64,000 nucleotides of DNA, taken from assembly GCA_025057575.1 (NCBI GenBank), contig JANXBO010000008.1, positions 1 to 64,000 on the forward strand, read 5' to 3'. Below, one piece after another: positions 1-64,000 of this stretch. Numbering within the stretch: the first letter of the stretch is position 1; each line of letters begins with the position of its first letter. The notes under the pieces were generated by a model. It ran no database searches. It had not been told where the DNA came from and saw only the letters and a program-made list of their open reading frames with translations. Origin of the DNA: Candidatus Caldisaccharidevorator malaysiensis (GTDB lineage: Bacteria > Armatimonadota > Fervidibacteria > Fervidibacterales > Fervidibacteraceae). The position numbers were made by a program, and so were the translations under genes.

Positions 1-1
1 T

Positions 2-316
2 AACGCACCGACCATTAACTTCGCTTTGGACATCGTGGAAATTGACGGTAGACCAATAGCCAAAAGGGGCAAGATGGCGGGGGCGAAAGACATTTGGTCG
101 TGCCGTAACTGCTATCATGCGGTCATCACCGTTGCCGGACAGGAGCCGCAAAAGCCCTGTCCCCACTGTGGTTCTTCTTCTCTTTGGAAGGCGACCGTCC
201 CCCTGATGCGCAAGGGGCAGCCTGTTGTGGAACCGGTATCGGCGACAGACCTGAGAAAGAAAGTCCTTGAAGTGCTCCCGAAGTTAGAACCGATTGCTCC
301 ACCGCCAGGTCGCTGA
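2..316 (+). CDS. pncB: nicotinate phosphoribosyltransferase, C-terminal end (partial)
   Basis: The open frame is already running at base 2, so this is the last 104 residues of a gene that starts before the window. It carries a pattern I recall from the archaeal/thermophile type of nicotinate phosphoribosyltransferase: a D-I-V-E-x-D-G strand, then P-I-A-K-R-G-K-M-x-G, followed by a small zinc-knuckle-like tail with C-x2-C (residues about 34-37) and C-x2-C (about 53-56). The enzyme makes nicotinate mononucleotide for NAD salvage in the cytosol. The TTG at 26 is an internal codon and not a credible start, because the conserved text continues upstream of it. The next gene begins 16 bases downstream. 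Only the tail is visible, so the assignment is fairly good but not certain. Confidence 0.72.
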   Translation, partial: NAPTINFALDIVEIDGRPIAKRGKMAGAKDIWSCRNCYHAVITVAGQEPQKPCPHCGSSSLWKATVPLMRKGQPVVEPVSATDLRKKVLEVLPKLEPIAPPPGR

Positions 317-332
317 ACGGGGAGGGAATGTG

Positions 333-1094
333 ATGAGACTGTGGGTTTCTTTTTTGCTCCTAATCTTTTTGGGGATCGGGTTTCTTTTAAGTCAGCCTAG
401 GATAGAAACTTGGCGGATTATAGACCTGACGCACACACTCTCTCCTGGCATCCCGGTCTGGCCGGGCAACCCGCCCTTTGAGTTGAAAAACCTTGCCCGC
501 CACGATCAAGGCTATTACGCCAATGCTTTTTCTTGTGCTGAGCATACTGGAACCCATATAGACGCTCCCGTCCACTTTATCTCTCAGCAACGATACGCAT
601 CGGATATTCCTGCCCTGAACCTTGTTGGGGAGGCACGTGTAATAGATATCCGCAGAGCCGTTAGCAAGAATCCCGATTATGCACTGACCAGCCGGGATGT
701 CCTTGATCATGAGGCTCGTTTCGGGACCATTCCACCCCGCTCCTTCGTCATCGCCCGAACGGGATGGGAAGAGAGATGGAGCCGACCCAAGGACTATGTC
801 AACCAGGATGAAGGGGGCGTGATGCACTTTCCCGGTTTCAGCCCCGACGCTATCGCCCTCCTGCTCACCAGGGGCATTAACGGAGTCGGTATTGATACCC
901 TAAGCATTGACCCTGGTCCGTCAAAAGATTTCGCCGCTCACAAGGTTCTTCTGAAAGCCGGCAAGATTGCCATTGAAAACTTGACCAACCTGCGGGAATT
1001 ACCACCCCGAGGGGCTTCTTTGATTGTAGGTGCCCTGAAAATCCGTGAGGGTTCGGGAGCGCCGGCACGAGTCTTTGCTCTGATCCGTCAGTAA
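333..1094 (+). CDS. exported cyclase-family protein (kynurenine formamidase-like)
   Basis: About 253 residues. The ATG at 333 is chosen because GGGGAGGG lies 6-13 bases upstream; the frame is open back to a TTG at 294, but that would overlap the previous gene. Residues 1-20 form a hydrophobic signal or anchor segment. The family signature H-T-G-T-H-I-D-A-P-V-H-F is present, which supplies the metal ligands of the cyclase/formamidase fold (PF04199 type). D-L-T-H-T-L and V-W-P-G-N near the N-terminus and G-I-D-T-L-S-I-D-P later also fit the family. Members hydrolyse N-formylkynurenine, arylformamides or isatin; the substrate here cannot be told. An exported version is less usual than the cytosolic form. 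Confidence 0.8.
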   Translation: MRLWVSFLLLIFLGIGFLLSQPRIETWRIIDLTHTLSPGIPVWPGNPPFELKNLARHDQGYYANAFSCAEHTGTHIDAPVHFISQQRYASDIPALNLVGEARVIDIRRAVSKNPDYALTSRDVLDHEARFGTIPPRSFVIARTGWEERWSRPKDYVNQDEGGVMHFPGFSPDAIALLLTRGINGVGIDTLSIDPGPSKDFAAHKVLLKAGKIAIENLTNLRELPPRGASLIVGALKIREGSGAPARVFALIRQ

Positions 1095-1098
1095 GCGC

Positions 1099-2019
1099 TC
1101 AGCGGTTACCGATAGAAAAGAACTTGTTGATCCCCAGCCGGGCGCAGACGGCTCCCAATTCCGAATCAGCAGCGGAAAGGGCAGCATCAATGCGCCCCTG
1201 AGCACCCAATCCAAAGAAGGCAACGCCCCAAAGGTCCTTTGCAGCGACTTTCTGCTTGAGAGTCGCCACCGTTTCAATGTGGTGCCGGAGGGCGTCGTCG
1301 TAAGCGCGATGGAGGTCCTGGCATTCCGGCGGGGGCACCAATTGATGGAGCCACTGGCGGAGCCTTTCAAAAGCCCCTTGATAGGCATCGTAAGTAGATA
1401 AAGCAGTCCCTTGGGGTGGCTGGCCAGTTCCCTCCAAAAGGTCCCCGCTTGAGGTAATGCCCTGGAAAGCGCCTAACAGGTCCTTTAGGGCGCCAAGGGC
1501 GAGCCACAAATTGTTGGCTTCCTTTTTCCGCTGATCTTCAATACGACGGAGTTGGTCCAAATACTCCGGCACATAGGGACTAATTGAAGGGGAAGGTGTT
1601 TGGGGCTGTTGAGGGACTGGGGGCATCCGGCTCGGATCGGTCGGCACTGGTGGACCAACGGGAGTTTGAGCGAGGGCACTGGTCGCATCCGGTCGGACGG
1701 GTGTCTCTATCAGACCGGAGGACGTTGTCGGTCCCCTCACCGGTGTCTGCACCAGCCCCTGTCCGGTAACCGGATCCGGTCGGACCGCTTGCAAAGGGGA
1801 AGCGATGCCTGCCGACCCGGACGAAACAGAGACAATCCTTCCCCACCGGTCCAGAAGGGCGATGCCCAAAAGCCCTGCCACAATCAGGATCACCAGGCAG
1901 ATCAGACCAACTGTTAATGCCAGTTTCTGCCTTGCCTTAAGGACCTCCAGTTCCCCTTGAGAGGGCTCCTCTTTGGAAACAGCCAGAACGCCACCGGGCT
2001 TTTCGGGTTGGTCTTTCAT
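1099..2019 (-). CDS. hypothetical single-span membrane protein with Pro/Thr-rich stalk
   Basis: 306 residues with no family I recognise. A charged N-terminus of about 30 residues precedes one transmembrane helix (about 32-55). Next comes a Pro/Thr/Ser-rich linker (about 60-150) in which short T-P-V-x-G/P units recur, and then a helical C-terminal domain of about 150 residues with two cysteines. The topology suggests an inside-out anchor with the C-terminal domain outside the membrane. The gene lies 90 bases downstream of selB on the same strand and ends next to the converging cyclase gene. An alternative function in secretion or cell-wall contact cannot be excluded. Confidence 0.6.
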   Translation of the reverse strand: MKDQPEKPGGVLAVSKEEPSQGELEVLKARQKLALTVGLICLVILIVAGLLGIALLDRWGRIVSVSSGSAGIASPLQAVRPDPVTGQGLVQTPVRGPTTSSGLIETPVRPDATSALAQTPVGPPVPTDPSRMPPVPQQPQTPSPSISPYVPEYLDQLRRIEDQRKKEANNLWLALGALKDLLGAFQGITSSGDLLEGTGQPPQGTALSTYDAYQGAFERLRQWLHQLVPPPECQDLHRAYDDALRHHIETVATLKQKVAAKDLWGVAFFGLGAQGRIDAALSAADSELGAVCARLGINKFFSIGNR

Positions 2020-2109
2020 CTTTCCTCTCTACCCGAACTCCACTCTCAAGTATGCCTCATTTGCCGGTTGCGTTGGAGTCTTCAAAAAAGTGTTCCCCAC
2101 CTTTTTCTT

Positions 2110-4017
2110 CTACTGCTGCCCCTTCAAAATTCGGACATCGCCCCTTCTTACGGTGATCCCGAGGTGGTCTAAATACTCCAGAAGGGGAACCACATATTTG
2201 CGTGAAGTAGCGACGGCGTCCCGGAATTGAGCAGCCGTAAAACTTCCCCCTTCTTTGGCTAATTGCTGAGCAAGGTTGATGGCTTCTTGTATCGTCTCTG
2301 GATGATACAAGAAATCACTCACGCGAACAAGACGTCCCGATTCAATCAGAAAACTGATAAAATCCATAGGCTGTTCCCTGTCAGGGATCAGACTCAGAAC
2401 ATCGCTCACTTCTAAAGGGGCAAATTTTGCCTGTCGGCATTTTCTTTCTATCATTTGCGCTAACGACTCTTGATCAGCACTTAATCGGACAGAGTGATCG
2501 GGCAGCCGGACGACTTCCCTTTCTATCACGATCGTTCCCTGACGGCTCAGTTCGGCTAATAGCGATTCAAAGTCTTCGCTTCCTATCTGACTACCGACCA
2601 ACGAGCGCAGACCCTCTTTTGACAGACCCCGCCTCAGGGGTCGCTCCTGGTGGTATTGGTTCAGTTGCCGAACGATCCGATTTTTATAATCTTCCAACCA
2701 CTTCGTTGACAGAAGGGTCCCTGTGCTCAGAATTTTTGCATCGCCCCTTGCAACGACTTCGTGAACAAGAAGTTGAATTGCTGAAGGATTGAGAAACAGC
2801 CTTTGAGTCAACTCTCCAACGGTGACGCCATCGCTCCTTTCGTGAATCAAGGCAATAAGGTAACTGATGGGACTCTGTCCTTTTTCTGACCACGATGACG
2901 GTTGTTGTTTTCTCCCCGAGGTTGCGGTTCCGTTCATATCTACAATCACACCGCCGGCGATAGTGGTCAGGGGTGACAAGGCTCTGATGATCACGCGATC
3001 ACCCCAGGCGCAGGCGATGGGCTTATTGAGATGAAACATCACACAGGTTTCTTCCCCTGGTGTCAAAGTTTTCCTTTCTGGCACGTTGAGAATCGCCATT
3101 CTCTCCGAAGTTGCGTGGTGGAAATGAACTAAAACACCGTTTCTAATCGGTCTGCTGATGGCGGGTAGCACCCTCAACTGGACAACAATCTTATCGGTTA
3201 CCTTCAAAGGAACCTCACTGACGATCACATCACCCCTTTTGATGTCCTCCCTTTCCAGTCCGGTCAAATTCATCGCTGCCCGTTGACCGGCGAAGGCTCT
3301 TTCCACTGGGCGACCGTAGGTATGGAGCGAGCGGACTCGTGCCTTAAACCCCTGAGGCTGAACGATGACTTCCTGTCCCACGCTGATCGTGCCCGAGAAG
3401 ATGGCACCCCTGGCGATCGTGCCGAAACCAGCCTTGACAAAAATGTCATCAATCGGGAGACGGAAGGGACGGTCGGTATCCTTCGGGGGCACGTCGGCGG
3501 CACCAGCATCCATCACGGCAAGGAGGTTGTCCAGTCCCTGCCCCGTGACAGCGGAGACTTCCACGATGGGGGCGTTTTCCAGAAAAGTGCCCCGCACAAC
3601 CGTCCGAATGTCGTCCTTGACCAGTTCCAGCCAGTCCGCATCAACGATGTCTACCTTGGTAACGACAATGATCCCCCTTTTCGTCCCCAAAAGGTCTAAA
3701 ATCGCCAAATGTTCTCTCGTTTGGGGCATCACGCCTTCGTCAGCGGCGACAAGGAGAAGGACCAGGTCCATTTCAGAGGCGCCCGCCAGCATATTGTGGA
3801 CGAATCGTTCGTGACCCGGAACATCCACGATTCCCGCCACGGTCCCGCTGGGCAACGTGATGTGGGCAAAGCCCAGGTCAATGGACATTCCCCTCGCCCG
3901 CTCCTCGGGATGCCGGTCCGTTTGCATCCCCGTTAACGCACCGATGAGGGTTGTCTTACCGTGATCGACGTGCCCCGCTGTCCCAATGATCAGATAGCGA
4001 CTCGTCTCTTTTGCCAT
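2110..4017 (-). CDS. selB: selenocysteine-specific elongation factor SelB
   Basis: 635 residues, normal for bacterial SelB. The GTPase domain shows G1 G-H-V-D-H-G-K-T-T (about 15-23), G3 D-V-P-G-H-E and G4 T-K-V-D. Beta-barrel domains of the EF-Tu type follow, and then a C-terminal region (about 370-635) with the winged-helix repeats that bind the SECIS hairpin; the N-T-x-R-x-L pattern of selenocysteine factors is only loosely kept. SelB delivers Sec-tRNA to in-frame UGA codons. The ATG at 4017 precedes the typical Y-L-I-I-G-T-A-G-H-V start. selA, selD and tRNA-Sec are not in the window. A client gene that fits is present at 60896-61117. Confidence 0.96.
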   Translation of the reverse strand: MAKETSRYLIIGTAGHVDHGKTTLIGALTGMQTDRHPEERARGMSIDLGFAHITLPSGTVAGIVDVPGHERFVHNMLAGASEMDLVLLLVAADEGVMPQTREHLAILDLLGTKRGIIVVTKVDIVDADWLELVKDDIRTVVRGTFLENAPIVEVSAVTGQGLDNLLAVMDAGAADVPPKDTDRPFRLPIDDIFVKAGFGTIARGAIFSGTISVGQEVIVQPQGFKARVRSLHTYGRPVERAFAGQRAAMNLTGLEREDIKRGDVIVSEVPLKVTDKIVVQLRVLPAISRPIRNGVLVHFHHATSERMAILNVPERKTLTPGEETCVMFHLNKPIACAWGDRVIIRALSPLTTIAGGVIVDMNGTATSGRKQQPSSWSEKGQSPISYLIALIHERSDGVTVGELTQRLFLNPSAIQLLVHEVVARGDAKILSTGTLLSTKWLEDYKNRIVRQLNQYHQERPLRRGLSKEGLRSLVGSQIGSEDFESLLAELSRQGTIVIEREVVRLPDHSVRLSADQESLAQMIERKCRQAKFAPLEVSDVLSLIPDREQPMDFISFLIESGRLVRVSDFLYHPETIQEAINLAQQLAKEGGSFTAAQFRDAVATSRKYVVPLLEYLDHLGITVRRGDVRILKGQQ

Positions 4018-4050
4018 CTCGGATCACTGAGGGAAAGTATGGGCAAATCT

Positions 4051-4659
4051 TTACGGGCGGCAGGAGCGGCAAGGGTGAAAGCCCCGATCCAATGCTTGGT
4101 TACTGTCGGCAAACGGAACGCGATTGCGCCGGCTCATCGTTTTGGCGAAGGGACAGGTCAACCGATGGAAGGCTAAAGTCCGCCGGTTGCCGATAACAGG
4201 CTTAGTCGGTCGGTAGCGCGACCAGATGCCTTTGCGGGCTTTACGGGCTTTTGTCTGAAGGTCAATCAACAAGGGCGCATAGCGCAGGTTGGGAGGATGA
4301 AGGTAAACCCTCGCCAGTCCTTGAGCCACCAATTCTCCGTTGACGAAAACCCGCCGCGCAGAACGCCGAACATACACATACGCCAACAACCGTTTGCCAT
4401 CGTGCCGGTCCAAGTCAAATTCCAGTTCCACGACCCGTCCGGCAACCAAACGGCTATTGTAATTTCTCGCCTCAGAGTAAAAGGGCTCGCCTCTCTCAGG
4501 GGTATCAATGGCGTTGTAGCGAATGATCCGACCGTCTGTCAAGAGAACGGTATCACCGTCCAGAACCCGATGCACGATGACGCCCGTGCCTCGAGCAGGC
4601 GACCAAGGGGAAGGGAGTCCTCTCCATAAGACAACGGATCCGATTAGGGCGATGACCAA
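4051..4659 (-). CDS. thermonuclease (SNase)-family protein with C-terminal metal-binding tail
   Basis: 202 residues from a TTG start, the only usable start in the open frame. An N-terminal hydrophobic segment suggests export or anchoring. The SNase fold is recognisable from V-x-D-G-D-T, R-Y-N-A-I-D-T-P-E and the R-V-Y-L-H-P region. The family catalytic Arg/Glu positions look present, though the spacing was judged by eye. A C-terminal tail (about 160-202) has the H-x4-C-P-F-A-K and C-x2-C pattern of the Ada-like metal-binding extension often attached to bacterial SNase proteins. It sits 33 bases upstream of selB on the same strand and is divergent from the WD40 gene. Confidence 0.85.
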   Translation of the reverse strand: MVIALIGSVVLWRGLPSPWSPARGTGVIVHRVLDGDTVLLTDGRIIRYNAIDTPERGEPFYSEARNYNSRLVAGRVVELEFDLDRHDGKRLLAYVYVRRSARRVFVNGELVAQGLARVYLHPPNLRYAPLLIDLQTKARKARKGIWSRYRPTKPVIGNRRTLAFHRLTCPFAKTMSRRNRVPFADSNQALDRGFHPCRSCRP

Positions 4660-4808
4660 TGCCGATGCCAGTGCCGTCCGCTTTTTTCTGGCTGATCGGG
4701 AACGGCGAATGGGATCTTGCCTCCCTGCCTTTTGGAACTTTTTCGTTGATTATGATACATTTTGAAAGTGGGACAACTTTCCTCTTTGGTCATTTGGAGG
4801 CGGTTCTT

Positions 4809-5897
4809 ATGGTGACGGAAAGGGAGAAAAAGGTCATCATTGCTGTCTTGGTGCTGTTAGGCTTGATCCTTCTGTGGGCTTTTTCCGAGCCTTTTCGGAG
4901 TCGCCTCGGGGAAGGTGTGGTCGTGAAAATAGGGATGTGGAAGGCGCACGAGACGCCTATCGTCCGGATGGCGGTGTCAGTGGACGGGAAGCGGCTGGCG
5001 ACGGTCGGCAAGGATAAGGTCATCAAGGTTTGGGATGTGGATAGGCGATCATTGCTGGCAACTTTTGAGGGGCATCAAGAGCGGGTCACCTGTTTGGCGT
5101 TTAGCCCCGATGCATCCCGTTTGGTCTCTGGCAGCGTGGATCAAACTGTTCGGGTCTGGTCCCTGATGACGGGTCAGCAGGAGCGGGTCTTTTCTCCTGA
5201 GACGACGGAAGACTGGCACTCCGGCTGGATTGAAGCCGTTGCCATTTCGCCCGATGGAAACATTCTGGCGACTGGGGGACGGGACACGGCAGTCAAACTT
5301 TGGGACCTTTCGTCAGGCAAACCCCTTGCCACCCTGTGGGGTCATCAGGACACCGTTACCAGCCTCGCCTTCTCCAAGGCGGAGCCCCACTTTTTAGCCT
5401 CGGGCAGCACCGATGGCGCTATCTGGATTTGGGACGTCAAAAAGGCAGAACCGTATCTGCAAATTCCGCCCCACGGCTTGAACCCTCAGTCCATTGTCTT
5501 CTCTCCCGACGGCAAATACCTGGTAGTCGGAAGTTACGCCACAGCGGGTGTCCGGATCCTGGATTGGCGGAAGGCAAAAGTCCTCAAATGGTGCGACGGG
5601 GTCGTGGAGGGCACCGTTTGGGAGGTGACCTATAGCCCCGACGGGAGGCTGATCGCAGCGGGTTCGGGCGATAACGGGCTCTGGCTTTGGTCGTCTCCGT
5701 CCGGTCACTGGATACGGACGATCAAGGACGAATACTGGGGCGATGTCCGAGGGGTTGCCTTCACCGACAACGGTAAGGTCGTCATTGGCGCTTTTGAGGA
5801 CGGAACAGTCCGCCTGTGGCGGATCACCGGACTGAGAATTCACATTCCCGCCCCCAAACTGCCCTCAGTGCCGGGCGGGGAAGAACACGCTCATTGA
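4809..5897 (+). CDS. membrane-anchored WD40-repeat protein
   Basis: 362 residues. The ATG at 4809 is preceded by GGAGG at 4796-4800; the frame is open further upstream, but without a better start. Residues 8-26 form a transmembrane anchor. The rest is about seven WD40 repeats (G-H/H-x-x-x-V-x-x-x-A-x-S-P-D-G ... L-W-D endings), enough for one seven-bladed propeller facing outside the cell. Such domains serve as protein-interaction scaffolds; no enzymatic domain is attached. The 3' end overlaps the converging VanW gene by 33 bases. Confidence 0.88.
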   Translation: MVTEREKKVIIAVLVLLGLILLWAFSEPFRSRLGEGVVVKIGMWKAHETPIVRMAVSVDGKRLATVGKDKVIKVWDVDRRSLLATFEGHQERVTCLAFSPDASRLVSGSVDQTVRVWSLMTGQQERVFSPETTEDWHSGWIEAVAISPDGNILATGGRDTAVKLWDLSSGKPLATLWGHQDTVTSLAFSKAEPHFLASGSTDGAIWIWDVKKAEPYLQIPPHGLNPQSIVFSPDGKYLVVGSYATAGVRILDWRKAKVLKWCDGVVEGTVWEVTYSPDGRLIAAGSGDNGLWLWSSPSGHWIRTIKDEYWGDVRGVAFTDNGKVVIGAFEDGTVRLWRITGLRIHIPAPKLPSVPGGEEHAH

Positions 5898-6617
5898 GGG
5901 CTGATACTCTGTTTCGTGGCAGAGTTCCTGGCGGATCAGCAGATCCTTCTGAAAAGTCAGCCGCCAAACCCGAATGGTCTGACCCGGTCGGTTGCTGACG
6001 CCAACCCCCTCTGAGGCTTTGGGATTGTCGGCAACCACTTCTCTCCTGACGACCCAACGGAACCCTTTCCTAAAGGGATTTTCTGCTTCGCTACAGAAGC
6101 CAATCACTTGGCAAATCAGGCGGTCGTGCCGCCGAAAAAATCGGAGCCCCACCGAAAACGGGTGTGGGTTGCGAATTTTGAGGTCAGCAACCCCAGGAGC
6201 GACTGCCGCGTCCAGACCAGTTGCTACATATGTAGGGGCAACACTGTGAGCGTGCCGCTCAACGATGGCGAGTCCCGCAAAAAGAGCCGCACCATAGAGG
6301 GTTGTGGACGCCTGGCAAACCCCTCCCCCCCAAGACAAAACGAGAATCCCTCCCAGACTGACCGGCGCTCGCACATAGCCCCTCCCCTGGCTCCACTCCC
6401 CGACGGCTTTGTTAAAGGAGAAAACCTCGCCCGGTCTTATCAGCCGTCCGTTGATGGCGCGAGCAGCTTTAAGGGCATTGTAAACTTGCCCTTCCGTTCG
6501 GTTCGCAAGGGGGGTGGCAAATTCCGCCAGGACGACCGGCTGCGACCCCGAGCAGCCGATAGCCAGAGAAGCGACAACTATCCACCAGATGCCTACTTTC
6601 CTCATCACATTGTTCAT
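5865..6617 (-). CDS. VanW-family lipoprotein
   Basis: 250 residues. An N-terminal signal ends in L-A-I-G-C, a plausible lipobox. The body matches the VanW family: N-R-T-x-x-x-x-Y-N, I-x-P-G-E-V-F-S-F-N-x-x-V-G, then G-G-G-V-C-Q-A-S-T-T-L-Y and H-x-H-S-V-x-P-x-Y. VanW proteins occur with cell-wall or vancomycin-resistance genes, but their biochemical role is unclear. There is a weak Shine-Dalgarno site; a second ATG at 6605 is possible. The gene converges with and overlaps the WD40 gene. A weak promoter-like pair (TTGCCC at 6656-6651 and TAAAAT at 6635-6630 on this strand, 15 bases apart) lies just upstream. Confidence 0.85.
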   Translation of the reverse strand: MNNVMRKVGIWWIVVASLAIGCSGSQPVVLAEFATPLANRTEGQVYNALKAARAINGRLIRPGEVFSFNKAVGEWSQGRGYVRAPVSLGGILVLSWGGGVCQASTTLYGAALFAGLAIVERHAHSVAPTYVATGLDAAVAPGVADLKIRNPHPFSVGLRFFRRHDRLICQVIGFCSEAENPFRKGFRWVVRREVVADNPKASEGVGVSNRPGQTIRVWRLTFQKDLLIRQELCHETEYQPSMSVFFPARH

Positions 6618-6712
6618 TCTTTTCTTTGCATTTTATGACATCAATACCGAGGGCAAGATATTTGTAATCGTCATAGCAATCGTTCAGCAACTTAAAAAAG
6701 TCTTGTGGAAAC

Positions 6713-6730
6713 TTTCTTTTAGCAAAGAAA
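6713..6730. repeat. short AT-rich inverted repeat in the vanW-rtcA gap
   Basis: TTTCTTT and AAAGAAA, 7-bp perfect arms around a 4-base loop, lie in the 224-bp AT-rich divergent gap 6618-6841. The gap also has a small tandem AAGAGGTT repeat near 6787-6804. No further gene is seen in the gap. The function is unknown; it could be an operator-like site, or chance in AT-rich DNA. Confidence 0.25.
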
Positions 6731-6841
6731 ATGATTTTGATCGGGATGATGACAACGGTCAGCACGGCTGTTCAAAACTTCCTTTTAAGAGGTTTAAGAG
6801 GTTAATGAAAAAAATCTCAGAGGTGAACATCAGGACAGCCA

Positions 6842-7948
6842 ATGCAATGGGTCCAGTTAGACGGCAGCATCGGGGAAGGGGGTGGGCAGATTCTTCGGAC
6901 CGCCCTCTCTTTGTCAGCGCTGACGGGTCGTCCCTTTGTAATTCGCAACATTCGTGCCGGTAGGAAGAACCCCGGACTCCGACCCCAGCATCTGACAGCC
7001 GTTCGGGCAGTTCAGCAAATCTGCTCGGCGACCGTCACGGGTGCGACCGTTAATAGCACCGACCTTCGGTTTGAACCAGGACCCATTCGGTCCGGTGATT
7101 ATCTGTTTGACATCTCTGCCGAGCAGACCAGTGCCGGATCCATTGCCCTCGTGTGGCAGACAGTCTTTCCCATCCTCCTCTTCGCTGATGCACCTTCCAC
7201 TGTCGGGTTCCTTCGCGGCGGCACCTGCGTTCCCTTTAGTCCCCCCATTCCCTACATCAGCAAGGTTTTTCTTCCTATGGTAGAAAAGATGGGGGTGCGC
7301 ACCACCCTGGAAATGAGGCGAGCGGGCTGGTATCCCCGAGGGGGAGGGCAGGTTTTCAGCCGGATTCAGCCTGTTTCTGATCCTCTGCGCCCCATTCTCT
7401 GGACCGACAGGGGCGATTGTGACGAGATAGAAGTCCTCAGCCTCTATTCCCGACTTCCCCCATCGGTTGGGCAGCGCCAAGCCAACAGAGCCTTCCAGCG
7501 ACTGAAAGAAAAAGGAATGTCAACGAAAACAATAAAGGTTCTGGTCCAAGAAGAACCCGCTGACTCGCCGGGAACTTGCCTGTTAATTGTCTGTCACTTT
7601 CCTGCTGGCAGGGCTGGTTTTTCCAGCCTGGGGGCTCCCGGCAAGCCTGCCGAGACGGTCGCTGATGAGGCGGTGGAATCCTTTGCTGAATACTGGCACA
7701 GAGATGCTCCGGTAGAAAAGCACCTTGCCGACCAGTTGCTCCTTTTTATGGCGTTAGCCGAGGGAACTTCTAAAATTACGGTCAGTCATCTGACGAGCCA
7801 TTCGGAAACCAATATCCAGGTGATTCAGGCATTCATTGGGGAAAGGTGCCGAGTCGTCGGGGAAAGGGATCAAGCGGCAACCATAGAAGTATCAGGGATC
7901 AGTCTGTTGTCCCAAAATAGAAGACGAAAAGAGCAGACGCATCAGTGA
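6842..7948 (+). CDS. rtcA: RNA 3'-terminal phosphate cyclase RtcA
   Basis: 368 residues, slightly longer than the usual 340. It shows D-G-S-x-G-E-G-G-G-Q-I-L-R-T near the N-terminus, N-P-G-L-R-P-Q-H-L-T, and a C-terminal S-H-S-E-T-N-I-Q-V, which should hold the catalytic histidine that is adenylated. The enzyme converts RNA 3'-phosphate to a 2',3'-cyclic phosphate using ATP. The ATG at 6842 has AGGA 6-9 bases upstream. It is followed after 6 bases by an HNH protein, so the two are probably co-transcribed. rtcB and rtcR are not in the window. Confidence 0.95.
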   Translation: MQWVQLDGSIGEGGGQILRTALSLSALTGRPFVIRNIRAGRKNPGLRPQHLTAVRAVQQICSATVTGATVNSTDLRFEPGPIRSGDYLFDISAEQTSAGSIALVWQTVFPILLFADAPSTVGFLRGGTCVPFSPPIPYISKVFLPMVEKMGVRTTLEMRRAGWYPRGGGQVFSRIQPVSDPLRPILWTDRGDCDEIEVLSLYSRLPPSVGQRQANRAFQRLKEKGMSTKTIKVLVQEEPADSPGTCLLIVCHFPAGRAGFSSLGAPGKPAETVADEAVESFAEYWHRDAPVEKHLADQLLLFMALAEGTSKITVSHLTSHSETNIQVIQAFIGERCRVVGERDQAATIEVSGISLLSQNRRRKEQTHQ

Positions 7949-7954
7949 CCGACT

Positions 7955-8542
7955 ATGAGTATCAAAGATGATGACGGAACGGGAAAGGAATCCGATGGTC
8001 GGTTCAGAAAAGATGGTCTGCTCTCTTCTCCTGTCCTCGTTTTAAATGCCAACTTTGAGCCCTTGAACGTGGTCGCTGCGAAAAGAGCCCTTGTGCTTGT
8101 CCTCAAAGGGAGGGCGGAACTGGTCAAAGCCGCTGACGGAACTCTTGTGAAGGCAAGCCGGTTGTCCCTTCCCCTGCCGTCCGTCGTTCGGCTGATGAGT
8201 TATGCGCATCGCCCGCCTGCCCAAGTTCGGCTGAACAGGAAAAGTATCCTGCTCCGCGACGATTACTCGTGCCAATATTGCGGTTACCGCGGTCCCGGTC
8301 TCACGATTGACCACGTGATCCCCCGGGATATGGGCGGGGGACACGATTGGGACAATTTGGTCGCCTGTTGCAGCCGCTGCAACGCCAAAAAGGGGAACCG
8401 CACCCCAGAGCAAGCGGCAATGACCCTCCTTCGCCGACCCCGCAAGCCGGCTTTCCTTCCTCATATGGGCTACGTGCGACTGGTCCAGGCACTGAAAAAC
8501 CCGGACTGGAAAGAATTTTTTGCCCCCTTCGTGAAGGAATAA
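7955..8542 (+). CDS. HNH endonuclease-family protein
   Basis: 195 residues. The C-terminal half has C-x2-C (C-Q-Y-C), D-H-V-I-P-R, G-G-x-x-x-W-D-N-L-V-A and C-x2-C-N-x-x-K, the full HNH zinc-nuclease motif. The N-terminal half (V-L-N-A-N-F-E-P-L-N-V) is typical of a widespread stand-alone group in bacteria whose role in DNA metabolism is unresolved. It follows rtcA by 6 bases. A nick-repair role beside an RNA end-processing enzyme is only a guess. The segment 8543-8634 before the converging PSP1 gene holds nothing obvious. Confidence 0.9.
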   Translation: MSIKDDDGTGKESDGRFRKDGLLSSPVLVLNANFEPLNVVAAKRALVLVLKGRAELVKAADGTLVKASRLSLPLPSVVRLMSYAHRPPAQVRLNRKSILLRDDYSCQYCGYRGPGLTIDHVIPRDMGGGHDWDNLVACCSRCNAKKGNRTPEQAAMTLLRRPRKPAFLPHMGYVRLVQALKNPDWKEFFAPFVKE

Positions 8543-8634
8543 ATCGGCTTCGTTACTGATTAAGTTTTGGAAAAGTTCTTGGGTTGGTCTAACCGAACGG
8601 CGATAAACCAAACGGCAATAATGGGTAGGGCGTT

Positions 8635-9561
8635 TTACCCTTCTTCCGGCAGATCTGAGTCTGTGGCAGATGCGGTTGCGGGGACGGGGCAGTAAGGGCA
8701 CCCGCTGCCGGCAGTCCACTGAACCTGAGAGCGAGAGAAGTAGGTGCACCCGCCGGTCTCCAAAGTCACCGTGATTCGGTCCATCAGAAAGTTCAGAGCC
8801 GTCACTTGTCCCCATCCTTTCGGACATTGGACCCGATCCCCGATGTGCGGGTATGATCGGCTCATTTCCACGTAGAAGTCATATTCGTGACGGAGGCAAC
8901 ATTTGAGTCGTCCGCAGGCACCCAGAAGACGAGCAGGATTTAACTCCAAAAATTGGTCCCTTGCCATTTTGAGGCTGATGGACTCAAAGGAGCGCAGGAG
9001 CAATTGGCAACAAGTCGGGCGACCACAGGGTCCGAGGGCACCCACCATCCGAATGGCGTCCCGAACACCCACCTGGAACAGCATCACCCGTCTCGGGAAA
9101 GAGGCTTTTAGGTCCGCGACCAAAGCCCGAAAATCCACCCGACCTTCTGCTGTAAAATACACGACTAATTGGTTCTTGTCCAAAGGATATTCGGCATCCA
9201 AAAGATGCATCGGAAGGTTGTGAGCATCCACTTTCTTTTTGACCAATTGCATATCTCTTCGGGCTTCTTCCAGGAGATGGAAGAAAGCGCGCACATCGTC
9301 AGCGGTCGCTTTCCGAATCAGCCGCTTTCCCTTTTTACCATCTTCGGGTGAGGCAGGCTTTTGCTTGACCCAGCCGACTTGAGGTCCGAACCGAGTTTCC
9401 ACAATGACCACATCGCCCCGCCGCAGGTCTCGAAACGCCCGAGCGTCGTAAAGAAGGACTTGGTTCGTTGGCTTTATCAAGACGGCAACCGCATCGGCTT
9501 GGGCTGAATTATCCCAAGTTTTATGATCACTGTCCTGATCGGCAAGAGTCTGATAATCCAT
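8635..9561 (-). CDS. PSP1-domain protein (YaaT-like)
   Basis: 308 residues from the ATG at 9561, chosen because GGAGAGGG precedes it and the family starts there; the frame is open to 9708. The PSP1 C-terminal domain is clear: C-G-R-P-T-C-C, S-L/I-K-M-A-x-x-Q, L-N-P-x-x-x-x-G-A-C-G-R-L-K-C-C-L. In Firmicutes YaaT works with YlbF/YmcA on RNA processing (RNase Y) and sporulation phosphorelay; here only the domain can be asserted. A cysteine-rich C-terminal tail (C-P-Y-C) is present. The gene converges with the HNH gene. Confidence 0.88.
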   Translation of the reverse strand: MDYQTLADQDSDHKTWDNSAQADAVAVLIKPTNQVLLYDARAFRDLRRGDVVIVETRFGPQVGWVKQKPASPEDGKKGKRLIRKATADDVRAFFHLLEEARRDMQLVKKKVDAHNLPMHLLDAEYPLDKNQLVVYFTAEGRVDFRALVADLKASFPRRVMLFQVGVRDAIRMVGALGPCGRPTCCQLLLRSFESISLKMARDQFLELNPARLLGACGRLKCCLRHEYDFYVEMSRSYPHIGDRVQCPKGWGQVTALNFLMDRITVTLETGGCTYFSRSQVQWTAGSGCPYCPVPATASATDSDLPEEG

Positions 9562-10105
9562 TCCATTCCCTCTCCATCGCCTCAAACCTTTCCTAACTGC
9601 AACCGTCCTTTTGTCAGCAAAAAACCCTACAAAAACTCTTTTGTCAAGGTAAGTTCTGCACGCTCTGAGTTGGACGGGACATTGTCTTGGGCAGGGGAGT
9701 GAACCCATCCTTGTTTAACCGCATAAGTCAAGGCGTGTGTTGGTCTTGGAAAAGGTTCAACAAAAGACTTTCGGAAGGAGCAGGCTTTGTTTAGAGAGGT
9801 TTTACGACCCAAATGGCACTTCGAGACGGTGGCTTTTTGCATAGTATTTGATTCCATATGGTGTGCTCCAGGATCAGAAGGTAGTTGGCGCGAAAACCTG
9901 CTTGATAGCGGCAGGCGTCAGTAGTGGTGCCAATGCTTTCGCGCCTTGATGAACCGTTGCTCGGCAAACAACGGAAGAATTATACTCAATAATCTGATTT
10001 CACCAGGATTGGGAGAGGAACCGTTGACGCAGTCTGAGAAGCGGACGCAGATGTAACACGCAACTAGATGCAAAAGACAGCCAAGCATTGTGGTGAAAGC
10101 GCAAG
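9562..10105. other. 544-bp gene-poor stretch
   Basis: No credible gene. Translations on either strand have no family features. The part at 9887-9974 contains nested inverted repeats, listed separately. The stretch lies between the PSP1 gene and decayed gene fragments, so it may be the edge of an eroding insertion. Confidence 0.4.
9887..9974. other. candidate structured RNA or nested inverted-repeat element
   Basis: Perfect 9-bp arms GGCGCGAAA (9887-9895) and TTTCGCGCC (9937-9945) enclose an inner stem CCTGC (9897-9901)/GCAGG (9911-9915). A second stem CCGTTG (9954-9959)/CAACGG (9969-9974) follows 8 bases later. On the minus strand a TATAAT hexamer (9984-9979) sits just upstream, so a short minus-strand transcript toward the PSP1 gene is possible. 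I recognise no known riboswitch or ncRNA family in it. Confidence 0.35.
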
Positions 10106-10465
10106 ATGGTAGCCGCAGATAAGCAGAAGCCTGGATCGGATAGATCAGTCGATCCAGAAATGGTCACCATTCGTGACCGCGTAATCCGCCTCTTTCAATT
10201 TTTAAGAGAGTATGCGCAGATTCGCTTTCCTCCTGTGCGCACGCTGGATAAAGTGAAGTGGACCTTGCCCATCAGGGACCTACCGGACCATCGGAGCATT
10301 TTCGTCGCTTCTATCGGCGGGGAGAAAGAAGGGGAGAATGAAGGGGTCGGGCGGGAGGAAGGCAACGGGATCCTGATGCGCGTCGAAAGACCGACCCTTA
10401 CTCGCCCACCGGAACCGCCGACTGATCTGCGCGAGTGGCTGGAGAGGAAGACGAACGGGAACTAA
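10106..10465 (+). pseudogene. fragment A: N-terminal part of a large protein, frameshifted
   Basis: 119 residues that open well (V-I-R-L-F-Q-F-L-R-E, P-P-V-R-x-L, D-L-P-D-H) and then reach a segment reading L-M-R-V-E-R-P-T-L-T-R-P-P-E-P-P. From memory this resembles the first ~120 residues of very large AAA/helicase-type proteins, but the frame ends at 10465. The sequence appears to continue in the next frame from about 10435. This is the first of four consecutive fragments in different frames, so I read it as a decayed gene. The helicase link is a weak family guess. Confidence 0.5.
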
Positions 10466-10839
10466 TAAATTTGCGTCTTGATCCCCAAGACCTTATTGAT
10501 CCTGACGAGTTTGCGGTGCTGGTCAATTTGCTCCATACCAGACCCGACGGTCATCAGCGAGGGTGGTGGCGCCAGCCGCCACAACCGGAGTTTTTGAACG
10601 CTCTGAATGAGGCATTGGAATGGGTGCGAAAATTGGCGGACTTTCTCCAGCAAGCCGAGCAGTGGGAGTTAGCCCTAATAAGATCGGACCAGGAAGACCT
10701 CTTCGTGGAGCATCTGTTCAAGGCAGCCGAGCAGTTGAGCGGACTCGTAAAGTCCAATGCGAGCATTCTGATTGAATACCACCGTCTTTGCCCACTGAGG
10801 GCACTGTGGAAGAACACAAGCGAATGGCTGAGGAATTAG
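10435..10839 (+). pseudogene. fragment B: helical segment in a shifted frame
   Basis: 134 residues in the frame shifted relative to fragment A and overlapping it by 31 bases. It is rich in Trp, Leu and Glu and predicted helical (L-N-A-L-N-E-A-L-E-W-V-R-K-L). It ends at a stop while the next frame remains open with E-E-H-K-R-M-A-E-E-L (10806 on). There is no recognised family, and no clear ribosome binding site for an independent start. Best read as the continuation of a broken gene. Confidence 0.45.
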
Positions 10840-11252
10840 AAGAGGCTGCCAAAAAGCGGGGCGGGCGCTTGTCCCGAAGGGACCTTTTACCGATCGTTCA
10901 TAACAAACAACGATAGTTTGTGCGCTCCGCCACAGTGGCGCCAGGTGACCCTACGACCGCTGAGCATTTTCGCGCCTTGAGGGTTGAAGCGGAGATTCAA
11001 ATGAGAAGGAAGAGACTCCCTAATTACTGGCGCCGTCTCATTACGGAACGGGGCGGTCCTGAGGTGGAACGCCTTGGTGCGGAGCCGGAGCAAGTCATTA
11101 TAGACAACTCCGATCGGATAAGAGAATTCCTGGTCTTTTGGGCGCAGGAAATTCAACCCCTTAAGGAGACACTGAAAAGTTTGGGCTTTGACTGGAAGCG
11201 GGCTTACGGAAGGCAGGAAGTTGACGCGCCTGGAGATACGACCAAAGGGTAA
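10806..11252 (+). pseudogene. fragment C/D: one frame interrupted by a single TAG
   Basis: From 10806 the frame gives about 36 residues ending G-G-R-L-S-R-R-D-L-L-P-I-V. It then has TAG at 10914-10916 and continues in the same frame for another ~110 residues, with a K-R-L-P-N-Y-W-R-R-L segment and helical repeats. One nonsense codon inside an otherwise coherent frame supports decay. A 5-bp hairpin GTCCC/GGGAC followed by TTTT lies inside (10871-10888). I do not recognise the family. Confidence 0.45.
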
Positions 11253-11340
11253 AGGTCCTATTGTGAAATCTCCAAGTGATGTCGCAGACGAGATTATCAA
11301 GCAGGCGGAACGCATCCGTCTAGATCATTTTGCCGACTGA
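11221..11340 (+). pseudogene. fragment E: C-terminal scrap in another frame
   Basis: Forty codons in a frame different from fragment C/D, overlapping its end by 32 bases. It reads R-P-K-G-K-G-P-I-V-K-S-P-S-D-V-A-D-E-I-I and stops at 11338-11340. The smooth composition suggests it was once coding and joined to the preceding fragment. The bases from 11341 to 11703 hold no gene apart from the hairpin at 11505-11538. Confidence 0.35.
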
Positions 11341-11504
11341 ACACCCTGAGGACGGTTGTTGGAATAGATCCCAAAAGCAGACGAGGTTGCCCATACTTCT
11401 TGATAAGCCAGGTCGCCACGATGCGGCTCCCCACGTAAGCAGCGATAGATGCTTTTCTTTCTAAAGGAGAATATCAGAAAACGCGCGACAGTCGGTTGGT
11501 CATC

Positions 11505-11538
11505 AAAGACCGACAACGGTGAAGACAGGTCTTTTTTT
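11505..11538 (+). terminator. possible intrinsic terminator
   Basis: AAAGACC (11505-11511) pairs with GGTCTTT (11528-11534); inside there is a small ACCG/CGGT stem, and a run of seven T ends at 11538. The long loop makes it weaker than a classical terminator. It would end transcription from the decayed region before the purine operon. Confidence 0.4.
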
Positions 11539-11703
11539 CGTGGAGCAGCCACAAACCAGACCTTTAGATCCTGATTGCGGTATCGGTGCCTCTCCTTTCC
11601 TTTGGCGCCGTGGGTCGGGTCTCATCTCCCTGTGACAACCGGTTACTTGGCTTTGAATAACCTGCGCCAGAATTCTGGCAAATTGCAAAAGGGGGACGAT
11701 GGT

Positions 11704-12864
11704 TTGGAAGTTCCGATTGGGAAAGGACGGACGGCTCGTAAAGCGTATAGCCTGGACGAGATTTCTTTGGTGCCGGCGCCTTTTGGCGTGGACCCCGACG
11801 ACGTGGATGTGTCGTTGACCATCAAGGACCTGGTCTTGGAAATTCCGATTCTGGCGTCCGCGATGGACGCTGCCGTTGACGAAAAGGTGGCTCTGGAACT
11901 GTCCCGTTTGGGAGGTCTTGCCGTTTTTAATTTGGAGGGTCTGCATTTTCGGTATGACGATGTCCGTGATGTGATAGACAAGATTGTTGCGGCGCCAAAA
12001 GAGGAAGCAGTGTCTGTTCTTCAGGAGATTTACCGAGAGCCGATTAAGCAGGAACTTATAGAAAAAAAGATCGGATGGGTGGTTCGTCAGGGGGGTCGGG
12101 TCGCCGCTGCCGCAACGCCAGGGCGGGCGTTGGATTTATTGCCGGTAGGTGTCTCAGCGGGCGCGTGTGTAGCGGTGGTTCAGTCAACGGTGACGACGGC
12201 GCGGTTTCGGTCCCGAACGCGCCAACCGATCCCTTGGGAGCGGTTGATCGGTGACTTGAAAGTTCCCGTGATCGTCGGCAATTGCGTCAGTTATGAGGGC
12301 GCCTGGGAACTGATGGAGGCGGGGGCGGATGGAGTTTTGGTGGGGGTGGGACCCGGCGCTGCGTGCACGACCCGACAGGTGGTCGGTGTCGGAGTCCCTC
12401 AAGCGACAGCGATTGCGGATGTGGCAGCGGCAAGGGACGATTTTGAAAAGAGGACAGGCAAGCGGGTGGTCGTTATCGCCGATGGGGGAATGAGGACAGG
12501 AGCCGATTTGGTGAAAGCCCTTGCCTGTGGTGCCGATGGGTTAATGATCGGTTCACCTATTGCCGCTACTGCGGAGGCGCCGGGAAGAGGCTATCATTGG
12601 GGGATGGCGATGCCTCATCCGGGTTTGCCCAGAGGCACCAGAATCTATGTTGGGCAGAAAACGACCTTGAAAGGTCTTCTGTTAGGTCCTGCCTCTCGTG
12701 ATGACGGGACCCAAAATTTAGTTGGGGCGTTGCGCAATGGGCTCGCCCTTTGTGGTGCGCACAACATCAAAGAGATGCATCAGTGTCCGCTGGTCATTGC
12801 ACCCACCATCGGCTTTGAAGGAAAGGGGCTCCAGAAAGAACAGGGTGTCGGTCAAGGACGATGA
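11704..12864 (+). CDS. GuaB3-family IMP dehydrogenase-related protein
   Basis: 386 residues from a TTG at 11704, chosen because AGGGGG sits 7 bases upstream and the family begins with an I-G-x-G-x-x-A-R-x-A-Y-x-L-D-E-I motif. It has the IMPDH barrel with the active-site loop G-V-G-P-G-A-A-C-T-T-R, and A-D-G-G-M-R-T-G. It lacks the CBS pair of GuaB and matches the shorter actinobacterial-type GuaB3 group. Family members are suspected to act in purine interconversion, some as GMP-reductase-like enzymes. Its place upstream of guaA and hpt fits guanine nucleotide metabolism. No canonical guaB is seen here. Confidence 0.88.
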   Translation: MEVPIGKGRTARKAYSLDEISLVPAPFGVDPDDVDVSLTIKDLVLEIPILASAMDAAVDEKVALELSRLGGLAVFNLEGLHFRYDDVRDVIDKIVAAPKEEAVSVLQEIYREPIKQELIEKKIGWVVRQGGRVAAAATPGRALDLLPVGVSAGACVAVVQSTVTTARFRSRTRQPIPWERLIGDLKVPVIVGNCVSYEGAWELMEAGADGVLVGVGPGAACTTRQVVGVGVPQATAIADVAAARDDFEKRTGKRVVVIADGGMRTGADLVKALACGADGLMIGSPIAATAEAPGRGYHWGMAMPHPGLPRGTRIYVGQKTTLKGLLLGPASRDDGTQNLVGALRNGLALCGAHNIKEMHQCPLVIAPTIGFEGKGLQKEQGVGQGR

Positions 12865-12993
12865 GGAGGGATCCCCCAGTCGGGAATAGTATCCGTCTGC
12901 GCCGATAACAAGAAATAGTTGCCAGTGAAGAAGGCGTTGAGGAATAAGAACGGCTTCGGGGTGAGCAGAGTTAACTGAAGGGGCGTGCCGGCA

Positions 12994-13398
12994 ATGGCAA
13001 GGAAGAAGCAGAGGAGAGACATACCCGACCAATCAGAACTGAAATTGCAACCGTCGGAATGGTTAAGATGGTATGCCGAGCATCTGAGACAGGTGCTGAG
13101 CGAATACGCTCGGCGACGGACCTGCGAGCGGGAGGATTTGGAACTGGTCCTTTTGGATCGGTCGGACTTGGAGCGGGCGGCTCATTCCAATCCTGAGGCG
13201 TTCGGGGCGGCGGAAAGGAAACGGCTCCGAGAACTGGATGAAAAACTTCGGACCCTGGGTCCGGCGATCCAGAGGGTGATGCCGGATATCAGAGACGTCC
13301 GAAAGCAGTTAGAAATACCCCGATCCCACTGGTGGTGGTATATGGATCAGCCCCCACAGCGATCAAAGGGAGGCGGCGATGGGGAGCCGACCCGATGA
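12994..13398 (+). CDS. hypothetical charged helical protein in the purine cluster
   Basis: 134 residues from ATG 12994 (AAGGGG about 11 bases upstream; a GTG at 12985 is the alternative). Very rich in Arg, Glu and Leu, predicted all-helical, with an I-P-R-S-H-W-W-W-Y segment near the end. It overlaps guaA by 20 bases, which suggests translational coupling. No family recognised; the length and composition do not suggest an enzyme. Confidence 0.6.
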
Positions 13399-14920
13399 CT
13401 TCGTCGTGGTCCTGGACTTCGGTGCCCAATACGGGCAGCTGATTGCCCGCAGGGTCCGAGAGTGTCGGGTCTACTCCGAAATCCTTCCCTGCGATCTGCC
13501 CCTGGAAAAAGTCCTGTCAATGAGACCGAAGGGAATCATTCTTTCCGGGGGACAAGCCAGCGTTTACGATCCAGATGCCCTGACCTACGATCCCCGACTT
13601 TTTTCCTGCGGCATTCCCGTCTTGGGAATTTGTTATGGCATGCAGTTGATGGCTTACCTTTTGGGTGGTCAGGTCACCAGGGCGGAAAAAGCCGAATACG
13701 GTCGGACCGAGTTGACAGTGCTGGACGACTCGGATCTGTTTAAAGGGCTCAACCCTCAGTTAATTTGTTGGATGAGCCACAGCGATGTGGTTTTAAAACC
13801 GCCCCCGGGCTTCACCGTCACTGCCCGAACGGCAAATGCGCCTGTAGCTGCGATGTCCGATCAAAGTCGGTGCCTGTTTGGGACTCTGTTTCATCCTGAG
13901 GTGACCCATACACCCTGGGGTGTGGAGATCATTCGGAATTTTCTCTACGACTGGTGCCAATGCCGCCCCGTCTGGACGCCCCAGAACTTCGTTCAGTCGG
14001 CCATTGAGGAGGTTCGGTCGCGGGTAAAGAATGGGCAGGTCTTGTGCGCTTTGAGTGGGGGGGTAGACTCAGCAACGACGGCTGCTCTCGTTTACAACGC
14101 CGTCGGTGACCAATTGATCAGTATTTTCGTCAACCACGGTTTTTTGCGGAAAGGGGAAGCAGAAAGCGTTTTGGACACCTTTCGGACCCGACTCAAAATT
14201 CCCGTGATCTATGTGGACGCCAGCGAAAGGTTCTTAAAAGCGATTAAAGGAGTCACCGATCCCGAGGAGAAGCGTCAGATAATCGGAAAGGAGTTCGTTC
14301 GGGTCTTTGAGGAGGAAGCCAGGAAATTAGGGCGAGTCCGGTTCCTTGCCCAAGGGACTCTTTATCCTGATGTGATAGAGAGCGGAACGGGTTATGCAGC
14401 ACGGATAAAGAGTCATCACAATGTAGCGGGGCTCCCACCCGATATGGAATTGGATCTAATTGAACCTCTAAGATACCTTTTCAAGGACGAAGTGAGAGAG
14501 GTGGCGGAGGAGTTGGGGTTACCGCCCGAGATCGCCTGGCGTCAGCCGTTTCCCGGTCCTGGTTTAGCGATCCGGATCATAGGGGAAGTAACAGGAGAGA
14601 GGTTGGCTCTCTTGCGGGAAGCGGACGCCATCGTGATGGAAGAGATCAGGAGAGCGGGCTTGTATCGCCAACTCTGGCAAGCCTTTGCCGTTCTTCTGCC
14701 GGTTCGCAGCACCGGGATCAAGGGTGACCGAAGGACCTATGGATACACGATCGTTCTCAGGGCTGTTCACAGCGAGGACGGAATGACAGCGGACTGGGCT
14801 CGGCTCCCCTATGAGGTTTTGGACCGGATCGCCGTGCGCATCAGCAACGAGGTGAACGGGATCAACAGGGTTGTTTACGACATCACTTCTAAACCCCCAG
14901 CGACGATAGAGTGGGAGTGA
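13379..14920 (+). CDS. guaA: GMP synthase (glutamine-hydrolysing)
   Basis: 513 residues, the usual length. Class I glutamine amidotransferase domain (about 8-190) with the nucleophile in G-I-C-Y-G-M-Q and the H-P-E-V-T-H dyad. The ATP pyrophosphatase domain begins with L-S-G-G-V-D-S (about 225-231), and the dimerisation domain ends in the typical K-P-P-A-T-I-E-W-E. It converts XMP to GMP. The start has GGGAGG upstream, and the gene is followed by hpt after 6 bases. Confidence 0.98.
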
Positions 14921-14926
14921 GGGGCG

Positions 14927-15484
14927 ATGACCGGGTTGTCGGTCCATAAGGACATTGAAACGATTCTCCTGACAGAAGAACAGATAAGGAAAAGAGTGAT
15001 GGAAATTGGAGAAAAAGTCAGTGAGCACTATCAGGGCAAGGACCTGCACCTGGTCTGCGTTTTGAGGGGTGCGGTCGTCTTCTTAGCGGACCTGATGAGG
15101 CACATCACGATACCCTGCTCCTGTGACTTCATCGCCATCGCCAGTTACGGAGCCGACACCAAATCATCAGGGGTCGTCCGAATCTTGAAGGACCTGGACG
15201 ACAGCGTGCAGGGGCGTCACATTTTGATTGTAGAAGACATCGTGGACACGGGGCTGACGCTAAACTATATTCTCAGACTGATCCGATCGCGAAATCCTGC
15301 CAGTGTGCGGGTCTGTGCGCTGCTGGATAAACCCGAACGGCGGGTCGTGCCCGTGGAAATAGACTATTTGGGCTTTACGATACCCAACCGTTTTGTGGTC
15401 GGCTACGGGTTGGACTTCGGCCAACGATACCGCAATCTCCCTTTTATCGGTGTTTTGAGACCGGAAATCTATGGGGGAGCCTAA
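14927..15484 (+). CDS. hpt: hypoxanthine phosphoribosyltransferase
   Basis: 185 residues with the PRPP loop V-E-D-I-V-D-T-G-L-T-L (about 103-113), the R-G-A-V-V-F-L pyrophosphate loop and a C-terminal Y-G-L-D-F-G-Q-R-Y-R-N-L-P motif of bacterial Hpt. It salvages hypoxanthine or guanine to IMP or GMP and completes a small purine operon with guaB3 and guaA. The 194-bp gap to rho holds no supported gene. Confidence 0.95.
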   Translation: MTGLSVHKDIETILLTEEQIRKRVMEIGEKVSEHYQGKDLHLVCVLRGAVVFLADLMRHITIPCSCDFIAIASYGADTKSSGVVRILKDLDDSVQGRHILIVEDIVDTGLTLNYILRLIRSRNPASVRVCALLDKPERRVVPVEIDYLGFTIPNRFVVGYGLDFGQRYRNLPFIGVLRPEIYGGA

Positions 15485-15678
15485 AACAGGAAGTGACTGA
15501 AAAATTCGGGAACTCAAACAACCCAACAAACGATGGAATAATAAGGAAAGGTGGAGCACCAAAAATCCCAGATCAAACGAGTAAACACTTGGACCGCCAT
15601 TGCCCCGATTGACCAGTGAAAAGTTCAAAGATAGAGGGACCGGCGAAAAAGTCAGCAACAAAGAGGAGGTTGCCATAA

Positions 15679-16980
15679 GTGGCCGAATCAGGGACTGTCA
15701 GCATTCCCGATTATGATCTGGCAGAACTGGAGAACAAGAACCTATCCGAACTTCAAGAGATCGCCCGAGGGCTGGAGATTCCCTCGGCGTCGCGCCTTAA
15801 GAAGCAAGACCTGGTCCGGCGCATCTTAGCGAGCATTGCCGAGCGAAATGGCTATAGCCTGAAGGAAGGAACTTTGGAAATCACTGAGGAACGAGAGCCC
15901 AAGGGTTTTCTGAGGGTGGATAGTTACCTTCCCTCACCAGAAGATGCCTATGTGAGCCAGACCCAAGTGCGCCGCTTCGCCTTGCGCAATGGCGATGGGA
16001 TCTTGGGCTATGTCCGACCACCCAAGGAAGGCGAAAGGTTTTACAGTCTTCTTCGGATCATCGCCGTCAATGGCGAGGACCCCGAGAAGGCTCGTCAGAG
16101 ACCGGACTTTGAGAAACTGACGCCTGTTTTCCCTTACGAACGGATGCGGATGGAGCGACTGGGGGACAACTCATCGGAGAATATAACCGCCCGAATGGTG
16201 GATATTGTCGCTCCCATCGGAAAAGGGCAACGGGGTCTCATCGTGTCTCCTCCGAAAGCGGGAAAGACGACCTTGTTAAAGACGATCGCCCGGAGCATTG
16301 AGCGCAACCATCCCGAATGCCACATCATCGTCCTCTTGATTGATGAACGACCAGAGGAAGTCACTGATTTTCGGGAGGCGGTCAACTCAGAGGTCGCCGC
16401 TTCCACCTTTGACCAGCCGCCCGAGAACCAACTGCAAGTTGCCCGACTGGTTTTGGAGAAGGCAAAGCGATTGGTGGAAATGGGCAAGGACGTAGTCATT
16501 CTTCTGGACAGCCTCACGCGCCTAACCCGTCAGTCCAACCTGACCGTAGAACCCAGTGGTCGGACTTTGACCGGTGGTCTGGATCCAGCGGCTCTGCGGT
16601 TTCCGAAAAGGTTTTTCGGTGCTGCCCGGAAACTGAGAGAGGGAGGGTCCTTAACCATCATTGCCACTGCACTGGTGGATACGGGGTCACGGATGGACGA
16701 TCACATTTACGAGGAGTTTAAGGGAACGGGTAACTTAGAACTTCATTTGGACCGAAGGCTTCAGGAGCGGCGGGTCTTTCCGGCAATAGACATCCAGCGG
16801 TCGGGCACCAGAAGGGAAGAACTTTTGTTTACCGATGCGGAAAGGGATGCCATCTGGAAACTGAGAAGAGCCCTCTCTCAAGTAGATATGGTGACGGCAA
16901 CGGAGCGACTGATAGACCAGTTACGGCGAACCCGGGGGAATGACGAATTCTTCCGAATGATCGTTCAGCAGTGGCGGTGA
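15679..16980 (+). CDS. rho: transcription termination factor Rho
   Basis: 433 residues from GTG at 15679, with GAGGAGG 9 bases upstream. The N-terminal Rho_N helical domain (about 10-55) is followed by the cold-shock-like RNA-binding domain (about 65-130). The ATPase has Walker A P-P-K-A-G-K-T-T and Walker B V-V-I-L-L-D-S. The C-terminus carries the ring-interface motif R-G-N-D-E-F-F. It is a hexameric RNA translocase that ends transcription; few intrinsic terminators are visible in the window, consistent with reliance on Rho. Confidence 0.98.
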   Translation: MAESGTVSIPDYDLAELENKNLSELQEIARGLEIPSASRLKKQDLVRRILASIAERNGYSLKEGTLEITEEREPKGFLRVDSYLPSPEDAYVSQTQVRRFALRNGDGILGYVRPPKEGERFYSLLRIIAVNGEDPEKARQRPDFEKLTPVFPYERMRMERLGDNSSENITARMVDIVAPIGKGQRGLIVSPPKAGKTTLLKTIARSIERNHPECHIIVLLIDERPEEVTDFREAVNSEVAASTFDQPPENQLQVARLVLEKAKRLVEMGKDVVILLDSLTRLTRQSNLTVEPSGRTLTGGLDPAALRFPKRFFGAARKLREGGSLTIIATALVDTGSRMDDHIYEEFKGTGNLELHLDRRLQERRVFPAIDIQRSGTRREELLFTDAERDAIWKLRRALSQVDMVTATERLIDQLRRTRGNDEFFRMIVQQWR

Positions 16981-17330
16981 GGGGTGTGGGCGACTGCATT
17001 TTCTGTCGGATCGTAGCCCAAGAGATTGCCGGGCGGATTGCCTACGAGGATGCTGATCTGGTCGCCTTCCACGACATCAATCCCCAGGCACCGGTGCATA
17101 TCCTCATTGTGCCCCGCCGTCATATAGAGAGTCTCAACGCGGTTACTCAGGAAGACGCCCACCTGCTGGGGCGAATGTTAGTGGTGGCTCGGGATCTTGC
17201 CCGAGAGCACGGGCTTGCGGACGACGGCTACCGACTGGTCCTCAACACCAACCGAGCCGCTGGTCAGTCGGTTTTTCATCTACACTTTCACCTTCTCGGC
17301 GGTCGGTTCTTTCATTGGCCGCCCGGTTGA
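16977..17330 (+). CDS. HIT-family nucleotide-binding protein (Hint-like)
   Basis: 117 residues. It has C-I-F-C-R-I at the start, P-R-R-H-I-E-S-L and the histidine triad H-L-H-F-H-L-L near the C-terminus. Hint proteins hydrolyse AMP-lysine or phosphoramidates; the physiological substrate is not evident. Start choice is uncertain: GTG 16977 overlaps the rho stop by 4 bases, with GTG 16971 and 16986 as alternatives. The 3' end overlaps the converging response regulator. Confidence 0.9.
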   Translation: MRGVGDCIFCRIVAQEIAGRIAYEDADLVAFHDINPQAPVHILIVPRRHIESLNAVTQEDAHLLGRMLVVARDLAREHGLADDGYRLVLNTNRAAGQSVFHLHFHLLGGRFFHWPPG

Positions 17331-17980
17331 GGAGGAGGAAAGCGCCCCGTCGTCCTTCGGCGAACGGACCGGACCAACCGGGCGATTTCCTCAGCGGCAA
17401 GGGGCTTGAAGAGAAGAAAGACAGCGCCAAAGCGCAGGGCTTTCGCCACCAGGTCACTGTCCGGATAACCGGTTATCAGAACGACGGGGACATCGGGGTC
17501 CAACTTGCGGATCTGACCGAAAGCCTCAGCCCCATCCATTCCGGGTAAAAAGAGATCCAAAAAAACAAGGTCAAAAGGTTGCTGGCTGACTTGCTGAAGG
17601 GCTTCCTCTGCCGACTGGGCAACCTGGGCAAGGGCCCCCTCGCGACTGAGGATTTCGGCAAAAAAATCGGCGACTTCCGGTTCATCATCCACGATGAGGA
17701 CTCTCTTTCGGCTGCCCGTTTCCCCGGCTTCAATCCACGCTTCCAGGTCTTTACGATGAACGCGCCACCGCCCGCCGACTTTGCTGGCAGGCATTTCCCC
17801 TGTTTTTAGGTACCGATAAACGGTCATCAAATGGAGGTTTAGATAGCGAGCGACCTGGCTGACATTCAGCCACGGTGATTCCTCTTGCGGACTACGATCA
17901 CTGTTTCGTTCCCGCCAACGTCGGCGCCGCACACCCACGTTTTGCGACCCTCCCAACTGCTGAAGTAGCAACCACCCCAT
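17312..17980 (-). CDS. response regulator with N-terminal excisionase-type HTH
   Basis: 222 residues. Residues about 37-87 form a MerR/excisionase-type helix-turn-helix (L-N-V-S-Q-V-A-R-Y-L, V-Y-R-Y-L-K-T-G, G-G-R-W-R-V-H). Residues about 93-205 form a receiver domain with the acidic pair D-D, phospho-acceptor D in L-D-L-F-L-P-G-M-D-G, T in L-I-T-G-Y and K in F-K-P-L. The order DNA-binding first and receiver second is opposite to most regulators. No histidine kinase gene is beside it, so it may be an orphan that receives signals from a distant kinase. Confidence 0.88.
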   Translation of the reverse strand: MGWLLLQQLGGSQNVGVRRRRWRERNSDRSPQEESPWLNVSQVARYLNLHLMTVYRYLKTGEMPASKVGGRWRVHRKDLEAWIEAGETGSRKRVLIVDDEPEVADFFAEILSREGALAQVAQSAEEALQQVSQQPFDLVFLDLFLPGMDGAEAFGQIRKLDPDVPVVLITGYPDSDLVAKALRFGAVFLLFKPLAAEEIARLVRSVRRRTTGRFPPPQPGGQ

Positions 17981-18007
17981 CGAGGCACTCCACGGCGAGG
18001 ACCGCTC

Positions 18008-18415
18008 CTACCCCTCTTGTTCTGCCCCTAACCGTCCCGCCACATTCACCAAAACCTCCGATAATGCTTCCGATACAACCGGCGGTTCCAGAACACCGCG
18101 GAACGAAGGCTCCCCCATTAAGATTTCCGTGTCCCAGTGGCGAAAAATTTCGTCCGCCATTAACTCTCTCAGTTCTTCCGTCGGAGCAACCGCTCCCGAT
18201 TCAAACAGATCCTCAAAAGCCATTGCATCCAAGTAAAATTTTCCCGATCCTGGTTTCAACCGGAACCGAAGAATCCAACGGCTCTTTGAAGGAACATTAT
18301 GAATGGTCACTCCTGAATCTTCTTCTGCTTGTAACTCCTTTACTCCGCCGTCTTCTTTGGGAAGAACGGACAAGGTGTCATCACCCATTAGACAAAGTGT
18401 ATCACGATTTTTCAT
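18008..18415 (-). CDS. hypothetical acidic protein
   Basis: 135 residues from ATG 18415 (a TTG at 18427 is the alternative; no clear Shine-Dalgarno site). Acidic, with a central F-R-L-K-P-G-S-G-K-F-Y-L-D segment and a helical C-terminus. No family recognised. It lies 28 bases upstream of the response regulator on the same strand and is divergent from the zinc-ribbon gene, so co-regulation with the regulator is possible. Confidence 0.55.
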   Translation of the reverse strand: MKNRDTLCLMGDDTLSVLPKEDGGVKELQAEEDSGVTIHNVPSKSRWILRFRLKPGSGKFYLDAMAFEDLFESGAVAPTEELRELMADEIFRHWDTEILMGEPSFRGVLEPPVVSEALSEVLVNVAGRLGAEQEG

Positions 18416-18444
18416 AATAAGAGGCAAGGTAAAGGGGAACTGAG

Positions 18445-19170
18445 GTGCGCTCTCTTCTGTGTCCGATTTGTAAAGAACTGATAGCCGAAGAGTCGCCGGA
18501 TTTTCCCCGCTGCACTTATTGTGGCGAACTGGTCGTCCGATGTGGTGCCTGTCGTCATTTCCCTGGGGATGGGCAAGTCTGTCACCAAGCGAAAGGTCAA
18601 CCGCTGGTCAAAAAGGAATCCGTTTTGGACTGCCCTTACTTTACACCCCGCTGGCTGATCAGCCGGCGCCATCCTTTCCTCTCTCCTCGGGCTCGTTGGC
18701 AGACTCTCGGTTCCATCGCGCTATCGTTCAGCATCCTTTTGATCGCTCTCCTGCCGCAACCGAGGCAACCCGTTCGGCTGGTGAGCGCTCAAGTGCCCGA
18801 ATCGGTTGTTCGGGGTGGGGTCTTTCCGCTGCAAATCCTGGTGGAAGCCGAGGAAGGACGAGATGTCGGAGTCCGACTGGATAGAAGACTCTTTGCCCAT
18901 TTTCAAACCATTGGCGTGGATCCGATTCCCACGAGGGTGCATCCGTCCGGGCAGGCTCTTGACTTCTGGTTCCGGTCGTCATCCTCGTTAGTCCGGATTA
19001 CTTTCCAATTGAAGACCCTTCAAGAGGGCAACTATCGCCTGCAGGCGTCTCTTCTGACAGCAGATGGAGTGGTCGCCGACTGGAAGGGTGCGGTGCGGGT
19101 CGTGGGGAGCCCGCAAAAGCCAAGAGTTCCTCGGCGGCTGGGTCTCCTCGCTCTGCTGAGTGGGAGGTGA
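18445..19170 (+). CDS. zinc-ribbon membrane protein
   Basis: 241 residues from a GTG with AAGGGGAACTGAG upstream. The N-terminus has several C-x2-C pairs (C-P-I-C, C-T-Y-C, C-G-A-C) forming one or two zinc ribbons. A transmembrane helix follows at about 90-108, and then a beta-rich domain of about 110 residues outside the membrane. This topology (zinc ribbon inside, sensor-like domain outside) occurs in many uncharacterised envelope proteins. It overlaps the next gene by 4 bases and starts the long + strand run. Confidence 0.65.
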   Translation: MRSLLCPICKELIAEESPDFPRCTYCGELVVRCGACRHFPGDGQVCHQAKGQPLVKKESVLDCPYFTPRWLISRRHPFLSPRARWQTLGSIALSFSILLIALLPQPRQPVRLVSAQVPESVVRGGVFPLQILVEAEEGRDVGVRLDRRLFAHFQTIGVDPIPTRVHPSGQALDFWFRSSSSLVRITFQLKTLQEGNYRLQASLLTADGVVADWKGAVRVVGSPQKPRVPRRLGLLALLSGR

Positions 19171-19433
19171 CGAACGTGCGCCGTGACATCTATGCGGAAA
19201 AACTTTTATCTGTTCAAGTGCGCCGGGAACTAATGCGAAGTGGGCTGGATATTTCACGGGCAGAAGTGGTCTCTTCGGGCGGAGTCGTTTCCCTTTACGG
19301 GGTAATCGCCCGCGCTCGGGGCGACTACTCCGGAGAAAGCCTGGAGAGCAAATTGCAGCGGGCGTTGGAGCGGGTTCGTCGGTTGCCGGGTGTTCGTGAC
19401 GTCGTGATCCACGCTCGTATGAGAGAAGGGTAA
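19167..19433 (+). CDS. small BON-like domain protein
   Basis: 88 residues, start GTG overlapping the previous stop (GTGA). It reads as a single BON-type alpha-beta unit: a helix, G-G-V-V-S-L-Y-G-V-I, a second helix, and a terminal strand L-P-G-V-R-D-V-V-I-H-A. BON domains bind membranes or peptidoglycan, but no signal peptide is seen here. Assignment by pattern only. Confidence 0.6.
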   Translation: MTNVRRDIYAEKLLSVQVRRELMRSGLDISRAEVVSSGGVVSLYGVIARARGDYSGESLESKLQRALERVRRLPGVRDVVIHARMREG

Positions 19434-19455
19434 AGAGCAATTGGGTCACCATCCG

Positions 19456-20496
19456 ATGAGAGGAATGATTTTGGCGGCGGGGGAAGGGACCCGTCTGCGC
19501 CCCTTAACCTATGCCCGACCCAAGCCCCTGGTCCCCATTTTGACGACGCCGATCATCTTTCATCTCTTAGAGTGGCTGAAGATGCACGGCATCTGGGAAA
19601 TCGCCATTAATAATTGGTATCAACCCCATTTGATTGAGGCGTTTGTCCGAGACGGATCGGCTTTTGGCTGTTCTGTTCGGTATTTGAGGGAACGGGTGCC
19701 GATGGGAACTGCCGGTGCGGTCCGAGCGATGGCACCCTTCCTGACAGAACCGCAAGAACCGATCCTGGTCGTTGGTGGCGACGAACTGGTGGACGTTGAC
19801 ATTGCCGAAATGGTTCAATTTCATAAAAGCAGGGGTGCGGCGGTCACCATCTCACTGGCTCAAGCTTCCAGCCCGTCTCAATACGGTGTTGTTATCACTG
19901 ATGAGACGGGTCGGATTAAAGAGTTCATTGAAAAACCGATTCAATGGTCGCAGCCAACAGCATGGGTCAATTCGGGCGTTTATCTCCTTGAGCCCTTCGT
20001 CTTGGACCTGATACCCGCTGACCAGTTTTATGACTTTGGCAGCCAACTCTTTCCCAGAATGGTGGCAGAAGGCTATCCTGTTTATGGTTTTTATTGGGAC
20101 GGATTCTGGGCGGACATCGGTCACATAGAAACATATTGGGATGCCAACTGGGCGGCGCTTCGGCAGAAGATTACCCTCTACCATTCTCCCCTAAGAGCAA
20201 CGCCCGACCATATTCATCTCCACCCCACGGCGGACATCGCTGACGGTGCCGTGCTGATTCCTCCTTGCGCTTTAGGAGCGCAGGTCGTCGTGGAACGGGG
20301 AGCAACGGTCGGACCGGACACCATCATCGGGGACCGTTCGGTCGTCAAATCTTCTGCCGTAATAGAGAGAAGCATCCTCTGGAACGATGTGACCGTGGAT
20401 GATGGGATGGTGCTCTGCGATGTGATCGTTACCGACGGCTGTTACCTTTCGGGGCGAGAACCGATTCGCAAAGCCTTGATCGTCTCCAAAAGATAA
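19456..20496 (+). CDS. sugar-nucleotide nucleotidyltransferase (mannose-1-P guanylyltransferase-like)
   Basis: 346 residues from ATG 19456. The nucleotide-binding motif [14 protein letters not shown] (about 3-16) is followed by K-P-L-V-P, the catalytic region V-G-G-D-E-L, E-F-I-E-K-P and W-A-D-I-G. The C-terminus is a short left-handed beta-helix. It activates a sugar-1-phosphate with an NTP; GDP-mannose or dTDP-glucose type cannot be told. Its position before the TagO/TagA-like fusion suggests supply of activated sugar for envelope polymers, with ahcY between them. Confidence 0.85.
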
Positions 20497-20509
20497 CAGG
20501 AAGGCGAAG

Positions 20510-21778
20510 GTGGTGGCAATGGACTTTGAAATCAAGGACCTTTCCCTTAAGGATGAGGGACTCTTGCAGATTGAGTGGGCGGACCGCCAGATGCCGGTTT
20601 TGCGGAAGATTCGGGAAGAGTTTGAAAAAACGAAGCCGCTTACCGGCTGTGTGATCGGTGCCTGCCTCCACGTTACGAAGGAGACCGCTAACCTGGTTCG
20701 AACTTTGCAGGCGGGCGGCGCTACGGTCGCTCTTTGTGCCTCCAACCCCCTGAGCACTCAAGATGAAGTGGCGGCGGCTCTTGTGAAGGAATTCGGTGTT
20801 TCCGTCTTTGCTCTTCGGGGAGAGTCGTCTGAAGAGTATTACCGGCACATCCACGCCGTTTTGAATTTTCAGCCGAAAATCACCTTGGACGACGGGGCTG
20901 ACTTGGTCACGACCCTGCACAGAGAGCGCAGGGATCAACTGGGGCAGGTCGTGGGAGGAACGGAAGAGACGACAACGGGTGTGATCCGGCTTCGGAGTAT
21001 GTTTCGGCAAGGGGTCCTTGCCTACCCCATCATCGCCGTTAATGATGCGCAAACCAAATATTTGTTTGACAACCGCTATGGGACGGGTCAGAGCGTCATT
21101 GACGGGATTTTGAGGGCAACGAATCTTCTGCTGGCAGGGTCGGTGATGGTTGTCGCTGGTTATGGCTGGTGCGGGCGGGGGATCGCGATGCGGGCGAAAG
21201 GTGCCGGCGCTCGGGTCATTGTTACGGAGGTGGATCCCGTACGGGCGTTGGAGGCGGTGATGGATGGTTACGAGGTGCTGCCAATGAGTGAAGCAGCGCG
21301 CATCGGGGACATTTTCGTTACCGCAACCGGCGATACCGCCGTCATTCGGGAAGAACATTTTCGTCTTCTCAAAGACGGCGCGATCCTGTGCAACGCCGGT
21401 CACTTTGATGTAGAGGTGGATGTCAAAACTCTCCGATCGTTAGCGGTCTCTCAAAGAAAAATCCGACCGAACCTGGAAGAACTGACGATGGAGGATGGGC
21501 GACGGATTTTTTTGCTGGCGGAGGGGCGGCTCGTTAATCTGGCAGCAGCGGAAGGTCATCCGGCAGCAGTGATGGATATGAGTTTTTCTAATCAAGCGCT
21601 CGCTGCCCTTTACCTTTGGCAGCATCAAGGAGGATGGGCTCCCGGTGTGTATCCTGTCCCCAAGGATTTGGATGAACGGGTCGCCCGACTCAAATTAGAG
21701 AGTATGGGTGTTCATTGTGATGAATTGACCCCAGAGCAGGCGGCTTATCTGGCATCCTGGGAGGAAGGGACAGCATAA
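20510..21778 (+). CDS. ahcY: adenosylhomocysteinase
   Basis: 422 residues from GTG 20510 (AGGAAGG 5 bases upstream; GTG 20513 and ATG 20519 are alternatives). NAD-binding G-Y-G-W-C-G-R-G and the family motifs A-S-N-P-L-S-T-Q-D and N-A-G-H-F-D are present. It splits S-adenosylhomocysteine into adenosine and homocysteine, an NAD-dependent step that keeps methylation going. It ends ...Y-L-A-S-W-E-E-G-T and lacks the C-terminal Lys/Tyr tail of mesophilic enzymes, like the short archaeal and Thermotoga forms. Confidence 0.96.
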
Positions 21779-21819
21779 CAACGCTCCTCTGGTGAAGATA
21801 GCCATCGGAGGGACGACGG

Positions 21820-23496
21820 ATGACCGCTTTGGGGGTGGCGGCGGTCCTGACGGCTCTGGTGCGCACACTCAAGGGCAGCCTGACGAGTTATTACCTACCT
21901 TATGTCGTGTTCGCCGTCACTCTCCTCTTAAAGTCGGGACATCCTCTTGACGACCTAACAAGGGCAGCTTTTGTTTTGGGAGCGGGACTTTCTTCTCTCC
22001 TATCGGTCTTTTGGCAGAGGGAACTACTTCATTTAACTTTTGCAGCCCTTGCCTGTTCTGGCGGGGTCGCCATCACGACCATCAAAATCCCTTTTTCCCA
22101 CCAGTTTGTTGACTTAGGCGTTCTCTCTTTTCCCCTTTCTGTTGGGTGGTTATGGCTCTTTTCTGCCCTTTTTCGTTTCACAGCCCGCTTGCCAGGGCTG
22201 ACCGGTGCGGCGGGACTGGTCAGTGGTTTGACGTTTGCTGTGATCGTTTTGATAGCGGTGGCGGAACCCAACCAGTGGGCAGTGACTGCTGCTTTGTCGG
22301 CTGGTGTCGTCAGCCTATTCCTTTTAGGGCTTCCGATGGAGACGGGCGGAGCAGCGTCCTTGGGTGCTCTGCTGGCAATGGCGACGATTGTGGGCGCTCT
22401 AAAAAATACTGCCCTTCTCGTGTTCATCGTTCCTGCCCTCGTTTTAGGGGTGCCCATTTTGGAGGTCGCCTATCGTCTCCGCTCCCGCTTTTTCCTTTTT
22501 CCTCAGCGAAGGAGCCTGATGGACGTTCTGTCTCAACAGGGAGTCAACGAGAAGGCTATCCTCCGGATTTTAGTGGCTGGTCAGATCTATCTGGCTCTCC
22601 TTAGTCTCTGGCTGGTTTGGTGGATAGAGGTCCATTTCCTTGGAAAGTTAGCCCTGATGACGGTGTGGCTGTTGATGGGAGCGGGTCTTTTTTGGCTAGT
22701 CCTTCGCCTGTGCGCTGTGAGAAGAGGCAGTCCGGTAGCAGATTTTTTGGGCATTCCGTTAAGCACCCTCTCCCATAAGGAAGTGCTGGACTTACTGGAG
22801 CAGTTCATCCAGGAGGGGCGGTTCCACCAGGTGGTGACTTCGGACACATCGTCCGTTGTGCGGGCTCGGGAAGATGAAGAGTTTCGGGAGGTCGTTAAGA
22901 AAGCCGACTTGGTCACACCTGATGGGATCGGCGTCCTTTTAGGCGCCCGTCTTCTGGGCATTCCGGTTTACGAGCGGGTTTCAGGTGTGGACTTGGTCCT
23001 CTCTTTGTGTCAACGCGGGTCCGAAAAAGGATGGCGGTTCTACTTCTTGGGGGGACGACCGGGAGTTGCCCAGCAGGCAGCGGAAAATCTGAAAAAACGG
23101 TTCCCTGGACTCAAGGTCGTTGGCACCCATCACGGTTATTTCACCCCAGAGGAAGAGGAGAAAGTCATAGCAGAAATTCAGAAGGCGGCTCCGGATGTGT
23201 TGTTCGTCGCCATGGGGATTCCCAAGCAGGAAAAGTGGATCGCCCGCAACAGTGGGCAGCTGCAGGTGCCGATCTGTATCGGTGTCGGGGGTAGCCTGGA
23301 TGTGTATGCGGGTGTGGTCAGGCGAGCACCCGTTTGGGTGCAGCGGCTGGGACTGGAATGGCTCTACCGGGCTCTCCGAGAGCCCCATCGGTTCCCCCGC
23401 CTTTTAGCGATCCCCCGTCTTTTGGCACTTGTCCTAAAAAACCTTCTCGCTACTGCTACCAAAGGGGCTGATGAGGCTTTCCATAAAGGCTCTTGA
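21820..23496 (+). CDS. TagO-like membrane domain fused to WecG/TagA glycosyltransferase
   Basis: 558 residues. Residues about 1-300 contain eight or more hydrophobic helices that resemble the polyprenyl-phosphate GlcNAc-1-P transferase family (TagO/WecA), with L-P-G-L-x-G-A-A-G-L-x-S-G and V-P-I-L-E where the family has D-G-x-D-G-L-x-x-G and P-x-x-D. Residues about 320-530 form a TagA/CpsF-type transferase with T-x-D-T-S-S-V-V, V-T-P-D-G-I-G, Y-F-L-G-G and Q-E-K-W-I. TagA adds ManNAc to a lipid-linked GlcNAc. The membrane half seems to have lost catalytic aspartates and may only anchor or bind the lipid. Confidence 0.82.
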   Translation: MTALGVAAVLTALVRTLKGSLTSYYLPYVVFAVTLLLKSGHPLDDLTRAAFVLGAGLSSLLSVFWQRELLHLTFAALACSGGVAITTIKIPFSHQFVDLGVLSFPLSVGWLWLFSALFRFTARLPGLTGAAGLVSGLTFAVIVLIAVAEPNQWAVTAALSAGVVSLFLLGLPMETGGAASLGALLAMATIVGALKNTALLVFIVPALVLGVPILEVAYRLRSRFFLFPQRRSLMDVLSQQGVNEKAILRILVAGQIYLALLSLWLVWWIEVHFLGKLALMTVWLLMGAGLFWLVLRLCAVRRGSPVADFLGIPLSTLSHKEVLDLLEQFIQEGRFHQVVTSDTSSVVRAREDEEFREVVKKADLVTPDGIGVLLGARLLGIPVYERVSGVDLVLSLCQRGSEKGWRFYFLGGRPGVAQQAAENLKKRFPGLKVVGTHHGYFTPEEEEKVIAEIQKAAPDVLFVAMGIPKQEKWIARNSGQLQVPICIGVGGSLDVYAGVVRRAPVWVQRLGLEWLYRALREPHRFPRLLAIPRLLALVLKNLLATATKGADEAFHKGS

Positions 23497-24253
23497 GATT
23501 CTTGCCGACCACTTGCCGAACTGGTCCCGAAGACTTTTGGATTACCTTTACCCTCCTCGTTGTGGTGTCTGCGACACCTTTTGGGAACAGCCCATCTGTC
23601 CCTCTTGCCGGGAAGGGTGGGAGTTTGTGGAGCCACCCTATTGCCTTTGGTGCGGTCAGCCCTTTCCTAAGGTTCCCCAACCGTCCCCGTTATGCGGTCA
23701 GTGTCTTCGGGGTCGGTTCCGATTTGATGGAGCGCGCCCTGCCGTTCGCTACAGTGGGGTCGGGCGCCAAACGATTCATTCTTTAAAATTTCGCAGAAAA
23801 GCCAGGCTGGCAATTCCGATGGGGCAAGTAATGGCGGATCTATTGGTCCGGATGCTTCAAAAAGATAATGGGCTGTTACCAGAGCCTTGGCAAACGCCGG
23901 AAATAATCGTCCCCGTTCCCCTTCATCCCAAAGTTTACCGATTGCGAGGTTTCAATCAGGCGGAGCACCTGGCGAGGGAGGTGGCCAAGGGGTCCTGTGC
24001 AGCGATAGAGACTGACATTGTTGTTCAAGCCCGCTTGACGCGATCGCAGGCTACCCTTTCCGCCTCTGAAAGATGGGACAATGTGAGAGGCGCTTTTGCC
24101 GTTACCCGACCGGAACTAGTCAAAGGCAAAACCATTCTCGTTATAGATGATGTGATGACAACAGGGGCAACGGTCAACGAAATCGCTCGGGTCCTCAAAG
24201 AAGCAGGGGCTCAACGAGTCTATGTGATCGCTTTTGCCCGAGGACAAGTCTGA
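23471..24253 (+). CDS. comF: ComF-family phosphoribosyltransferase-like protein
   Basis: 260 residues, overlapping the preceding gene by 26 bases. Zinc pairs C-G-V-C, C-P-S-C, C-L-W-C and C-G-Q-C lie at the N-terminus. The PRTase fold ends with the PRPP loop V-I-D-D-V-M-T-T-G-A-T-V, and R-G-F-N-Q-A sits mid-protein. ComF takes part in DNA uptake in competent bacteria, but homologues are widespread in non-competent ones, so a role here is not shown. Confidence 0.9.
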   Translation: MRLSIKALEILADHLPNWSRRLLDYLYPPRCGVCDTFWEQPICPSCREGWEFVEPPYCLWCGQPFPKVPQPSPLCGQCLRGRFRFDGARPAVRYSGVGRQTIHSLKFRRKARLAIPMGQVMADLLVRMLQKDNGLLPEPWQTPEIIVPVPLHPKVYRLRGFNQAEHLAREVAKGSCAAIETDIVVQARLTRSQATLSASERWDNVRGAFAVTRPELVKGKTILVIDDVMTTGATVNEIARVLKEAGAQRVYVIAFARGQV

Positions 24254-24269
24254 GGAGGATAGAGAGGCA

Positions 24270-24674
24270 ATGAAAGAGATTCAGGTCAGGACGGGAAGAA
24301 GAGAGGAGATGGTGGACATCACAGATCGGGTGATGGCGTTGGTTCGGGAGGCAGGGTGGACGGAAGGCTATTGCGTCCTCTTCGTCCCCCACACGACCGC
24401 TGCCATCACGATCAACGAAAATGCCGATCCTTCGGTTGCTCAAGACATTTTAGAAGGTCTTAGAAAACTGGCTCCTTGGAACGCTGATTATCATCACCAG
24501 GAAGGCAATGCCGATGCTCACATCAAGGCGTCCCTGATGGGACAAAGCGTCTTAGTGCCCGTTTCTGAAAGAGCAATTCGCTTGGGCACCTGGCAGGGGA
24601 TTTTTCTTTGCGAATTTGACGGACCGAGAACACGAAAAGTTTGGGTCCAGTTTTTCCCAGCAACAGCCGATTGA
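24270..24674 (+). CDS. YjbQ-family secondary thiamine-phosphate synthase-like protein
   Basis: 134 residues from ATG 24270, with AGAGAGG upstream. It contains H-T-T-A-A-I-T-I-N-E-N-A-D (about 42-54) and H-H-x-E-G-N-A-D-A-H-I-K, the conserved metal-binding signature of the UPF0047/YjbQ family. E. coli YjbQ has weak thiamine phosphate synthase activity; the physiological function is open. Seventeen bases after comF and close to the converging secG. Confidence 0.93.
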   Translation: MKEIQVRTGRREEMVDITDRVMALVREAGWTEGYCVLFVPHTTAAITINENADPSVAQDILEGLRKLAPWNADYHHQEGNADAHIKASLMGQSVLVPVSERAIRLGTWQGIFLCEFDGPRTRKVWVQFFPATAD

Positions 24675-24677
24675 CCG

Positions 24678-24920
24678 TCAATAAAGCCAGGCGAGCAGGA
24701 GGGAAGTGACTAAAAAGCCCGCAGCGATGACACCGACGAACCGGTCCAAAATAGTGGCGCCGCCCGAATGAGTGGTCAAAATCTGGCGACCGCCCACAAT
24801 TCCCCAGCCACCACCGCCACCACCCTGCTCCTCCTCGGTGATCCGGGTGACCATCGTGATGACCAAAGCAATGGCGAATAAGATGTTCAAGGCGGCTACG
24901 ATGCCCTTGATAATCGTCAT
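24678..24920 (-). CDS. secG: preprotein translocase subunit SecG
   Basis: 80 residues from ATG 24920, with GAGG upstream. Two hydrophobic helices (about 2-22 and 57-78) flank a Gly-rich loop G-G-G-G-G-G-W-G and a T-H-S-G-G-A motif, the layout of SecG. It is the accessory subunit of the SecYEG channel. It lies 80 bases downstream of tatC on the same strand, so Sec and Tat components may share a transcript. Confidence 0.85.
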   Translation of the reverse strand: MTIIKGIVAALNILFAIALVITMVTRITEEEQGGGGGGWGIVGGRQILTTHSGGATILDRFVGVIAAGFLVTSLLLAWLY

Positions 24921-25000
24921 TTGCCTCACCGCATCGGTCCGTTCGTCTGAAAGAAGTTTAGCGCATTCGCAGTTTGGGCGCACAGGTGCCGTTATCTCTC

Positions 25001-25903
25001 TTAAGTAATTTCTCGCTGATCCCTTTGGGTCAAGGCAACGAGGAAAACGCTGAGGAAGTAGAGACCCACCAAGGGACCGGCGAGCAGGGACATATTGATC
25101 GGGTCAACGGTCGGTGTGACAATGGCAGCGAGGGCGAAGATGGCGACGACGGCGTGGCGCCAGAAGCGGAGAAGACTTTTAGCACTGACGATCCCCAATT
25201 TCCCCAAGAACATCAGGACTAACGGCATTTGAAAGGTAAGACCAAAAACCGCCATCACCTTTGCCAGGGTCCACATATACAGTCGGGCGAAATTGAGGAC
25301 AACGACTTCTATGGGGGAGGAGCCGGGCATTCCCATCCGAAGCATTGTAATGGCTGCAAAAGGGATCAAGTAATAACAAAGCAACACGCCACTGGCAAAC
25401 AGAAGCAAGGAAGCCGGCACCAGTTTCAAAGCAAAAGCCTTTTCGTGCGGGTAAAGGGCTGGCCAGATGAATGCCAGGATCTCGTAAAGAATGAGGGGAA
25501 AGGCCAGGATCAGCCCTGAGGCGAGGCTGATCTGAAGTTTCAGCATAATCGGCTCAAAAATGGACTGGACGGCGACCTGCCCCCCGAACTGCTTCATCGC
25601 CGGAACGATGGGGTCCAAAAGGATTTTCCAAATTCGGTCGTAAAAGTGCCAACCGACTCCGCTGGCAACGAGCCAATAAAAGATCGCTCGTAACAGCCGG
25701 ATCCTGAGTTCCTCCAGATGTTCAAAAAAGGACATCTCTCGGTCCCCTGGGGGACCTTCGCCTTCCCACTCCGGCTCCTCCGGAACCGTCTTCTGTCTTT
25801 TAAGAACCAGAAGGGAAGCCGTAACCGCAAGGGCAACGAAAGCGATTCCGGCTGCCAACCACCAAGCCCACTTCGGCAAATTGGTCACCTTTTGAATTAT
25901 CAC
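25001..25903 (-). CDS. tatC: twin-arginine translocase subunit TatC with extra N-terminal helix
   Basis: 300 residues. The TatC core (about 57-300) shows F-x-E-H-L-E-E-L-R-x-R (about 59-69), F-P-L-x-L-Y-E, and a later T-P-T-V-D-P segment, with six membrane helices. An additional transmembrane helix (about 13-35) and a charged linker (about 36-56) precede the core, which is more than the usual TatC. TatC is the receptor for twin-arginine signal peptides. No tatA is seen in the window, and start choice is not decisive (several GTG codons, weak ribosome binding sites). Confidence 0.93.
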   Translation of the reverse strand: MIIQKVTNLPKWAWWLAAGIAFVALAVTASLLVLKRQKTVPEEPEWEGEGPPGDREMSFFEHLEELRIRLLRAIFYWLVASGVGWHFYDRIWKILLDPIVPAMKQFGGQVAVQSIFEPIMLKLQISLASGLILAFPLILYEILAFIWPALYPHEKAFALKLVPASLLLFASGVLLCYYLIPFAAITMLRMGMPGSSPIEVVVLNFARLYMWTLAKVMAVFGLTFQMPLVLMFLGKLGIVSAKSLLRFWRHAVVAIFALAAIVTPTVDPINMSLLAGPLVGLYFLSVFLVALTQRDQREIT

Positions 25904-25948
25904 ATCAACAAATCATGACGATCATCTTTTGCCCACAAAAATTCCACC

Positions 25949-27871
25949 GTGCTCATAATGACTCTCAGAATCGGCTCGCTTTGGTTGCGGACAGCTGTTG
26001 AATGGGTGATAAAGGCAATGGCACCCCAAACCTCTTCGCTAAGTCGCCGCAGCCGGCTACTGCTTTCCTTAAATCTTTGTCTGATTCTGCTGTTCTCTTC
26101 AATCTACCTGCATCACCTGGGGTCTGTTTCAGAGGCGCCGGGCGATCGGTTTGTCTACCAAGGTCACATCCATTGGGCAAAAGCGCCCCTTGTGAAGGGA
26201 TCTCTCACTTTTCAGGGGGGTGGGAGGGCACTCACCTTATTGGTCAGCCCTGTGAGGACCGTCTTTCTTTTAAACGGTCGTCCCATTGGGCAGTCTGCTG
26301 TCGGCGAACCTTGGACTCAAAGTCCGTTACCCTTTCGGATCGCCCGAGAAGGTGCCCGATGGTCGGCGAGAGTGGGTCCCGACTTCTCCGCCGCTGCCAT
26401 CTGTCCATTACCGCCAACGGAATCGGTCGTTGTCTCCTTTGAACCGGACATTAGCCTTGAGGCGGACTGTCAACCGTTCCGACCAAAAAGGGAACCGATT
26501 GAATTAATCCTCAGCCCCTGGGATAAAAGGGAGTCAGAAAAAGAGGGTCTCTTCTGGACTCCAAAGAAATCGCTGGCAGTGCCGTCTGTTGAATGGCTGA
26601 CCATTCCTCACAGCCTGTCGTTCGGTATGGAAGCAGAGTTGCGCATCGGTGCTGGAAAGCGCGTTGGGATAGGGATCGTAACCGATGAGGCAACCGTCTA
26701 TCTTGCTTCCCTCTTTCGAGAGCCACGATCCGACAGTCCCGTGATGATTCAACTGGTCAAGGCGCAGCGAGAGGAATCCGGATGGAATCAGGAAGTCGTC
26801 GCCGAGCAGGTGACCGGTTCTTCGGTGATGTCCTGGGTTCGCCTGCAGGTTTTTTGCTCCGAAGACCGTCTCTGGCTTTGCCGAGATGACGAGATGATTG
26901 CGGAGCAGAAGATCGGGAAACCGGTAGCAAACCGGATCGGTCTTTGGTGGGAGGGCGCCGATAAGCCCTATCCGTCTGTTAGACAGTTGCGCTGGCGGGA
27001 CTGGCGACTACTGGCTTGGAGACAGGAGCCGGACGGTGCCACTGAGCCTCTTGACCCTCCCATTCCGCTTTCCGGTTCGTGGCGGAAGCAGAAGGAAGGC
27101 TATAGTCTCGTCGCAGCCCGACATCCCGCCATTGCTCTGGTTGAGCATTGTTCCTCCCAAGGTTGGTTCATCAGCGATGTCCTCTGGACCGGTCAACCGT
27201 TTGGATTGGTCTGGGGATTCCGAGCGCCTTCCGATTACCATCTGGTCCGGTTGACCAGCCTTGGGAAGGCGACCGAACTGCAACTGGTTGTTGTGAAGGG
27301 TCGTAAAGAAAGGGTCCTGGACAAGGTTCCTTTGTGGCTGGAAGGTAACAAGACCTACCGATTGGCAGTTCACTTAAGCCCTGAGGGCGTGCGGGTTTAC
27401 CTTAACGGTTTGGAACTGCTCTTTTCGCCTGAGGCGACGGAAGGCTTCTTGGGTCTCTGGTCGGCGAAAGCGTCGCTGTTTAAAAACTTCATTTTCCACC
27501 CTTATAATCGCTCCCTCATACCCTTGATCCCCGAGCATTCTGGGGTGGTAATGCCAGACGGCGAGGGGATTGCCGTCGTTCAGGAAGCCGTCAGTTTGAC
27601 ACTCCCTTTGGGCTTTCCGCCTGGCGTTCCAATGATGGCTCGTTTGAGCCAGTCTCCGGTCACGGTTTTCGTGGAAAGAAGAGAGGACACCCTTCATTTC
27701 ACCCTTTGGCACCAGGATCAGGTTTGGGGGGAAGGGCGAGCCCGTTTGCCCGACGAACTGCCGGCTACCGTTCATTTGGAACGGCGGGGCAGTGTGATTC
27801 TCGTTCGTCTGGGCGAAAAGATTATCCTCACCCGCCGATCAACGCTTAGTCCTGCTGCTGGTCTCCACTAA
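25949..27871 (+). CDS. large exported protein with LamG/concanavalin-like domains
   Basis: 640 residues; the start is uncertain (ATG 25949, 25958 or 26018). A hydrophobic signal or anchor (about 37-58) is followed by mostly beta structure. Short phrases such as W-V-R-L-Q-V-F-C-S-E-D-R-L-W-L, R-I-G-L-W-W-E-G and V-R-V-Y-L-N-G-L-E-L with K-N-F-I-F-H-P look like two LamG-type sandwich domains that bind or sense sugars. No catalytic motif is seen. It is divergent from tatC. Probably an extracytoplasmic glycan-binding or surface protein. Confidence 0.65.
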   Translation: MLIMTLRIGSLWLRTAVEWVIKAMAPQTSSLSRRSRLLLSLNLCLILLFSSIYLHHLGSVSEAPGDRFVYQGHIHWAKAPLVKGSLTFQGGGRALTLLVSPVRTVFLLNGRPIGQSAVGEPWTQSPLPFRIAREGARWSARVGPDFSAAAICPLPPTESVVVSFEPDISLEADCQPFRPKREPIELILSPWDKRESEKEGLFWTPKKSLAVPSVEWLTIPHSLSFGMEAELRIGAGKRVGIGIVTDEATVYLASLFREPRSDSPVMIQLVKAQREESGWNQEVVAEQVTGSSVMSWVRLQVFCSEDRLWLCRDDEMIAEQKIGKPVANRIGLWWEGADKPYPSVRQLRWRDWRLLAWRQEPDGATEPLDPPIPLSGSWRKQKEGYSLVAARHPAIALVEHCSSQGWFISDVLWTGQPFGLVWGFRAPSDYHLVRLTSLGKATELQLVVVKGRKERVLDKVPLWLEGNKTYRLAVHLSPEGVRVYLNGLELLFSPEATEGFLGLWSAKASLFKNFIFHPYNRSLIPLIPEHSGVVMPDGEGIAVVQEAVSLTLPLGFPPGVPMMARLSQSPVTVFVERREDTLHFTLWHQDQVWGEGRARLPDELPATVHLERRGSVILVRLGEKIILTRRSTLSPAAGLH

Positions 27872-27886
27872 GGCACTTAAGATCGG

Positions 27887-29371
27887 TCAGAGGGAAGGAA
27901 GCCACTTTTGCCACTTTTCGTAATTCTCATCCCACCGGTCGTCTCGTTTAGGTTCATAAACCTTCGGTGAAAAGGAAGAAGAAACAACCGCCCTCAGTTC
28001 CTGATGGGAGCCCAGATAACCCAGAGCAATGGCTTGGACCAGTGCGTTGCCGGTTGCCGTCGCTTCCACAGGTCCGGCAACGACGGTCTTTCCCGTTGCA
28101 TCGGCGGTCCATTGATTAAGGAGCCAGTTCAGGGATCCCCCGCCGACGATGTGAATGGTGGAAATCGCCTTGCCCAGCAAGACCTGGAGCCGTTCCACCA
28201 CCCAACGATAAGTCAAAGCGAGTCCTTCCAGGCAACACCGGACAAACTCGCCCTCCGTTTCGGGTGCCGGCTGACCCGTGTCGGCGCAGAACTGGCGGAT
28301 CGCCTGGAGCATATCGTCGGGTGCCAAAAAGCGGGGATCGTCGGGAACAATAACGGCTTTGAACGGTTGGGCTCGGGCGGCTAATTGAAGAAGGTCATCG
28401 TAGGAGAACTCTTTGCCTTGCCTTGCCCAAGCCCGTCGGCACTCTTGAAGGAGCCACATCCCCATCACATTTCTCAGGAGTCGGAAAGTGCCATAAATGC
28501 CTCCCTCATTGGTGAAGTTAAAAGCCAGCGATTGGTCGGTAATGATCGGAGTGGTGACCTCGGCACCGACCAAAGACCAAGTGCCGGAAGAGATGTAAGC
28601 CGCATCGGGACCCGATAGAGGAGCAGCCCCAACGGCGGATGCCGTGTCGTGGGATCCTGGGGTGACGACCTGAAACGCTGGTGAGAGACCCAGTTCATCC
28701 GCCACGCTGGGGCGAATCGTCCCAAGCACCGTCCCAGCGGGCACAATCGGACCCAGAATTTTCGTGTCTATGCCCATCTTGTGAAGCATTTCATAAGCCC
28801 AATCGCCTTTGACGGGGTCATAGAACTGAGTCGTGGTGGCGTCGGTGAACTCGCAGACCTTTTGACCCGACAGCCAAAAATGGAACAGGTCCGGCATCAT
28901 CAACAGCCGCTCAGCGATCACCAGTTGAGGGGATTGGCTCACGGTCATCGACAGAAGTTGATAGAGAGTGTTCAGCCTCATAAACTGAATGCCCGTGGTC
29001 CGGTAGATCTCGTCTCGTGGAACTCTTTTGAACGCTTCTTCCATCATTCCCTCGGTTCTCTTATCGCGGTAATGGAAGGGGTTGCCAATAAGATGATCGT
29101 GGGCGTCCAGGAGGGCGAAGTCAACGCCCCAGGTGTCTACACCGACAGAAACCAAAGTATCACCGAACTGGCGATAAGCCATTCCGATGCCTTTCTTAAT
29201 CTCGGACCAGAGGAGAAGGACGTCCCAGAAGATGCTGTCTCCGATCCGGACCGGTCCATTGGGAAACCGATGGATGACCTCAAGGCGAAACCGATGGTCC
29301 TGAAGCAGACCGACGAGGACCCGACCGCTCTCGGCACCCAAGTCAACGGCAACAAAGCCCACCTCTGCCAT
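27887..29371 (-). CDS. rhaB: rhamnulokinase (FGGY family)
   Basis: 494 residues. N-terminal A-V-D-L-G-A-E-S-G-R and H-R-F-P-N-G-P match RhaB, and S-V-G-V-D-T-W-G-V-D-F-A is the FGGY signature. Further G-S-H-D-T-A-S-A and I-V-G-G-G-S-L-N are ATP-domain patterns. It phosphorylates L-rhamnulose in rhamnose breakdown. A TIM-barrel sugar isomerase at 46833 could be an L-rhamnose isomerase partner, but no aldolase lies nearby. An amidohydrolase gene precedes it on the same strand, 20 bases away. Confidence 0.9.
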   Translation of the reverse strand: MAEVGFVAVDLGAESGRVLVGLLQDHRFRLEVIHRFPNGPVRIGDSIFWDVLLLWSEIKKGIGMAYRQFGDTLVSVGVDTWGVDFALLDAHDHLIGNPFHYRDKRTEGMMEEAFKRVPRDEIYRTTGIQFMRLNTLYQLLSMTVSQSPQLVIAERLLMMPDLFHFWLSGQKVCEFTDATTTQFYDPVKGDWAYEMLHKMGIDTKILGPIVPAGTVLGTIRPSVADELGLSPAFQVVTPGSHDTASAVGAAPLSGPDAAYISSGTWSLVGAEVTTPIITDQSLAFNFTNEGGIYGTFRLLRNVMGMWLLQECRRAWARQGKEFSYDDLLQLAARAQPFKAVIVPDDPRFLAPDDMLQAIRQFCADTGQPAPETEGEFVRCCLEGLALTYRWVVERLQVLLGKAISTIHIVGGGSLNWLLNQWTADATGKTVVAGPVEATATGNALVQAIALGYLGSHQELRAVVSSSFSPKVYEPKRDDRWDENYEKWQKWLPSL

Positions 29372-29390
29372 CGCCGATCATTTCCCTCCT

Positions 29391-30950
29391 CTACGGCTCC
29401 TTTTCATCCCAAATCATCTGACCGTCCTTAAGGACGTGCCGTCCGCCGATCACGACCTCTTCCACTCGGATGTCTCTCCATACGTCGGGAAAGGCGTCCT
29501 CATTGGGAAGGTGAGAAAGGATTACGATGTCCGCCAGCAGACCCGGTGCCAGAGTCCCTGCTTGCCCCTCAACGCCACAGGCAAAGGCAGCGCCCTGCGT
29601 GTAGCACCAAAGAGCCTGCGCAAGACTGATCCTCTCCTTAGGATCTGGATGGGTCAGGGCACCCAGAATTCCGTAGAAGGGACCTAACGGCATTCCGTCG
29701 GAACCAAAGGCGACGGGCAATCCCGCCGAAAGGAGCGATCCAATTGGGTTCATCTTAAAGGCTCGGTCTTTTCCTAGCCTTTCTTCATAGAGTCCCCCTG
29801 ATCCTTGCCAGCGGGTGATGAAGTTCGGCTGTAAGGAGGGGACAATAAACAGTCGTTTAAGCCAGGGAATATGTTCTGGATGGAGCAATTCCAGATGCTC
29901 CAGCCGATGGCGGCGGAAACAGGTGCTTTCCATTCGCAGAAAACGAAAGGACTCAATTGCTTGATCAATGGCTAAGTCGCCGATGGCGTGGACCGCTAAG
30001 CACCAGCCTTTTTCGTTTAAATCCATCATTAGCCCCTCGCAGGCACGGTCCCGCAAAAACAGGCGACCCGTCTCGGAAGGTTGGTCTCGGTATGGCACCC
30101 TCAGAGCAGCCGTCCGAGCCCCGATGGAACCGTCCAAGAAAAGTTTCGCAAAACGCATCTGACAACGGTGGCGGTCAAGAGACCAGTCCAAGGGACGACC
30201 CAGCGCCTGAGCGACAAAAGGCGGTGCCGCTGTAAAGAAACGAATCCGCAGGGTCCCCTCCTCTACCTCCCGCTGATAGACTTCCCAATCGGCATACATA
30301 TCGGCCACCGTGGTGATGCCGTTAACGAGGCATTGAACTTCTGCTGCCCGTAACGCCCTGCGCTTCTCGTTCACAGTCGGCTCCACAAAGGGCTCCAAAT
30401 ACTTAATCGCCTGGTCGGCGATCAGACCATTGGGTTGCCCGTTGGTCTTGTAAACCAAGGGATCGTCTGAAGGGGGATTCATCAGGCTCAATGCCTTGCT
30501 GTTGACGACCCACAAGTGACCGTCGGTTCTCTGAAGGGCGATAGGGATCTCAGCGCTCGCTTGGTCCAAGTCCCACCGACTGGGATAGCGTCTTTCGTCG
30601 GAGAAGCGGCTTTCGTCCCAGTCATAGCCGATCAGCCACTCTCTTAATCCCGCCCGCTGACGAACCGCTGCCCGGACTGTTTCTACCAACTCCTTCAGGC
30701 TGGTGACGGTGCTCAGGTCCAAGCGCAATTCCTTCAGACCCAAACTGATCGGATGCATATGGGCATCAATGAATCCGGGGAGGACCGGGCGCAGGCGGGC
30801 GTCTAAGAGATCCTTTTGGTCAACGACGATTGTGTCCGACTGGGGAACGATCCGTTCAATTCGCTCTTCTGCGATGAGGATGGTCCAGACCCTGTCTCCT
30901 CCGTCCGAAAGCGGAAGACGGGTGTTGACAATGCCTCTGACAGCACCCAT
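29391..30950 (-). CDS. amidohydrolase-family protein (YtcJ-like)
   Basis: 519 residues from ATG 30950 (TTG 30965 is the alternative). The metal site begins with P-G-F-I-D-A-H-M-H-P (about 63-72). F-L-D-G-S-I-G-A-R-T-A, A-V-H-A-I-G-D and a late F-G-S-D-G-M match the YtcJ-like group. Members hydrolyse amide or cyclic-amide bonds; the substrate is unknown. The gene sits upstream of rhaB with a small gap, so both may be transcribed together although their roles differ. Confidence 0.88.
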   Translation of the reverse strand: MGAVRGIVNTRLPLSDGGDRVWTILIAEERIERIVPQSDTIVVDQKDLLDARLRPVLPGFIDAHMHPISLGLKELRLDLSTVTSLKELVETVRAAVRQRAGLREWLIGYDWDESRFSDERRYPSRWDLDQASAEIPIALQRTDGHLWVVNSKALSLMNPPSDDPLVYKTNGQPNGLIADQAIKYLEPFVEPTVNEKRRALRAAEVQCLVNGITTVADMYADWEVYQREVEEGTLRIRFFTAAPPFVAQALGRPLDWSLDRHRCQMRFAKLFLDGSIGARTAALRVPYRDQPSETGRLFLRDRACEGLMMDLNEKGWCLAVHAIGDLAIDQAIESFRFLRMESTCFRRHRLEHLELLHPEHIPWLKRLFIVPSLQPNFITRWQGSGGLYEERLGKDRAFKMNPIGSLLSAGLPVAFGSDGMPLGPFYGILGALTHPDPKERISLAQALWCYTQGAAFACGVEGQAGTLAPGLLADIVILSHLPNEDAFPDVWRDIRVEEVVIGGRHVLKDGQMIWDEKEP

Positions 30951-31006
30951 AACCACCAGCACCAAAAGACAAAATTTAGCGCTGGTGGGCTATCGGTCCC
31001 TTTTTG

Positions 31007-32104
31007 TTATCGGACCAGCAAAGTCACATCTCCCCGGACCAGCCGCACCTCAATGGGCACTCGGGCAGTTGTAATGTCGGCTGTGTAAGTGTAATGTCCA
31101 TTTTCTACCCGCATCAGTCTGAGAGGACCAATGGCATTCCCCCACTTTAGGACTGCCGTTATTTTCGCTGAGGCGAGGGAGGGAAGAGCCAGTAGGACAG
31201 AACCCCATTGGACCTTAATAGACCAAGGCTTAGCAGGACTTTGCAGGGCCTCCACCCGAACTTTTCCATAGGTCAAGTCCAACTGAACGGTGCTTTTGGG
31301 ACCTGGTAGAATCAGCAAATCACCGTTGCGCCACACCGTATAGTCAAAAGCCGTTTTGGAATAGACGGTGACATTACCTTGCGTCGCAATGGTGACCATT
31401 GGTCCGGTGCCTCGGTAGGACAAATAAACATCCCCCTCCATATTGCGAACAGTCAGGGCAGCCAGTTGCGTAGCCTCCATAACAAGGGATGCTTTGAAAG
31501 GCACCTTAAGATGGATTGCTTGATCGTGTCCTTTGCCGAAAATTTCCATACGAATTGTCTTTTCATCAAGGGCAAGGGCTCTGATAGAAGGCTCCGACCA
31601 GGAGAATTGGGACGAACCGGACAATTCCAGGTTAAGTAATTGATCACCGACCTGGCGGATATAAACGGTTCGGGCGGACGTCGGTAACCGGTTGGGCGGT
31701 CGGGTCTGATTTGGGGCGATCGTCGGGCGCGGGTAAAGAATTTCTTCGGTCAGAGGGACTGTCTCAGGAAGCACCTGGTAACGGGTTGCAACAGGGCGAC
31801 CATAAAAGCCGACCATCCAATTCAGAGGTCCTTTCCAATCGGAATTCTTCCGTAACCCAACGAAGACAATCAGCAGGATCAGGGCAAAGAGAGCCTCAGC
31901 AGCAATTTGTTTTTTCGGGATAGGTTTTTCTAACCGGTGATAGCGCCTTGCCCGTATGAGCATCCAGAGACCCATTGCCACAAGGGTTAAGGGAATAAGG
32001 GCGAAGGCGACGGTCTCGGCGAAACGCCGGTCTCCTAACACGATCAAAACGCCAGCAAGGGCTAACCAAATGCCGACCAGAACCCACAGAAAGTTCACTC
32101 TCAT
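31007..32104 (-). CDS. membrane protein with DUF4097-like beta-helix domain
   Basis: 365 residues from ATG 32104, with GGTGAGGGAAAG upstream; the frame extends to 32206. Three hydrophobic helices at the N-terminus (about 4-20, 29-49, 63-80) precede a long beta-rich domain with repeated short strands (R-N-M-E-G-D-V-Y-L, Q-G-N-V-T-V, W-G-S-V-L-L). This is the style of DUF4097/toast-rack adhesin domains, which often sit beside ECF sigma and anti-sigma genes in cell-envelope operons. Last gene of such a cluster here. Confidence 0.7.
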   Translation of the reverse strand: MRVNFLWVLVGIWLALAGVLIVLGDRRFAETVAFALIPLTLVAMGLWMLIRARRYHRLEKPIPKKQIAAEALFALILLIVFVGLRKNSDWKGPLNWMVGFYGRPVATRYQVLPETVPLTEEILYPRPTIAPNQTRPPNRLPTSARTVYIRQVGDQLLNLELSGSSQFSWSEPSIRALALDEKTIRMEIFGKGHDQAIHLKVPFKASLVMEATQLAALTVRNMEGDVYLSYRGTGPMVTIATQGNVTVYSKTAFDYTVWRNGDLLILPGPKSTVQLDLTYGKVRVEALQSPAKPWSIKVQWGSVLLALPSLASAKITAVLKWGNAIGPLRLMRVENGHYTYTADITTARVPIEVRLVRGDVTLLVR

Positions 32105-32135
32105 CTTTCCCTCACCTCTAATGCGGTTGATCCTG

Positions 32136-33095
32136 TCAAATGGTCTCCGAAGTCCGCAAACCGAGCCAAAGGCAAAAAGCACCAAAGAGAACCAAAAAGG
32201 CAGCAAGAGCCATTCTTAGAGCGGTCACTATCGCTTCGGACAATTGGATCCGGAAGAAAAAGAGTCCCCAAGCCCAATCTATGAGAAGCAACAGACCGAT
32301 CAGAAGGATGCCGATGCCCAGATATTGGGTCACACTGTTTCCCTTCGTTGGTCCCTGATGACCGGGCGCTGAAGGGCGAGTCCAGTCCGCAACAGGCAGA
32401 CCCGCATTGAGAGCCCGTGCCGTATGAACGCTGTCAAAGGCACTGTAAGCCATCAGGATAGCCAACAACGGAATCCCTAAGAAAACAACGGTTGCCAGGA
32501 TGTAAAGAACGAAACCGATCGTTGCCAACACCAGTCCTTTTTGCATCTGCCCCAAATAAAGATGACCGATGCCAGGAATCAGACCCAACGCAAAAGCCAG
32601 ACAGCCCGATCTCTGTCCTGTCAATGGCGGTGGTTGGGAGGGTTGAGAAAGAACACTGATGAGTTCGTCCAGGGAGCGGGGGAGGGTCCAGTCCGCAACG
32701 GAAAGTCCGTTGTTCATCGCCCGAGCCGTCTGCAGGGAGTCAAAAGCGCTGTAAGCCATCAGGATGAGAAGGAAGGGCAGGGTCGCCGGAATCACGCTGG
32801 TGAGCAAAAACAAGAGCAAGCCTAGCCCCGCCAGGACCAGCCCTTTTTGGAGCAGCCCCAAATAAAAGTGACCGATGCCCGGTATCAATCCCAGGACAAA
32901 AGCCAGCAAGTTGGACCTTTTTCCGGTGATGAGTTTGGATGCGGACGGTCGCGCCAGCGCCCGTCGCAACTCCTCTGCGCACCGATTGCAGAGGGACTTT
33001 TGCAAAATCGTCTGCTGGCACTGACTGCAGACAGCGAGCCCGCACCATTGGCAGACGCCAACGGCTTCTTGGTCTTCGTGCCGAGCGCACCGCAT
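32136..33095 (-). CDS. B-box-type zinc protein with duplicated membrane module
   Basis: 319 residues from ATG 33095, with GGGGGAAAGG upstream. The N-terminus has a B-box-like zinc site (C-x2-H...C-x2-C...C-x2-C...C-x2-C, about 3-40). Two near-identical modules of about 100 residues follow; each has L-G-L-I-P-G-I-G-H-x-Y-L-G, two membrane helices and a conserved I-L-M-A-Y-S-A-F-D-S tail with A-D-W-T. Two more helices close the protein. The duplication is obvious by eye. It lies in the operon downstream of the anti-sigma gene. Confidence 0.78.
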   Translation of the reverse strand: MRCARHEDQEAVGVCQWCGLAVCSQCQQTILQKSLCNRCAEELRRALARPSASKLITGKRSNLLAFVLGLIPGIGHFYLGLLQKGLVLAGLGLLLFLLTSVIPATLPFLLILMAYSAFDSLQTARAMNNGLSVADWTLPRSLDELISVLSQPSQPPPLTGQRSGCLAFALGLIPGIGHLYLGQMQKGLVLATIGFVLYILATVVFLGIPLLAILMAYSAFDSVHTARALNAGLPVADWTRPSAPGHQGPTKGNSVTQYLGIGILLIGLLLLIDWAWGLFFFRIQLSEAIVTALRMALAAFLVLFGAFCLWLGLRTSETI

Positions 33096-33106
33096 CACCT
33101 TTCCCC

Positions 33107-33559
33107 CTACCTTTGACCTGAGAACAGGTGAAGCGACTGAAAAAGGGCTTCCGATCGCTCGGAAAAGGTCCGGACCTTATCGTGAAGGGCCTGGGTCAGG
33201 TTAGCGGGAAGGTCCGGCTGGCTCGCTAAGAGGAGAGCCACCATCAGCGCGACGGTGACCGCCATCCGAAAGGCAACGACGGGACGGGCGATCCATTCTT
33301 CCAGTTCTGCTCTCAGTTTTTGAAGGAAGCCGATGGGCAGGCGGGCAGACGAGGACAACTTAAGGAAAGCACCCTCCCCACTCAGCCTTGGTTCGGGAAC
33401 GGGGGTTTTCTTGATCCATTCCCGAAGGATCATAAAATCCGCAAGCGTCTCCCTGCAAAGGGGGCACTCCTTCAAGTGCACCTCAGCCCCCTCTCGTAAC
33501 TGGTCGGGTAGTTCGTCGTCCATCAAGCGATTGATCGTCATTTCCCAGGGACATTTCAT
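33107..33559 (-). CDS. zinc-finger anti-sigma factor
   Basis: 150 residues. The zf-HC2 type motif H-L-K-E-C-P-L-C (about 28-35) near an E-L-P-x-x-L-R-E-G-A-E helix is the sigma-binding domain of many anti-sigma factors. One transmembrane helix (about 93-111) follows. It should tether the ECF sigma factor encoded 18 bases upstream to the membrane until an envelope signal releases it. The partner is inferred from adjacency. Confidence 0.87.
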   Translation of the reverse strand: MKCPWEMTINRLMDDELPDQLREGAEVHLKECPLCRETLADFMILREWIKKTPVPEPRLSGEGAFLKLSSSARLPIGFLQKLRAELEEWIARPVVAFRMAVTVALMVALLLASQPDLPANLTQALHDKVRTFSERSEALFQSLHLFSGQR

Positions 33560-33577
33560 ATCCCGATGCCACCCATT

Positions 33578-34108
33578 TCAGAAAATCCTTTTAAGAAGGT
33601 CTCGGAGAGTCTTCCTTGCCCGATGGAGGCGGGACTCCACCGTTCCGATGGGAATGCCCAAGGTCTGACTGATCTCAGAGTAGGTAAGACCCTCCACTTC
33701 CCTAAGGATAAAGACGGTCCTGAGTTCTTCTGATAGTTGGTTAAGCGCCCAGTTGAGGGCATCCGCCTTCTCCATCCGGTCCAGGTCGGGTTGCTCCACA
33801 AGTTCCTGCTCGCCGTTCCCTTCCTCGTTCGCAACTTGGGTAAGGGGACTTGATCGGCGCATCTTTGCTCGGCAGCAATTGATGACAATTCGGTAAAGCC
33901 AGGTGCGAAAGGACGATTCACCTCTGAAGGACGAAAGAGAGCGGTAGACCTGGAGAAGGGCATCCTGAGCCGCATCTTCGGCATCTTCTCGGCTCCGAAG
34001 AAGGTGGTAAGCGAGCCGATAGCAAAATCCCCAGTAGGAGCGGACCAGTTGGTGCCAAGCATAACCATCACCCTGTCGGCACCGATCCAAGAGTCGCTCC
34101 TCGTCCAC
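33578..34108 (-). CDS. ECF-type RNA polymerase sigma factor
   Basis: 176 residues from GTG 34108, which has GAGGAGG 9 bases upstream; the frame opens at TTG 34126, but the Shine-Dalgarno site lies inside that stretch. Region 2 shows D-A-E-D-A-A-Q-D-A-L-L-Q-V-Y (about 49-62) and S-F-R-T-W-L-Y-R-I. Region 4 has V-F-I-L-R-E-V-E-G-L-T-Y-S-E-I and G-T-V-E-S-R-L-H-R-A-R. First gene of a four-gene operon with its anti-sigma factor and two membrane proteins, probably self-regulated. No promoter was recognisable in 34109-34248. Confidence 0.94.
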   Translation of the reverse strand: MDEERLLDRCRQGDGYAWHQLVRSYWGFCYRLAYHLLRSREDAEDAAQDALLQVYRSLSSFRGESSFRTWLYRIVINCCRAKMRRSSPLTQVANEEGNGEQELVEQPDLDRMEKADALNWALNQLSEELRTVFILREVEGLTYSEISQTLGIPIGTVESRLHRARKTLRDLLKRIF

Positions 34109-34248
34109 ACAGTTAGTCCTCCTCAACGGGACCTAAAAAGTTAGAAGCAAATAACCCTGGCATTATTCACTTAGATGGGCGATAATAGGTGTCCGAGTCA
34201 GCCAGGGATCCACTGAACGGCAGTTTACCAAACGGCTGCTCGTTCGGT

Positions 34249-34712
34249 CTACTCTCCGACTTGATGAAGGACCGAGTCAAGCAGTTGATCGCTAAAATAA
34301 CGCCCTTTGCTGCGCAATTCCAATAGTAGGGGCTTCAAGGCTTGAACGACACCGAGTTTTTTCCCGTATTTCAGTATTCCCAGCGTGCCCACGACCTCAA
34401 GACCGAGGTCAGACGCCCGGCGCCGGCAGACCCTATCATCGGAAAGAATAAGAGTTTTTCGGCACAAAGCCAGCGCCAAGGCGTGAGTCTCCCCCGCTTC
34501 GGCACTCAAATGGGTCCTTTCTACTACTCTTTTCAACCAATCGGGGTTGACGGGTTCTACCTTAACCGAATCTATCTTTTTAGTTCAGGACCAATCTCGT
34601 CGCGAACTTTTTCGGGCACTAACACAGTGCCGAACAGGTCCTGAAGGAGTGCCTGCTGACCAATCCGGAGCAAGGATATGAGGACATTGGCGTCACTGAC
34701 CGGTTCCTTCAT
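34249..34712 (-). pseudogene. PIN-domain toxin (DUF3368/VapC-like), frameshifted
   Basis: From ATG 34712 the frame reads M-K-E-P-V-S-D-A-N-V-L-I... as far as G-P-E-L-K, then hits TAG at 34574-34572. A -1 shift in the CTAAAAAG run just before continues perfectly (K-I-D-S-V-K-V-E-P) into the open frame that ends at 34249. The combined protein of about 155 residues has the PIN acidic set: D in S-D-A-N, E in E-A-G-E-T-H-A and D-D in L-S-D-D-R. PIN toxins cleave RNA. One lost A in the A-run is the simplest cause; recoding or a sequencing error are alternatives. It follows the antitoxin-like gene by 7 bases. Confidence 0.8.
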
Positions 34713-34719
34713 TCCCGCG

Positions 34720-35835
34720 CTACCCGTAGCGCCGAAGCCGGTCAACTTCCGACTGTAACTCGGTCTCTGTTACGCGGAAATAGGGAATACCTCGCTCCTC
34801 TGCCAGTCGGAGAAATTGTTCAAGAGTGAGAAATGAACTTATTAATGGACTCCCGGACACGGCTGCGACCGCTTCGCTGAGACTCACTGCTTCATCATCG
34901 TAGAGGTCCAGTATTGTGTCCAGGGCGGCACTACAGACTCGAATTGGCGAGATAGAAGGGTCTACCTTACCGAGGACCGTTTGCCCCCGGGGATAGTTCT
35001 TGAAAGGTTTCTGGTCTTTAGCCCACGGTTGCATGTCCTCCCGCCAATACCAGCGGATGGAATCTAAAAAACCCGTCATTGGGTCAATGTTGAAGATGGC
35101 TACGCAGTGACCTCCTTCCTGGAACAGGCGAGCCAATTGCTCCTCTGGCGACTTTGTTTCAACAAGAGGGCTCATCTGGGACCGGTCCAAATGAAGTAAC
35201 TGAGACCTAAAGCCCATTTCATTGATGCATTCGGCAAATATCAAGACAGCGTCGTGGTCTCTGCCCTTCAATTGCTCCTTTTTCTTCTGCCACTTTCGCA
35301 CGGCTCTTTGGATCGGATCCACCTCAGCGGCTTGGGTTGTGTGGACTTCAGCGAAGCACAAACGCCCTCCAACAATGAAACTCAAATCGGGTCCCTTTTT
35401 GTCAGGATCTTCTTCGGGATCAAAGCAAATCTGTTTTGCGCCCAGCCTCATTAGATGACGCGCCAGATATATTTCTGAGAGGGTATCCCAAAACGCACTG
35501 CCGCCCTTCTGCGTCAAACTTTTCGCCTTTTTATCGCAGTTGCGGACGTTCGCCCAATCCAATGTCTTGAGCGTATTTTCCAATGAGTTCAGCAACGGGT
35601 TGGGTGATGGCAACAGCGCCCAGGAAAGAAAACTATGAACCCCTCTGGCCCTCTCATCCGGCTCTTCACCTTTCTCAACCCAGTCCAGCAAAGCCTGCCA
35701 TTCTTGTTCTTGTAGTTCTGTAATTTCCCGCTTCACCCACTCAGGATCAAAGAGTTCACTTAATTTTTCGTAGCGGAAAAGGTTGAAAACAATAACGGTG
35801 ATAATTTGATCTCGGGTAAATGTGATTCTCGGCAT
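34720..35835 (-). CDS. nuclease-like domain fused to UPF0175-like antitoxin domain
   Basis: 371 residues from ATG 35835 (GGTGA upstream; the frame opens at 35937). The middle (about 120-215) has E-I-Y-L-A-R-H-L, G-P-D-L-S-F and F-A-E-V-H-T, in the style of a PD-(D/E)XK fold whose final Lys appears replaced by His. The last ~70 residues (L-Y-D-D-E-A-V-S-L-S-E-A-V, then E-Q-F-L-R-L-A-E-E-R-G-I-P and an acidic tail) resemble UPF0175 antitoxins that pair with DUF3368 PIN toxins, and such a toxin gene follows directly. Domain calls are by eye. Confidence 0.6.
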   Translation of the reverse strand: MPRITFTRDQIITVIVFNLFRYEKLSELFDPEWVKREITELQEQEWQALLDWVEKGEEPDERARGVHSFLSWALLPSPNPLLNSLENTLKTLDWANVRNCDKKAKSLTQKGGSAFWDTLSEIYLARHLMRLGAKQICFDPEEDPDKKGPDLSFIVGGRLCFAEVHTTQAAEVDPIQRAVRKWQKKKEQLKGRDHDAVLIFAECINEMGFRSQLLHLDRSQMSPLVETKSPEEQLARLFQEGGHCVAIFNIDPMTGFLDSIRWYWREDMQPWAKDQKPFKNYPRGQTVLGKVDPSISPIRVCSAALDTILDLYDDEAVSLSEAVAAVSGSPLISSFLTLEQFLRLAEERGIPYFRVTETELQSEVDRLRRYG

Positions 35836-35889
35836 CTCTTTCACCTTTTCTATTGACTTTATCGGCGCTGTTTTGTCACCTTTGAACAC

Positions 35890-35895
35890 TATAAT
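35890..35895 (+). promoter_or_regulatory. candidate -10 box upstream of recN
   Basis: A perfect TATAAT hexamer lies 10-60 bases before the possible recN starts. No matching -35 at 16-18 bases was found, so this is a weak call. The region is also inside the upstream open frame of the divergent antitoxin-like gene. Confidence 0.3.
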
Positions 35896-35905
35896 GCGAT
35901 AATTG

Positions 35906-37666
35906 ATGGGAGCGATCGTGAGGGATTGTCGGCGCACAGCAGAACAGGTCTGGTTGGCAGATCTGACTATCCGGAATTTGGCAATTATTGACGAGGTGGA
36001 GGTATCTTTTCAGCCAGGGTTCAATGTGCTGACCGGAGAGACGGGAGCCGGGAAATCCATCATCATCCAGGCGATTGGTTTCCTCTTCGGAGAAAGAGCC
36101 GATACCGACCTTATCCGATCGGGAGAAGAAGTCCTGTCCGTCAGTGCCCGATTTTGCCTGAAAAACTTCGGTGGTCTTTCTCCTACTCTTGAGGAGTTGG
36201 GGTTGGATGCTGAAAATGGGGAATTGATCCTCCATCGGGAACTTTGGCGGAGCGGGAGAGGTCGGTGTCGGGTCAATGGTCAACTGGTGACCGTCGGGCA
36301 GTTGAAGGCGATCGGCAAGGCACTTATAGACATTCACGGTCAGCACGCCCATCAGTCCCTATTAGACAGGGACACTCATCTATCCTTCTTGGATGCCTTT
36401 GCCGGTCCGCCGGTCGCTGAACTGAAGGAGCGATACAAGGAACACTACCGATGGCTTCTTGAAGTAGAAAAGGAACTGAAGGAGTTACAGCAGCGGGAGT
36501 CAGACCGAGCCCGCCAAGAGGACCTCCTTCGCTATCAGATCGCGGAGATTGAATCCGCCCAACTGGAGAGGGACGAAGAAGAGAGACTCTTGAAAGAGCG
36601 TCAGATCCTCCTTCATTCGGAGCGGTTGGTGGCAGCGCTTTCCGAGGCAAGCGAAGCCGTATCCGGCGACCGCAAGAGCCTTGATCTTCTTGGAGATGCT
36701 GTCAGCGCTTTGAAGCGGGCGAGCGAAATAGATACTGACCTAACATCTCTTTACCTGCTGTTACAACAAGCCTTTGACCAAGCCCAAGAGGTCGGTTTTC
36801 AGATCAGCCGCTACTTATCCAATGCCGACTTTGATCCTAATCGCCTGGAGGAAGTGGAAGCGAGGCTGGATCTGATCAGCCGGTTAAAAAAGAAATATGG
36901 TCCCGACATTCCGTCCATTTTGCAATATGCTGAACGCATCAAAGCCGATCTAACATCGCTGGAGACGCAGGAGGAACGGATCGGGCAGTTAGAAAAGGAA
37001 AGGGGTCGCCTAAGAAGGGCGTTGGCGGAACTCGCCTGGCAACTGTCTGCCGAACGGGCAAAGGCGGCGGCTCATTTGGAGAGGACGGTCTTGCGGCACC
37101 TGAAGCCATTGGCAATGGAAAAAACTCGGCTGACCATCGCCCTTATCCACGACGAGGCGGAGGATGGATTGGAAAAAGACGGCAAGCAGTGGGCTTTTGG
37201 ACCCGATGGCATTGACAGAGTGGAGATTCTGATCGCCCCCAACCCTGGTGAGCCGTTCAAACCGCTCTCTAAGATTGCTTCCGGGGGGGAACTGTCCCGG
37301 ACAATGCTTGCCTTGAAAGTTTCCCTTCAGGACCGGCAGCAAATCCCCATTCTCGCCTTTGACGAGGTGGATGTGGGGATCGGGGGACGAGCCGCTGCGG
37401 CAGTAGGGGAAAAGTTGCGGGAAATCGGTCAGTTCGCTCAAGTTTTATGCGTCACCCATCTGCCCCAGATCGCTTGCCAAGCCCATTGGCACCTGTTTGT
37501 GGAGAAAAATGAAGTAGCCGGTCGGACCCGAGTCAGTGTGCGCCCTTTGGCGGGGCAGGAGCGGGTTCACGAGTTAGCCCGGATGATCTCTGGCAGAGAA
37601 GTGACCGCCGGTTCCCTCAGCCACGCTCAAGAAATGTTGCAAAAAGCCCAAGCCAGCCCCCGATAG
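35906..37666 (+). CDS. recN: DNA repair protein RecN
   Basis: 586 residues from ATG 35906. L-x-I-R-N-L-A-I-I and Walker A G-E-T-G-A-G-K-S lie near the N-terminus, a coiled-coil stretch fills about 165-370, and the C-terminal ATPase half has the signature S-G-G-E-L-S-R and Walker B L-A-F-D-E-V-D-V-G-I-G-G. RecN is an SMC-like protein for double-strand break repair. The family usually begins right before L-x-I-x-N-x-A-I, so GTG 35918 or TTG 35954 could be the true start. Confidence 0.96.
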   Translation: MGAIVRDCRRTAEQVWLADLTIRNLAIIDEVEVSFQPGFNVLTGETGAGKSIIIQAIGFLFGERADTDLIRSGEEVLSVSARFCLKNFGGLSPTLEELGLDAENGELILHRELWRSGRGRCRVNGQLVTVGQLKAIGKALIDIHGQHAHQSLLDRDTHLSFLDAFAGPPVAELKERYKEHYRWLLEVEKELKELQQRESDRARQEDLLRYQIAEIESAQLERDEEERLLKERQILLHSERLVAALSEASEAVSGDRKSLDLLGDAVSALKRASEIDTDLTSLYLLLQQAFDQAQEVGFQISRYLSNADFDPNRLEEVEARLDLISRLKKKYGPDIPSILQYAERIKADLTSLETQEERIGQLEKERGRLRRALAELAWQLSAERAKAAAHLERTVLRHLKPLAMEKTRLTIALIHDEAEDGLEKDGKQWAFGPDGIDRVEILIAPNPGEPFKPLSKIASGGELSRTMLALKVSLQDRQQIPILAFDEVDVGIGGRAAAAVGEKLREIGQFAQVLCVTHLPQIACQAHWHLFVEKNEVAGRTRVSVRPLAGQERVHELARMISGREVTAGSLSHAQEMLQKAQASPR

Positions 37667-37698
37667 AGATAGAGACAGAGACAAGGAAGGTCATTAGG

Positions 37699-38265
37699 AT
37701 GCGTTGCTTCCTTGCCATTGAGTTAGATGACTTAGTGCGGGACCGACTATCAAAAGTGATTGACGATTGGAGCCAGCATAAGGCGTCCGTCAAATGGGTG
37801 GAACGGGACAACCTTCACCTAACGATCAAATTTTTGGGTCAGTTCCCCGACGAACGCGTGGACGACTTATCCCAGCGCCTGCAAGAGGTGTGTCGGTCGG
37901 TTCAACCCTTCGTCTTCAATGTGGAAGGAACGGGTGTTTTCCCCGACTGGAAACGACCACGGGTCATCTGGATTGGGGTCAGGGACGGCGAACTTCTTAA
38001 ACAAGTTCACAAAAAGGTTGAGGGCGTAACGAGTCGGTTGGGTGTAGAAAGAGAGGAGCGCCCCTTTCATCCCCACATCACCGTTGGGAGGGTGCGAACT
38101 CATCAAGAGATCAAGCCCCTAATGGACGCTGTCAAGAGCCTAAAGGACGAGCCTTTCGGTTCGGTTCGGGCAGATCATCTGACTTTCTTTGAGAGCCGGC
38201 TCACCAGTCAGGGACCCATCTATCGCGTCATCAGCCGATTCGCCTTCGGCGGGGAGAGCGGGTGA
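37699..38265 (+). CDS. thpR: RNA 2',3'-cyclic phosphodiesterase (LigT/ThpR)
   Basis: 188 residues with the two catalytic H-x-T motifs, H-L-T-I-K-F-L-G (about 40-47) and H-P-H-I-T-V-G-R-V (about 125-133). ThpR opens cyclic phosphates or ligates tRNA halves, and could act on the ends made by RtcA elsewhere in the window, though this is only inference. It overlaps the next gene by 4 bases. Confidence 0.95.
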   Translation: MRCFLAIELDDLVRDRLSKVIDDWSQHKASVKWVERDNLHLTIKFLGQFPDERVDDLSQRLQEVCRSVQPFVFNVEGTGVFPDWKRPRVIWIGVRDGELLKQVHKKVEGVTSRLGVEREERPFHPHITVGRVRTHQEIKPLMDAVKSLKDEPFGSVRADHLTFFESRLTSQGPIYRVISRFAFGGESG

Positions 38266-39815
38266 GAAGTATGAAAGAAGTCCTACCGTTAGACCAGGTC
38301 GCTGTTGTTGTGGACCGGTCGGACAATGTAGCGGTCGCAAAAAAGTTTTTGGCGGCAGGGTTAATTCTTTCTCTGAACGGGCGACCCATCGTTCTCAAAA
38401 AGAGCGTTCCCGCAGGACATCGGTTCGCCTTAAGAGCAATCCCTGCCGGTGCGTTCGTCCGACAATACGGTCAGCCCTTCGCCATTTCGCGAGGGATTGA
38501 AGAGGGGGAGTTAGTGAGCCGGGAGAATATTGAAGGGCAAATCCCCGGTCGTCAGGCTTCGTTGGCGAGTCAGAATGAACCTCCCTCTTACTTCCCCGAG
38601 TTCTGTCAACCGGTCTGGCAGGGGTATAGAAGAGCGGATGGACAAGTCGGAACCAGAAATTTCATCCTGATAGCCCCCACCAGTATGTGCGCGTCCACAG
38701 AAGCCTTCCAGATCTCGGTTCAGGCGGAACTTCTCCTTTACGATCCAGAAAAGTATCCCAACGTCTCAGGGGTGACCGCCATTCCCCACACGAGAGGCTG
38801 TGGCTGCCCCGATGGGACGCCGGTGGAAATGGTCTTGAAAATCCTGAGCCGATACATTGAGCATCCCAACGTGTATGGGGCGCTCGTTTTGGAATTGGGC
38901 TGTGAAAAAACCAACCTGAATGCCCTCCACCGTTTTCTCGGTGGCTTGCACGACAAAAAGCCGATCAAGACCCTCAGCATTCAGGGCTGTGGTGGCACCA
39001 AAGCGACGATCAAAAAAGGTTTAGATGTGGTCGGGGAGTGGCTGGAAGACGCCAACCGGTGTTTGCGTCAGTCGGTGGGTGCCAACGAACTAATCTTGGG
39101 GGTCAAGTGCGGGGGTTCCGATGGCTTCTCCGGCATCACGGCAAACCCCGCACTGGGTTACGCCGCCGACCTTTTGATCCGCCATCGGGGGACTGTTCTG
39201 TTCACGGAAGTGCCTGAGATCTACGGTGCCGAACACCTACTGGCAGCGCGAGCCAAAGACCCTGAGGTTGGTCAGAAGGTTTTAGAAGCGGTCCAATGGT
39301 TCCGAGCGTATGTTGGGACTTTTGGTCACGACCTGGACGAAAACCCGTCCGCAGGGAACATTGCTGGCGGTCTGGTGAACATTGCCTTGAAGTCCTTAGG
39401 AGCGATCGCCAAAGCGGGCACCAGTCGGCTGGAAGGGGTCATCGGCTATGGCGATCTCCCGCCTGGAAAAGGTCTTTATTTAATGCAAGGTCCTGGCTAT
39501 GATCAGGAATCCACGCCGGGATTGGTGGCGTCAGGGGCTCAGATCGTTGCCTTCACCACCGGTAGAGGGACAACCATCGGCAACGCCATTGCGCCAGTTT
39601 TGAAGATCGCCTCCAACACAGAAACTTTCCGAAGAATGGAGAACGACCTAGACATCAATGCGGGCGGGATTCTTGATGGAGAAGAGACGATAGAGCAGGT
39701 AGGGGAGCGGATTTTTCAGGCTATCCTCAACGTAGCCTCAGGGCAATGGACCAAAGCCGAAATCAATGGGCACAGGGAATTTGGTCTTTGGACAGTGGAA
39801 GGAGTTTCTCTGTGA
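38262..39815 (+). CDS. UxaA-family (altronate/galactarate dehydratase-like) hydrolyase
   Basis: About 517 residues; start GTG 38262 or ATG 38271. The N-terminal SAF-like domain (about 12-90; V-P-A-G-H-R-F-A-L) is followed by G-T-R-N-F-I-L-I-A-P-T-S-M-C-A-S-T and the H-T-R-G-C-G-C-P-D-G cysteine motif, then L-K-C-G-G-S-D-G-F-S-G and N-A-G-G-I-L-D-G. The family dehydrates sugar acids such as altronate for pentose/hexuronate breakdown. It fits the other sugar-catabolic genes in the window. The exact substrate is not evident. Confidence 0.9.
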   Translation: MRSMKEVLPLDQVAVVVDRSDNVAVAKKFLAAGLILSLNGRPIVLKKSVPAGHRFALRAIPAGAFVRQYGQPFAISRGIEEGELVSRENIEGQIPGRQASLASQNEPPSYFPEFCQPVWQGYRRADGQVGTRNFILIAPTSMCASTEAFQISVQAELLLYDPEKYPNVSGVTAIPHTRGCGCPDGTPVEMVLKILSRYIEHPNVYGALVLELGCEKTNLNALHRFLGGLHDKKPIKTLSIQGCGGTKATIKKGLDVVGEWLEDANRCLRQSVGANELILGVKCGGSDGFSGITANPALGYAADLLIRHRGTVLFTEVPEIYGAEHLLAARAKDPEVGQKVLEAVQWFRAYVGTFGHDLDENPSAGNIAGGLVNIALKSLGAIAKAGTSRLEGVIGYGDLPPGKGLYLMQGPGYDQESTPGLVASGAQIVAFTTGRGTTIGNAIAPVLKIASNTETFRRMENDLDINAGGILDGEETIEQVGERIFQAILNVASGQWTKAEINGHREFGLWTVEGVSL

Positions 39816-39830
39816 CGAAATGAATAAGAA

Positions 39831-40283
39831 CTAAGGGGAAAGGCTCTGCCTTCCTTCCTCTACGTGGTCCAAAAGTCTGCGGGCGAACCGCTCCAGTCGG
39901 TCCAGGACGGAGCGAACATACTCTTCAATTTCTCTTTGTTTCTCCGCCGCCTCTCGTTCCGCCCGCTGGAGCAGATCGTCCGCTTGCCTTCTCGCTTCTT
40001 GAAGAATGGCACTTTCGGCAACCAGTCGCTCCGCCTGCCTTCTTCCTTCTTCAACGATGCGATCCGCTTCTTCTCTTGCCCGCGCAAGGATCCGGTCGGC
40101 TTCCTCACGGGCGACCTGAAGATAGCGCTCGGACTCTCTCATTAGTTCCGTAGCGCGACGGATCTCGTCCGGGAGGGAGGCACGGACCTTTTGAAGTCGG
40201 ATGGAAAAATCGTCCTCATTGATGACGACCCGTCCAAAGAGGCGGGGTTTTCCGTTGCGCACTAAGTCTTCCAATTCGGTCAA
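39831..40283 (-). CDS. coiled-coil protein of the coaD neighbourhood
   Basis: 150 residues in the frame from TTG 40283, almost entirely helical with heptad-like E-A-D-R-I-L-A-R-A-R-E-E-A-D-R-I repeats, resembling DivIVA or ATP-synthase b-like coiled coils often found next to coaD and rsmD. The N-terminal text of the family seems to begin upstream, where I-Y-Q-A-L precedes T-E-L-E-D-L-V, but there is no ATG, GTG or TTG there. An ATT at 40304 with GGGGAGG upstream is a possible non-standard start. Function unknown; perhaps a membrane-associated structural role. Confidence 0.7.
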   Translation of the reverse strand: MTELEDLVRNGKPRLFGRVVINEDDFSIRLQKVRASLPDEIRRATELMRESERYLQVAREEADRILARAREEADRIVEEGRRQAERLVAESAILQEARRQADDLLQRAEREAAEKQREIEEYVRSVLDRLERFARRLLDHVEEGRQSLSP

Positions 40284-40306
40284 AGCCTGGTAAATTCCCG
40301 GAATCC

Positions 40307-40792
40307 TTATCGCCTCCCCTCGTTGACCTTTTCAATCAGCCGCTGGGCGACCAGGTCAGGCACCAGGCCTCTCAAGCAGCCTCTTAACGACGCCACTTCC
40401 TTAACGATGCTGGAACTCAAATAGGCGTAGGGCAGACTCGTCATCAGGAAGATCGTCTCTATTTCCGGTGCCAGTTTCCGGTTCATCGCCGCCATCTGAA
40501 ATTCATAGTCAAAGTCTGAGACCGCCCGCAAACCTTTGATAATGACCCGTGCGCCCTTTTCCCGAACGAATTGGACCAGCAGTCCCTGAAACGATTGGAC
40601 CGAGACATTTTTCAGATGTTGGCAGGATTGACGGACCATCTCCACCCTTTCCTGCAAAGTGAACCAGGCGTTTTTTTCCGGATGGGTGGAAACGGCGACG
40701 ATTAACTCGTCAAAGAGCCCACTCGCCCTCTCAATAATGTCCATATGACCGCTGGTGATCGGGTCAAAAGTTCCGGGGTAGACTGCAATCAT
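40307..40792 (-). CDS. coaD: phosphopantetheine adenylyltransferase
   Basis: 161 residues from ATG 40792, the standard start (M-I-A-V-Y-P-G-T-F-D-P) and length; the frame opens at 40873. The T/H-x-G-H motif G-T-F-D-P-I-T-S-G-H and Y-L-S-S-S-I-V-K-E-V are in place. It catalyses the fourth step of CoA synthesis. rsmD lies upstream on the same strand, as in many genomes. Confidence 0.96.
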   Translation of the reverse strand: MIAVYPGTFDPITSGHMDIIERASGLFDELIVAVSTHPEKNAWFTLQERVEMVRQSCQHLKNVSVQSFQGLLVQFVREKGARVIIKGLRAVSDFDYEFQMAAMNRKLAPEIETIFLMTSLPYAYLSSSIVKEVASLRGCLRGLVPDLVAQRLIEKVNEGRR

Positions 40793-40908
40793 CGCCTTTT
40801 TACCCGCCTCGCCGCTTTTTTCCTTAACCTCCTTCAGGTGCTCCTCTCCTTTCTTAACTTTGTCCCGTTTCACGACTTAATTTTCTTGCTTTTGTGCCGT
40901 TTTGAGAA

Positions 40909-41502
40909 TCAATCAAAAGATTCCGTCTCCTTCCTGTCCTCCTTCGTCCTTTCACGGAGATAAAAGGAGAGACAGTGTTCCCCGATCCGACGCCTTTTAG
41001 CGAGGGTTAGGGGACCCCATTGATCGGTTAATGCCTCTTTGGATAAATGCTGGACAATCACCCAACCCCCCGGTCGCACGACGGATCCGTGAGCGGCTAA
41101 GACTTCCAAGGTTCTCTTGCCTAAGTCCGTTCCATAAGGGGGATCCAAAAAGACAATGTCAAAAAAAGCACCCCTTTCAAAGAGGCGCTTTAGCCATTTT
41201 CTGGCATCGCCGACCAAGACCTCCGCCTGATGGGCAATCCCCAGTCGGGTCAGATTGCGCCGTAAGGCTTCGCTGGTCCGTCGGGAGATCTCAATGAAGG
41301 TTGCCCGCACGGCACCGCGACTGAGCGCCTCAATGCCGACGGCTCCCGTCCCAGCGAAAATGTCCAAAAATTGTGCCCCTTCTACCTCACCACCGAGAAT
41401 GTCAAAGAGGCTCTTTCGGATTCGGTCCGAAGTGGGTCTTAACCCCTTGCCCGTTCCCACAATTAAAGTCCGACCCTTGTATTCGCCACCGATGACCCTC
41501 AT
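40909..41502 (-). CDS. rsmD: 16S rRNA (guanine-966 N2)-methyltransferase RsmD
   Basis: 197 residues from ATG 41502, with GGGTGG upstream. It shows R-V-I-G-G-E-Y-K-G-R, G-L-R-P-T-S-D-R-I-R-K, the SAM site F-A-G-T-G-A-V-G-I-E-A-L-S-R-G and catalytic D-P-P-Y-G, all RsmD hallmarks. It methylates 16S rRNA during 30S assembly. Confidence 0.96.
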   Translation of the reverse strand: MRVIGGEYKGRTLIVGTGKGLRPTSDRIRKSLFDILGGEVEGAQFLDIFAGTGAVGIEALSRGAVRATFIEISRRTSEALRRNLTRLGIAHQAEVLVGDARKWLKRLFERGAFFDIVFLDPPYGTDLGKRTLEVLAAHGSVVRPGGWVIVQHLSKEALTDQWGPLTLAKRRRIGEHCLSFYLRERTKEDRKETESFD

Positions 41503-41559
41503 TGTGACCACCCGATAAAAGGTCCGCTGCGCTCAAAACCAAGGGGAACGATGCACCGG

Positions 41560-41841
41560 CTAACCTTCGGTCTTGGCTTGTTCTGGTGGTGGGGAGGGTG
41601 TGGATTCGGCAGCCGGTGCAGGGGGCGGCACTGTCTGCCGGCTTAGTTTTTCAATTTCCCTGGCTGCCTGAAACTCGCTCCAAGCGATCAATCCAATAAG
41701 AAGACCCCCCAAAGCCAGCATCGGTCCAATGGCGCCCTTGAACAAGATCACGAAATCGGACCAAAAGGCAAAAATCAGCCCGGCTCCCACGACGACCATC
41801 ACAATTGCCGCCAGAAGAGCGACTGTCGTTCCCTTTGACAC
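41560..41841 (-). CDS. small two-helix membrane protein
   Basis: 93 residues from GTG 41841 (GGGAGGGG upstream; the frame opens at 41868). Two transmembrane helices (about 7-30 and 37-53) precede a Pro/Ala/Ser-rich tail. No family recognised. Divergent from the M20 peptidase. Confidence 0.55.
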   Translation of the reverse strand: MSKGTTVALLAAIVMVVVGAGLIFAFWSDFVILFKGAIGPMLALGGLLIGLIAWSEFQAAREIEKLSRQTVPPPAPAAESTPSPPPEQAKTEG

Positions 41842-41956
41842 TCCTATCCCCTCCCACCAGCCATTCAATCTTCTGCTTCATTATGACATCTTTTCTGCTG
41901 GTAATACTGCTCTGTCACTTCCGCACTATGATGGACGGAAAAAAGGAGGCATGACG

Positions 41957-43087
41957 ATGCCGGTGAAAAGAGAGCGTTTCCTAAGAGACTTTCTGGAATT
42001 GGTTCAAATACCCAGTCCTTCTGGACGGGAAGGGAAGGTCGCGCAAACCGTCATCTCCCGTCTGACCGCCTTAGGTCTTTCCGTCGCCGAGGACGAGGCC
42101 GGAAAGGGTTTTGGGGGCGAGCAGGGCAATCTGTTCGTCACGGTCCCTGGAACCCTGGACCGACCGTCTCTCCTCCTCAATGCTCACTTGGACACAGTGG
42201 TTCCCTGCGAAGGGGTCCATCCTATTGTGGAAGACGATAAGGTCCGTTCCGATGGAACAACGATTTTAGGTGCCGATAACAAAGCAGGTGTCTGTGTCCT
42301 TGTAGAACTCCTTAGAGTCCTTCAAGAAGACAAAGTGGCTCACGGACCTTTAGAAATTGTTTTCACCGTGGGAGAGGAGACCGGTCTTCACGGGGCGCGC
42401 CATCTGGATTACCAAAGACTAACGGCAAAGGTCGGGTTCGTTTTTGATTCGGGTCCCCCTGTGGAACGAGTTATTGTGGGGGCTCCCTCCCAGAAGAGCC
42501 TCAGGGCAGTGGTGCGCGGTCGCGCCGCTCACGCGGGGGTCTCACCCGAGAAAGGGATCAACGCTATCGTGCTTGCCTCACGGGCAATTTCGCGAATGCC
42601 GCTGGGGCGAATTGACCACGAGACAACAGCCAATATCGGGGTTATCCGGGGCGGCTTAGCAACCAACATTGTCCCCGAAGAGGTCATTCTTGAAGGGGAG
42701 GCGAGAAGCCACGACCCTGCCAAATTGGAACGCCAAGTGCAAACGATGGTGAACTTGCTAAGGGACGAATCGGAGATCGGGGGCGGTCGGGCGGAGGTGA
42801 TGGTTTGGGATGTTTATCGGGCTTTCCGGATCAAAGAGTCAGACTTGCCTTGTCAGGTGGTCCGACGGGCTTTGGAGCAGATGGGGCGGACCCCCCAGTG
42901 GGAAATCAGTGGAGGGGGCAGTGACGCCAACATCTTTAACGAGCACGGCATTCAGACCGTGATCCTGTGCTGTGGCGAGGAAAGCCCCCACTCACCGGTG
43001 AATGAGCGATTAGATATCCCTTCCGCCCTGCAAAGTGTGGAACTGGCTAAACAAATCATCGTTGCCTTCGCCCAATTGACAGGTTAG
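41957..43087 (+). CDS. M20-family (PepT-like) peptidase
   Basis: 376 residues from ATG 41957, spaced 7 bases after AAAGGAGG; the ATG at 41951 is too close to it. Metal sites are H in N-A-H-L-D-T-V, D in G-A-D-N-K-A-G-V and E-E in G-E-E-T-G-L-H-G-A. The dimerisation domain has H-A-G-V-S-P-E-K-G-I-N-A. It resembles tripeptidase T-like enzymes that trim peptides with two zinc ions. A cytosolic role in peptide recycling is likely; other M20 activities cannot be excluded. Confidence 0.9.
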   Translation: MPVKRERFLRDFLELVQIPSPSGREGKVAQTVISRLTALGLSVAEDEAGKGFGGEQGNLFVTVPGTLDRPSLLLNAHLDTVVPCEGVHPIVEDDKVRSDGTTILGADNKAGVCVLVELLRVLQEDKVAHGPLEIVFTVGEETGLHGARHLDYQRLTAKVGFVFDSGPPVERVIVGAPSQKSLRAVVRGRAAHAGVSPEKGINAIVLASRAISRMPLGRIDHETTANIGVIRGGLATNIVPEEVILEGEARSHDPAKLERQVQTMVNLLRDESEIGGGRAEVMVWDVYRAFRIKESDLPCQVVRRALEQMGRTPQWEISGGGSDANIFNEHGIQTVILCCGEESPHSPVNERLDIPSALQSVELAKQIIVAFAQLTG

Positions 43088-43100
43088 GGGATCTTGTCGC

Positions 43101-43604
43101 CTATCCACCCGACTCCTTCGGAACCGGTAGATAAGGTCGGTCATAGAGGGTGCTGTCAAAAAAGGTATCCTTAGAAAGGCTCCTGGGATAAGGCTCCAGC
43201 AAGTCCCCTTTGTTAACGATAAAGTCCTTGCGATGGTACGCGGAGAGGGCGAAGGTCGGTCCCAGGACAATGGCGTTGACGGGGCACGCATCTTCGCAGT
43301 AACCGCAGAAGATACAGCGGAGAAGGTCAATCTGATAGACCTTGGCGTAGCGTTCCCCACGAGAGATGGGACGATCTCTGGGATTGTCCTCCGCCACGAC
43401 CGTGATGGCATCGGCAGGGCAGGCAGCGGAGCAGAGATGGCAGCCGATGCAGCGTTCCAATCCGTCGTCCCATCGCCTTAAAATATGCCGACCCCGAAAT
43501 CGGGGAGCGACCTTAACAGGCTCTTCTGGAAACTGGACGGTTGCTTTTCGCCTCGGCAGGTGGCTCAGGGTCACCTGCAGGCTCCTTAAAAGTTCCCGAA
43601 CCAT
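43101..43604 (-). CDS. nuoI: NADH-quinone oxidoreductase subunit I
   Basis: 167 residues with two [4Fe-4S] motifs, C-I-G-C-H-L-C-S-A-A-C-P and C-I-F-C-G-Y-C-E-D-A-C-P, and R-F-R-G-R-H near the N-terminus. NuoI carries clusters N6a/N6b in the complex I hydrophilic arm. It follows nuoH with a 145-bp gap. The other nuo genes are not in this window. Confidence 0.95.
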   Translation of the reverse strand: MVRELLRSLQVTLSHLPRRKATVQFPEEPVKVAPRFRGRHILRRWDDGLERCIGCHLCSAACPADAITVVAEDNPRDRPISRGERYAKVYQIDLLRCIFCGYCEDACPVNAIVLGPTFALSAYHRKDFIVNKGDLLEPYPRSLSKDTFFDSTLYDRPYLPVPKESGG

Positions 43605-43749
43605 TCACTGTCTCCTCCAAAACCTCTCCGTCAACTGCTGGCAAGTCTGTCACGAAAAGGGCGATCACGTCTTTGACTGCAGACAAAAAAGCGTTTTAAC
43701 CTTGACTGACCTATCCTGTGCTCATCCCAATTTTATGTTCAAAGAAACT

Positions 43750-44778
43750 TCAGATGGTCCCGTAGCCTACTTTAAGAATGTGATAGAAAGCGAGCGCCAC
43801 GACATTCGCCAGTCCCACCGGCAACAGTGCCGTCCAGCCTAACTGCATTAATCGGTCGTATCGGATTCGGGGCAAAGTTGCCCTCGCCCACATAAAGAGA
43901 AAGACCACCAGCGACATTTTCAATAGGAACCAAACAAGGGGTGGAAGAAGGGGACCGTGCCAGCCCCCGAAGAAAAGCGTCACGGTCATTGCGCTGACCG
44001 TTAGGACATTGGCGTATTCAGCGAGAAAAAACATCGCAAATTTCATCCCTGTATATTCGGTATGATAGCCGGCGACTAACTCTGTTTCCGCTTCCGGCAG
44101 GTCAAAGGGTGCCCGGTTCGTCTCTGCAAAACCGCCCACAAGAAAGATCAAAAGGGCAGGCCAGGCGAGGGGCTTGAGAGCCAGCCAATTCGGAAGAAAA
44201 GGCACTTCCACCAGTTGACCCGCCCACCAGAACCGAAGGGGTCCTGCCTGTTCGTTAACGATCTCGCCCAGACGCAAACTTCCCGTCATCATTACGACGA
44301 CGACGATCGCCAGCCCGACTGCTAGTTCATAACTGATCATCTGGGCGGAACTGCGAAGGGCGCCCAAGAAAGCGTATTTGCTGTTGGACGACCAACCGGC
44401 AAGGACGATCCCGTAAACGCCCAGGCTGGCAAGACCCAGTATGTAGAGCACCCCGATGCCTAAATCCACAGGCTGGGCGTTGGGACCGAAGGGGATGACG
44501 ACGAAAGTGCACAAAGCCGGAACGAGGACCAGCGCGGGTGCCAACAAATAAAGGGCCTTATCGGCACCAGCAGGAATGATCTCCTCCTTAAACAAAAGTT
44601 TCACGACATCGGCAAACGATTGGAGAAGTCCCCCAGGACCGACCCGATTGGGTCCATATCGGTCCTGCATAAAACCCAAAAACCGCCTTTCGGCTAAAAT
44701 GACGAAGGGGATGGACAAAAAGACGCAGGTCAGGACGATGACGAATTTAAGAATTCCCCAGAAGACTTCCTCAGCCAT
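43750..44778 (-). CDS. nuoH: NADH-quinone oxidoreductase subunit H
   Basis: 342 residues with about eight membrane helices. Typical motifs are E-R-R-F-L-G-F-M-Q-D-R-Y-G-P-N-R-V-G-P-G-G-L-L-Q, E-T-N-R-A-P-F-D-L-P-E-A-E-T-E-L-V-A-G and a late R-A-T-L-P-R-I-R-Y-D. NuoH forms part of the quinone site of complex I. A lone nuoHI pair suggests the nuo genes are split in this genome. Confidence 0.97.
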   Translation of the reverse strand: MAEEVFWGILKFVIVLTCVFLSIPFVILAERRFLGFMQDRYGPNRVGPGGLLQSFADVVKLLFKEEIIPAGADKALYLLAPALVLVPALCTFVVIPFGPNAQPVDLGIGVLYILGLASLGVYGIVLAGWSSNSKYAFLGALRSSAQMISYELAVGLAIVVVVMMTGSLRLGEIVNEQAGPLRFWWAGQLVEVPFLPNWLALKPLAWPALLIFLVGGFAETNRAPFDLPEAETELVAGYHTEYTGMKFAMFFLAEYANVLTVSAMTVTLFFGGWHGPLLPPLVWFLLKMSLVVFLFMWARATLPRIRYDRLMQLGWTALLPVGLANVVALAFYHILKVGYGTI

Positions 44779-44926
44779 TGCCGAAACTCCTTACTAATTG
44801 TTTTCTGTTTCATTATGGAGCGCGGGGCTCACAGGGGAGGGAGTCGGGCTAACTCTCTTTTCCACGATCGTTTTACTGTTTTACCATTATCCTCATTGTC
44901 AGCGGTAGCACGAGCGACGGGAGGCG

Positions 44927-45994
44927 ATGGATGTGGCAGAAGAGGCGCTTTTTGACCCGATGCCGTGGTTGATGAGGCTGTATGAGACTACCCAGCAACG
45001 CCTCTTTTTTTCTGCTTCCGACCGGGCGGAAGCCCGTCACTGGCAAGAGCGATTTCGCCAGGCGCTTTTACAAACGCTGGGGGGCTGGCCGGAGAAGGCG
45101 CCGGACCTTGATGTGAGGGTTTTTGAGGTGAAGGAACTGGTGACGACAACGGATGACGGTCGGAGTATCCCTTATCGCCGGGAGACCTTAGCCTTTCAGA
45201 GTCAGCCAGGTCTGTATGTCTTCGCCTACTTCTTAAGCCCTCTTTCCAACGACCAGCGGCGACCGGTCATCATTTGCCTTCACGGTCACGGTAGGGGTGT
45301 GGATGACATTGTGGGAATTGAGGAGGACGGCAAACTTCGGGATCGGTGGGGTGGTTATCATCGGGACTTTGCTCTTCAATCTGTCGCCCACGGTTTTTCT
45401 GTTTTAGCGATAGAGCAACTGGGGTTCGGTCGGCGGAGGCTGGAAGAAGCGCGCCGGCAAGGTCCCCATATTTGGTCCTGTCTTCCAATGGCAGGTTCTG
45501 CCTTCCTTCTCGGGCAGACGATGGTGATGTGGCGGGTTTTTGATGTAATTTGCGGTCTGGACTATCTGGCGACCAGAAATGATGTTTTTTCCGAGCGGGT
45601 AGCCGTAATGGGACTTTCCGGTGGGGGCACGACTTCCCTTTATGCTGCCGCGTTGGAACCTCGGATCAAAGCAGCCGTCATCAGCGGTTACTTCAATACC
45701 TTCAAAGATAGTATCTACAGTCTCATCCACTGCACCTGCAACTACGTTCCGGAAATGTTGCGGATCGGTGAGATGCCCGATGTCGCAGCGCTCATCGCTC
45801 CCCGACCTCTTCACATTGAGAGCGGCACCAAGGATGCCATTTTCCCCGTGGAGGCGACGAAGAGAGGCTTTGAGCGCCTTTCAAAAGTTTATGAAGTCTT
45901 CGGTGCTCAGGACCGGCTCACGCTCAATATCTTTGAAGGGGAACACATCTTCAACGGAGAAGGGGCGTTCCCCTTCCTTAAGAAATGGCTCTGA
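44927..45994 (+). CDS. alpha/beta hydrolase (acetyl-xylan-esterase-like)
   Basis: 355 residues from ATG with GGGAGG upstream. The alpha/beta hydrolase fold is shown by I-C-L-H-G-H-G-R-G (oxyanion), the nucleophile elbow G-L-S-G-G-G (Ser about 231), a plausible acid in S-G-T-K-D-A-I-F-P and His in E-G-E-H-I-F. It resembles the Abhydrolase_7/acetyl-xylan esterase-like group. No signal peptide is seen. Its stop abuts the stop of the converging isomerase. Confidence 0.85.
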   Translation: MDVAEEALFDPMPWLMRLYETTQQRLFFSASDRAEARHWQERFRQALLQTLGGWPEKAPDLDVRVFEVKELVTTTDDGRSIPYRRETLAFQSQPGLYVFAYFLSPLSNDQRRPVIICLHGHGRGVDDIVGIEEDGKLRDRWGGYHRDFALQSVAHGFSVLAIEQLGFGRRRLEEARRQGPHIWSCLPMAGSAFLLGQTMVMWRVFDVICGLDYLATRNDVFSERVAVMGLSGGGTTSLYAAALEPRIKAAVISGYFNTFKDSIYSLIHCTCNYVPEMLRIGEMPDVAALIAPRPLHIESGTKDAIFPVEATKRGFERLSKVYEVFGAQDRLTLNIFEGEHIFNGEGAFPFLKKWL

Positions 45995-46786
45995 TCAAGT
46001 CATCTGAGACCGAAGGAAACTGGCTGCCTGAGGCAGGGTCTCTCGGGGATCGCCGGGAACACCGCATTCCAGCGCCATAAAGTCAGTGAAGCCGATCTCT
46101 TTCAACGCCGCAAAAGCAGACCGAAAGTCGGTGTGCCCCCATCCCGGCAGAAGGCGGTTACTGTCCGCCAGGTGGACATGCCGGATCCACCGTCCCCCCG
46201 CCCTAATGGCATCAGGAAGGGAAGCCTCTTCAATGCTCATATGGAAAAGATCCGCCATGACGGCTATGCCAGGTGCCTGCACCTTCTCACAGAGGGCGAC
46301 GGCTTGTTCCACACGCCTTAAGTAATGGGTTTCATACCGGTTCAGAGGCTCCAGAAGAAGGAGGGTATGTTCCCTTTCCGCTACAGGAGCCAGCCGCTCC
46401 AAATACAGAAGAAGAAGTTCGTCCTCCAGTTGCAGGGCTGATCGGAAGGGGGATAGGTCCGGCAGTCTGGGACCACCGAAAATGGGAACGAAGATGAGCC
46501 CGACGGCACCCAGTTGCCCAGCGGCTCTCAATCGGGCTTCAATGTCCTTCTGAGCCTGCTGCCGAACAGAGGGGTCCGGATCAAGGAGAGACCCCCGATA
46601 ACCCGCACAAACCGTGCTGACCGTTAGACCCGCTTTCTCTACCTTCTGGCGGACCGTCTCGGCGTTCTCCACCAACCAGTCGCTTCCCCAGAATTCCACC
46701 CCCTCATACCCCCACGCCGCCAACCGATCCAGCTTCTCTTCCAACGAATCGCCCGGCACCAGCCCGTCCTGACAAGCCAATTTCAT
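45995..46786 (-). CDS. sugar phosphate isomerase/epimerase (xylose-isomerase-like TIM barrel)
   Basis: 263 residues from ATG 46786 (GAGGTGG upstream). The barrel shows G-Y-E-G-V-E-F-W-G (first strand), L-L-L-L-E-P-L-N-R-Y-E-T, M-A-D-L-F-H-M and H-V-H-L-A-D-S-N-R with A-L-E-C-G, which carry the metal-binding Glu/Asp/His set. The group includes hydroxypyruvate isomerases, AP-endonuclease-like and myo-inositol enzymes; specificity unknown. Directly downstream of the larger isomerase on the same strand. Confidence 0.85.
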   Translation of the reverse strand: MKLACQDGLVPGDSLEEKLDRLAAWGYEGVEFWGSDWLVENAETVRQKVEKAGLTVSTVCAGYRGSLLDPDPSVRQQAQKDIEARLRAAGQLGAVGLIFVPIFGGPRLPDLSPFRSALQLEDELLLLYLERLAPVAEREHTLLLLEPLNRYETHYLRRVEQAVALCEKVQAPGIAVMADLFHMSIEEASLPDAIRAGGRWIRHVHLADSNRLLPGWGHTDFRSAFAALKEIGFTDFMALECGVPGDPRETLPQAASFLRSQMT

Positions 46787-46832
46787 CGTTCGCCACCTCA
46801 CTTTTTTGTTTCTCTTTTTCCTTCTCGGTTTG

Positions 46833-47963
46833 TCAACCGGTAAAGATGATCTTCTTGACCACATCCAAAACGGCGCCCTGATCACCGGACGCCCTGGCGG
46901 CTGCCAAACGGTCTCTTTCTCGGTAGATCAGGAGGGCTTTCTTCATCGCATTGCCGAACAGTTCCTTGCTCAATCTCATTGCCTTGACTTGTTCCATCCG
47001 GTAGGTAAACTGGTCTTCCCCAAACCAACCGTCGTAGTCGGTGTCCACAGCGGCATAGCAGAAGTCCACCAGCCGCCAGATGTCGCCCGTGCCGGTCACT
47101 CTGTCCTCATCGTTGCTGTGGTATTTGGCGTTGTTGATGTGAAAGTTGGTGATGGGCACCCCGAACCTCTTGAGCATATAAAGTTGAGCCGCCGGTTCGT
47201 CCCCATACATCTGCTCGTGACCGTAATCAATGGCAACGCCCATATTCTTGCCACCGCAAATTCTGTTGACTTCCAAAGCAACCAAAGCGGCTTTCGCTGT
47301 CGTGGCGGTGATCATATTGCCTTCCCGAGGCTCTTTGGGCTTGGCTTCGGTCCCGAACTTCAGTCCTTTTGCCATCGCCGCCTGGTTGATCTGAACACAA
47401 GCGTCCACAAACCAATCCAATTGCTGCCCGTAGTTGACCTCAAAGTTGTAGTCCCAGCCGTCGGAACCCGGCCACAAGGCAACGGAAGCACATCCGACCC
47501 GAGCTGCGATGTCCACTGCTTGAAGGCACTGGTCCAAAGCCCTTTTGCGAATTTTCGGGTCGGGGTTCGTCACCCCACCCAGACGATAGACCGAATCGCT
47601 CCAAACATTGATGTTCATATTCGTTGCGACCATCCGATGGTGGGACAAAGCGTCCCGGACGGCGGCAATAATCTGATCGTCCACCTCACCCTTCTCGTTG
47701 AGAAAAAGGACATCGTGGAATTCAATTCCCTTAATCTTTGCCTGGGCGACGCGCTCGATCTGGTCTAAAAGGGAATCGGAGAAGTCGGTCCGGTGTCGGT
47801 TGTAACCCTTTGGGTTGAACCGGTCAAAAAACTCTCCGGCACACCAATGACCGGCAGCAAAAGGGATTTCAAAGTCCTCAAAAAAAGCATCCAAAAGGTC
47901 GCCTTCCAGATAGCCGGTGAACTGTTCGGTCAATCGGGCAAGGCTCTGCTCATCTTTCTTCAT
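46833..47963 (-). CDS. sugar isomerase (L-rhamnose/xylose-isomerase-like)
   Basis: 376 residues from ATG 47963, with GAGGAGGG upstream. Barrel motifs are F-A-A-G-H-W-C-A-G, W-P-G-S-D-G-W-D-Y, G-T-E-A-K-P-K-E-P, A-I-D-Y-G-H-E and F-H-I-N-N-A-K-Y-H-S-N-D-E-D, with plausible metal ligands. It resembles a family sometimes annotated as L-rhamnose isomerase or unspecified xylose isomerase-like; the rhamnulokinase at 27887 makes rhamnose plausible. It is followed by the smaller TIM-barrel gene at 46786-45995. Confidence 0.82.
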   Translation of the reverse strand: MKKDEQSLARLTEQFTGYLEGDLLDAFFEDFEIPFAAGHWCAGEFFDRFNPKGYNRHRTDFSDSLLDQIERVAQAKIKGIEFHDVLFLNEKGEVDDQIIAAVRDALSHHRMVATNMNINVWSDSVYRLGGVTNPDPKIRKRALDQCLQAVDIAARVGCASVALWPGSDGWDYNFEVNYGQQLDWFVDACVQINQAAMAKGLKFGTEAKPKEPREGNMITATTAKAALVALEVNRICGGKNMGVAIDYGHEQMYGDEPAAQLYMLKRFGVPITNFHINNAKYHSNDEDRVTGTGDIWRLVDFCYAAVDTDYDGWFGEDQFTYRMEQVKAMRLSKELFGNAMKKALLIYRERDRLAAARASGDQGAVLDVVKKIIFTG

Positions 47964-47997
47964 CCTAATCCCTCCTCTTCGCCGAATCCGTTCTTTC

Positions 47998-48026
47998 ACG
48001 ATAGCGGGCGGTCTGTTACCTGTCAA
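47998..48026 (-). promoter_or_regulatory. sigma-70-type promoter of the sugar isomerase genes
   Basis: On the minus strand TTGACA (48026-48021) and TATCGT (48003-47998) are separated by exactly 17 bases, about 35 bases before the isomerase ATG at 47963. The consensus -35, ideal spacing and position support a real promoter. Confidence 0.65.
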
Positions 48027-48086
48027 TGCGGTTTTGTCCGTGCCGAGATAAAATAGAAAAAGTCCGGCAAGGACCGGTGAAGGACG

Positions 48087-49058
48087 ATGGAAAGGGAAAG
48101 GAGGCTTGACACCCTTCATAAGTTACTGAAGCGGTTAGCGGAAAAGGTCGGGGAGAAGGAGTTCGTCATTCGTTACTTCCAAGTGATTCTGAATTATTGG
48201 CGGGAGGCACCGATTGATTCGGAGAGCGTCACTGATGCCATTGAGTCGGTCCTCCGCTACGAACTGTGGCATCACGGGGCGTTACGACGATTGGCAGAAA
48301 AACCGGATCTGCAGGGGCGCTACTTGATCCCAATGGGTGTGGAGATGCGAACAGCCCTTCTTGCCCTGACCGCACGGTTGGAGAAACTTTCCGTTTTCCA
48401 TCTCGCCGAAAAAGGTGTCGTGTCCCTTCTTTTGGCTCATTGCCATTACCAACTGGGCAGCACGCCGGCAGTGATCAGCGCACTGGAAGATGCCGTTGCT
48501 GCTGGGGTGACGGATTCTCTTGTTTACTTTGCCTTAGGTTTTAATCGCCACCGTTTAGCCCTCTCCCAATACGCCCGATGGGAAGCCTTCGGTCGAAGGC
48601 TGGTGGTGCTGGACCGAGAAGGCTTTGAAACGCAGTTGCGGAGGGCAATTGAGGACTTTAAGGCAGGACTAAGCCCATCGGGGTCACTTCCGTCGGATGC
48701 TCCTTTTTATATGTGGATCGGGCTGATTCAAGAAATGCTGGGGGAAACGCAAGAAGCCCTGGCATCCTATGAGCAAGCCCGACGGTTGGACCCTGACGCC
48801 TTCAGCGGGGAAGCCACCGGTCACATTGAGAGAATTCGGAGAGCGTCGGACCGACCTGCCGAAAAAGAGAAGGAGACGGCGCAAGGCAGCCCTCCCGCTT
48901 TGCCCCGACCATTTGTGCCGGAATCGGAGCCCCGCTCGCCCGTTTCCGCCATTACGGAAGCCGATCTGGAGAGACTGCGAAAAGCCATCGGGGAAGTGAG
49001 CACGATGGCGGACTTCTTAAAGCGTCTGGGAGAAGAAGAATCGGGTCCCGAAAACTGA
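48087..49058 (+). CDS. TPR-type helical repeat protein
   Basis: 323 residues. Helical throughout; at least one clear TPR (about 207-235; M-W-I-G-L-I-Q-E-M-L-G-E-T-Q-E-A-L-A-S-Y-E-Q-A) plus weaker repeats upstream. A low-complexity Pro/Glu-rich linker precedes a short terminal helix. Such proteins mediate protein contacts; no partner is evident. Divergent from the sugar isomerase. Confidence 0.7.
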   Translation: MERERRLDTLHKLLKRLAEKVGEKEFVIRYFQVILNYWREAPIDSESVTDAIESVLRYELWHHGALRRLAEKPDLQGRYLIPMGVEMRTALLALTARLEKLSVFHLAEKGVVSLLLAHCHYQLGSTPAVISALEDAVAAGVTDSLVYFALGFNRHRLALSQYARWEAFGRRLVVLDREGFETQLRRAIEDFKAGLSPSGSLPSDAPFYMWIGLIQEMLGETQEALASYEQARRLDPDAFSGEATGHIERIRRASDRPAEKEKETAQGSPPALPRPFVPESEPRSPVSAITEADLERLRKAIGEVSTMADFLKRLGEEESGPEN

Positions 49059-49139
49059 GGTCAAGGTGGGGCGGTATTGAATTTTTCACTGTGGACCTCA
49101 TCGTTTAAAGGTCGATTCCTCGGCTTGGGAGGGGGATAA

Positions 49140-49844
49140 ATGATGCAAGTGGGTTGGATGGGAATAGCCGTTTTTCTGCTCTCGGTCTTCGTGTGGGCAC
49201 AGCAACCAGCACCGTCGCCAGTGCCTCCAAAAGACCGCTTTTATTTACCCGTTCGGTTTCGGATCGCTACGGTCGTCAAAATTGATCCTGGTGCGGGACT
49301 ACTGACGGTCAAAGAAACTGTTCACGGTGGGGGACGGGAAAGGACTTATGCGGTGACCAAGGAAAGTAAGGTAATGAAGGACGGTAAGGACGCCAAACTG
49401 GACGCTTTCAAAGAAGGTGAAGCGGTTCTGATCACAGCGACGCGCCGGCGGGTCCAGCGACATCCGGTCCTTGGCAGCGTTGCCGATCCGGTGACCTTTT
49501 GCTCCTTCCTGCTTTATCCCACACTGCAAGGAACCGTTAAGTCTTTTGACCCAGGAAAATTGACCTTACTTTTGACGGCAGCGGATGGAAAGGAACACAC
49601 ACTGAGTCTCCCGGGACGAGGGATTTGTTGCTATGCTGGGGGCAAGGGTCATCAGGGTAAGGCGGGAGTCTGGAAGGGTGGCGAATCGGTCGTTGTCGTT
49701 TTGTCAGGACCCGAGCGCGCCCGTGCCGTTTTTGATCAGGACTCCTGGAAGGTCTATGGTGAGGCGGAGTGGGCAGCAATCAAAGCGAGACGGGAAAGAA
49801 GGACTCAGCAGGTCCGTCCGCCTGCAGCGGGAGAGGGTAAGTAG
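49140..49844 (+). CDS. hypothetical secreted protein
   Basis: 234 residues from ATG 49140 with GGAGGGGG upstream. Signal peptide about 1-20, cleaved near W-A-Q-Q. The mature part is beta-rich with repeated V-K-x-x-D/x-G-x-G/K-L-T/L-L units, reminiscent of small OB- or SH3-like repeats. No catalytic motif. Six bases before the permease gene. Confidence 0.6.
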   Translation: MMQVGWMGIAVFLLSVFVWAQQPAPSPVPPKDRFYLPVRFRIATVVKIDPGAGLLTVKETVHGGGRERTYAVTKESKVMKDGKDAKLDAFKEGEAVLITATRRRVQRHPVLGSVADPVTFCSFLLYPTLQGTVKSFDPGKLTLLLTAADGKEHTLSLPGRGICCYAGGKGHQGKAGVWKGGESVVVVLSGPERARAVFDQDSWKVYGEAEWAAIKARRERRTQQVRPPAAGEGK

Positions 49845-49849
49845 CGTCG

Positions 49850-51229
49850 TTGAATCCAGTTGACAAAGACGAAGGGAACGATCGGTCAGCCTTGGAAAGG
49901 GAGACGCCGGTCGCCCAGCCGACTGCCCGGCTGACGGTGACCGATGCCAGCGCCATCATCATTGGCATCGTTATCGGGGCTGGCATTTTTAAGACGGCGC
50001 CGATGGTCGCAAGCCAAAGCGGTCACCCGGTGACTTTTCTCCTTCTTTGGGTCATCGGTGGGCTGGTTTCTTTCATCGGCGCGCTCGTCTATGCAGAGTT
50101 GACCACCGCTTACCCGGATGCCGGTGGAGAGTATCATTTGCTTCATCGGGCTTTCGGTCCTGATCTTTCTTTTCTGTTTGCCTGGGCAAGGATGACCGTT
50201 ATCCAGACGGGCTCCATCGCCGGTCTGGCTTTCATTTTCGGGGACTATGCCAGCCAAGTGTGGTCTCTGGGCACTTACTCGTCCGTCGCCTATGCCGTGC
50301 CCGCGATCGTTATCCTGACCGCCCTCAACGCTGTCAGCGTGGAGCAGGGTGCCCTTGCTCAAAAAATCCTGACGGGAGCCAAGATTCTCGGGCTCTTGAT
50401 CGTCGTTGTCGGCGGACTGATCGCCGGACCAGCGTCCCCAGAACCGGTAAAACCTCCCGAATCCTTTTCCATCGGGCTGGCGCTCGTTTTTGTCCTCTTT
50501 ACCTACGGAGGCTGGAATGAGGCGGCTTACATCTCGGCGGAAGTTCGCAATGTGGAAAGGAATTTGGTGCGGGCGCTTTTCGTCTCTATCGGCACCATTA
50601 CCGGCATCTACGTTCTCGTTAATGCTGCTTATCTGTATGGGCTGGGATTTTATGCGGTTGCCCAGTCGAAGGTCGTGGCAGCCGATTTGATGGAAAAGGC
50701 TTTGGGCTCCTGGGCGGGAAAACTGGTCAGTGTTTTGGTGGCGGTCTCTGCCCTCGGCGCTCTCAATGCGACGATCATCACCGGCGCCAGGACTAACTAC
50801 GCTTTGGGTCGGCAATTTCCTCTCTTCTCCTTTTTGGGACAATGGAACACCACCACTCAGACGCCCCTCAACGCTCTCATCGTTCAGGCGCTAATCGCTC
50901 TGGTCCTCACCGCCCTCGGAGCCTACACCCGTGATGAATTCACTACAATGGTAGAGTTCACCGCCCCCGTCTTTTGGTTCTTTTTTCTGCTAACGGGGTT
51001 AACGGTGTTTGTCTTGCGCACTCACCATCCGGACCGACCCCGACCCTTCCGAGCCCCTCTCTATCCCTTGACACCGTTGCTGTTCTGCCTTTTCTGCCTT
51101 TATATGCTTTACTCCAGTCTCGCCTACAGTGCCACTTTAGAACACAAAGGATTGGGTGCCCGAGCAGGGGTGGCGTTCTTGCTGTGCGGACTGCCCTTTC
51201 TTTTGGCGATTCGCCGCCAGTCTCGGTGA
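49850..51229 (+). CDS. amino acid permease (APC family)
   Basis: 459 residues, TTG start. About twelve membrane helices; the first has the APC motif I-I-G-I-V-I-G-A-G-I-F-K (about 36-47), with Y-A-E-L-T-T-A-Y-P-D-A-G-G-E-Y following. F-T-Y-G-G-W-N-E is the helix-6 region. Substrate may be an amino acid or polyamine; it is not predictable from sequence alone. Confidence 0.88.
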   Translation: MNPVDKDEGNDRSALERETPVAQPTARLTVTDASAIIIGIVIGAGIFKTAPMVASQSGHPVTFLLLWVIGGLVSFIGALVYAELTTAYPDAGGEYHLLHRAFGPDLSFLFAWARMTVIQTGSIAGLAFIFGDYASQVWSLGTYSSVAYAVPAIVILTALNAVSVEQGALAQKILTGAKILGLLIVVVGGLIAGPASPEPVKPPESFSIGLALVFVLFTYGGWNEAAYISAEVRNVERNLVRALFVSIGTITGIYVLVNAAYLYGLGFYAVAQSKVVAADLMEKALGSWAGKLVSVLVAVSALGALNATIITGARTNYALGRQFPLFSFLGQWNTTTQTPLNALIVQALIALVLTALGAYTRDEFTTMVEFTAPVFWFFFLLTGLTVFVLRTHHPDRPRPFRAPLYPLTPLLFCLFCLYMLYSSLAYSATLEHKGLGARAGVAFLLCGLPFLLAIRRQSR

Positions 51230-51302
51230 CGGAGCGTTCGTCTAAAACTTTACCAGGAACGCTTTACCGATCGGGCAAGAGAAAAAGGAGGAATGGACGA
51301 TT

Positions 51303-52460
51303 ATGACGGTGAGGAGGTTGCTTGTGGTGCTCGGCGTTGGTTCTTTGCTTTCGGGTTTGGTCGTTGCTTGGGTGATTGCTGGACAGCCCCGACCGCCCGA
51401 TGTCCCTTATGTGCCGACGCCCCAGCCGGTGGTGGAAGAGATGCTCAAAATAGCCCAAGTCACAAGTGCCGATGTGGTCTATGACCTGGGATGTGGTGAC
51501 GGGCGCATTGTGGTGACCGCTGCCAGCAAGTTCGGTGCGCGCGGTGTCGGCGTGGACATTGACCCTCAAAGAATTAAGGAGTCCAAGGAGAACGCCCAGA
51601 AAGCCAGGGTCACCGACAAGACTAAGTTCATCCTCGGTGACCTTTTTGAACTAGACCTGCGCCCTGCCACAGTCGTGACCCTTTACCTTCTCCCCAGCAT
51701 CAACATTCGTTTACGACCCAAACTGTTTCGGGAACTGGCTCCTGGAACTCGGGTCGTCTCTCACGATTTTGATATGGACGAGTGGGAAGCCGACGAGACC
51801 CGATCGGTTGATGGTCCTTATCGGGACCACACCATCTATTACTGGGTGATCCCAGCATCGGTCGGAGGCATTTGGGAGTGGACCGTGCCGACAGCCCAAG
51901 GACAAAGGACCTATACTGCCCGTCTCCGTCAACACTTTCAGAAACTTTACGGGACCGTTTCCTGGGGGCGTCAAGAGCAGACCATCCGATCAGGCAAAGT
52001 GACGGGGCATCTGGTCGCTTTTGAAGTGCAGACCAAGATGAACGGGCAGGCGGTTAAAATCGCCTTTTCCGGCAAAGTGAACGGAGACTCGCTGATCGGA
52101 ACCGTTGACATCAGCGGTGGTCCCCTTGCGGGCAAGAGAGACTGGAAAGCGACGCGAAAACCGGGAAAACTGACCGGTCGCTGGCGCTTCGGCGTTCCCT
52201 CGTCGGCTGGTGGTGGAGAGGCAGACCTGATCGTTCAAGAGGAAAAGGGCTCTTTATCAGGCGTTTTGTCTTACAAGGGTCGCAGGGAGCAACTGGAACA
52301 GTTCTATGTTTGGGGGACCTCTATCTACTTCACCGCCAATGGAGAGGGAGCCAGCCGATGGGCCGTGAGCGGTCTGGCAGAGGGCGATCGGATGACCGGC
52401 ACCTTCCAGTTCGGCTCTTCCGACCCCGTCCCTTGGACAGCAGAGAGAGTGATCCGCTGA
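51303..52460 (+). CDS. membrane-anchored class I SAM-methyltransferase-like protein
   Basis: 385 residues. An N-terminal hydrophobic helix (about 5-25) is followed by a P-R-P-P-D-V-P-Y-V-P-T-P linker. Residues about 40-170 form a class I methyltransferase fold with V-Y-D-L-G-C-G-D-G-R-I-V and G-V-D-I-D-P. A beta-rich C-terminal domain fills about 180-385. The family with P-Y-V-P-T-P before the fold is widespread in environmental bacteria, sometimes called a putative exported methyltransferase; SAM is not expected outside the cytosol, so the real function is open. Confidence 0.82.
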   Translation: MTVRRLLVVLGVGSLLSGLVVAWVIAGQPRPPDVPYVPTPQPVVEEMLKIAQVTSADVVYDLGCGDGRIVVTAASKFGARGVGVDIDPQRIKESKENAQKARVTDKTKFILGDLFELDLRPATVVTLYLLPSINIRLRPKLFRELAPGTRVVSHDFDMDEWEADETRSVDGPYRDHTIYYWVIPASVGGIWEWTVPTAQGQRTYTARLRQHFQKLYGTVSWGRQEQTIRSGKVTGHLVAFEVQTKMNGQAVKIAFSGKVNGDSLIGTVDISGGPLAGKRDWKATRKPGKLTGRWRFGVPSSAGGGEADLIVQEEKGSLSGVLSYKGRREQLEQFYVWGTSIYFTANGEGASRWAVSGLAEGDRMTGTFQFGSSDPVPWTAERVIR

Positions 52461-52479
52461 TTGCGTAGAGTGGGTGGCG

Positions 52480-55400
52480 ATGGCGAAAGAGAGGGCTTCG
52501 CCGCCCCACAACACCTGGCTAGTGAGGGCCTTTTCAAGCCTGCTGTTGACCTGGATCTCCCTCGCAGCGGCATTAGAGCCTAACCAGATTGAGAACGGCG
52601 GGCTTGATTGGGACCGCGACCGAGACGGCGTCGCCGACGGTTGGCAACCGGAGGTGCACATCACAGAAGGCGCCGCAGGGTCCTTTGTTCTTGATCGGCG
52701 GCAGGCTCGTTTTGGGCGAGGCTCTCAGAGAATCCAGCACTATTCTGATTCTGGCTGGGTTCGGGTCAGTCAGGATTTGATTCCCGCTGCCCCTAACTGC
52801 CCCTATCTCTTTCAATGCTGGGTTTTGCCCCAGACCCGCTTCGTTGTCATTCTCTACACGAGGGACGAAACGGGGCGCTACAGAGACCTGTGGAGCATTC
52901 GGGGTAAGGCACGCGATGGCAACCGATGGGAAAGGATTCAAGCGCTTGTGGTGACCCCGCCGTCGGCTCGTTGGATAAAGGTTTCTCTCGTAACCGAAAC
53001 GAAGGGCATCGCCTGGTTTGACGAGGTGGAATTGGTTCCCCTTTCCCCACCGCCCACCATCCTTGTTCCCAGACGACCGGATTCGCCCGTGCTGGATGGG
53101 CGGCTGGACGATCCCTGCTGGAAAGACTTAGAACCGTTGGACTTGTTTCTCAATATTCAAGACCAAAAACCAGTAGCCGTGAAGACCGTTGCCCGCATGT
53201 TTTCCAATTCCGAGAACCTTTTCCTCTCCTTCTTCTGCGAGGAGCCGTCGCCACAGAGGATGAAACTTGGCAGTCGCCAGCGAGGCGAACCTGCCTACCA
53301 GGATGACTGCGTGGAAGTCTATCTCTCCGATAACCGGCAGGACTTCATCCAGTTAGTCGTCACCGCTGAGGGTAATGTCTTCAGCCAGAAGGCGACAGCA
53401 GAACCGATTACCCGCCATTGGTGGTCCCTTCCGTCCCGATTCCAGATACCCTGGTCAGGACAATGGCGCACCGCCACACATATCGGACCAAACTATTGGA
53501 GCGCTGAGATCGCAATTCCCCTGAAAGAGGTTCCCAATCTGGTCTCGGGCAGCGGCGGCATTAACTTGTGCCGTTCGCGAAAGGCAGGCGACCAGAAGGA
53601 AGAGAGTGCCTTCGCCTACCTGGCGCCTGCTTCTTTCCAGAGAACCAGCGCCTTTCCCATCCTAATGCTCTTGCACAAAGTCCCTGAAACAAGGCGGTCG
53701 TCGGGCAGAGTCGCTGACGATCAGGTGCTCATTCCGGCGCCTCAAAGGCTGATTAAGAAAAAAGGCGGGCTGACGGTCCGCCAAGGTCTTGATGTTTTGG
53801 TCTTTGCACCTGATGATCCCCTTATCCGATCCGCTCTATGGTTTTTTCAATCCAAAACTGGTCTGCCCATCCGCTGGCGGTTCGCTACTCGTCATCAGGG
53901 AGACCGAAAGTTGCCCACTTTGACGATCGCCACCCCTGATCAGTTGCCTTCTTCCGCTCCGGTTCCTGCCCACCTTCCAACCGTTCTTCAGTTTTTAAAG
54001 CAAAGAGGAGAAGAGTCCTACTTCCTTTTGATCTCACCCGATAGGGAAAGTGTCTCTCGTTCCTCCACCCGGAAGCGCCCAAACAAGCCGGGCGATGTCT
54101 GGCTCATCGGTTCTACCTCAAGGGGTCTTCGGAATGGATTAATGACCCTCTTTCACCTCGTCGGCAATGCCCTTAGCAACAAGGACCTTGGGGTCCTACC
54201 CGCTTGTGAAATCTGGGATTACCCTGATCTGTCATTTCGCGCCTGGCATACCGTTGCGCCCTTAGAGCATCAGTTGCCGATCTATGAGCGCTTTCTAGAT
54301 CTTTTGGTAAGCCTCAAGTTCAACGCTTGGGTGATAGAGGTCAATGACCGTTTTCCCTACCGATCTCATCCCCAGATCCCTCATCCCCGTGCGCCGACCC
54401 GTGAGCAATTAGCACAATTCCTAAAAAGAGCAAGAAGCCTCGGCGTAGAGGTAGTCCCCCAAGTCCAGTCCTTTGGTCACTTTGAATATGTGCTGTCCCA
54501 GCCGTCCTACGCCCACTTAAGCGAGTTGAAGGACCCTGATCCCCGCTGGGGCTTCTACTCCTATTGCCCTTCCAACCCGGAAACCTACAAGGTTCTCTTT
54601 GACCTGATGGATGAGGTCATTGAAGTGTTCCAGCCGACTTGGTTCCACATCGGACACGACGAGATCACCTTTGTCCCGATGGCGGTCTGCCCTCGTTGCA
54701 AAGGGCAAAACCCCTGGGACCTGTTAGCAAGCGACATCATCCGGATTTATCAGCACCTAAAGAAAAGGGGTATTGAGAAGGTCTGTCTTTGGTGTGATCA
54801 ATTGGAACCCAGCCGGACGGGGGGACCACCTTACAACACTTATTTGGCTGCTGACCAACTTCCAAAGGACCTGGTGATCTTCTGCTGGCACTACGAGCCC
54901 GCCAGGACCTATCCCTGGTTGACGCGTCTTCGGGAGAAGGGGTTTGCCACCATTGCCTGTCCCTGGTATCACGCCAGCAATATTTGGACTTTTGCCCGCG
55001 AAAGCCTTGACCGAAAGGCGCTGGGTCTGTGCGGAACGACGTGGTATGACCTATCAGGTTTTGAGAACCAGATAGACCTGATGACCAGCCTCATCGTCGG
55101 CTCCGAAAACTCTTGGTCAGTGGAAATTCCCCCTCTCTCCCGAGCACCCCACCCCGGACCGGTGATTCAAGACCTATTGGCTCTTTTGGGCTACCGCTCA
55201 CACTGGGTGTCGAAGACAGGTTCGTTTCAAGTCCTTGACATTAGCCCCTGGGCGAATAAGAGTCTTTTTGAGCCGTCGGCGGATCCGTTCATCCGCGACC
55301 GAGATTCCCGTTTGGCGTCCGTAGACCAATTGATTGGTTATAAGCAACAGGTGCCCTTTTTACTACCGAAGTTTGCCGGTGATGTCGGCGTCGTCGCTCT

Positions 55401-55818
55401 CAGCCATCAGTCCCAACCAACGATCACCAACTTCATCGCGATCCCGATCAATCGGAAAGTGCGTTCCCTCTACTTTCTTTGGACGACCAGTCGCCGACCC
55501 ATCCCGACAGAGACGCTCTATGAGCGGGGCGCGACCGATCCGCGCCGAGTCGCTATCCTAACCGTCCACAACCAGGATGGGACATCCTTCCACCAGAGGC
55601 TGATCTATCGCCGGCATATAACCGAGTGGACCGATCGGCTGGGTTGCAGCGAAGCCCGACTGGTCTATCAAGGAAGAACAGACAGGGGACAGATTTTCAG
55701 TTTGTGCGCTTATCGGTGGGACAACCCGAGCCCGGAACAACCAATTCAGTGGATCGCTCTCTCCGCCCTGCCGGTGCCTGTAACCATTGCTTTGTTAGCC
55801 ATTACTCTCGTTGACTGA
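52480..55818 (+). CDS. multidomain GH20-like glycoside hydrolase
   Basis: 1112 residues from ATG 52480. A signal peptide (about 10-33) leads to a jelly-roll carbohydrate-binding-like domain (about 34-190), then a CBM9-like domain (about 205-395; V-L-D-G-R-L-D-D-P-C-W and D-D-C-V-E-V-Y-L-S). A GH20b-like domain follows (about 410-575), and then a TIM barrel with the hallmark H-I-G-H-D-E at about 724-728 (D727/E728 the catalytic pair). GH20 enzymes cleave terminal N-acetylhexosamines by substrate-assisted catalysis. Secreted, so acts on polymers or glycoconjugates outside the cell; substrate unknown. Confidence 0.85.
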   Translation: MAKERASPPHNTWLVRAFSSLLLTWISLAAALEPNQIENGGLDWDRDRDGVADGWQPEVHITEGAAGSFVLDRRQARFGRGSQRIQHYSDSGWVRVSQDLIPAAPNCPYLFQCWVLPQTRFVVILYTRDETGRYRDLWSIRGKARDGNRWERIQALVVTPPSARWIKVSLVTETKGIAWFDEVELVPLSPPPTILVPRRPDSPVLDGRLDDPCWKDLEPLDLFLNIQDQKPVAVKTVARMFSNSENLFLSFFCEEPSPQRMKLGSRQRGEPAYQDDCVEVYLSDNRQDFIQLVVTAEGNVFSQKATAEPITRHWWSLPSRFQIPWSGQWRTATHIGPNYWSAEIAIPLKEVPNLVSGSGGINLCRSRKAGDQKEESAFAYLAPASFQRTSAFPILMLLHKVPETRRSSGRVADDQVLIPAPQRLIKKKGGLTVRQGLDVLVFAPDDPLIRSALWFFQSKTGLPIRWRFATRHQGDRKLPTLTIATPDQLPSSAPVPAHLPTVLQFLKQRGEESYFLLISPDRESVSRSSTRKRPNKPGDVWLIGSTSRGLRNGLMTLFHLVGNALSNKDLGVLPACEIWDYPDLSFRAWHTVAPLEHQLPIYERFLDLLVSLKFNAWVIEVNDRFPYRSHPQIPHPRAPTREQLAQFLKRARSLGVEVVPQVQSFGHFEYVLSQPSYAHLSELKDPDPRWGFYSYCPSNPETYKVLFDLMDEVIEVFQPTWFHIGHDEITFVPMAVCPRCKGQNPWDLLASDIIRIYQHLKKRGIEKVCLWCDQLEPSRTGGPPYNTYLAADQLPKDLVIFCWHYEPARTYPWLTRLREKGFATIACPWYHASNIWTFARESLDRKALGLCGTTWYDLSGFENQIDLMTSLIVGSENSWSVEIPPLSRAPHPGPVIQDLLALLGYRSHWVSKTGSFQVLDISPWANKSLFEPSADPFIRDRDSRLASVDQLIGYKQQVPFLLPKFAGDVGVVALSHQSQPTITNFIAIPINRKVRSLYFLWTTSRRPIPTETLYERGATDPRRVAILTVHNQDGTSFHQRLIYRRHITEWTDRLGCSEARLVYQGRTDRGQIFSLCAYRWDNPSPEQPIQWIALSALPVPVTIALLAITLVD

Positions 55819-55833
55819 CAAGGAGGTGTGCGG

Positions 55834-56745
55834 ATGGTGGTAGAAAAGGTCGGCTACGGAGGCTGGACAAACTGTTACCGAATGAGCAACGGGATCATTG
55901 ATCTTATCGTCACTGCCGATGTGGGTCCCCGAATCATCCGGTTGGGTTTTGTCGGATACGAGAATGAATTTGCGGAGTTCAGCGACCAGTTGGGACGGAC
56001 CGGCGGTGATCAGTGGCGGATCTATGGTGGACATCGCCTCTGGCATGCCCCCGAAGCAAAGCCCCGAACCTATTCTCCTGATAACCAACCTGTGGAAATC
56101 ATCGTCAGCGACAGCCATCTGACCGCTGTGCAGAAGACGGAGCAGGAAACGGGCATTCAGAAGAGTTTGGTCATTAAAATACATCCCATCAGACCCCAGG
56201 TGACGGTGTCCCACATTTTGACGAATAGGAATCTGTGGGCTGTTGAACTGGCACCGTGGGCACTGTCGGTGATGGCGCCCGGCGGAAGGGCTCTGATTCC
56301 TCTTCCTCCCTACATCCCTCACGAAGAGAAACTGCTGCCGGCAGCCCCTCTTGTGCTATGGCACTACACTGACCTTTCCGACGCCCGCTGGCAGTTTGGC
56401 CGCCGCCTGATCGTTCTCCGCCAAGATCCTCAACAGAGCCAGCCCCAAAAGATTGGTTTATCCAATGGTGAGGGCTGGCTCGCCTACCATCGGTCGGATC
56501 GTCTGTTTGTCAAGCGATATCAACATTTTTGGGATCGTGCCTACCCCGACTTTGGTGCTTCTACGGAAGTTTTCACGAATGCCGAAATGTTGGAACTGGA
56601 AACCTTGGGACCTTTGACCCGCTTGGAGCCTGATCAATCGGTGACCCACACCGAGCACTGGAGCCTTTACAAAGGCGTGGCGTTACCGGACGAGCCCGAT
56701 CAAATTGCTGAGGCTTTGGATGCGTTGTTTGAGGCGGAGCGATAA
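55834..56745 (+). CDS. galactose-mutarotase-like (DUF4380-type) protein
   Basis: 303 residues from ATG 55834 (AAGGAGG 7 bases upstream). Beta-rich, with early G-P-R-I-I-R-L-G-F, W-x-x-Y-G-G-H-R-L-W-H-A-P-E and a final H-T-E-H-W-S-L-Y. These fit the aldose 1-epimerase/DUF4380 superfamily fold, whose members change or bind sugars. No signal peptide, so cytosolic. It follows the GH20 gene by 15 bases, suggesting it handles a released sugar. Confidence 0.7.
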   Translation: MVVEKVGYGGWTNCYRMSNGIIDLIVTADVGPRIIRLGFVGYENEFAEFSDQLGRTGGDQWRIYGGHRLWHAPEAKPRTYSPDNQPVEIIVSDSHLTAVQKTEQETGIQKSLVIKIHPIRPQVTVSHILTNRNLWAVELAPWALSVMAPGGRALIPLPPYIPHEEKLLPAAPLVLWHYTDLSDARWQFGRRLIVLRQDPQQSQPQKIGLSNGEGWLAYHRSDRLFVKRYQHFWDRAYPDFGASTEVFTNAEMLELETLGPLTRLEPDQSVTHTEHWSLYKGVALPDEPDQIAEALDALFEAER

Positions 56746-56747
56746 GA

Positions 56748-58088
56748 CTACTCGGCGGAGCCAGTGACATCCGTCAAGTGGAATTCACTGACCCGCATCG
56801 CCGGCACGACTTCTGCCCACTCCCACTCTGGAGCCCCTGCCCTTTCCGCTTCGCTCATCGCCTCTACACTGTTGAGAAGATCAAGGACGCTCTGGTTAAA
56901 CCGGAAATTCTTGACAGCGCGGGTGACCTCGCCCTTCTCTATCAAAAAAACACCATCCCGAGTCAATCCGGTAAGGAGCACCTTCATCGGATCTACGGTC
57001 CCGATATACCAAAGCCGAGTGATCAGCAAGCCCTTGTCCGTTTCCCGAATCAGATCGTCAAGAGTCTTTTGCCCGCCGACCAGGACCAGACCCCGAGGAA
57101 AGGCTCCGAAAGCCCCTTTGGGATCCACCGAGTGACCCGTCGGCTCCTGACCCAGTCGGTGGGCGGTCACCCGATCATAGACGAGGTTGGTGGCGACCCC
57201 TTTGTCAATCAAGACCACTTTCTTTGTCGGATAACCTTCCGCATCAAACGGACAGCCCTGATGAAGGGGATGACTAATATCGGAGACTAAGGTGATATTC
57301 TCCCCAAAAAGTTTCTGCCCGACCCGACCGGTCAGCCAACTTCTCTTCTCATAGACGGACAAAGCATCAAAGCCCACAGACAAGAAAATGATTAAGTCCG
57401 CCACCGCACTGGGTTCCAAAACGACCCGATAAACGCCCGGGGGCAACTCAATCGGATTTCGGTTCCTCTTCGCCTTTTCAATGGCTTTTGTTGTTGCGGT
57501 ATGCGGGTCGGCATCATCCCACCGAAAACTGCTGACCGATGCCCAGCCCGTCCCGTCTTCGCCAAAAACCGTGATACTAAAGGAACGATCGGTCCTTTCA
57601 TAAAAGGCGACGAGACCGTTGCTATTGGCGAGAAAGAGTGAGGTAAAAGCCGTCCGATGTGCGCCCGCTGCCGTCAGATTTTCCGCTCGGCATCGTTCAA
57701 TAGCAGCGACAACCGAGTCCGCCCTTTCCTGTGGTGACACGCTCAGCAGCCGATCGTCAACAGCGTGAATGGGCGTGTAAGTCTGAGGACCGAGCCGGGG
57801 CAATAGCGAGGGATCGGGAGGCATCACCTTAACGGCATCCAGTGCCCGTTCCGTCACCGCCCTCAGCGACTCATCGTCCATCTGGTTGGTAGCCGATTCC
57901 GCCATTCTTTGATCCTGAAAGACCCGCACCGTTAACGAGATATCGTTGCGAGCGACATTCTGGTGAATCTCGTTATTGGCGAATCGGGTCAACGCTTCAT
58001 CTGTAACAGTGATCACGACTTCTGTCTCGGAGGCAGAGGACTGGTGGAAAACTTTGTCGGCGATGTTCATCAGGTGTTCTTTCGTCAC
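56748..58088 (-). CDS. pmbA: TldE/PmbA-family metalloprotease subunit
   Basis: 446 residues from GTG 58088 (GGGAGG upstream). PmbA/TldE form: D-E-A-L-T-R-F-A-N-N-E-I-H-Q-N and a late G-L-T-R-D-G-V-F-L-I-E-K-G family block, without the H-E-x-x-x-H site of TldD. TldD and TldE form a heterodimer that trims peptides (microcin processing, CcdA degradation in E. coli). Adjacent to tldD. Confidence 0.92.
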   Translation of the reverse strand: MTKEHLMNIADKVFHQSSASETEVVITVTDEALTRFANNEIHQNVARNDISLTVRVFQDQRMAESATNQMDDESLRAVTERALDAVKVMPPDPSLLPRLGPQTYTPIHAVDDRLLSVSPQERADSVVAAIERCRAENLTAAGAHRTAFTSLFLANSNGLVAFYERTDRSFSITVFGEDGTGWASVSSFRWDDADPHTATTKAIEKAKRNRNPIELPPGVYRVVLEPSAVADLIIFLSVGFDALSVYEKRSWLTGRVGQKLFGENITLVSDISHPLHQGCPFDAEGYPTKKVVLIDKGVATNLVYDRVTAHRLGQEPTGHSVDPKGAFGAFPRGLVLVGGQKTLDDLIRETDKGLLITRLWYIGTVDPMKVLLTGLTRDGVFLIEKGEVTRAVKNFRFNQSVLDLLNSVEAMSEAERAGAPEWEWAEVVPAMRVSEFHLTDVTGSAE

Positions 58089-58132
58089 TTATCTATCCTC
58101 CCTTAGATAGAAACAGTCGTCCCTCAGAAAAG

Positions 58133-59578
58133 TCAGCGTGCTGGAAAGACCTTGACTTTTCGGAAAAGAGCGGGCGCAGCGCCGTGGGACATTTCGGCTC
58201 TTTGCGGGGGTTCCCCTTTGCCACAATTCGGAACGCCCCACAAAATCCAATGATGAGGTCCTGCAATCCCTTGACAGGAACCCCAAAACTCCCAAGTGAT
58301 CCCCGAGTAACAAGGGTTCTTCACCATTCGGACCTTCTTACCATCCTTGATCTCCCAGCCGACCTCGCAGCCAAACTGAAACTGAACCCTGCGGTTGTCT
58401 ATACTCCAACTCCGGTTGACCGCCATTAAAACCCCGTGCCGGACGTCGTTGATCAAATCGTCTGGTTCACCTTGCCCGGGCAGGAGGCTGATGTTGACCA
58501 TCCGGATGATCGGCAGGTTCTGCCATCCATCGGCTCGCAAGCAGCCGTGACTGCGCCTCTCTCCAGTCGCCCCTGCCGTCTCGCGGGAGGTCAAGTAGTC
58601 AACCAATATTCCTTCCTTAATCAGATGCCAACTTTGGGCTTCCACTCCTTCATCGTCGTAGCCGAAAGTCGCCAGTCCGCCCGGCGAAGTAGCGTCTGCG
58701 ACGATGTGGACCAATGGAGAGCCATACCGAAAACTGCCTTTCTTTTCCAAAGTCGCAAAACTGGTGCCGGCATAGTTCGCCTCCATCCCCAAGACCCGAT
58801 CTAACTCAAGAGCATGACCGACGGATTCGTGAATTTGAAGAGCCAATTGCGAGCCATCCAAAACCAGATCCATCTCCCCCTCCGGACACAAGGGTGCTGA
58901 CAAGAGGGCTCGGGCTTCTTCGGCGATCAAAGACGAGTGACCGGGCAAATCCAGTTCTTCCACCAACTCATAACCTTTGCCCATAAACTGACCGCCGTGG
59001 GACTGCGGATAGGATCGGACCTGAAGGTCGCTCCCGTCGGTCGCCTGAGCCTGAATCCCTGCCCCACTGCGGATCAGAATCTGCTCAATAAGTGACCCCT
59101 CTGAATTGGCAAACCATTGGGTCTTTCGTTGAAAACTCATCCAACCATACGCCAGAGCGACCGAAGGGGTCTTTAAGATGATTTCCGTGCAGTGGAGAAG
59201 GAGAGCCACTTTGTCTTCCAAAGGAACAGCGAAGGGATCTTTTGCGATGGGAGTCTGATAGAAAGCCTGATGAGCCGGCTCGGGGGCAAGACGAACAGGT
59301 CCCGGTTTCATCTGAGCGCTGGCTCTAGCAATTTCTACAGCGGCTTTGGCAACAGTGGTGGCGCCCTCCTCCGTCAAGTCCCGACTGGCGCAATAGCCCC
59401 AAGCGCCGTCACAAAGGACCCGTATTCCGATACCCTTATCCTCCCCCCTCTCTACCGTCGCCACCCGATCGTTGCGAACGATCAGTTCTTCCCTCTCTGT
59501 CATCAGCACGCGGACATCGGCAAATTCCGCGCCCAGCCGTCTCGCTTCCTCAACGGCGACCTGACACATTTCCTTCAT
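58133..59578 (-). CDS. tldD: TldD-family metalloprotease
   Basis: 481 residues from ATG 59578 (GGGGAGG upstream; the frame opens at 59635). It contains the metal motif H-E-S-V-G-H (about 250-255) and E-G-M/I-L-V-D-Y-L-T-S-R-E-T of TldD. The active subunit of the TldD/TldE pair; both genes are on the same strand with 44 bases between them. Confidence 0.94.
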   Translation of the reverse strand: MKEMCQVAVEEARRLGAEFADVRVLMTEREELIVRNDRVATVERGEDKGIGIRVLCDGAWGYCASRDLTEEGATTVAKAAVEIARASAQMKPGPVRLAPEPAHQAFYQTPIAKDPFAVPLEDKVALLLHCTEIILKTPSVALAYGWMSFQRKTQWFANSEGSLIEQILIRSGAGIQAQATDGSDLQVRSYPQSHGGQFMGKGYELVEELDLPGHSSLIAEEARALLSAPLCPEGEMDLVLDGSQLALQIHESVGHALELDRVLGMEANYAGTSFATLEKKGSFRYGSPLVHIVADATSPGGLATFGYDDEGVEAQSWHLIKEGILVDYLTSRETAGATGERRSHGCLRADGWQNLPIIRMVNISLLPGQGEPDDLINDVRHGVLMAVNRSWSIDNRRVQFQFGCEVGWEIKDGKKVRMVKNPCYSGITWEFWGSCQGIAGPHHWILWGVPNCGKGEPPQRAEMSHGAAPALFRKVKVFPAR

Positions 59579-59950
59579 CGTTGTCCTCCCCAGCCTTGTT
59601 ATCAACAAACTTTCTTTCAAGTCTGTCATTTCCAAGCGGTTCTGAAAGGATTTTCGCCTTCAAGCCCCCGACTCATTGACTCTTTCCAACAAAGGGCTGA
59701 TCTGACTGCGAGGGATCGGCGTTCAGCCATTTTCCTTGACCGAACACGTGAGCGTCTTGACAAAACGATCACGTTTCGGGTAATTCGCTGGGTGAGACTC
59801 ATCCCCTCTCCACCAAAAGCAGCCTGCTCCGGTTAGAAACCCGATTTTAGTAAAACCGCTGCCTGAACGGGGCAACCGTTTGGACTTTGGATTTAAAAGA
59901 CAAAGCCCCTTTAGTGAAGAGAACCGGTTACAGTTAGCCTGCTTTCGCTG
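59579..59950. other. 372-bp intergenic stretch
   Basis: No gene supported; the open frames there are continuations of neighbours or short. It includes the expected upstream region of tldD and a possible 5-bp CTTTG/CAAAG hairpin near 59885-59905. No clear promoter or terminator was found. Confidence 0.35.
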
Positions 59951-60784
59951 CTAAGCCTCCGCCAGGACTTTTTTAAGGTATTGAATACTTCTCTCGGCTT
60001 GATCTTCGGTGCCGCATTCTACCGAAAGAACGCCGTTAAAGCCTGCTTTGCGGAGGACCCGAACCACAGCAGGCCAGTCAATGAGCCCCTCCCCGCAGGC
60101 GCAACCGACGGGCGTGCCGGTCACCTTTCCCCTTTCGGCTTCTGCGTGCTCGTAAGCAATGTCCTTAGCGTGGACGTGGACGACCCGGTCGGCAACGGCT
60201 TCTAAATATTCCACAGGGTCGTTGCCCGCCAGAAAGGCATTGCCGGTGTCGTAATTGACCTTGACGACCGAGGAGGGGACCAAATCCAGAAGTTTGAGAA
60301 AGGTCTCCTTTCGGACAGTGTAGATCTGGTGGGGCTCCAGACCGATCAAAATCCCGTGGCGTTCGGCAACGGGCACCACTCGCTTTAGGGTATATCTCAT
60401 CACTTCAAAGGCTTCTTCATCGCTCTCAATCCAGGGCTGCTTGGGACCTTCGTCCGTATTAACGACCGGGGCGCCAATGTCAGCCGCCCAGCGGATCGCC
60501 TGCGTCAGGTAGGGCACCGCCACTTCTGGCTTCATCAATGGAGAATGAGCCGAAAGACCAGAGACCTTCAATCCTAAACGGTCCAGGAGGTCTTTGTAAT
60601 AAAGAGGGTCCTCCTCCATACTCAGCATATGGTAGTAACCAGCCTCCGCCAGAAGGTCCCGACCCGTCGCCACGCAGGGCTCCACATACTCGTAACCCAA
60701 TTCCGCCGCCTTTTGGGCGCCGTAGTCAAAGGGCTTGTCGGCGTGCCGGACAAACTCTAAATTGATCCCAATTCCGATACCCAT
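59951..60784 (-). CDS. sugar phosphate isomerase/epimerase (TIM barrel)
   Basis: 277 residues from ATG 60784, with GGAGGAGGTG upstream. Xylose-isomerase-like barrel: G-Y-E-Y-V-E-P, S-A-H-S-P-L, I-G-L-E-P-H-Q, V-K-V-N-Y-D-T-G-N, V-H-V-H-A-K-D and S-V-E-C-G-T-E-D, which include the metal-binding set. Members interconvert or epimerise sugars or inositols. Divergent from the selenoprotein gene. Confidence 0.86.
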   Translation of the reverse strand: MGIGIGINLEFVRHADKPFDYGAQKAAELGYEYVEPCVATGRDLLAEAGYYHMLSMEEDPLYYKDLLDRLGLKVSGLSAHSPLMKPEVAVPYLTQAIRWAADIGAPVVNTDEGPKQPWIESDEEAFEVMRYTLKRVVPVAERHGILIGLEPHQIYTVRKETFLKLLDLVPSSVVKVNYDTGNAFLAGNDPVEYLEAVADRVVHVHAKDIAYEHAEAERGKVTGTPVGCACGEGLIDWPAVVRVLRKAGFNGVLSVECGTEDQAERSIQYLKKVLAEA

Positions 60785-60834
60785 CGGTAGCACCTCCTCC
60801 TAACTAATGTTGGCACTGGTCTACGGAAAAACAA

Positions 60835-60863
60835 TTGACGAATCTCCTAAGAGTCGCTATAAT
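60835..60863 (+). promoter_or_regulatory. consensus sigma-70-type promoter of the selenoprotein gene
   Basis: TTGACG (60835-60840), a 17-base spacer and a perfect TATAAT (60858-60863). The predicted start of transcription near 60870 leaves a leader of about 25 bases before the TTG start. One of the best promoters in the window. Confidence 0.75.
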
Positions 60864-60895
60864 TAAGGGGAAAATTGATAAAGGAGGTCTATCAG

Positions 60896-61117
60896 TTGGC
60901 GAACGAAAAAGTTGTCGTGATCTACGGGAAGGATGGCTGACCGTATACCACGGCAGCCCGTGAGGACTATGCCAAGCAGGGGTATCAAGTGGATTATCGG
61001 GATGCAAAGAACAACAAGTCTTACCTGGAAGAGATGCTCAAATATAGCGGAGGGAAGCGCCAGGTTCCGGTCATCGTTCTGGGCGACAAGGTGACCATCG
61101 GGCACGGTGGCACCTGA
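60896..61117 (+). CDS. glutaredoxin-like selenoprotein with in-frame UGA (UXX-star type)
   Basis: TTG at 60896 follows AAGGAGGT (60881-60888) by 7 bases. The frame then runs 73 codons to TGA 61115-61117 with one internal TGA at 60938-60940. Reading it as Sec gives V-V-I-Y-G-K-D-G-U-P-Y-T-T at residues 7-19, where glutaredoxins have C-P-Y-C. The fold continues with a helix, D-Y-R-D, and then Q-V-P-V-I-V-L-G-D-K-V-T-I-G-H-G-G-T, the typical cis-Pro strand and terminal G-G of short glutaredoxins. From memory this matches the small 'UXX-star' selenoprotein family. Conserved coding on both sides of the TGA argues against a pseudogene. selB at 2110 supports decoding. Likely a thiol/selenol redox protein of unknown partner. 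Confidence 0.87.
60952..60973 (+). promoter_or_regulatory. candidate bacterial SECIS hairpin
   Basis: Downstream of the TGA at 60938, GGCA (60952-60955) can pair with TGCC (60970-60973) around an inner CC/GG step, placing an apical loop with GU about 20 bases after the UGA, the position expected for SelB binding. An alternative perfect 5-bp stem CACGG/CCGTG (60949-60953/60958-60962) with loop CAGC also exists, and ATACC/GGTAT (60945-60949/60981-60985) could form an outer stem. The exact fold is not decided by eye. Confidence 0.5.
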
Positions 61118-61125
61118 GGGGTCTA

Positions 61126-61154
61126 AAGTTCGGCCGGTCGGCCGACAAGAACTT
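61126..61154 (+). other. bulged hairpin after the selenoprotein gene
   Basis: AAGTT (61126-61130) pairs with AACTT (61150-61154), and CGGCC (61131-61135) with GGCCG (61140-61144) around a GGTC loop, with a 5-base bulge. No T run follows, so it is not a classical intrinsic terminator; it could protect the mRNA 3' end or assist Rho. Confidence 0.35.
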
Positions 61155-61328
61155 CCCTGGCTCCAAAGTCAGAGAGACACTGTTGGCGTGCCCCAACAGG
61201 ATTATTCGGCGTCCGACATAGGAATAGAGATCAGAATTTTTTGTGACCCAAGGCATCGCGTTCCCGCCACCGTTGAGGTAGAGAAGGAAATCTGTGTAAC
61301 TGAAGCACGGCGGTGCGGCTCGTCCCTC

Positions 61329-61371
61329 ATTTTTGGTTCTCCTATGCGGCTTAAGACTCAAAACCAAAAAT
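61329..61371. repeat. inverted repeat downstream of the EVE-like nuclease gene
   Basis: ATTTTTGGTT (61329-61338) and AACCAAAAAT (61362-61371), perfect 10-bp arms with a 23-base loop, between the selenoprotein gene and the converging EVE-like gene. It could form a weak bidirectional terminator. No other gene is seen in 61118-61386. Confidence 0.4.
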
Positions 61372-61386
61372 AGAGAGATGCAATCA

Positions 61387-62418
61387 TCACTTCTGAACTT
61401 CCTTCAGCAAGACGCTTTGGTTTCGCACGTCGTACTTTATCAGTTTGATGCCACGCGAATTGAATTCTGCATGCTTCGCCTTTACGATCGCATCTTTCTG
61501 GAAACTGTGTGCTACGATGACCGGAACCACCATATCCACTTCTCCACATGCCAGTCTTCCGGCAACCCACTTTGAATACTCAATGATCTGACCGATATCG
61601 TCCGGAGACGCCTCGTCCCTCTTCAACTCTACTACAGTGAACCGGTATCGGAGAGGATATCTGGTATATGTCTGATTGGCATGGTAACAAAGAAGGTCAA
61701 TATGCCGCCCTGAAACGTGATGGGGAACATTGTTGGCAAACCATTCAATATCTCCTGATGGTCCGAATAGGTCGCGCATATCCTTATTGTGTGGGTCATC
61801 TATGTTTTGTACAAACCATCCTCTGAGAATGTCCTCCAAAGCAACTTTGCCGTCTATAGGCAACGGCAATTTTATCGGAGTGCTTTGTTTCGGTTGGTAA
61901 ATAGAGCGTTGCACCCGCAGGTTAATGGCGTTTCCATTAACTTTAACCAAGAGTTCGCAGAGTGTCTGTGCTGCTTCAGGGTTTAATGGACTTGAACCCC
62001 TTGGTCCCTGGATCTTGCGATAAAACCACGACCAGCATCGTGTTTCGTATTCGGGAGTAGAGAAGAGATAGGCTTCTGGAACGGGATCAGGGAAATAGTG
62101 GACGCACTCAATCAAAACCCGTAGGGGCCACTGACTTGAGACGGACCCAACAGGAGTTGCATCAAAGAACGGTTCGCTGGCAATTCGGTAAACTCCGTGA
62201 AAGCCCCTTCCTCGCTCGTAAAGAAACACAAGATCTCCAATTCGGGTCGCCAGCAGGTCTGCAACCATCGCAAAGTATGGCAACTTACCATTCGCCAGAT
62301 TCTGCTGCACGAGAGAATGATAGTTATCGGGAATTTTCGGCGCACCGACACCCCAAAAGCCGTAATCTCTTACCGTTGGAAAAGTTTTGGTGTCAGTGAT
62401 GAACACATGGGCTCCCAT
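61387..62418 (-). CDS. EVE/PUA-like domain fused to PD-(D/E)XK nuclease
   Basis: 343 residues. The N-terminal ~110 residues read like an EVE-type fold: G-D-L-V-F-L-Y-E-R-G-R-G-F-H-G-V-Y-R-I, S-E-P-F-F-D and W-P-L-R-V. The C-terminal part (about 235-343) has H-I-D-L-L-C, then V-V-E-L-K-R-D-E-A-S and Q-I-I-E-Y-S, the D...E-x-K...Q-x-x-x-Y set of NucS-like/DUF91 nucleases. EVE domains read modified bases, and such fusions occur in modification-dependent restriction. Its ATG shares one base with the stop of the upstream peptidase gene. Confidence 0.72.
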   Translation of the reverse strand: MGAHVFITDTKTFPTVRDYGFWGVGAPKIPDNYHSLVQQNLANGKLPYFAMVADLLATRIGDLVFLYERGRGFHGVYRIASEPFFDATPVGSVSSQWPLRVLIECVHYFPDPVPEAYLFSTPEYETRCWSWFYRKIQGPRGSSPLNPEAAQTLCELLVKVNGNAINLRVQRSIYQPKQSTPIKLPLPIDGKVALEDILRGWFVQNIDDPHNKDMRDLFGPSGDIEWFANNVPHHVSGRHIDLLCYHANQTYTRYPLRYRFTVVELKRDEASPDDIGQIIEYSKWVAGRLACGEVDMVVPVIVAHSFQKDAIVKAKHAEFNSRGIKLIKYDVRNQSVLLKEVQK

Positions 62419-64000
62419 CAGTCTGCGTCCGGTTTTTCCTTCTCACTCGTAATGGCACAACAGGTGTCAATAAATTCTCCTATCCTCCGAAGTCGATCAA
62501 TTCGGAGATCGGGTGGTCCGGAGCGGCTGAGACCGTGGCTCGTTTCGGCAGGATAGCGGACAAAAATGACTTGTTTTTTCAGTCGGCGCAAGGCAGCGAA
62601 CAGTTCTTCCGCTTGCCCAATTGGGCACCTCAAATCGCCTTCGCTGTGAATGATCAGCACCGGCGTTTGAACATTGCCGACATACCGAAGGGGTGATTGC
62701 ACCCAAAGTTTGTCCGGTCGGTCCCAGGCGTTGCCTTCCCAGTAACCGTCGGGATGGAGGGGAAAGTCGCTGGTTCCCGCCATACTGTGTAGGTTGACCA
62801 CGCTTCGGTCCGTGACGGCACAACAGAATCGGTTAGTGTGACCGATGATCCAGTTGGTCATATAACCACCGTAACTCCCTCCTGCAACTGCCATTCGCTG
62901 GGGATCGACATAGGGGAGTGATTGGGCGAAATCGGCAGCCGCCATTACGTCCTTGAAGTCCATTTCCCCCCAATTGCCTCGGATGGCAGCAGCAAAGGAT
63001 TCAGCGAAGCCCAGGCTGCCTCTCGGGTTGGTGTAAAAGACGATATAACCATTGGCGGCATGCCATTGAAACTCGTGAAAGAAGGTCCAGCCGTATTGAG
63101 CGTGAGGTCCTCCGTGGATGTAAAGGAGCAATGGATAGCGCTGATTCTGGTCAAAGTCTGGTGGTTTCAACAGCCAACCCTGAATTTTTGTCCCGTCAAA
63201 ACTGTCAAACCAGACCTCTTCGGGCTCTGACAGAAGGCGTTGCTGAAGCCAACGACCGTTAAGGTGTGTTAATGGGCGAAGCGTTATGGTGCTCACAGCG
63301 CTATCAGTCGTTAACTCTCCGGTAAACAGTTCTCCAGGGGCGGTGGGTGTGCTCTGCGCCACTACCAGAACGTTAGCGGAACGGTCAAGACTGAACCCAT
63401 AAATATCGTGGGGTCCTTCGGTAACAGGTCGCCAGTTGCCGTCGGTATCAGCGCAATACACCTGGCAGGAACCCGCATCGCTAACGGTGAAGAAGATAAG
63501 ACGGGAGTCGGATGACCAGATCGGCTTGCCACCCCCTGTAAATGCCTCTCGGCAGTCGCTCAAGGTGTCATTTCCTATATCCCGGTCCAGTTCAGCGGTC
63601 AGGCAGCGGACTTCTTCGGTGTGCGGGTTGACGATCCAGACCTTATCGTTGCGGGGCACCCAGGGATCGTCCCGGCTCTCGTGTCCGATGAAGGCGATCC
63701 AACGCCCGTTAGGGGAGAAGGCGGGCAGCCCCTTGTAACCTGTGGGCGTAGGAACCTTTTTTATCTCTCCGCCCTCCACGGGAACCAGCCACAAGTCCAC
63801 TTCATAAGGACGCTCTTCAGGATCTTCGGACCTGTTGGACACGAAAACGAGAAAGCGTCCGTCAGGGGAGAAGTCGGGGTTACTGTCGTCGTAATCACCA
63901 TTGGTGATGGGGCGAGCGGCTCCGGTGGCGACATCGCAAATCCAAATATGCTGCCTTTGATCTAAAAAGCCCACTCCGTCCAACCGGTAGTGCAGTCGGG
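62418..64000 (-). CDS. S9-family (prolyl oligopeptidase-type) peptidase, partial
   Basis: The frame is open to the window edge, and the sequence there (R-L-D-G-V-G-F) is mid-protein, so the N-terminus lies beyond base 64000. About 527 residues are visible. Beta-propeller units (N-P-D-F-S-P-D-G-R, P-A-F-S-P-N-G-R) are followed by the hydrolase domain with the nucleophile in G-G-S-Y-G-G-Y-M, Asp in S-E-G-D-L-R-C-P and His in T-S-H-G-L-S. Members cut short peptides as acyl-aminoacyl- or dipeptidyl-peptidases. No statement about its start or signal peptide is possible. Confidence 0.93.
   Translation of the reverse strand, partial: RLHYRLDGVGFLDQRQHIWICDVATGAARPITNGDYDDSNPDFSPDGRFLVFVSNRSEDPEERPYEVDLWLVPVEGGEIKKVPTPTGYKGLPAFSPNGRWIAFIGHESRDDPWVPRNDKVWIVNPHTEEVRCLTAELDRDIGNDTLSDCREAFTGGGKPIWSSDSRLIFFTVSDAGSCQVYCADTDGNWRPVTEGPHDIYGFSLDRSANVLVVAQSTPTAPGELFTGELTTDSAVSTITLRPLTHLNGRWLQQRLLSEPEEVWFDSFDGTKIQGWLLKPPDFDQNQRYPLLLYIHGGPHAQYGWTFFHEFQWHAANGYIVFYTNPRGSLGFAESFAAAIRGNWGEMDFKDVMAAADFAQSLPYVDPQRMAVAGGSYGGYMTNWIIGHTNRFCCAVTDRSVVNLHSMAGTSDFPLHPDGYWEGNAWDRPDKLWVQSPLRYVGNVQTPVLIIHSEGDLRCPIGQAEELFAALRRLKKQVIFVRYPAETSHGLSRSGPPDLRIDRLRRIGEFIDTCCAITSEKEKPDAD

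Follow-up and report, generated by a model that had tools for sequence, protein, structure and literature searches.

A TagA-type transferase fused to a TagO-like membrane domain that is dead by sequence

How lipid-linked sugars pass between successive membrane glycosyltransferases is poorly understood. In P. alvei, TagA and CsaB make a pyruvylated ManNAc-GlcNAc-PP-lipid (PMC6030368). The active site of T. italicus TagA comprises Asp65, Thr37, and Arg221; the enzyme requires a membrane for activity, its acceptor is embedded in the bilayer, and ordinary TagA is bound to the membrane peripherally via C-terminal helices (Kattke et al., PMC6493773). The polyprenyl-phosphate transferases (PNPTs) MraY and DPAGT1, members of the superfamily that includes TagO and WecA, dimerise (PMC6218659). 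The window analyzed here, a 64,000-nucleotide stretch of the Armatimonadota genome of Candidatus Caldisaccharidevorator malaysiensis (2.78 Mb, 91% complete, 102 contigs), carries a gene in which both kinds of enzyme are represented in one frame. The initial annotation had read it as a TagO-like half lacking the D-G-x-D-G and histidine motifs fused to an intact TagA, and the profile and structure matches described below, PF03808 among them, agree with this reading. The gene and its surroundings are as follows.

19441..20496, + strand: nucleotidyltransferase (sugar-1-phosphate type), two genes upstream of the fusion
20510..21778, + strand: S-adenosylhomocysteine hydrolase (ahcY), the gene upstream of the fusion
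21807..21812, + strand: GGAGGG, likely ribosome binding site read from the sequence, 7 nt before the ATG
21820..23496, + strand: fusion gene, pseudo-TagO membrane domain plus TagA (WecG/TagA/CpsF) transferase, ORF of 558 aa
21820..22728, + strand: N-terminal half, residues 1-303, TagO/WecA-like PNPT domain, catalytically dead by sequence, 11 predicted membrane helices
22741..23439, + strand: C-terminal half, residues 308-540, predicted TagA-type ManNAc transferase

The ORF begins with ATG and its frame is open, without a frameshift; helix 11 (residues 273-298) forms the link into the TagA half, and RNA folding of the start region is unremarkable. The ahcY gene adjoins the fusion in 6 of 18 Armatimonadota loci, in different families (that of the window and five others), and no functional reason for this adjacency is apparent. 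On the other side, a gene for a ComF-like phosphoribosyltransferase (23471-24253) overlaps the end of the fusion gene by 26 bases, and a homologue also lies downstream of the fusion in L187.

The C-terminal half is readily assigned. PF03808 matches residues 362-527 (E 2e-70, 236 bits against a cut-off of 27.4 in the Pfam scan), residues 308-539 match the solved T. italicus TagA (E 7e-68), and Foldseek aligns the model of the whole protein with 7n41/7mpk at a TM-score of 0.96. Residues T340, D368, R386, R517, R524, and R527 correspond to T37, D65, R83, R214, R221, and R224 of the T. italicus enzyme and are family-invariant; the three active-site counterparts (D368, T340, and R524) are invariant in 20 homologues. 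The TarA equivalog model of NCBIfam scores the fusion at 178, below its cut-off of 350. By its sequence, this half is a TagA/WecG-family (GT26) transferase with the catalytic residues present, as the initial annotation held, and UDP-ManNAc as donor with GlcNAc-PP-Und as acceptor would fit an epimerase-TagO gene pair elsewhere in the window's genome.

The membrane half is less easily recognized. Scanned alone as a single sequence, it gave no match in Pfam, NCBIfam, or PHROGs, so that some 300 residues of such fusion proteins go unlabelled, a warning for annotation pipelines. A family profile built from 20 homologues of this half, on the other hand, aligns with 18 intact TagO proteins of Armatimonadota over 298 columns (hhalign E 2.7e-36, probability 99.9) and with PDB MraY chains at E 1e-7; PF00953 is found individually in 4 of the 20 members, at best with 6.8e-10. 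With an AlphaFold2 model (pLDDT 78.5, pTM 0.74, helices 1-2 poorly modelled) as Foldseek query, the top 23 PDB hits were MraY and human DPAGT1 (best E 3e-5, probability 1.0), with TM-scores of only about 0.45. The structural likeness to MraY/WecA is thus present in both profile and model comparisons, which together indicate that the half has the PNPT superfamily fold (MraY/WecA/TagO) and shares its ancestry. A PNPT tree rooted on MraY places the dead domains inside the TagO/WecA clade and splits them from MraY at 100/100, which rules out an MraY origin; a joint clade of the dead domains of both phyla discussed below has a support of only 77/93.

To compare residues, we used a joint alignment of 17-18 active TagO and 29 dead domains, with positions given in intact TagO numbering. 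The corresponding sites in the window protein are the following.

21988..21993, + strand: Leu57-Ser58, where TagO has an invariant Asp-Asp pair; 2/26 homologues keep the first Asp
22165..22200, + strand: loop C, residues 116-127, A-L-F-R-F-T-A-R-L-P-G-L replacing N-x-x-N-x-x-D-G-x-D-G, second motif Asp in 0/28
22324..22353, + strand: loop D, residues 169-178, F-M-G-D-T-G-S in TagO, Asp lost
22402..22404, + strand: Lys195, extracytoplasmic TM8-TM9 loop, kept in 17/17 active and 27/29 dead domains
22489..22542, + strand: loop E, residues 224-241, D-x-x-H-x-H-H site of TagO, Asp280 and His286 lost in all

The losses concentrate at the catalytic, cytosolic positions. D164 of the DGxDG motif is retained in 0/28 dead domains, D280 and H286 in 0/29 each, N158 in 1/28, and D220 in 1/29, five positions invariant in active TagO that at most one of the 29 homologues keeps; D95 is retained in 2/26, and Asn210 occurs in none of the 16 that have a residue at that position. 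The window protein has A-R-L-P-G (A122, R123, P125, G126) at the D-G-x-D-G site and S-L-M-D (S232, M234, D235) at the H-x-H-H site, and a search across the domain for the missing catalytic residues found them nowhere else in this half, so both motifs are indeed absent. Scaffold positions, by comparison, are held: W149 in 28/28, G227, P258, and G292 in 29/29 each, K240 in 27/29, and P129 in 24/28; the TM9 proline, invariant (29/29), is P212 in the window protein. In place of H286, 23 of 29 dead domains have Asp or Glu, and relatives share R-x-x-L-H-[DE] here, which reads as a new motif rather than random decay. The signature of an active TagO/WecA GlcNAc-1-P transferase is missing from this half, which we regard as dead on the evidence of its sequence.

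Selection nonetheless acts on it. A dN/dS of 0.08-0.17 in close pairs (pS ≤ about 0.55, Nei-Gojobori) shows purifying selection on the dead half; that of the TagA half is 0.03-0.14. The fusion is found in about 67 of 291 Armatimonadota genomes: 65 matches form a clear upper class (E 4e-108 to 2e-52), to which G252 and G044 add two. Nearly all upper-class frames are about 500-660 aa long, with a few shorter ones such as those of G224 and G264 at contig ends, and of the remaining matches listed nearly all are TagO-like proteins standing alone in frames of about 300-470 aa; a dead domain by itself, unfused, was not seen among the matches listed for the 291 genomes. Every one of 61 relatives examined has intact PF00953 proteins besides the fusion, and nearly all fusion-bearing genomes of this set are without another TagA, so that the fusion takes the place of the ordinary enzyme.

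In a TagA tree, the Armatimonadota fusions group with one unfused member (support 88/70). This protein, L112 (114-992, + strand), has a TagA preceded by a single membrane helix; nested inside the fused clade, it has apparently lost the dead domain secondarily while keeping an anchor. A larger quick tree also places a long-branched unfused TagA, L027, beside the window protein; the careful tree did not include L027. A single fusion origin over both phyla has an AU p of 0.129 when L112 is allowed in and 0.011 when it is not. A fusion whose TagO half is intact did not turn up, the named-genome scan covering the best 80 loci, and one may exist. Other joined architectures were seen alongside. Two Armatimonadota frames of ∼1000 aa, L243 (2207-5305, +) and L244 (2112-5120, +), have an intact MraY/TagO-like domain near the N-end, the latter with an APH-type kinase domain at its C-end, and in L055 (1276-3186, +) and L059 (1288-3081, +) a TagO-like domain with its motifs present is followed by a long C-terminal region, which in L059 matches CoA_binding_3.

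The second phylum is Atribacterota, where a clade carries the fusion (∼20 of 50 genomes) and D-G-x-D-G is absent from all 15 copies fetched. Here the gene order is informative. In each of the 16 genomes listing both an intact TagO and a complete fusion, TagO and the fusion share a strand, TagO lies 0.3-1.3 kb upstream, and the genes run TagO-(epimerase)-fusion-MreD-PBP2-RodA: an NAD-dependent epimerase usually stands between the two, mreD follows, and in most genomes PBP2 and rodA do as well. L230 has TagO immediately next to the fusion, and in Atribacterota without the fusion TagA and TagO are unlinked. Judged by the trees, the Atribacterota fusion may share its origin with that in Armatimonadota or be independent of it. 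The long TagA frames fetched from Margulisbacteria/WOR-1 were considered as further TagO-TagA fusions and ruled out. Three join CsaB, a pyruvyl transferase, to TagA (L236, 1622-3517, -; L237, 682-2475, +; L238, 637-2310, +), linking TagA to the enzyme after it, the reverse of the fusion in the window, in which the enzyme before it is joined; a fourth (L239, 646-2580, +) has an N-terminal region weakly matching glycosyl-hydrolase family 88.

In the window's own genome, the second, active-type TagO that was sought is present, intact by its motifs (DD, DGLDG, HLHH), on a different contig from the fusion. It lies beside a non-hydrolysing UDP-GlcNAc 2-epimerase (WecB-type match, 488 bits), which would supply UDP-ManNAc. 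The genome also has a CsaB equivalog (223 bits against a cut-off of 213), an LCP ligase, and an SLH protein. TagB/TagF (PF04464), by which a classical wall teichoic acid pathway would be recognized, gave no match in this 91% complete genome, and its gene content does not point to that pathway. Taken together, these genes suggest a pyruvylated secondary wall polymer as the binding partner of SLH proteins, rather than a classical teichoic acid.

We consider it fairly likely that the fusion is a UDP-ManNAc:lipid-alpha transferase joined to a dead-TagO scaffold that docks at the site of lipid-alpha, most likely via the active TagO. The dead domain would be a membrane scaffold placing TagA beside freshly made undecaprenyl-PP-GlcNAc, and, since MraY, DPAGT1 and other PNPTs form dimers, we propose that it pairs with TagO itself. 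GlcNAc and then ManNAc could be added in direct succession, and TagA would no longer need its own C-terminal helices to find the membrane. Helix 10 ends outside in the MraY topology, and the extra helix 11 (273-298) would bring the chain back to the cytosol, where TagA must be. CsaB would probably pyruvylate the disaccharide and the LCP ligase attach it to the wall, where it would hold SLH proteins. Against docking at TagO, no close fusion-TagO linkage was seen in Armatimonadota, and MraY and DPAGT1 dimerise through different surfaces (PMC6218659); at least one lineage, that of L112, lost the domain and kept a single helix, so the domain is not indispensable.

A somewhat doubtful alternative is that the dead domain keeps the PNPT lipid groove, holds undecaprenyl-PP-GlcNAc, and presents the sugar to TagA without contacting TagO. 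The retention of TM9 with its invariant proline and of the other scaffold positions fits such a role, as does the bilayer-embedded acceptor that TagA needs (PMC6493773), but change has been greatest in those cytosolic loops by which active enzymes contact the sugar-phosphate head group, and holding the lipid would not by itself predict the strict gene linkage in Atribacterota. It is because of this linkage that we favour docking; the positioning of undecaprenyl-linked substrate by the dead domain, as the initial annotation had suggested, is a less likely role, close to but not the same as the one preferred here. Unlikely, too, is a mere multi-pass membrane anchor with neither a specific partner nor a ligand. 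Ordinary TagA does bind peripherally through its C-terminal helices (PMC6493773), and L112, within the fused clade, has a single helix instead; an anchor, however, would have no need of a full 11-helix PNPT fold with fixed positions, and specific residues, including the extracytoplasmic lysine, are invariant across two phyla at low dN/dS. That the domain now catalyses another reaction or acts in the manner of a transporter, for instance by moving the lipid-linked sugar, is very improbable: the R-x-x-L-H-[DE] motif that replaces the histidine motif in most members and the retained extracytoplasmic features could be taken that way, but the window's member has no His in its S-L-M-D and the N-terminal half holds no invariant set of acidic or other catalytic residues. 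Decay, misassembly, or an annotation artefact, with a disused TagO in frame with TagA by chance, would explain the lost catalytic residues, but is ruled out for practical purposes by an open frame, an architecture conserved in dozens of genomes of two phyla, and the dN/dS of both halves.

Docking of a dead TagO beside the active one has a wider form, which we put forward as a tentative possibility: a widespread pseudo-PNPT that serves as a partner subunit of TagO, in a TagO/pseudo-TagO-TagA complex that channels lipid-alpha to lipid-beta, perhaps with independent origins in the two phyla. What could not be seen at the outset is that two phyla conserve the fusion as a family, that purifying selection acts on it, and that in Atribacterota its gene is linked to that of an active TagO. 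The fold and the partner enzyme are known; the arrangement is new. We know of no earlier description of a pseudo-TagO-TagA fusion, and the literature searched, which covers subscription journals thinly, contained neither TagO-TagA fusions nor PNPT pseudoenzymes. The family offers a natural, testable case in which a dead copy of one enzyme is built into the next of its path, and it is relevant to how little-studied phyla assemble their wall polymers and to the question whether TagO dimers act as platforms.

Compared with known PNPTs (TagO/TarO/WecA, MraY of PF00953, and human DPAGT1), the dead domain shares the fold, the helix order, and the extracytoplasmic beta-hairpin, together with the invariant TM5 Trp, TM8-9 Lys, and TM9 Pro. 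Unlike them, it is without the catalytic Asp, Asn, and His residues, its loop 1 is shortened in the window protein, an extra helix 11 leads into TagA, and it was never found alone in the genomes examined. The TagA half has 46% identity over the aligned structure to its relatives (TagA/TarA, WecG, and CpsF of GT26, PF03808; e.g., T. italicus TagA, 5WB4/7MPK) and has the catalytic Asp, Thr, and C-terminal Arg residues in common with them; the position of T. italicus Asn39 is Asp342 in the fusion, where it is family-invariant. Whereas ordinary TagA is peripheral and switches from a soluble dimer to a membrane monomer, the TagA of the fusion is permanently tethered by a polytopic membrane domain. 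The secondary cell wall polymer route of P. alvei and B. anthracis (MnaA, TagO, TagA, CsaB, LCP) has an equivalent set in the window's genome; in P. alvei, however, tagO, tagA, and csaB form one transcript and TagA is a single-domain protein, whereas the window's genome has these genes in scattered places and its TagA carries a fused pseudo-TagO.
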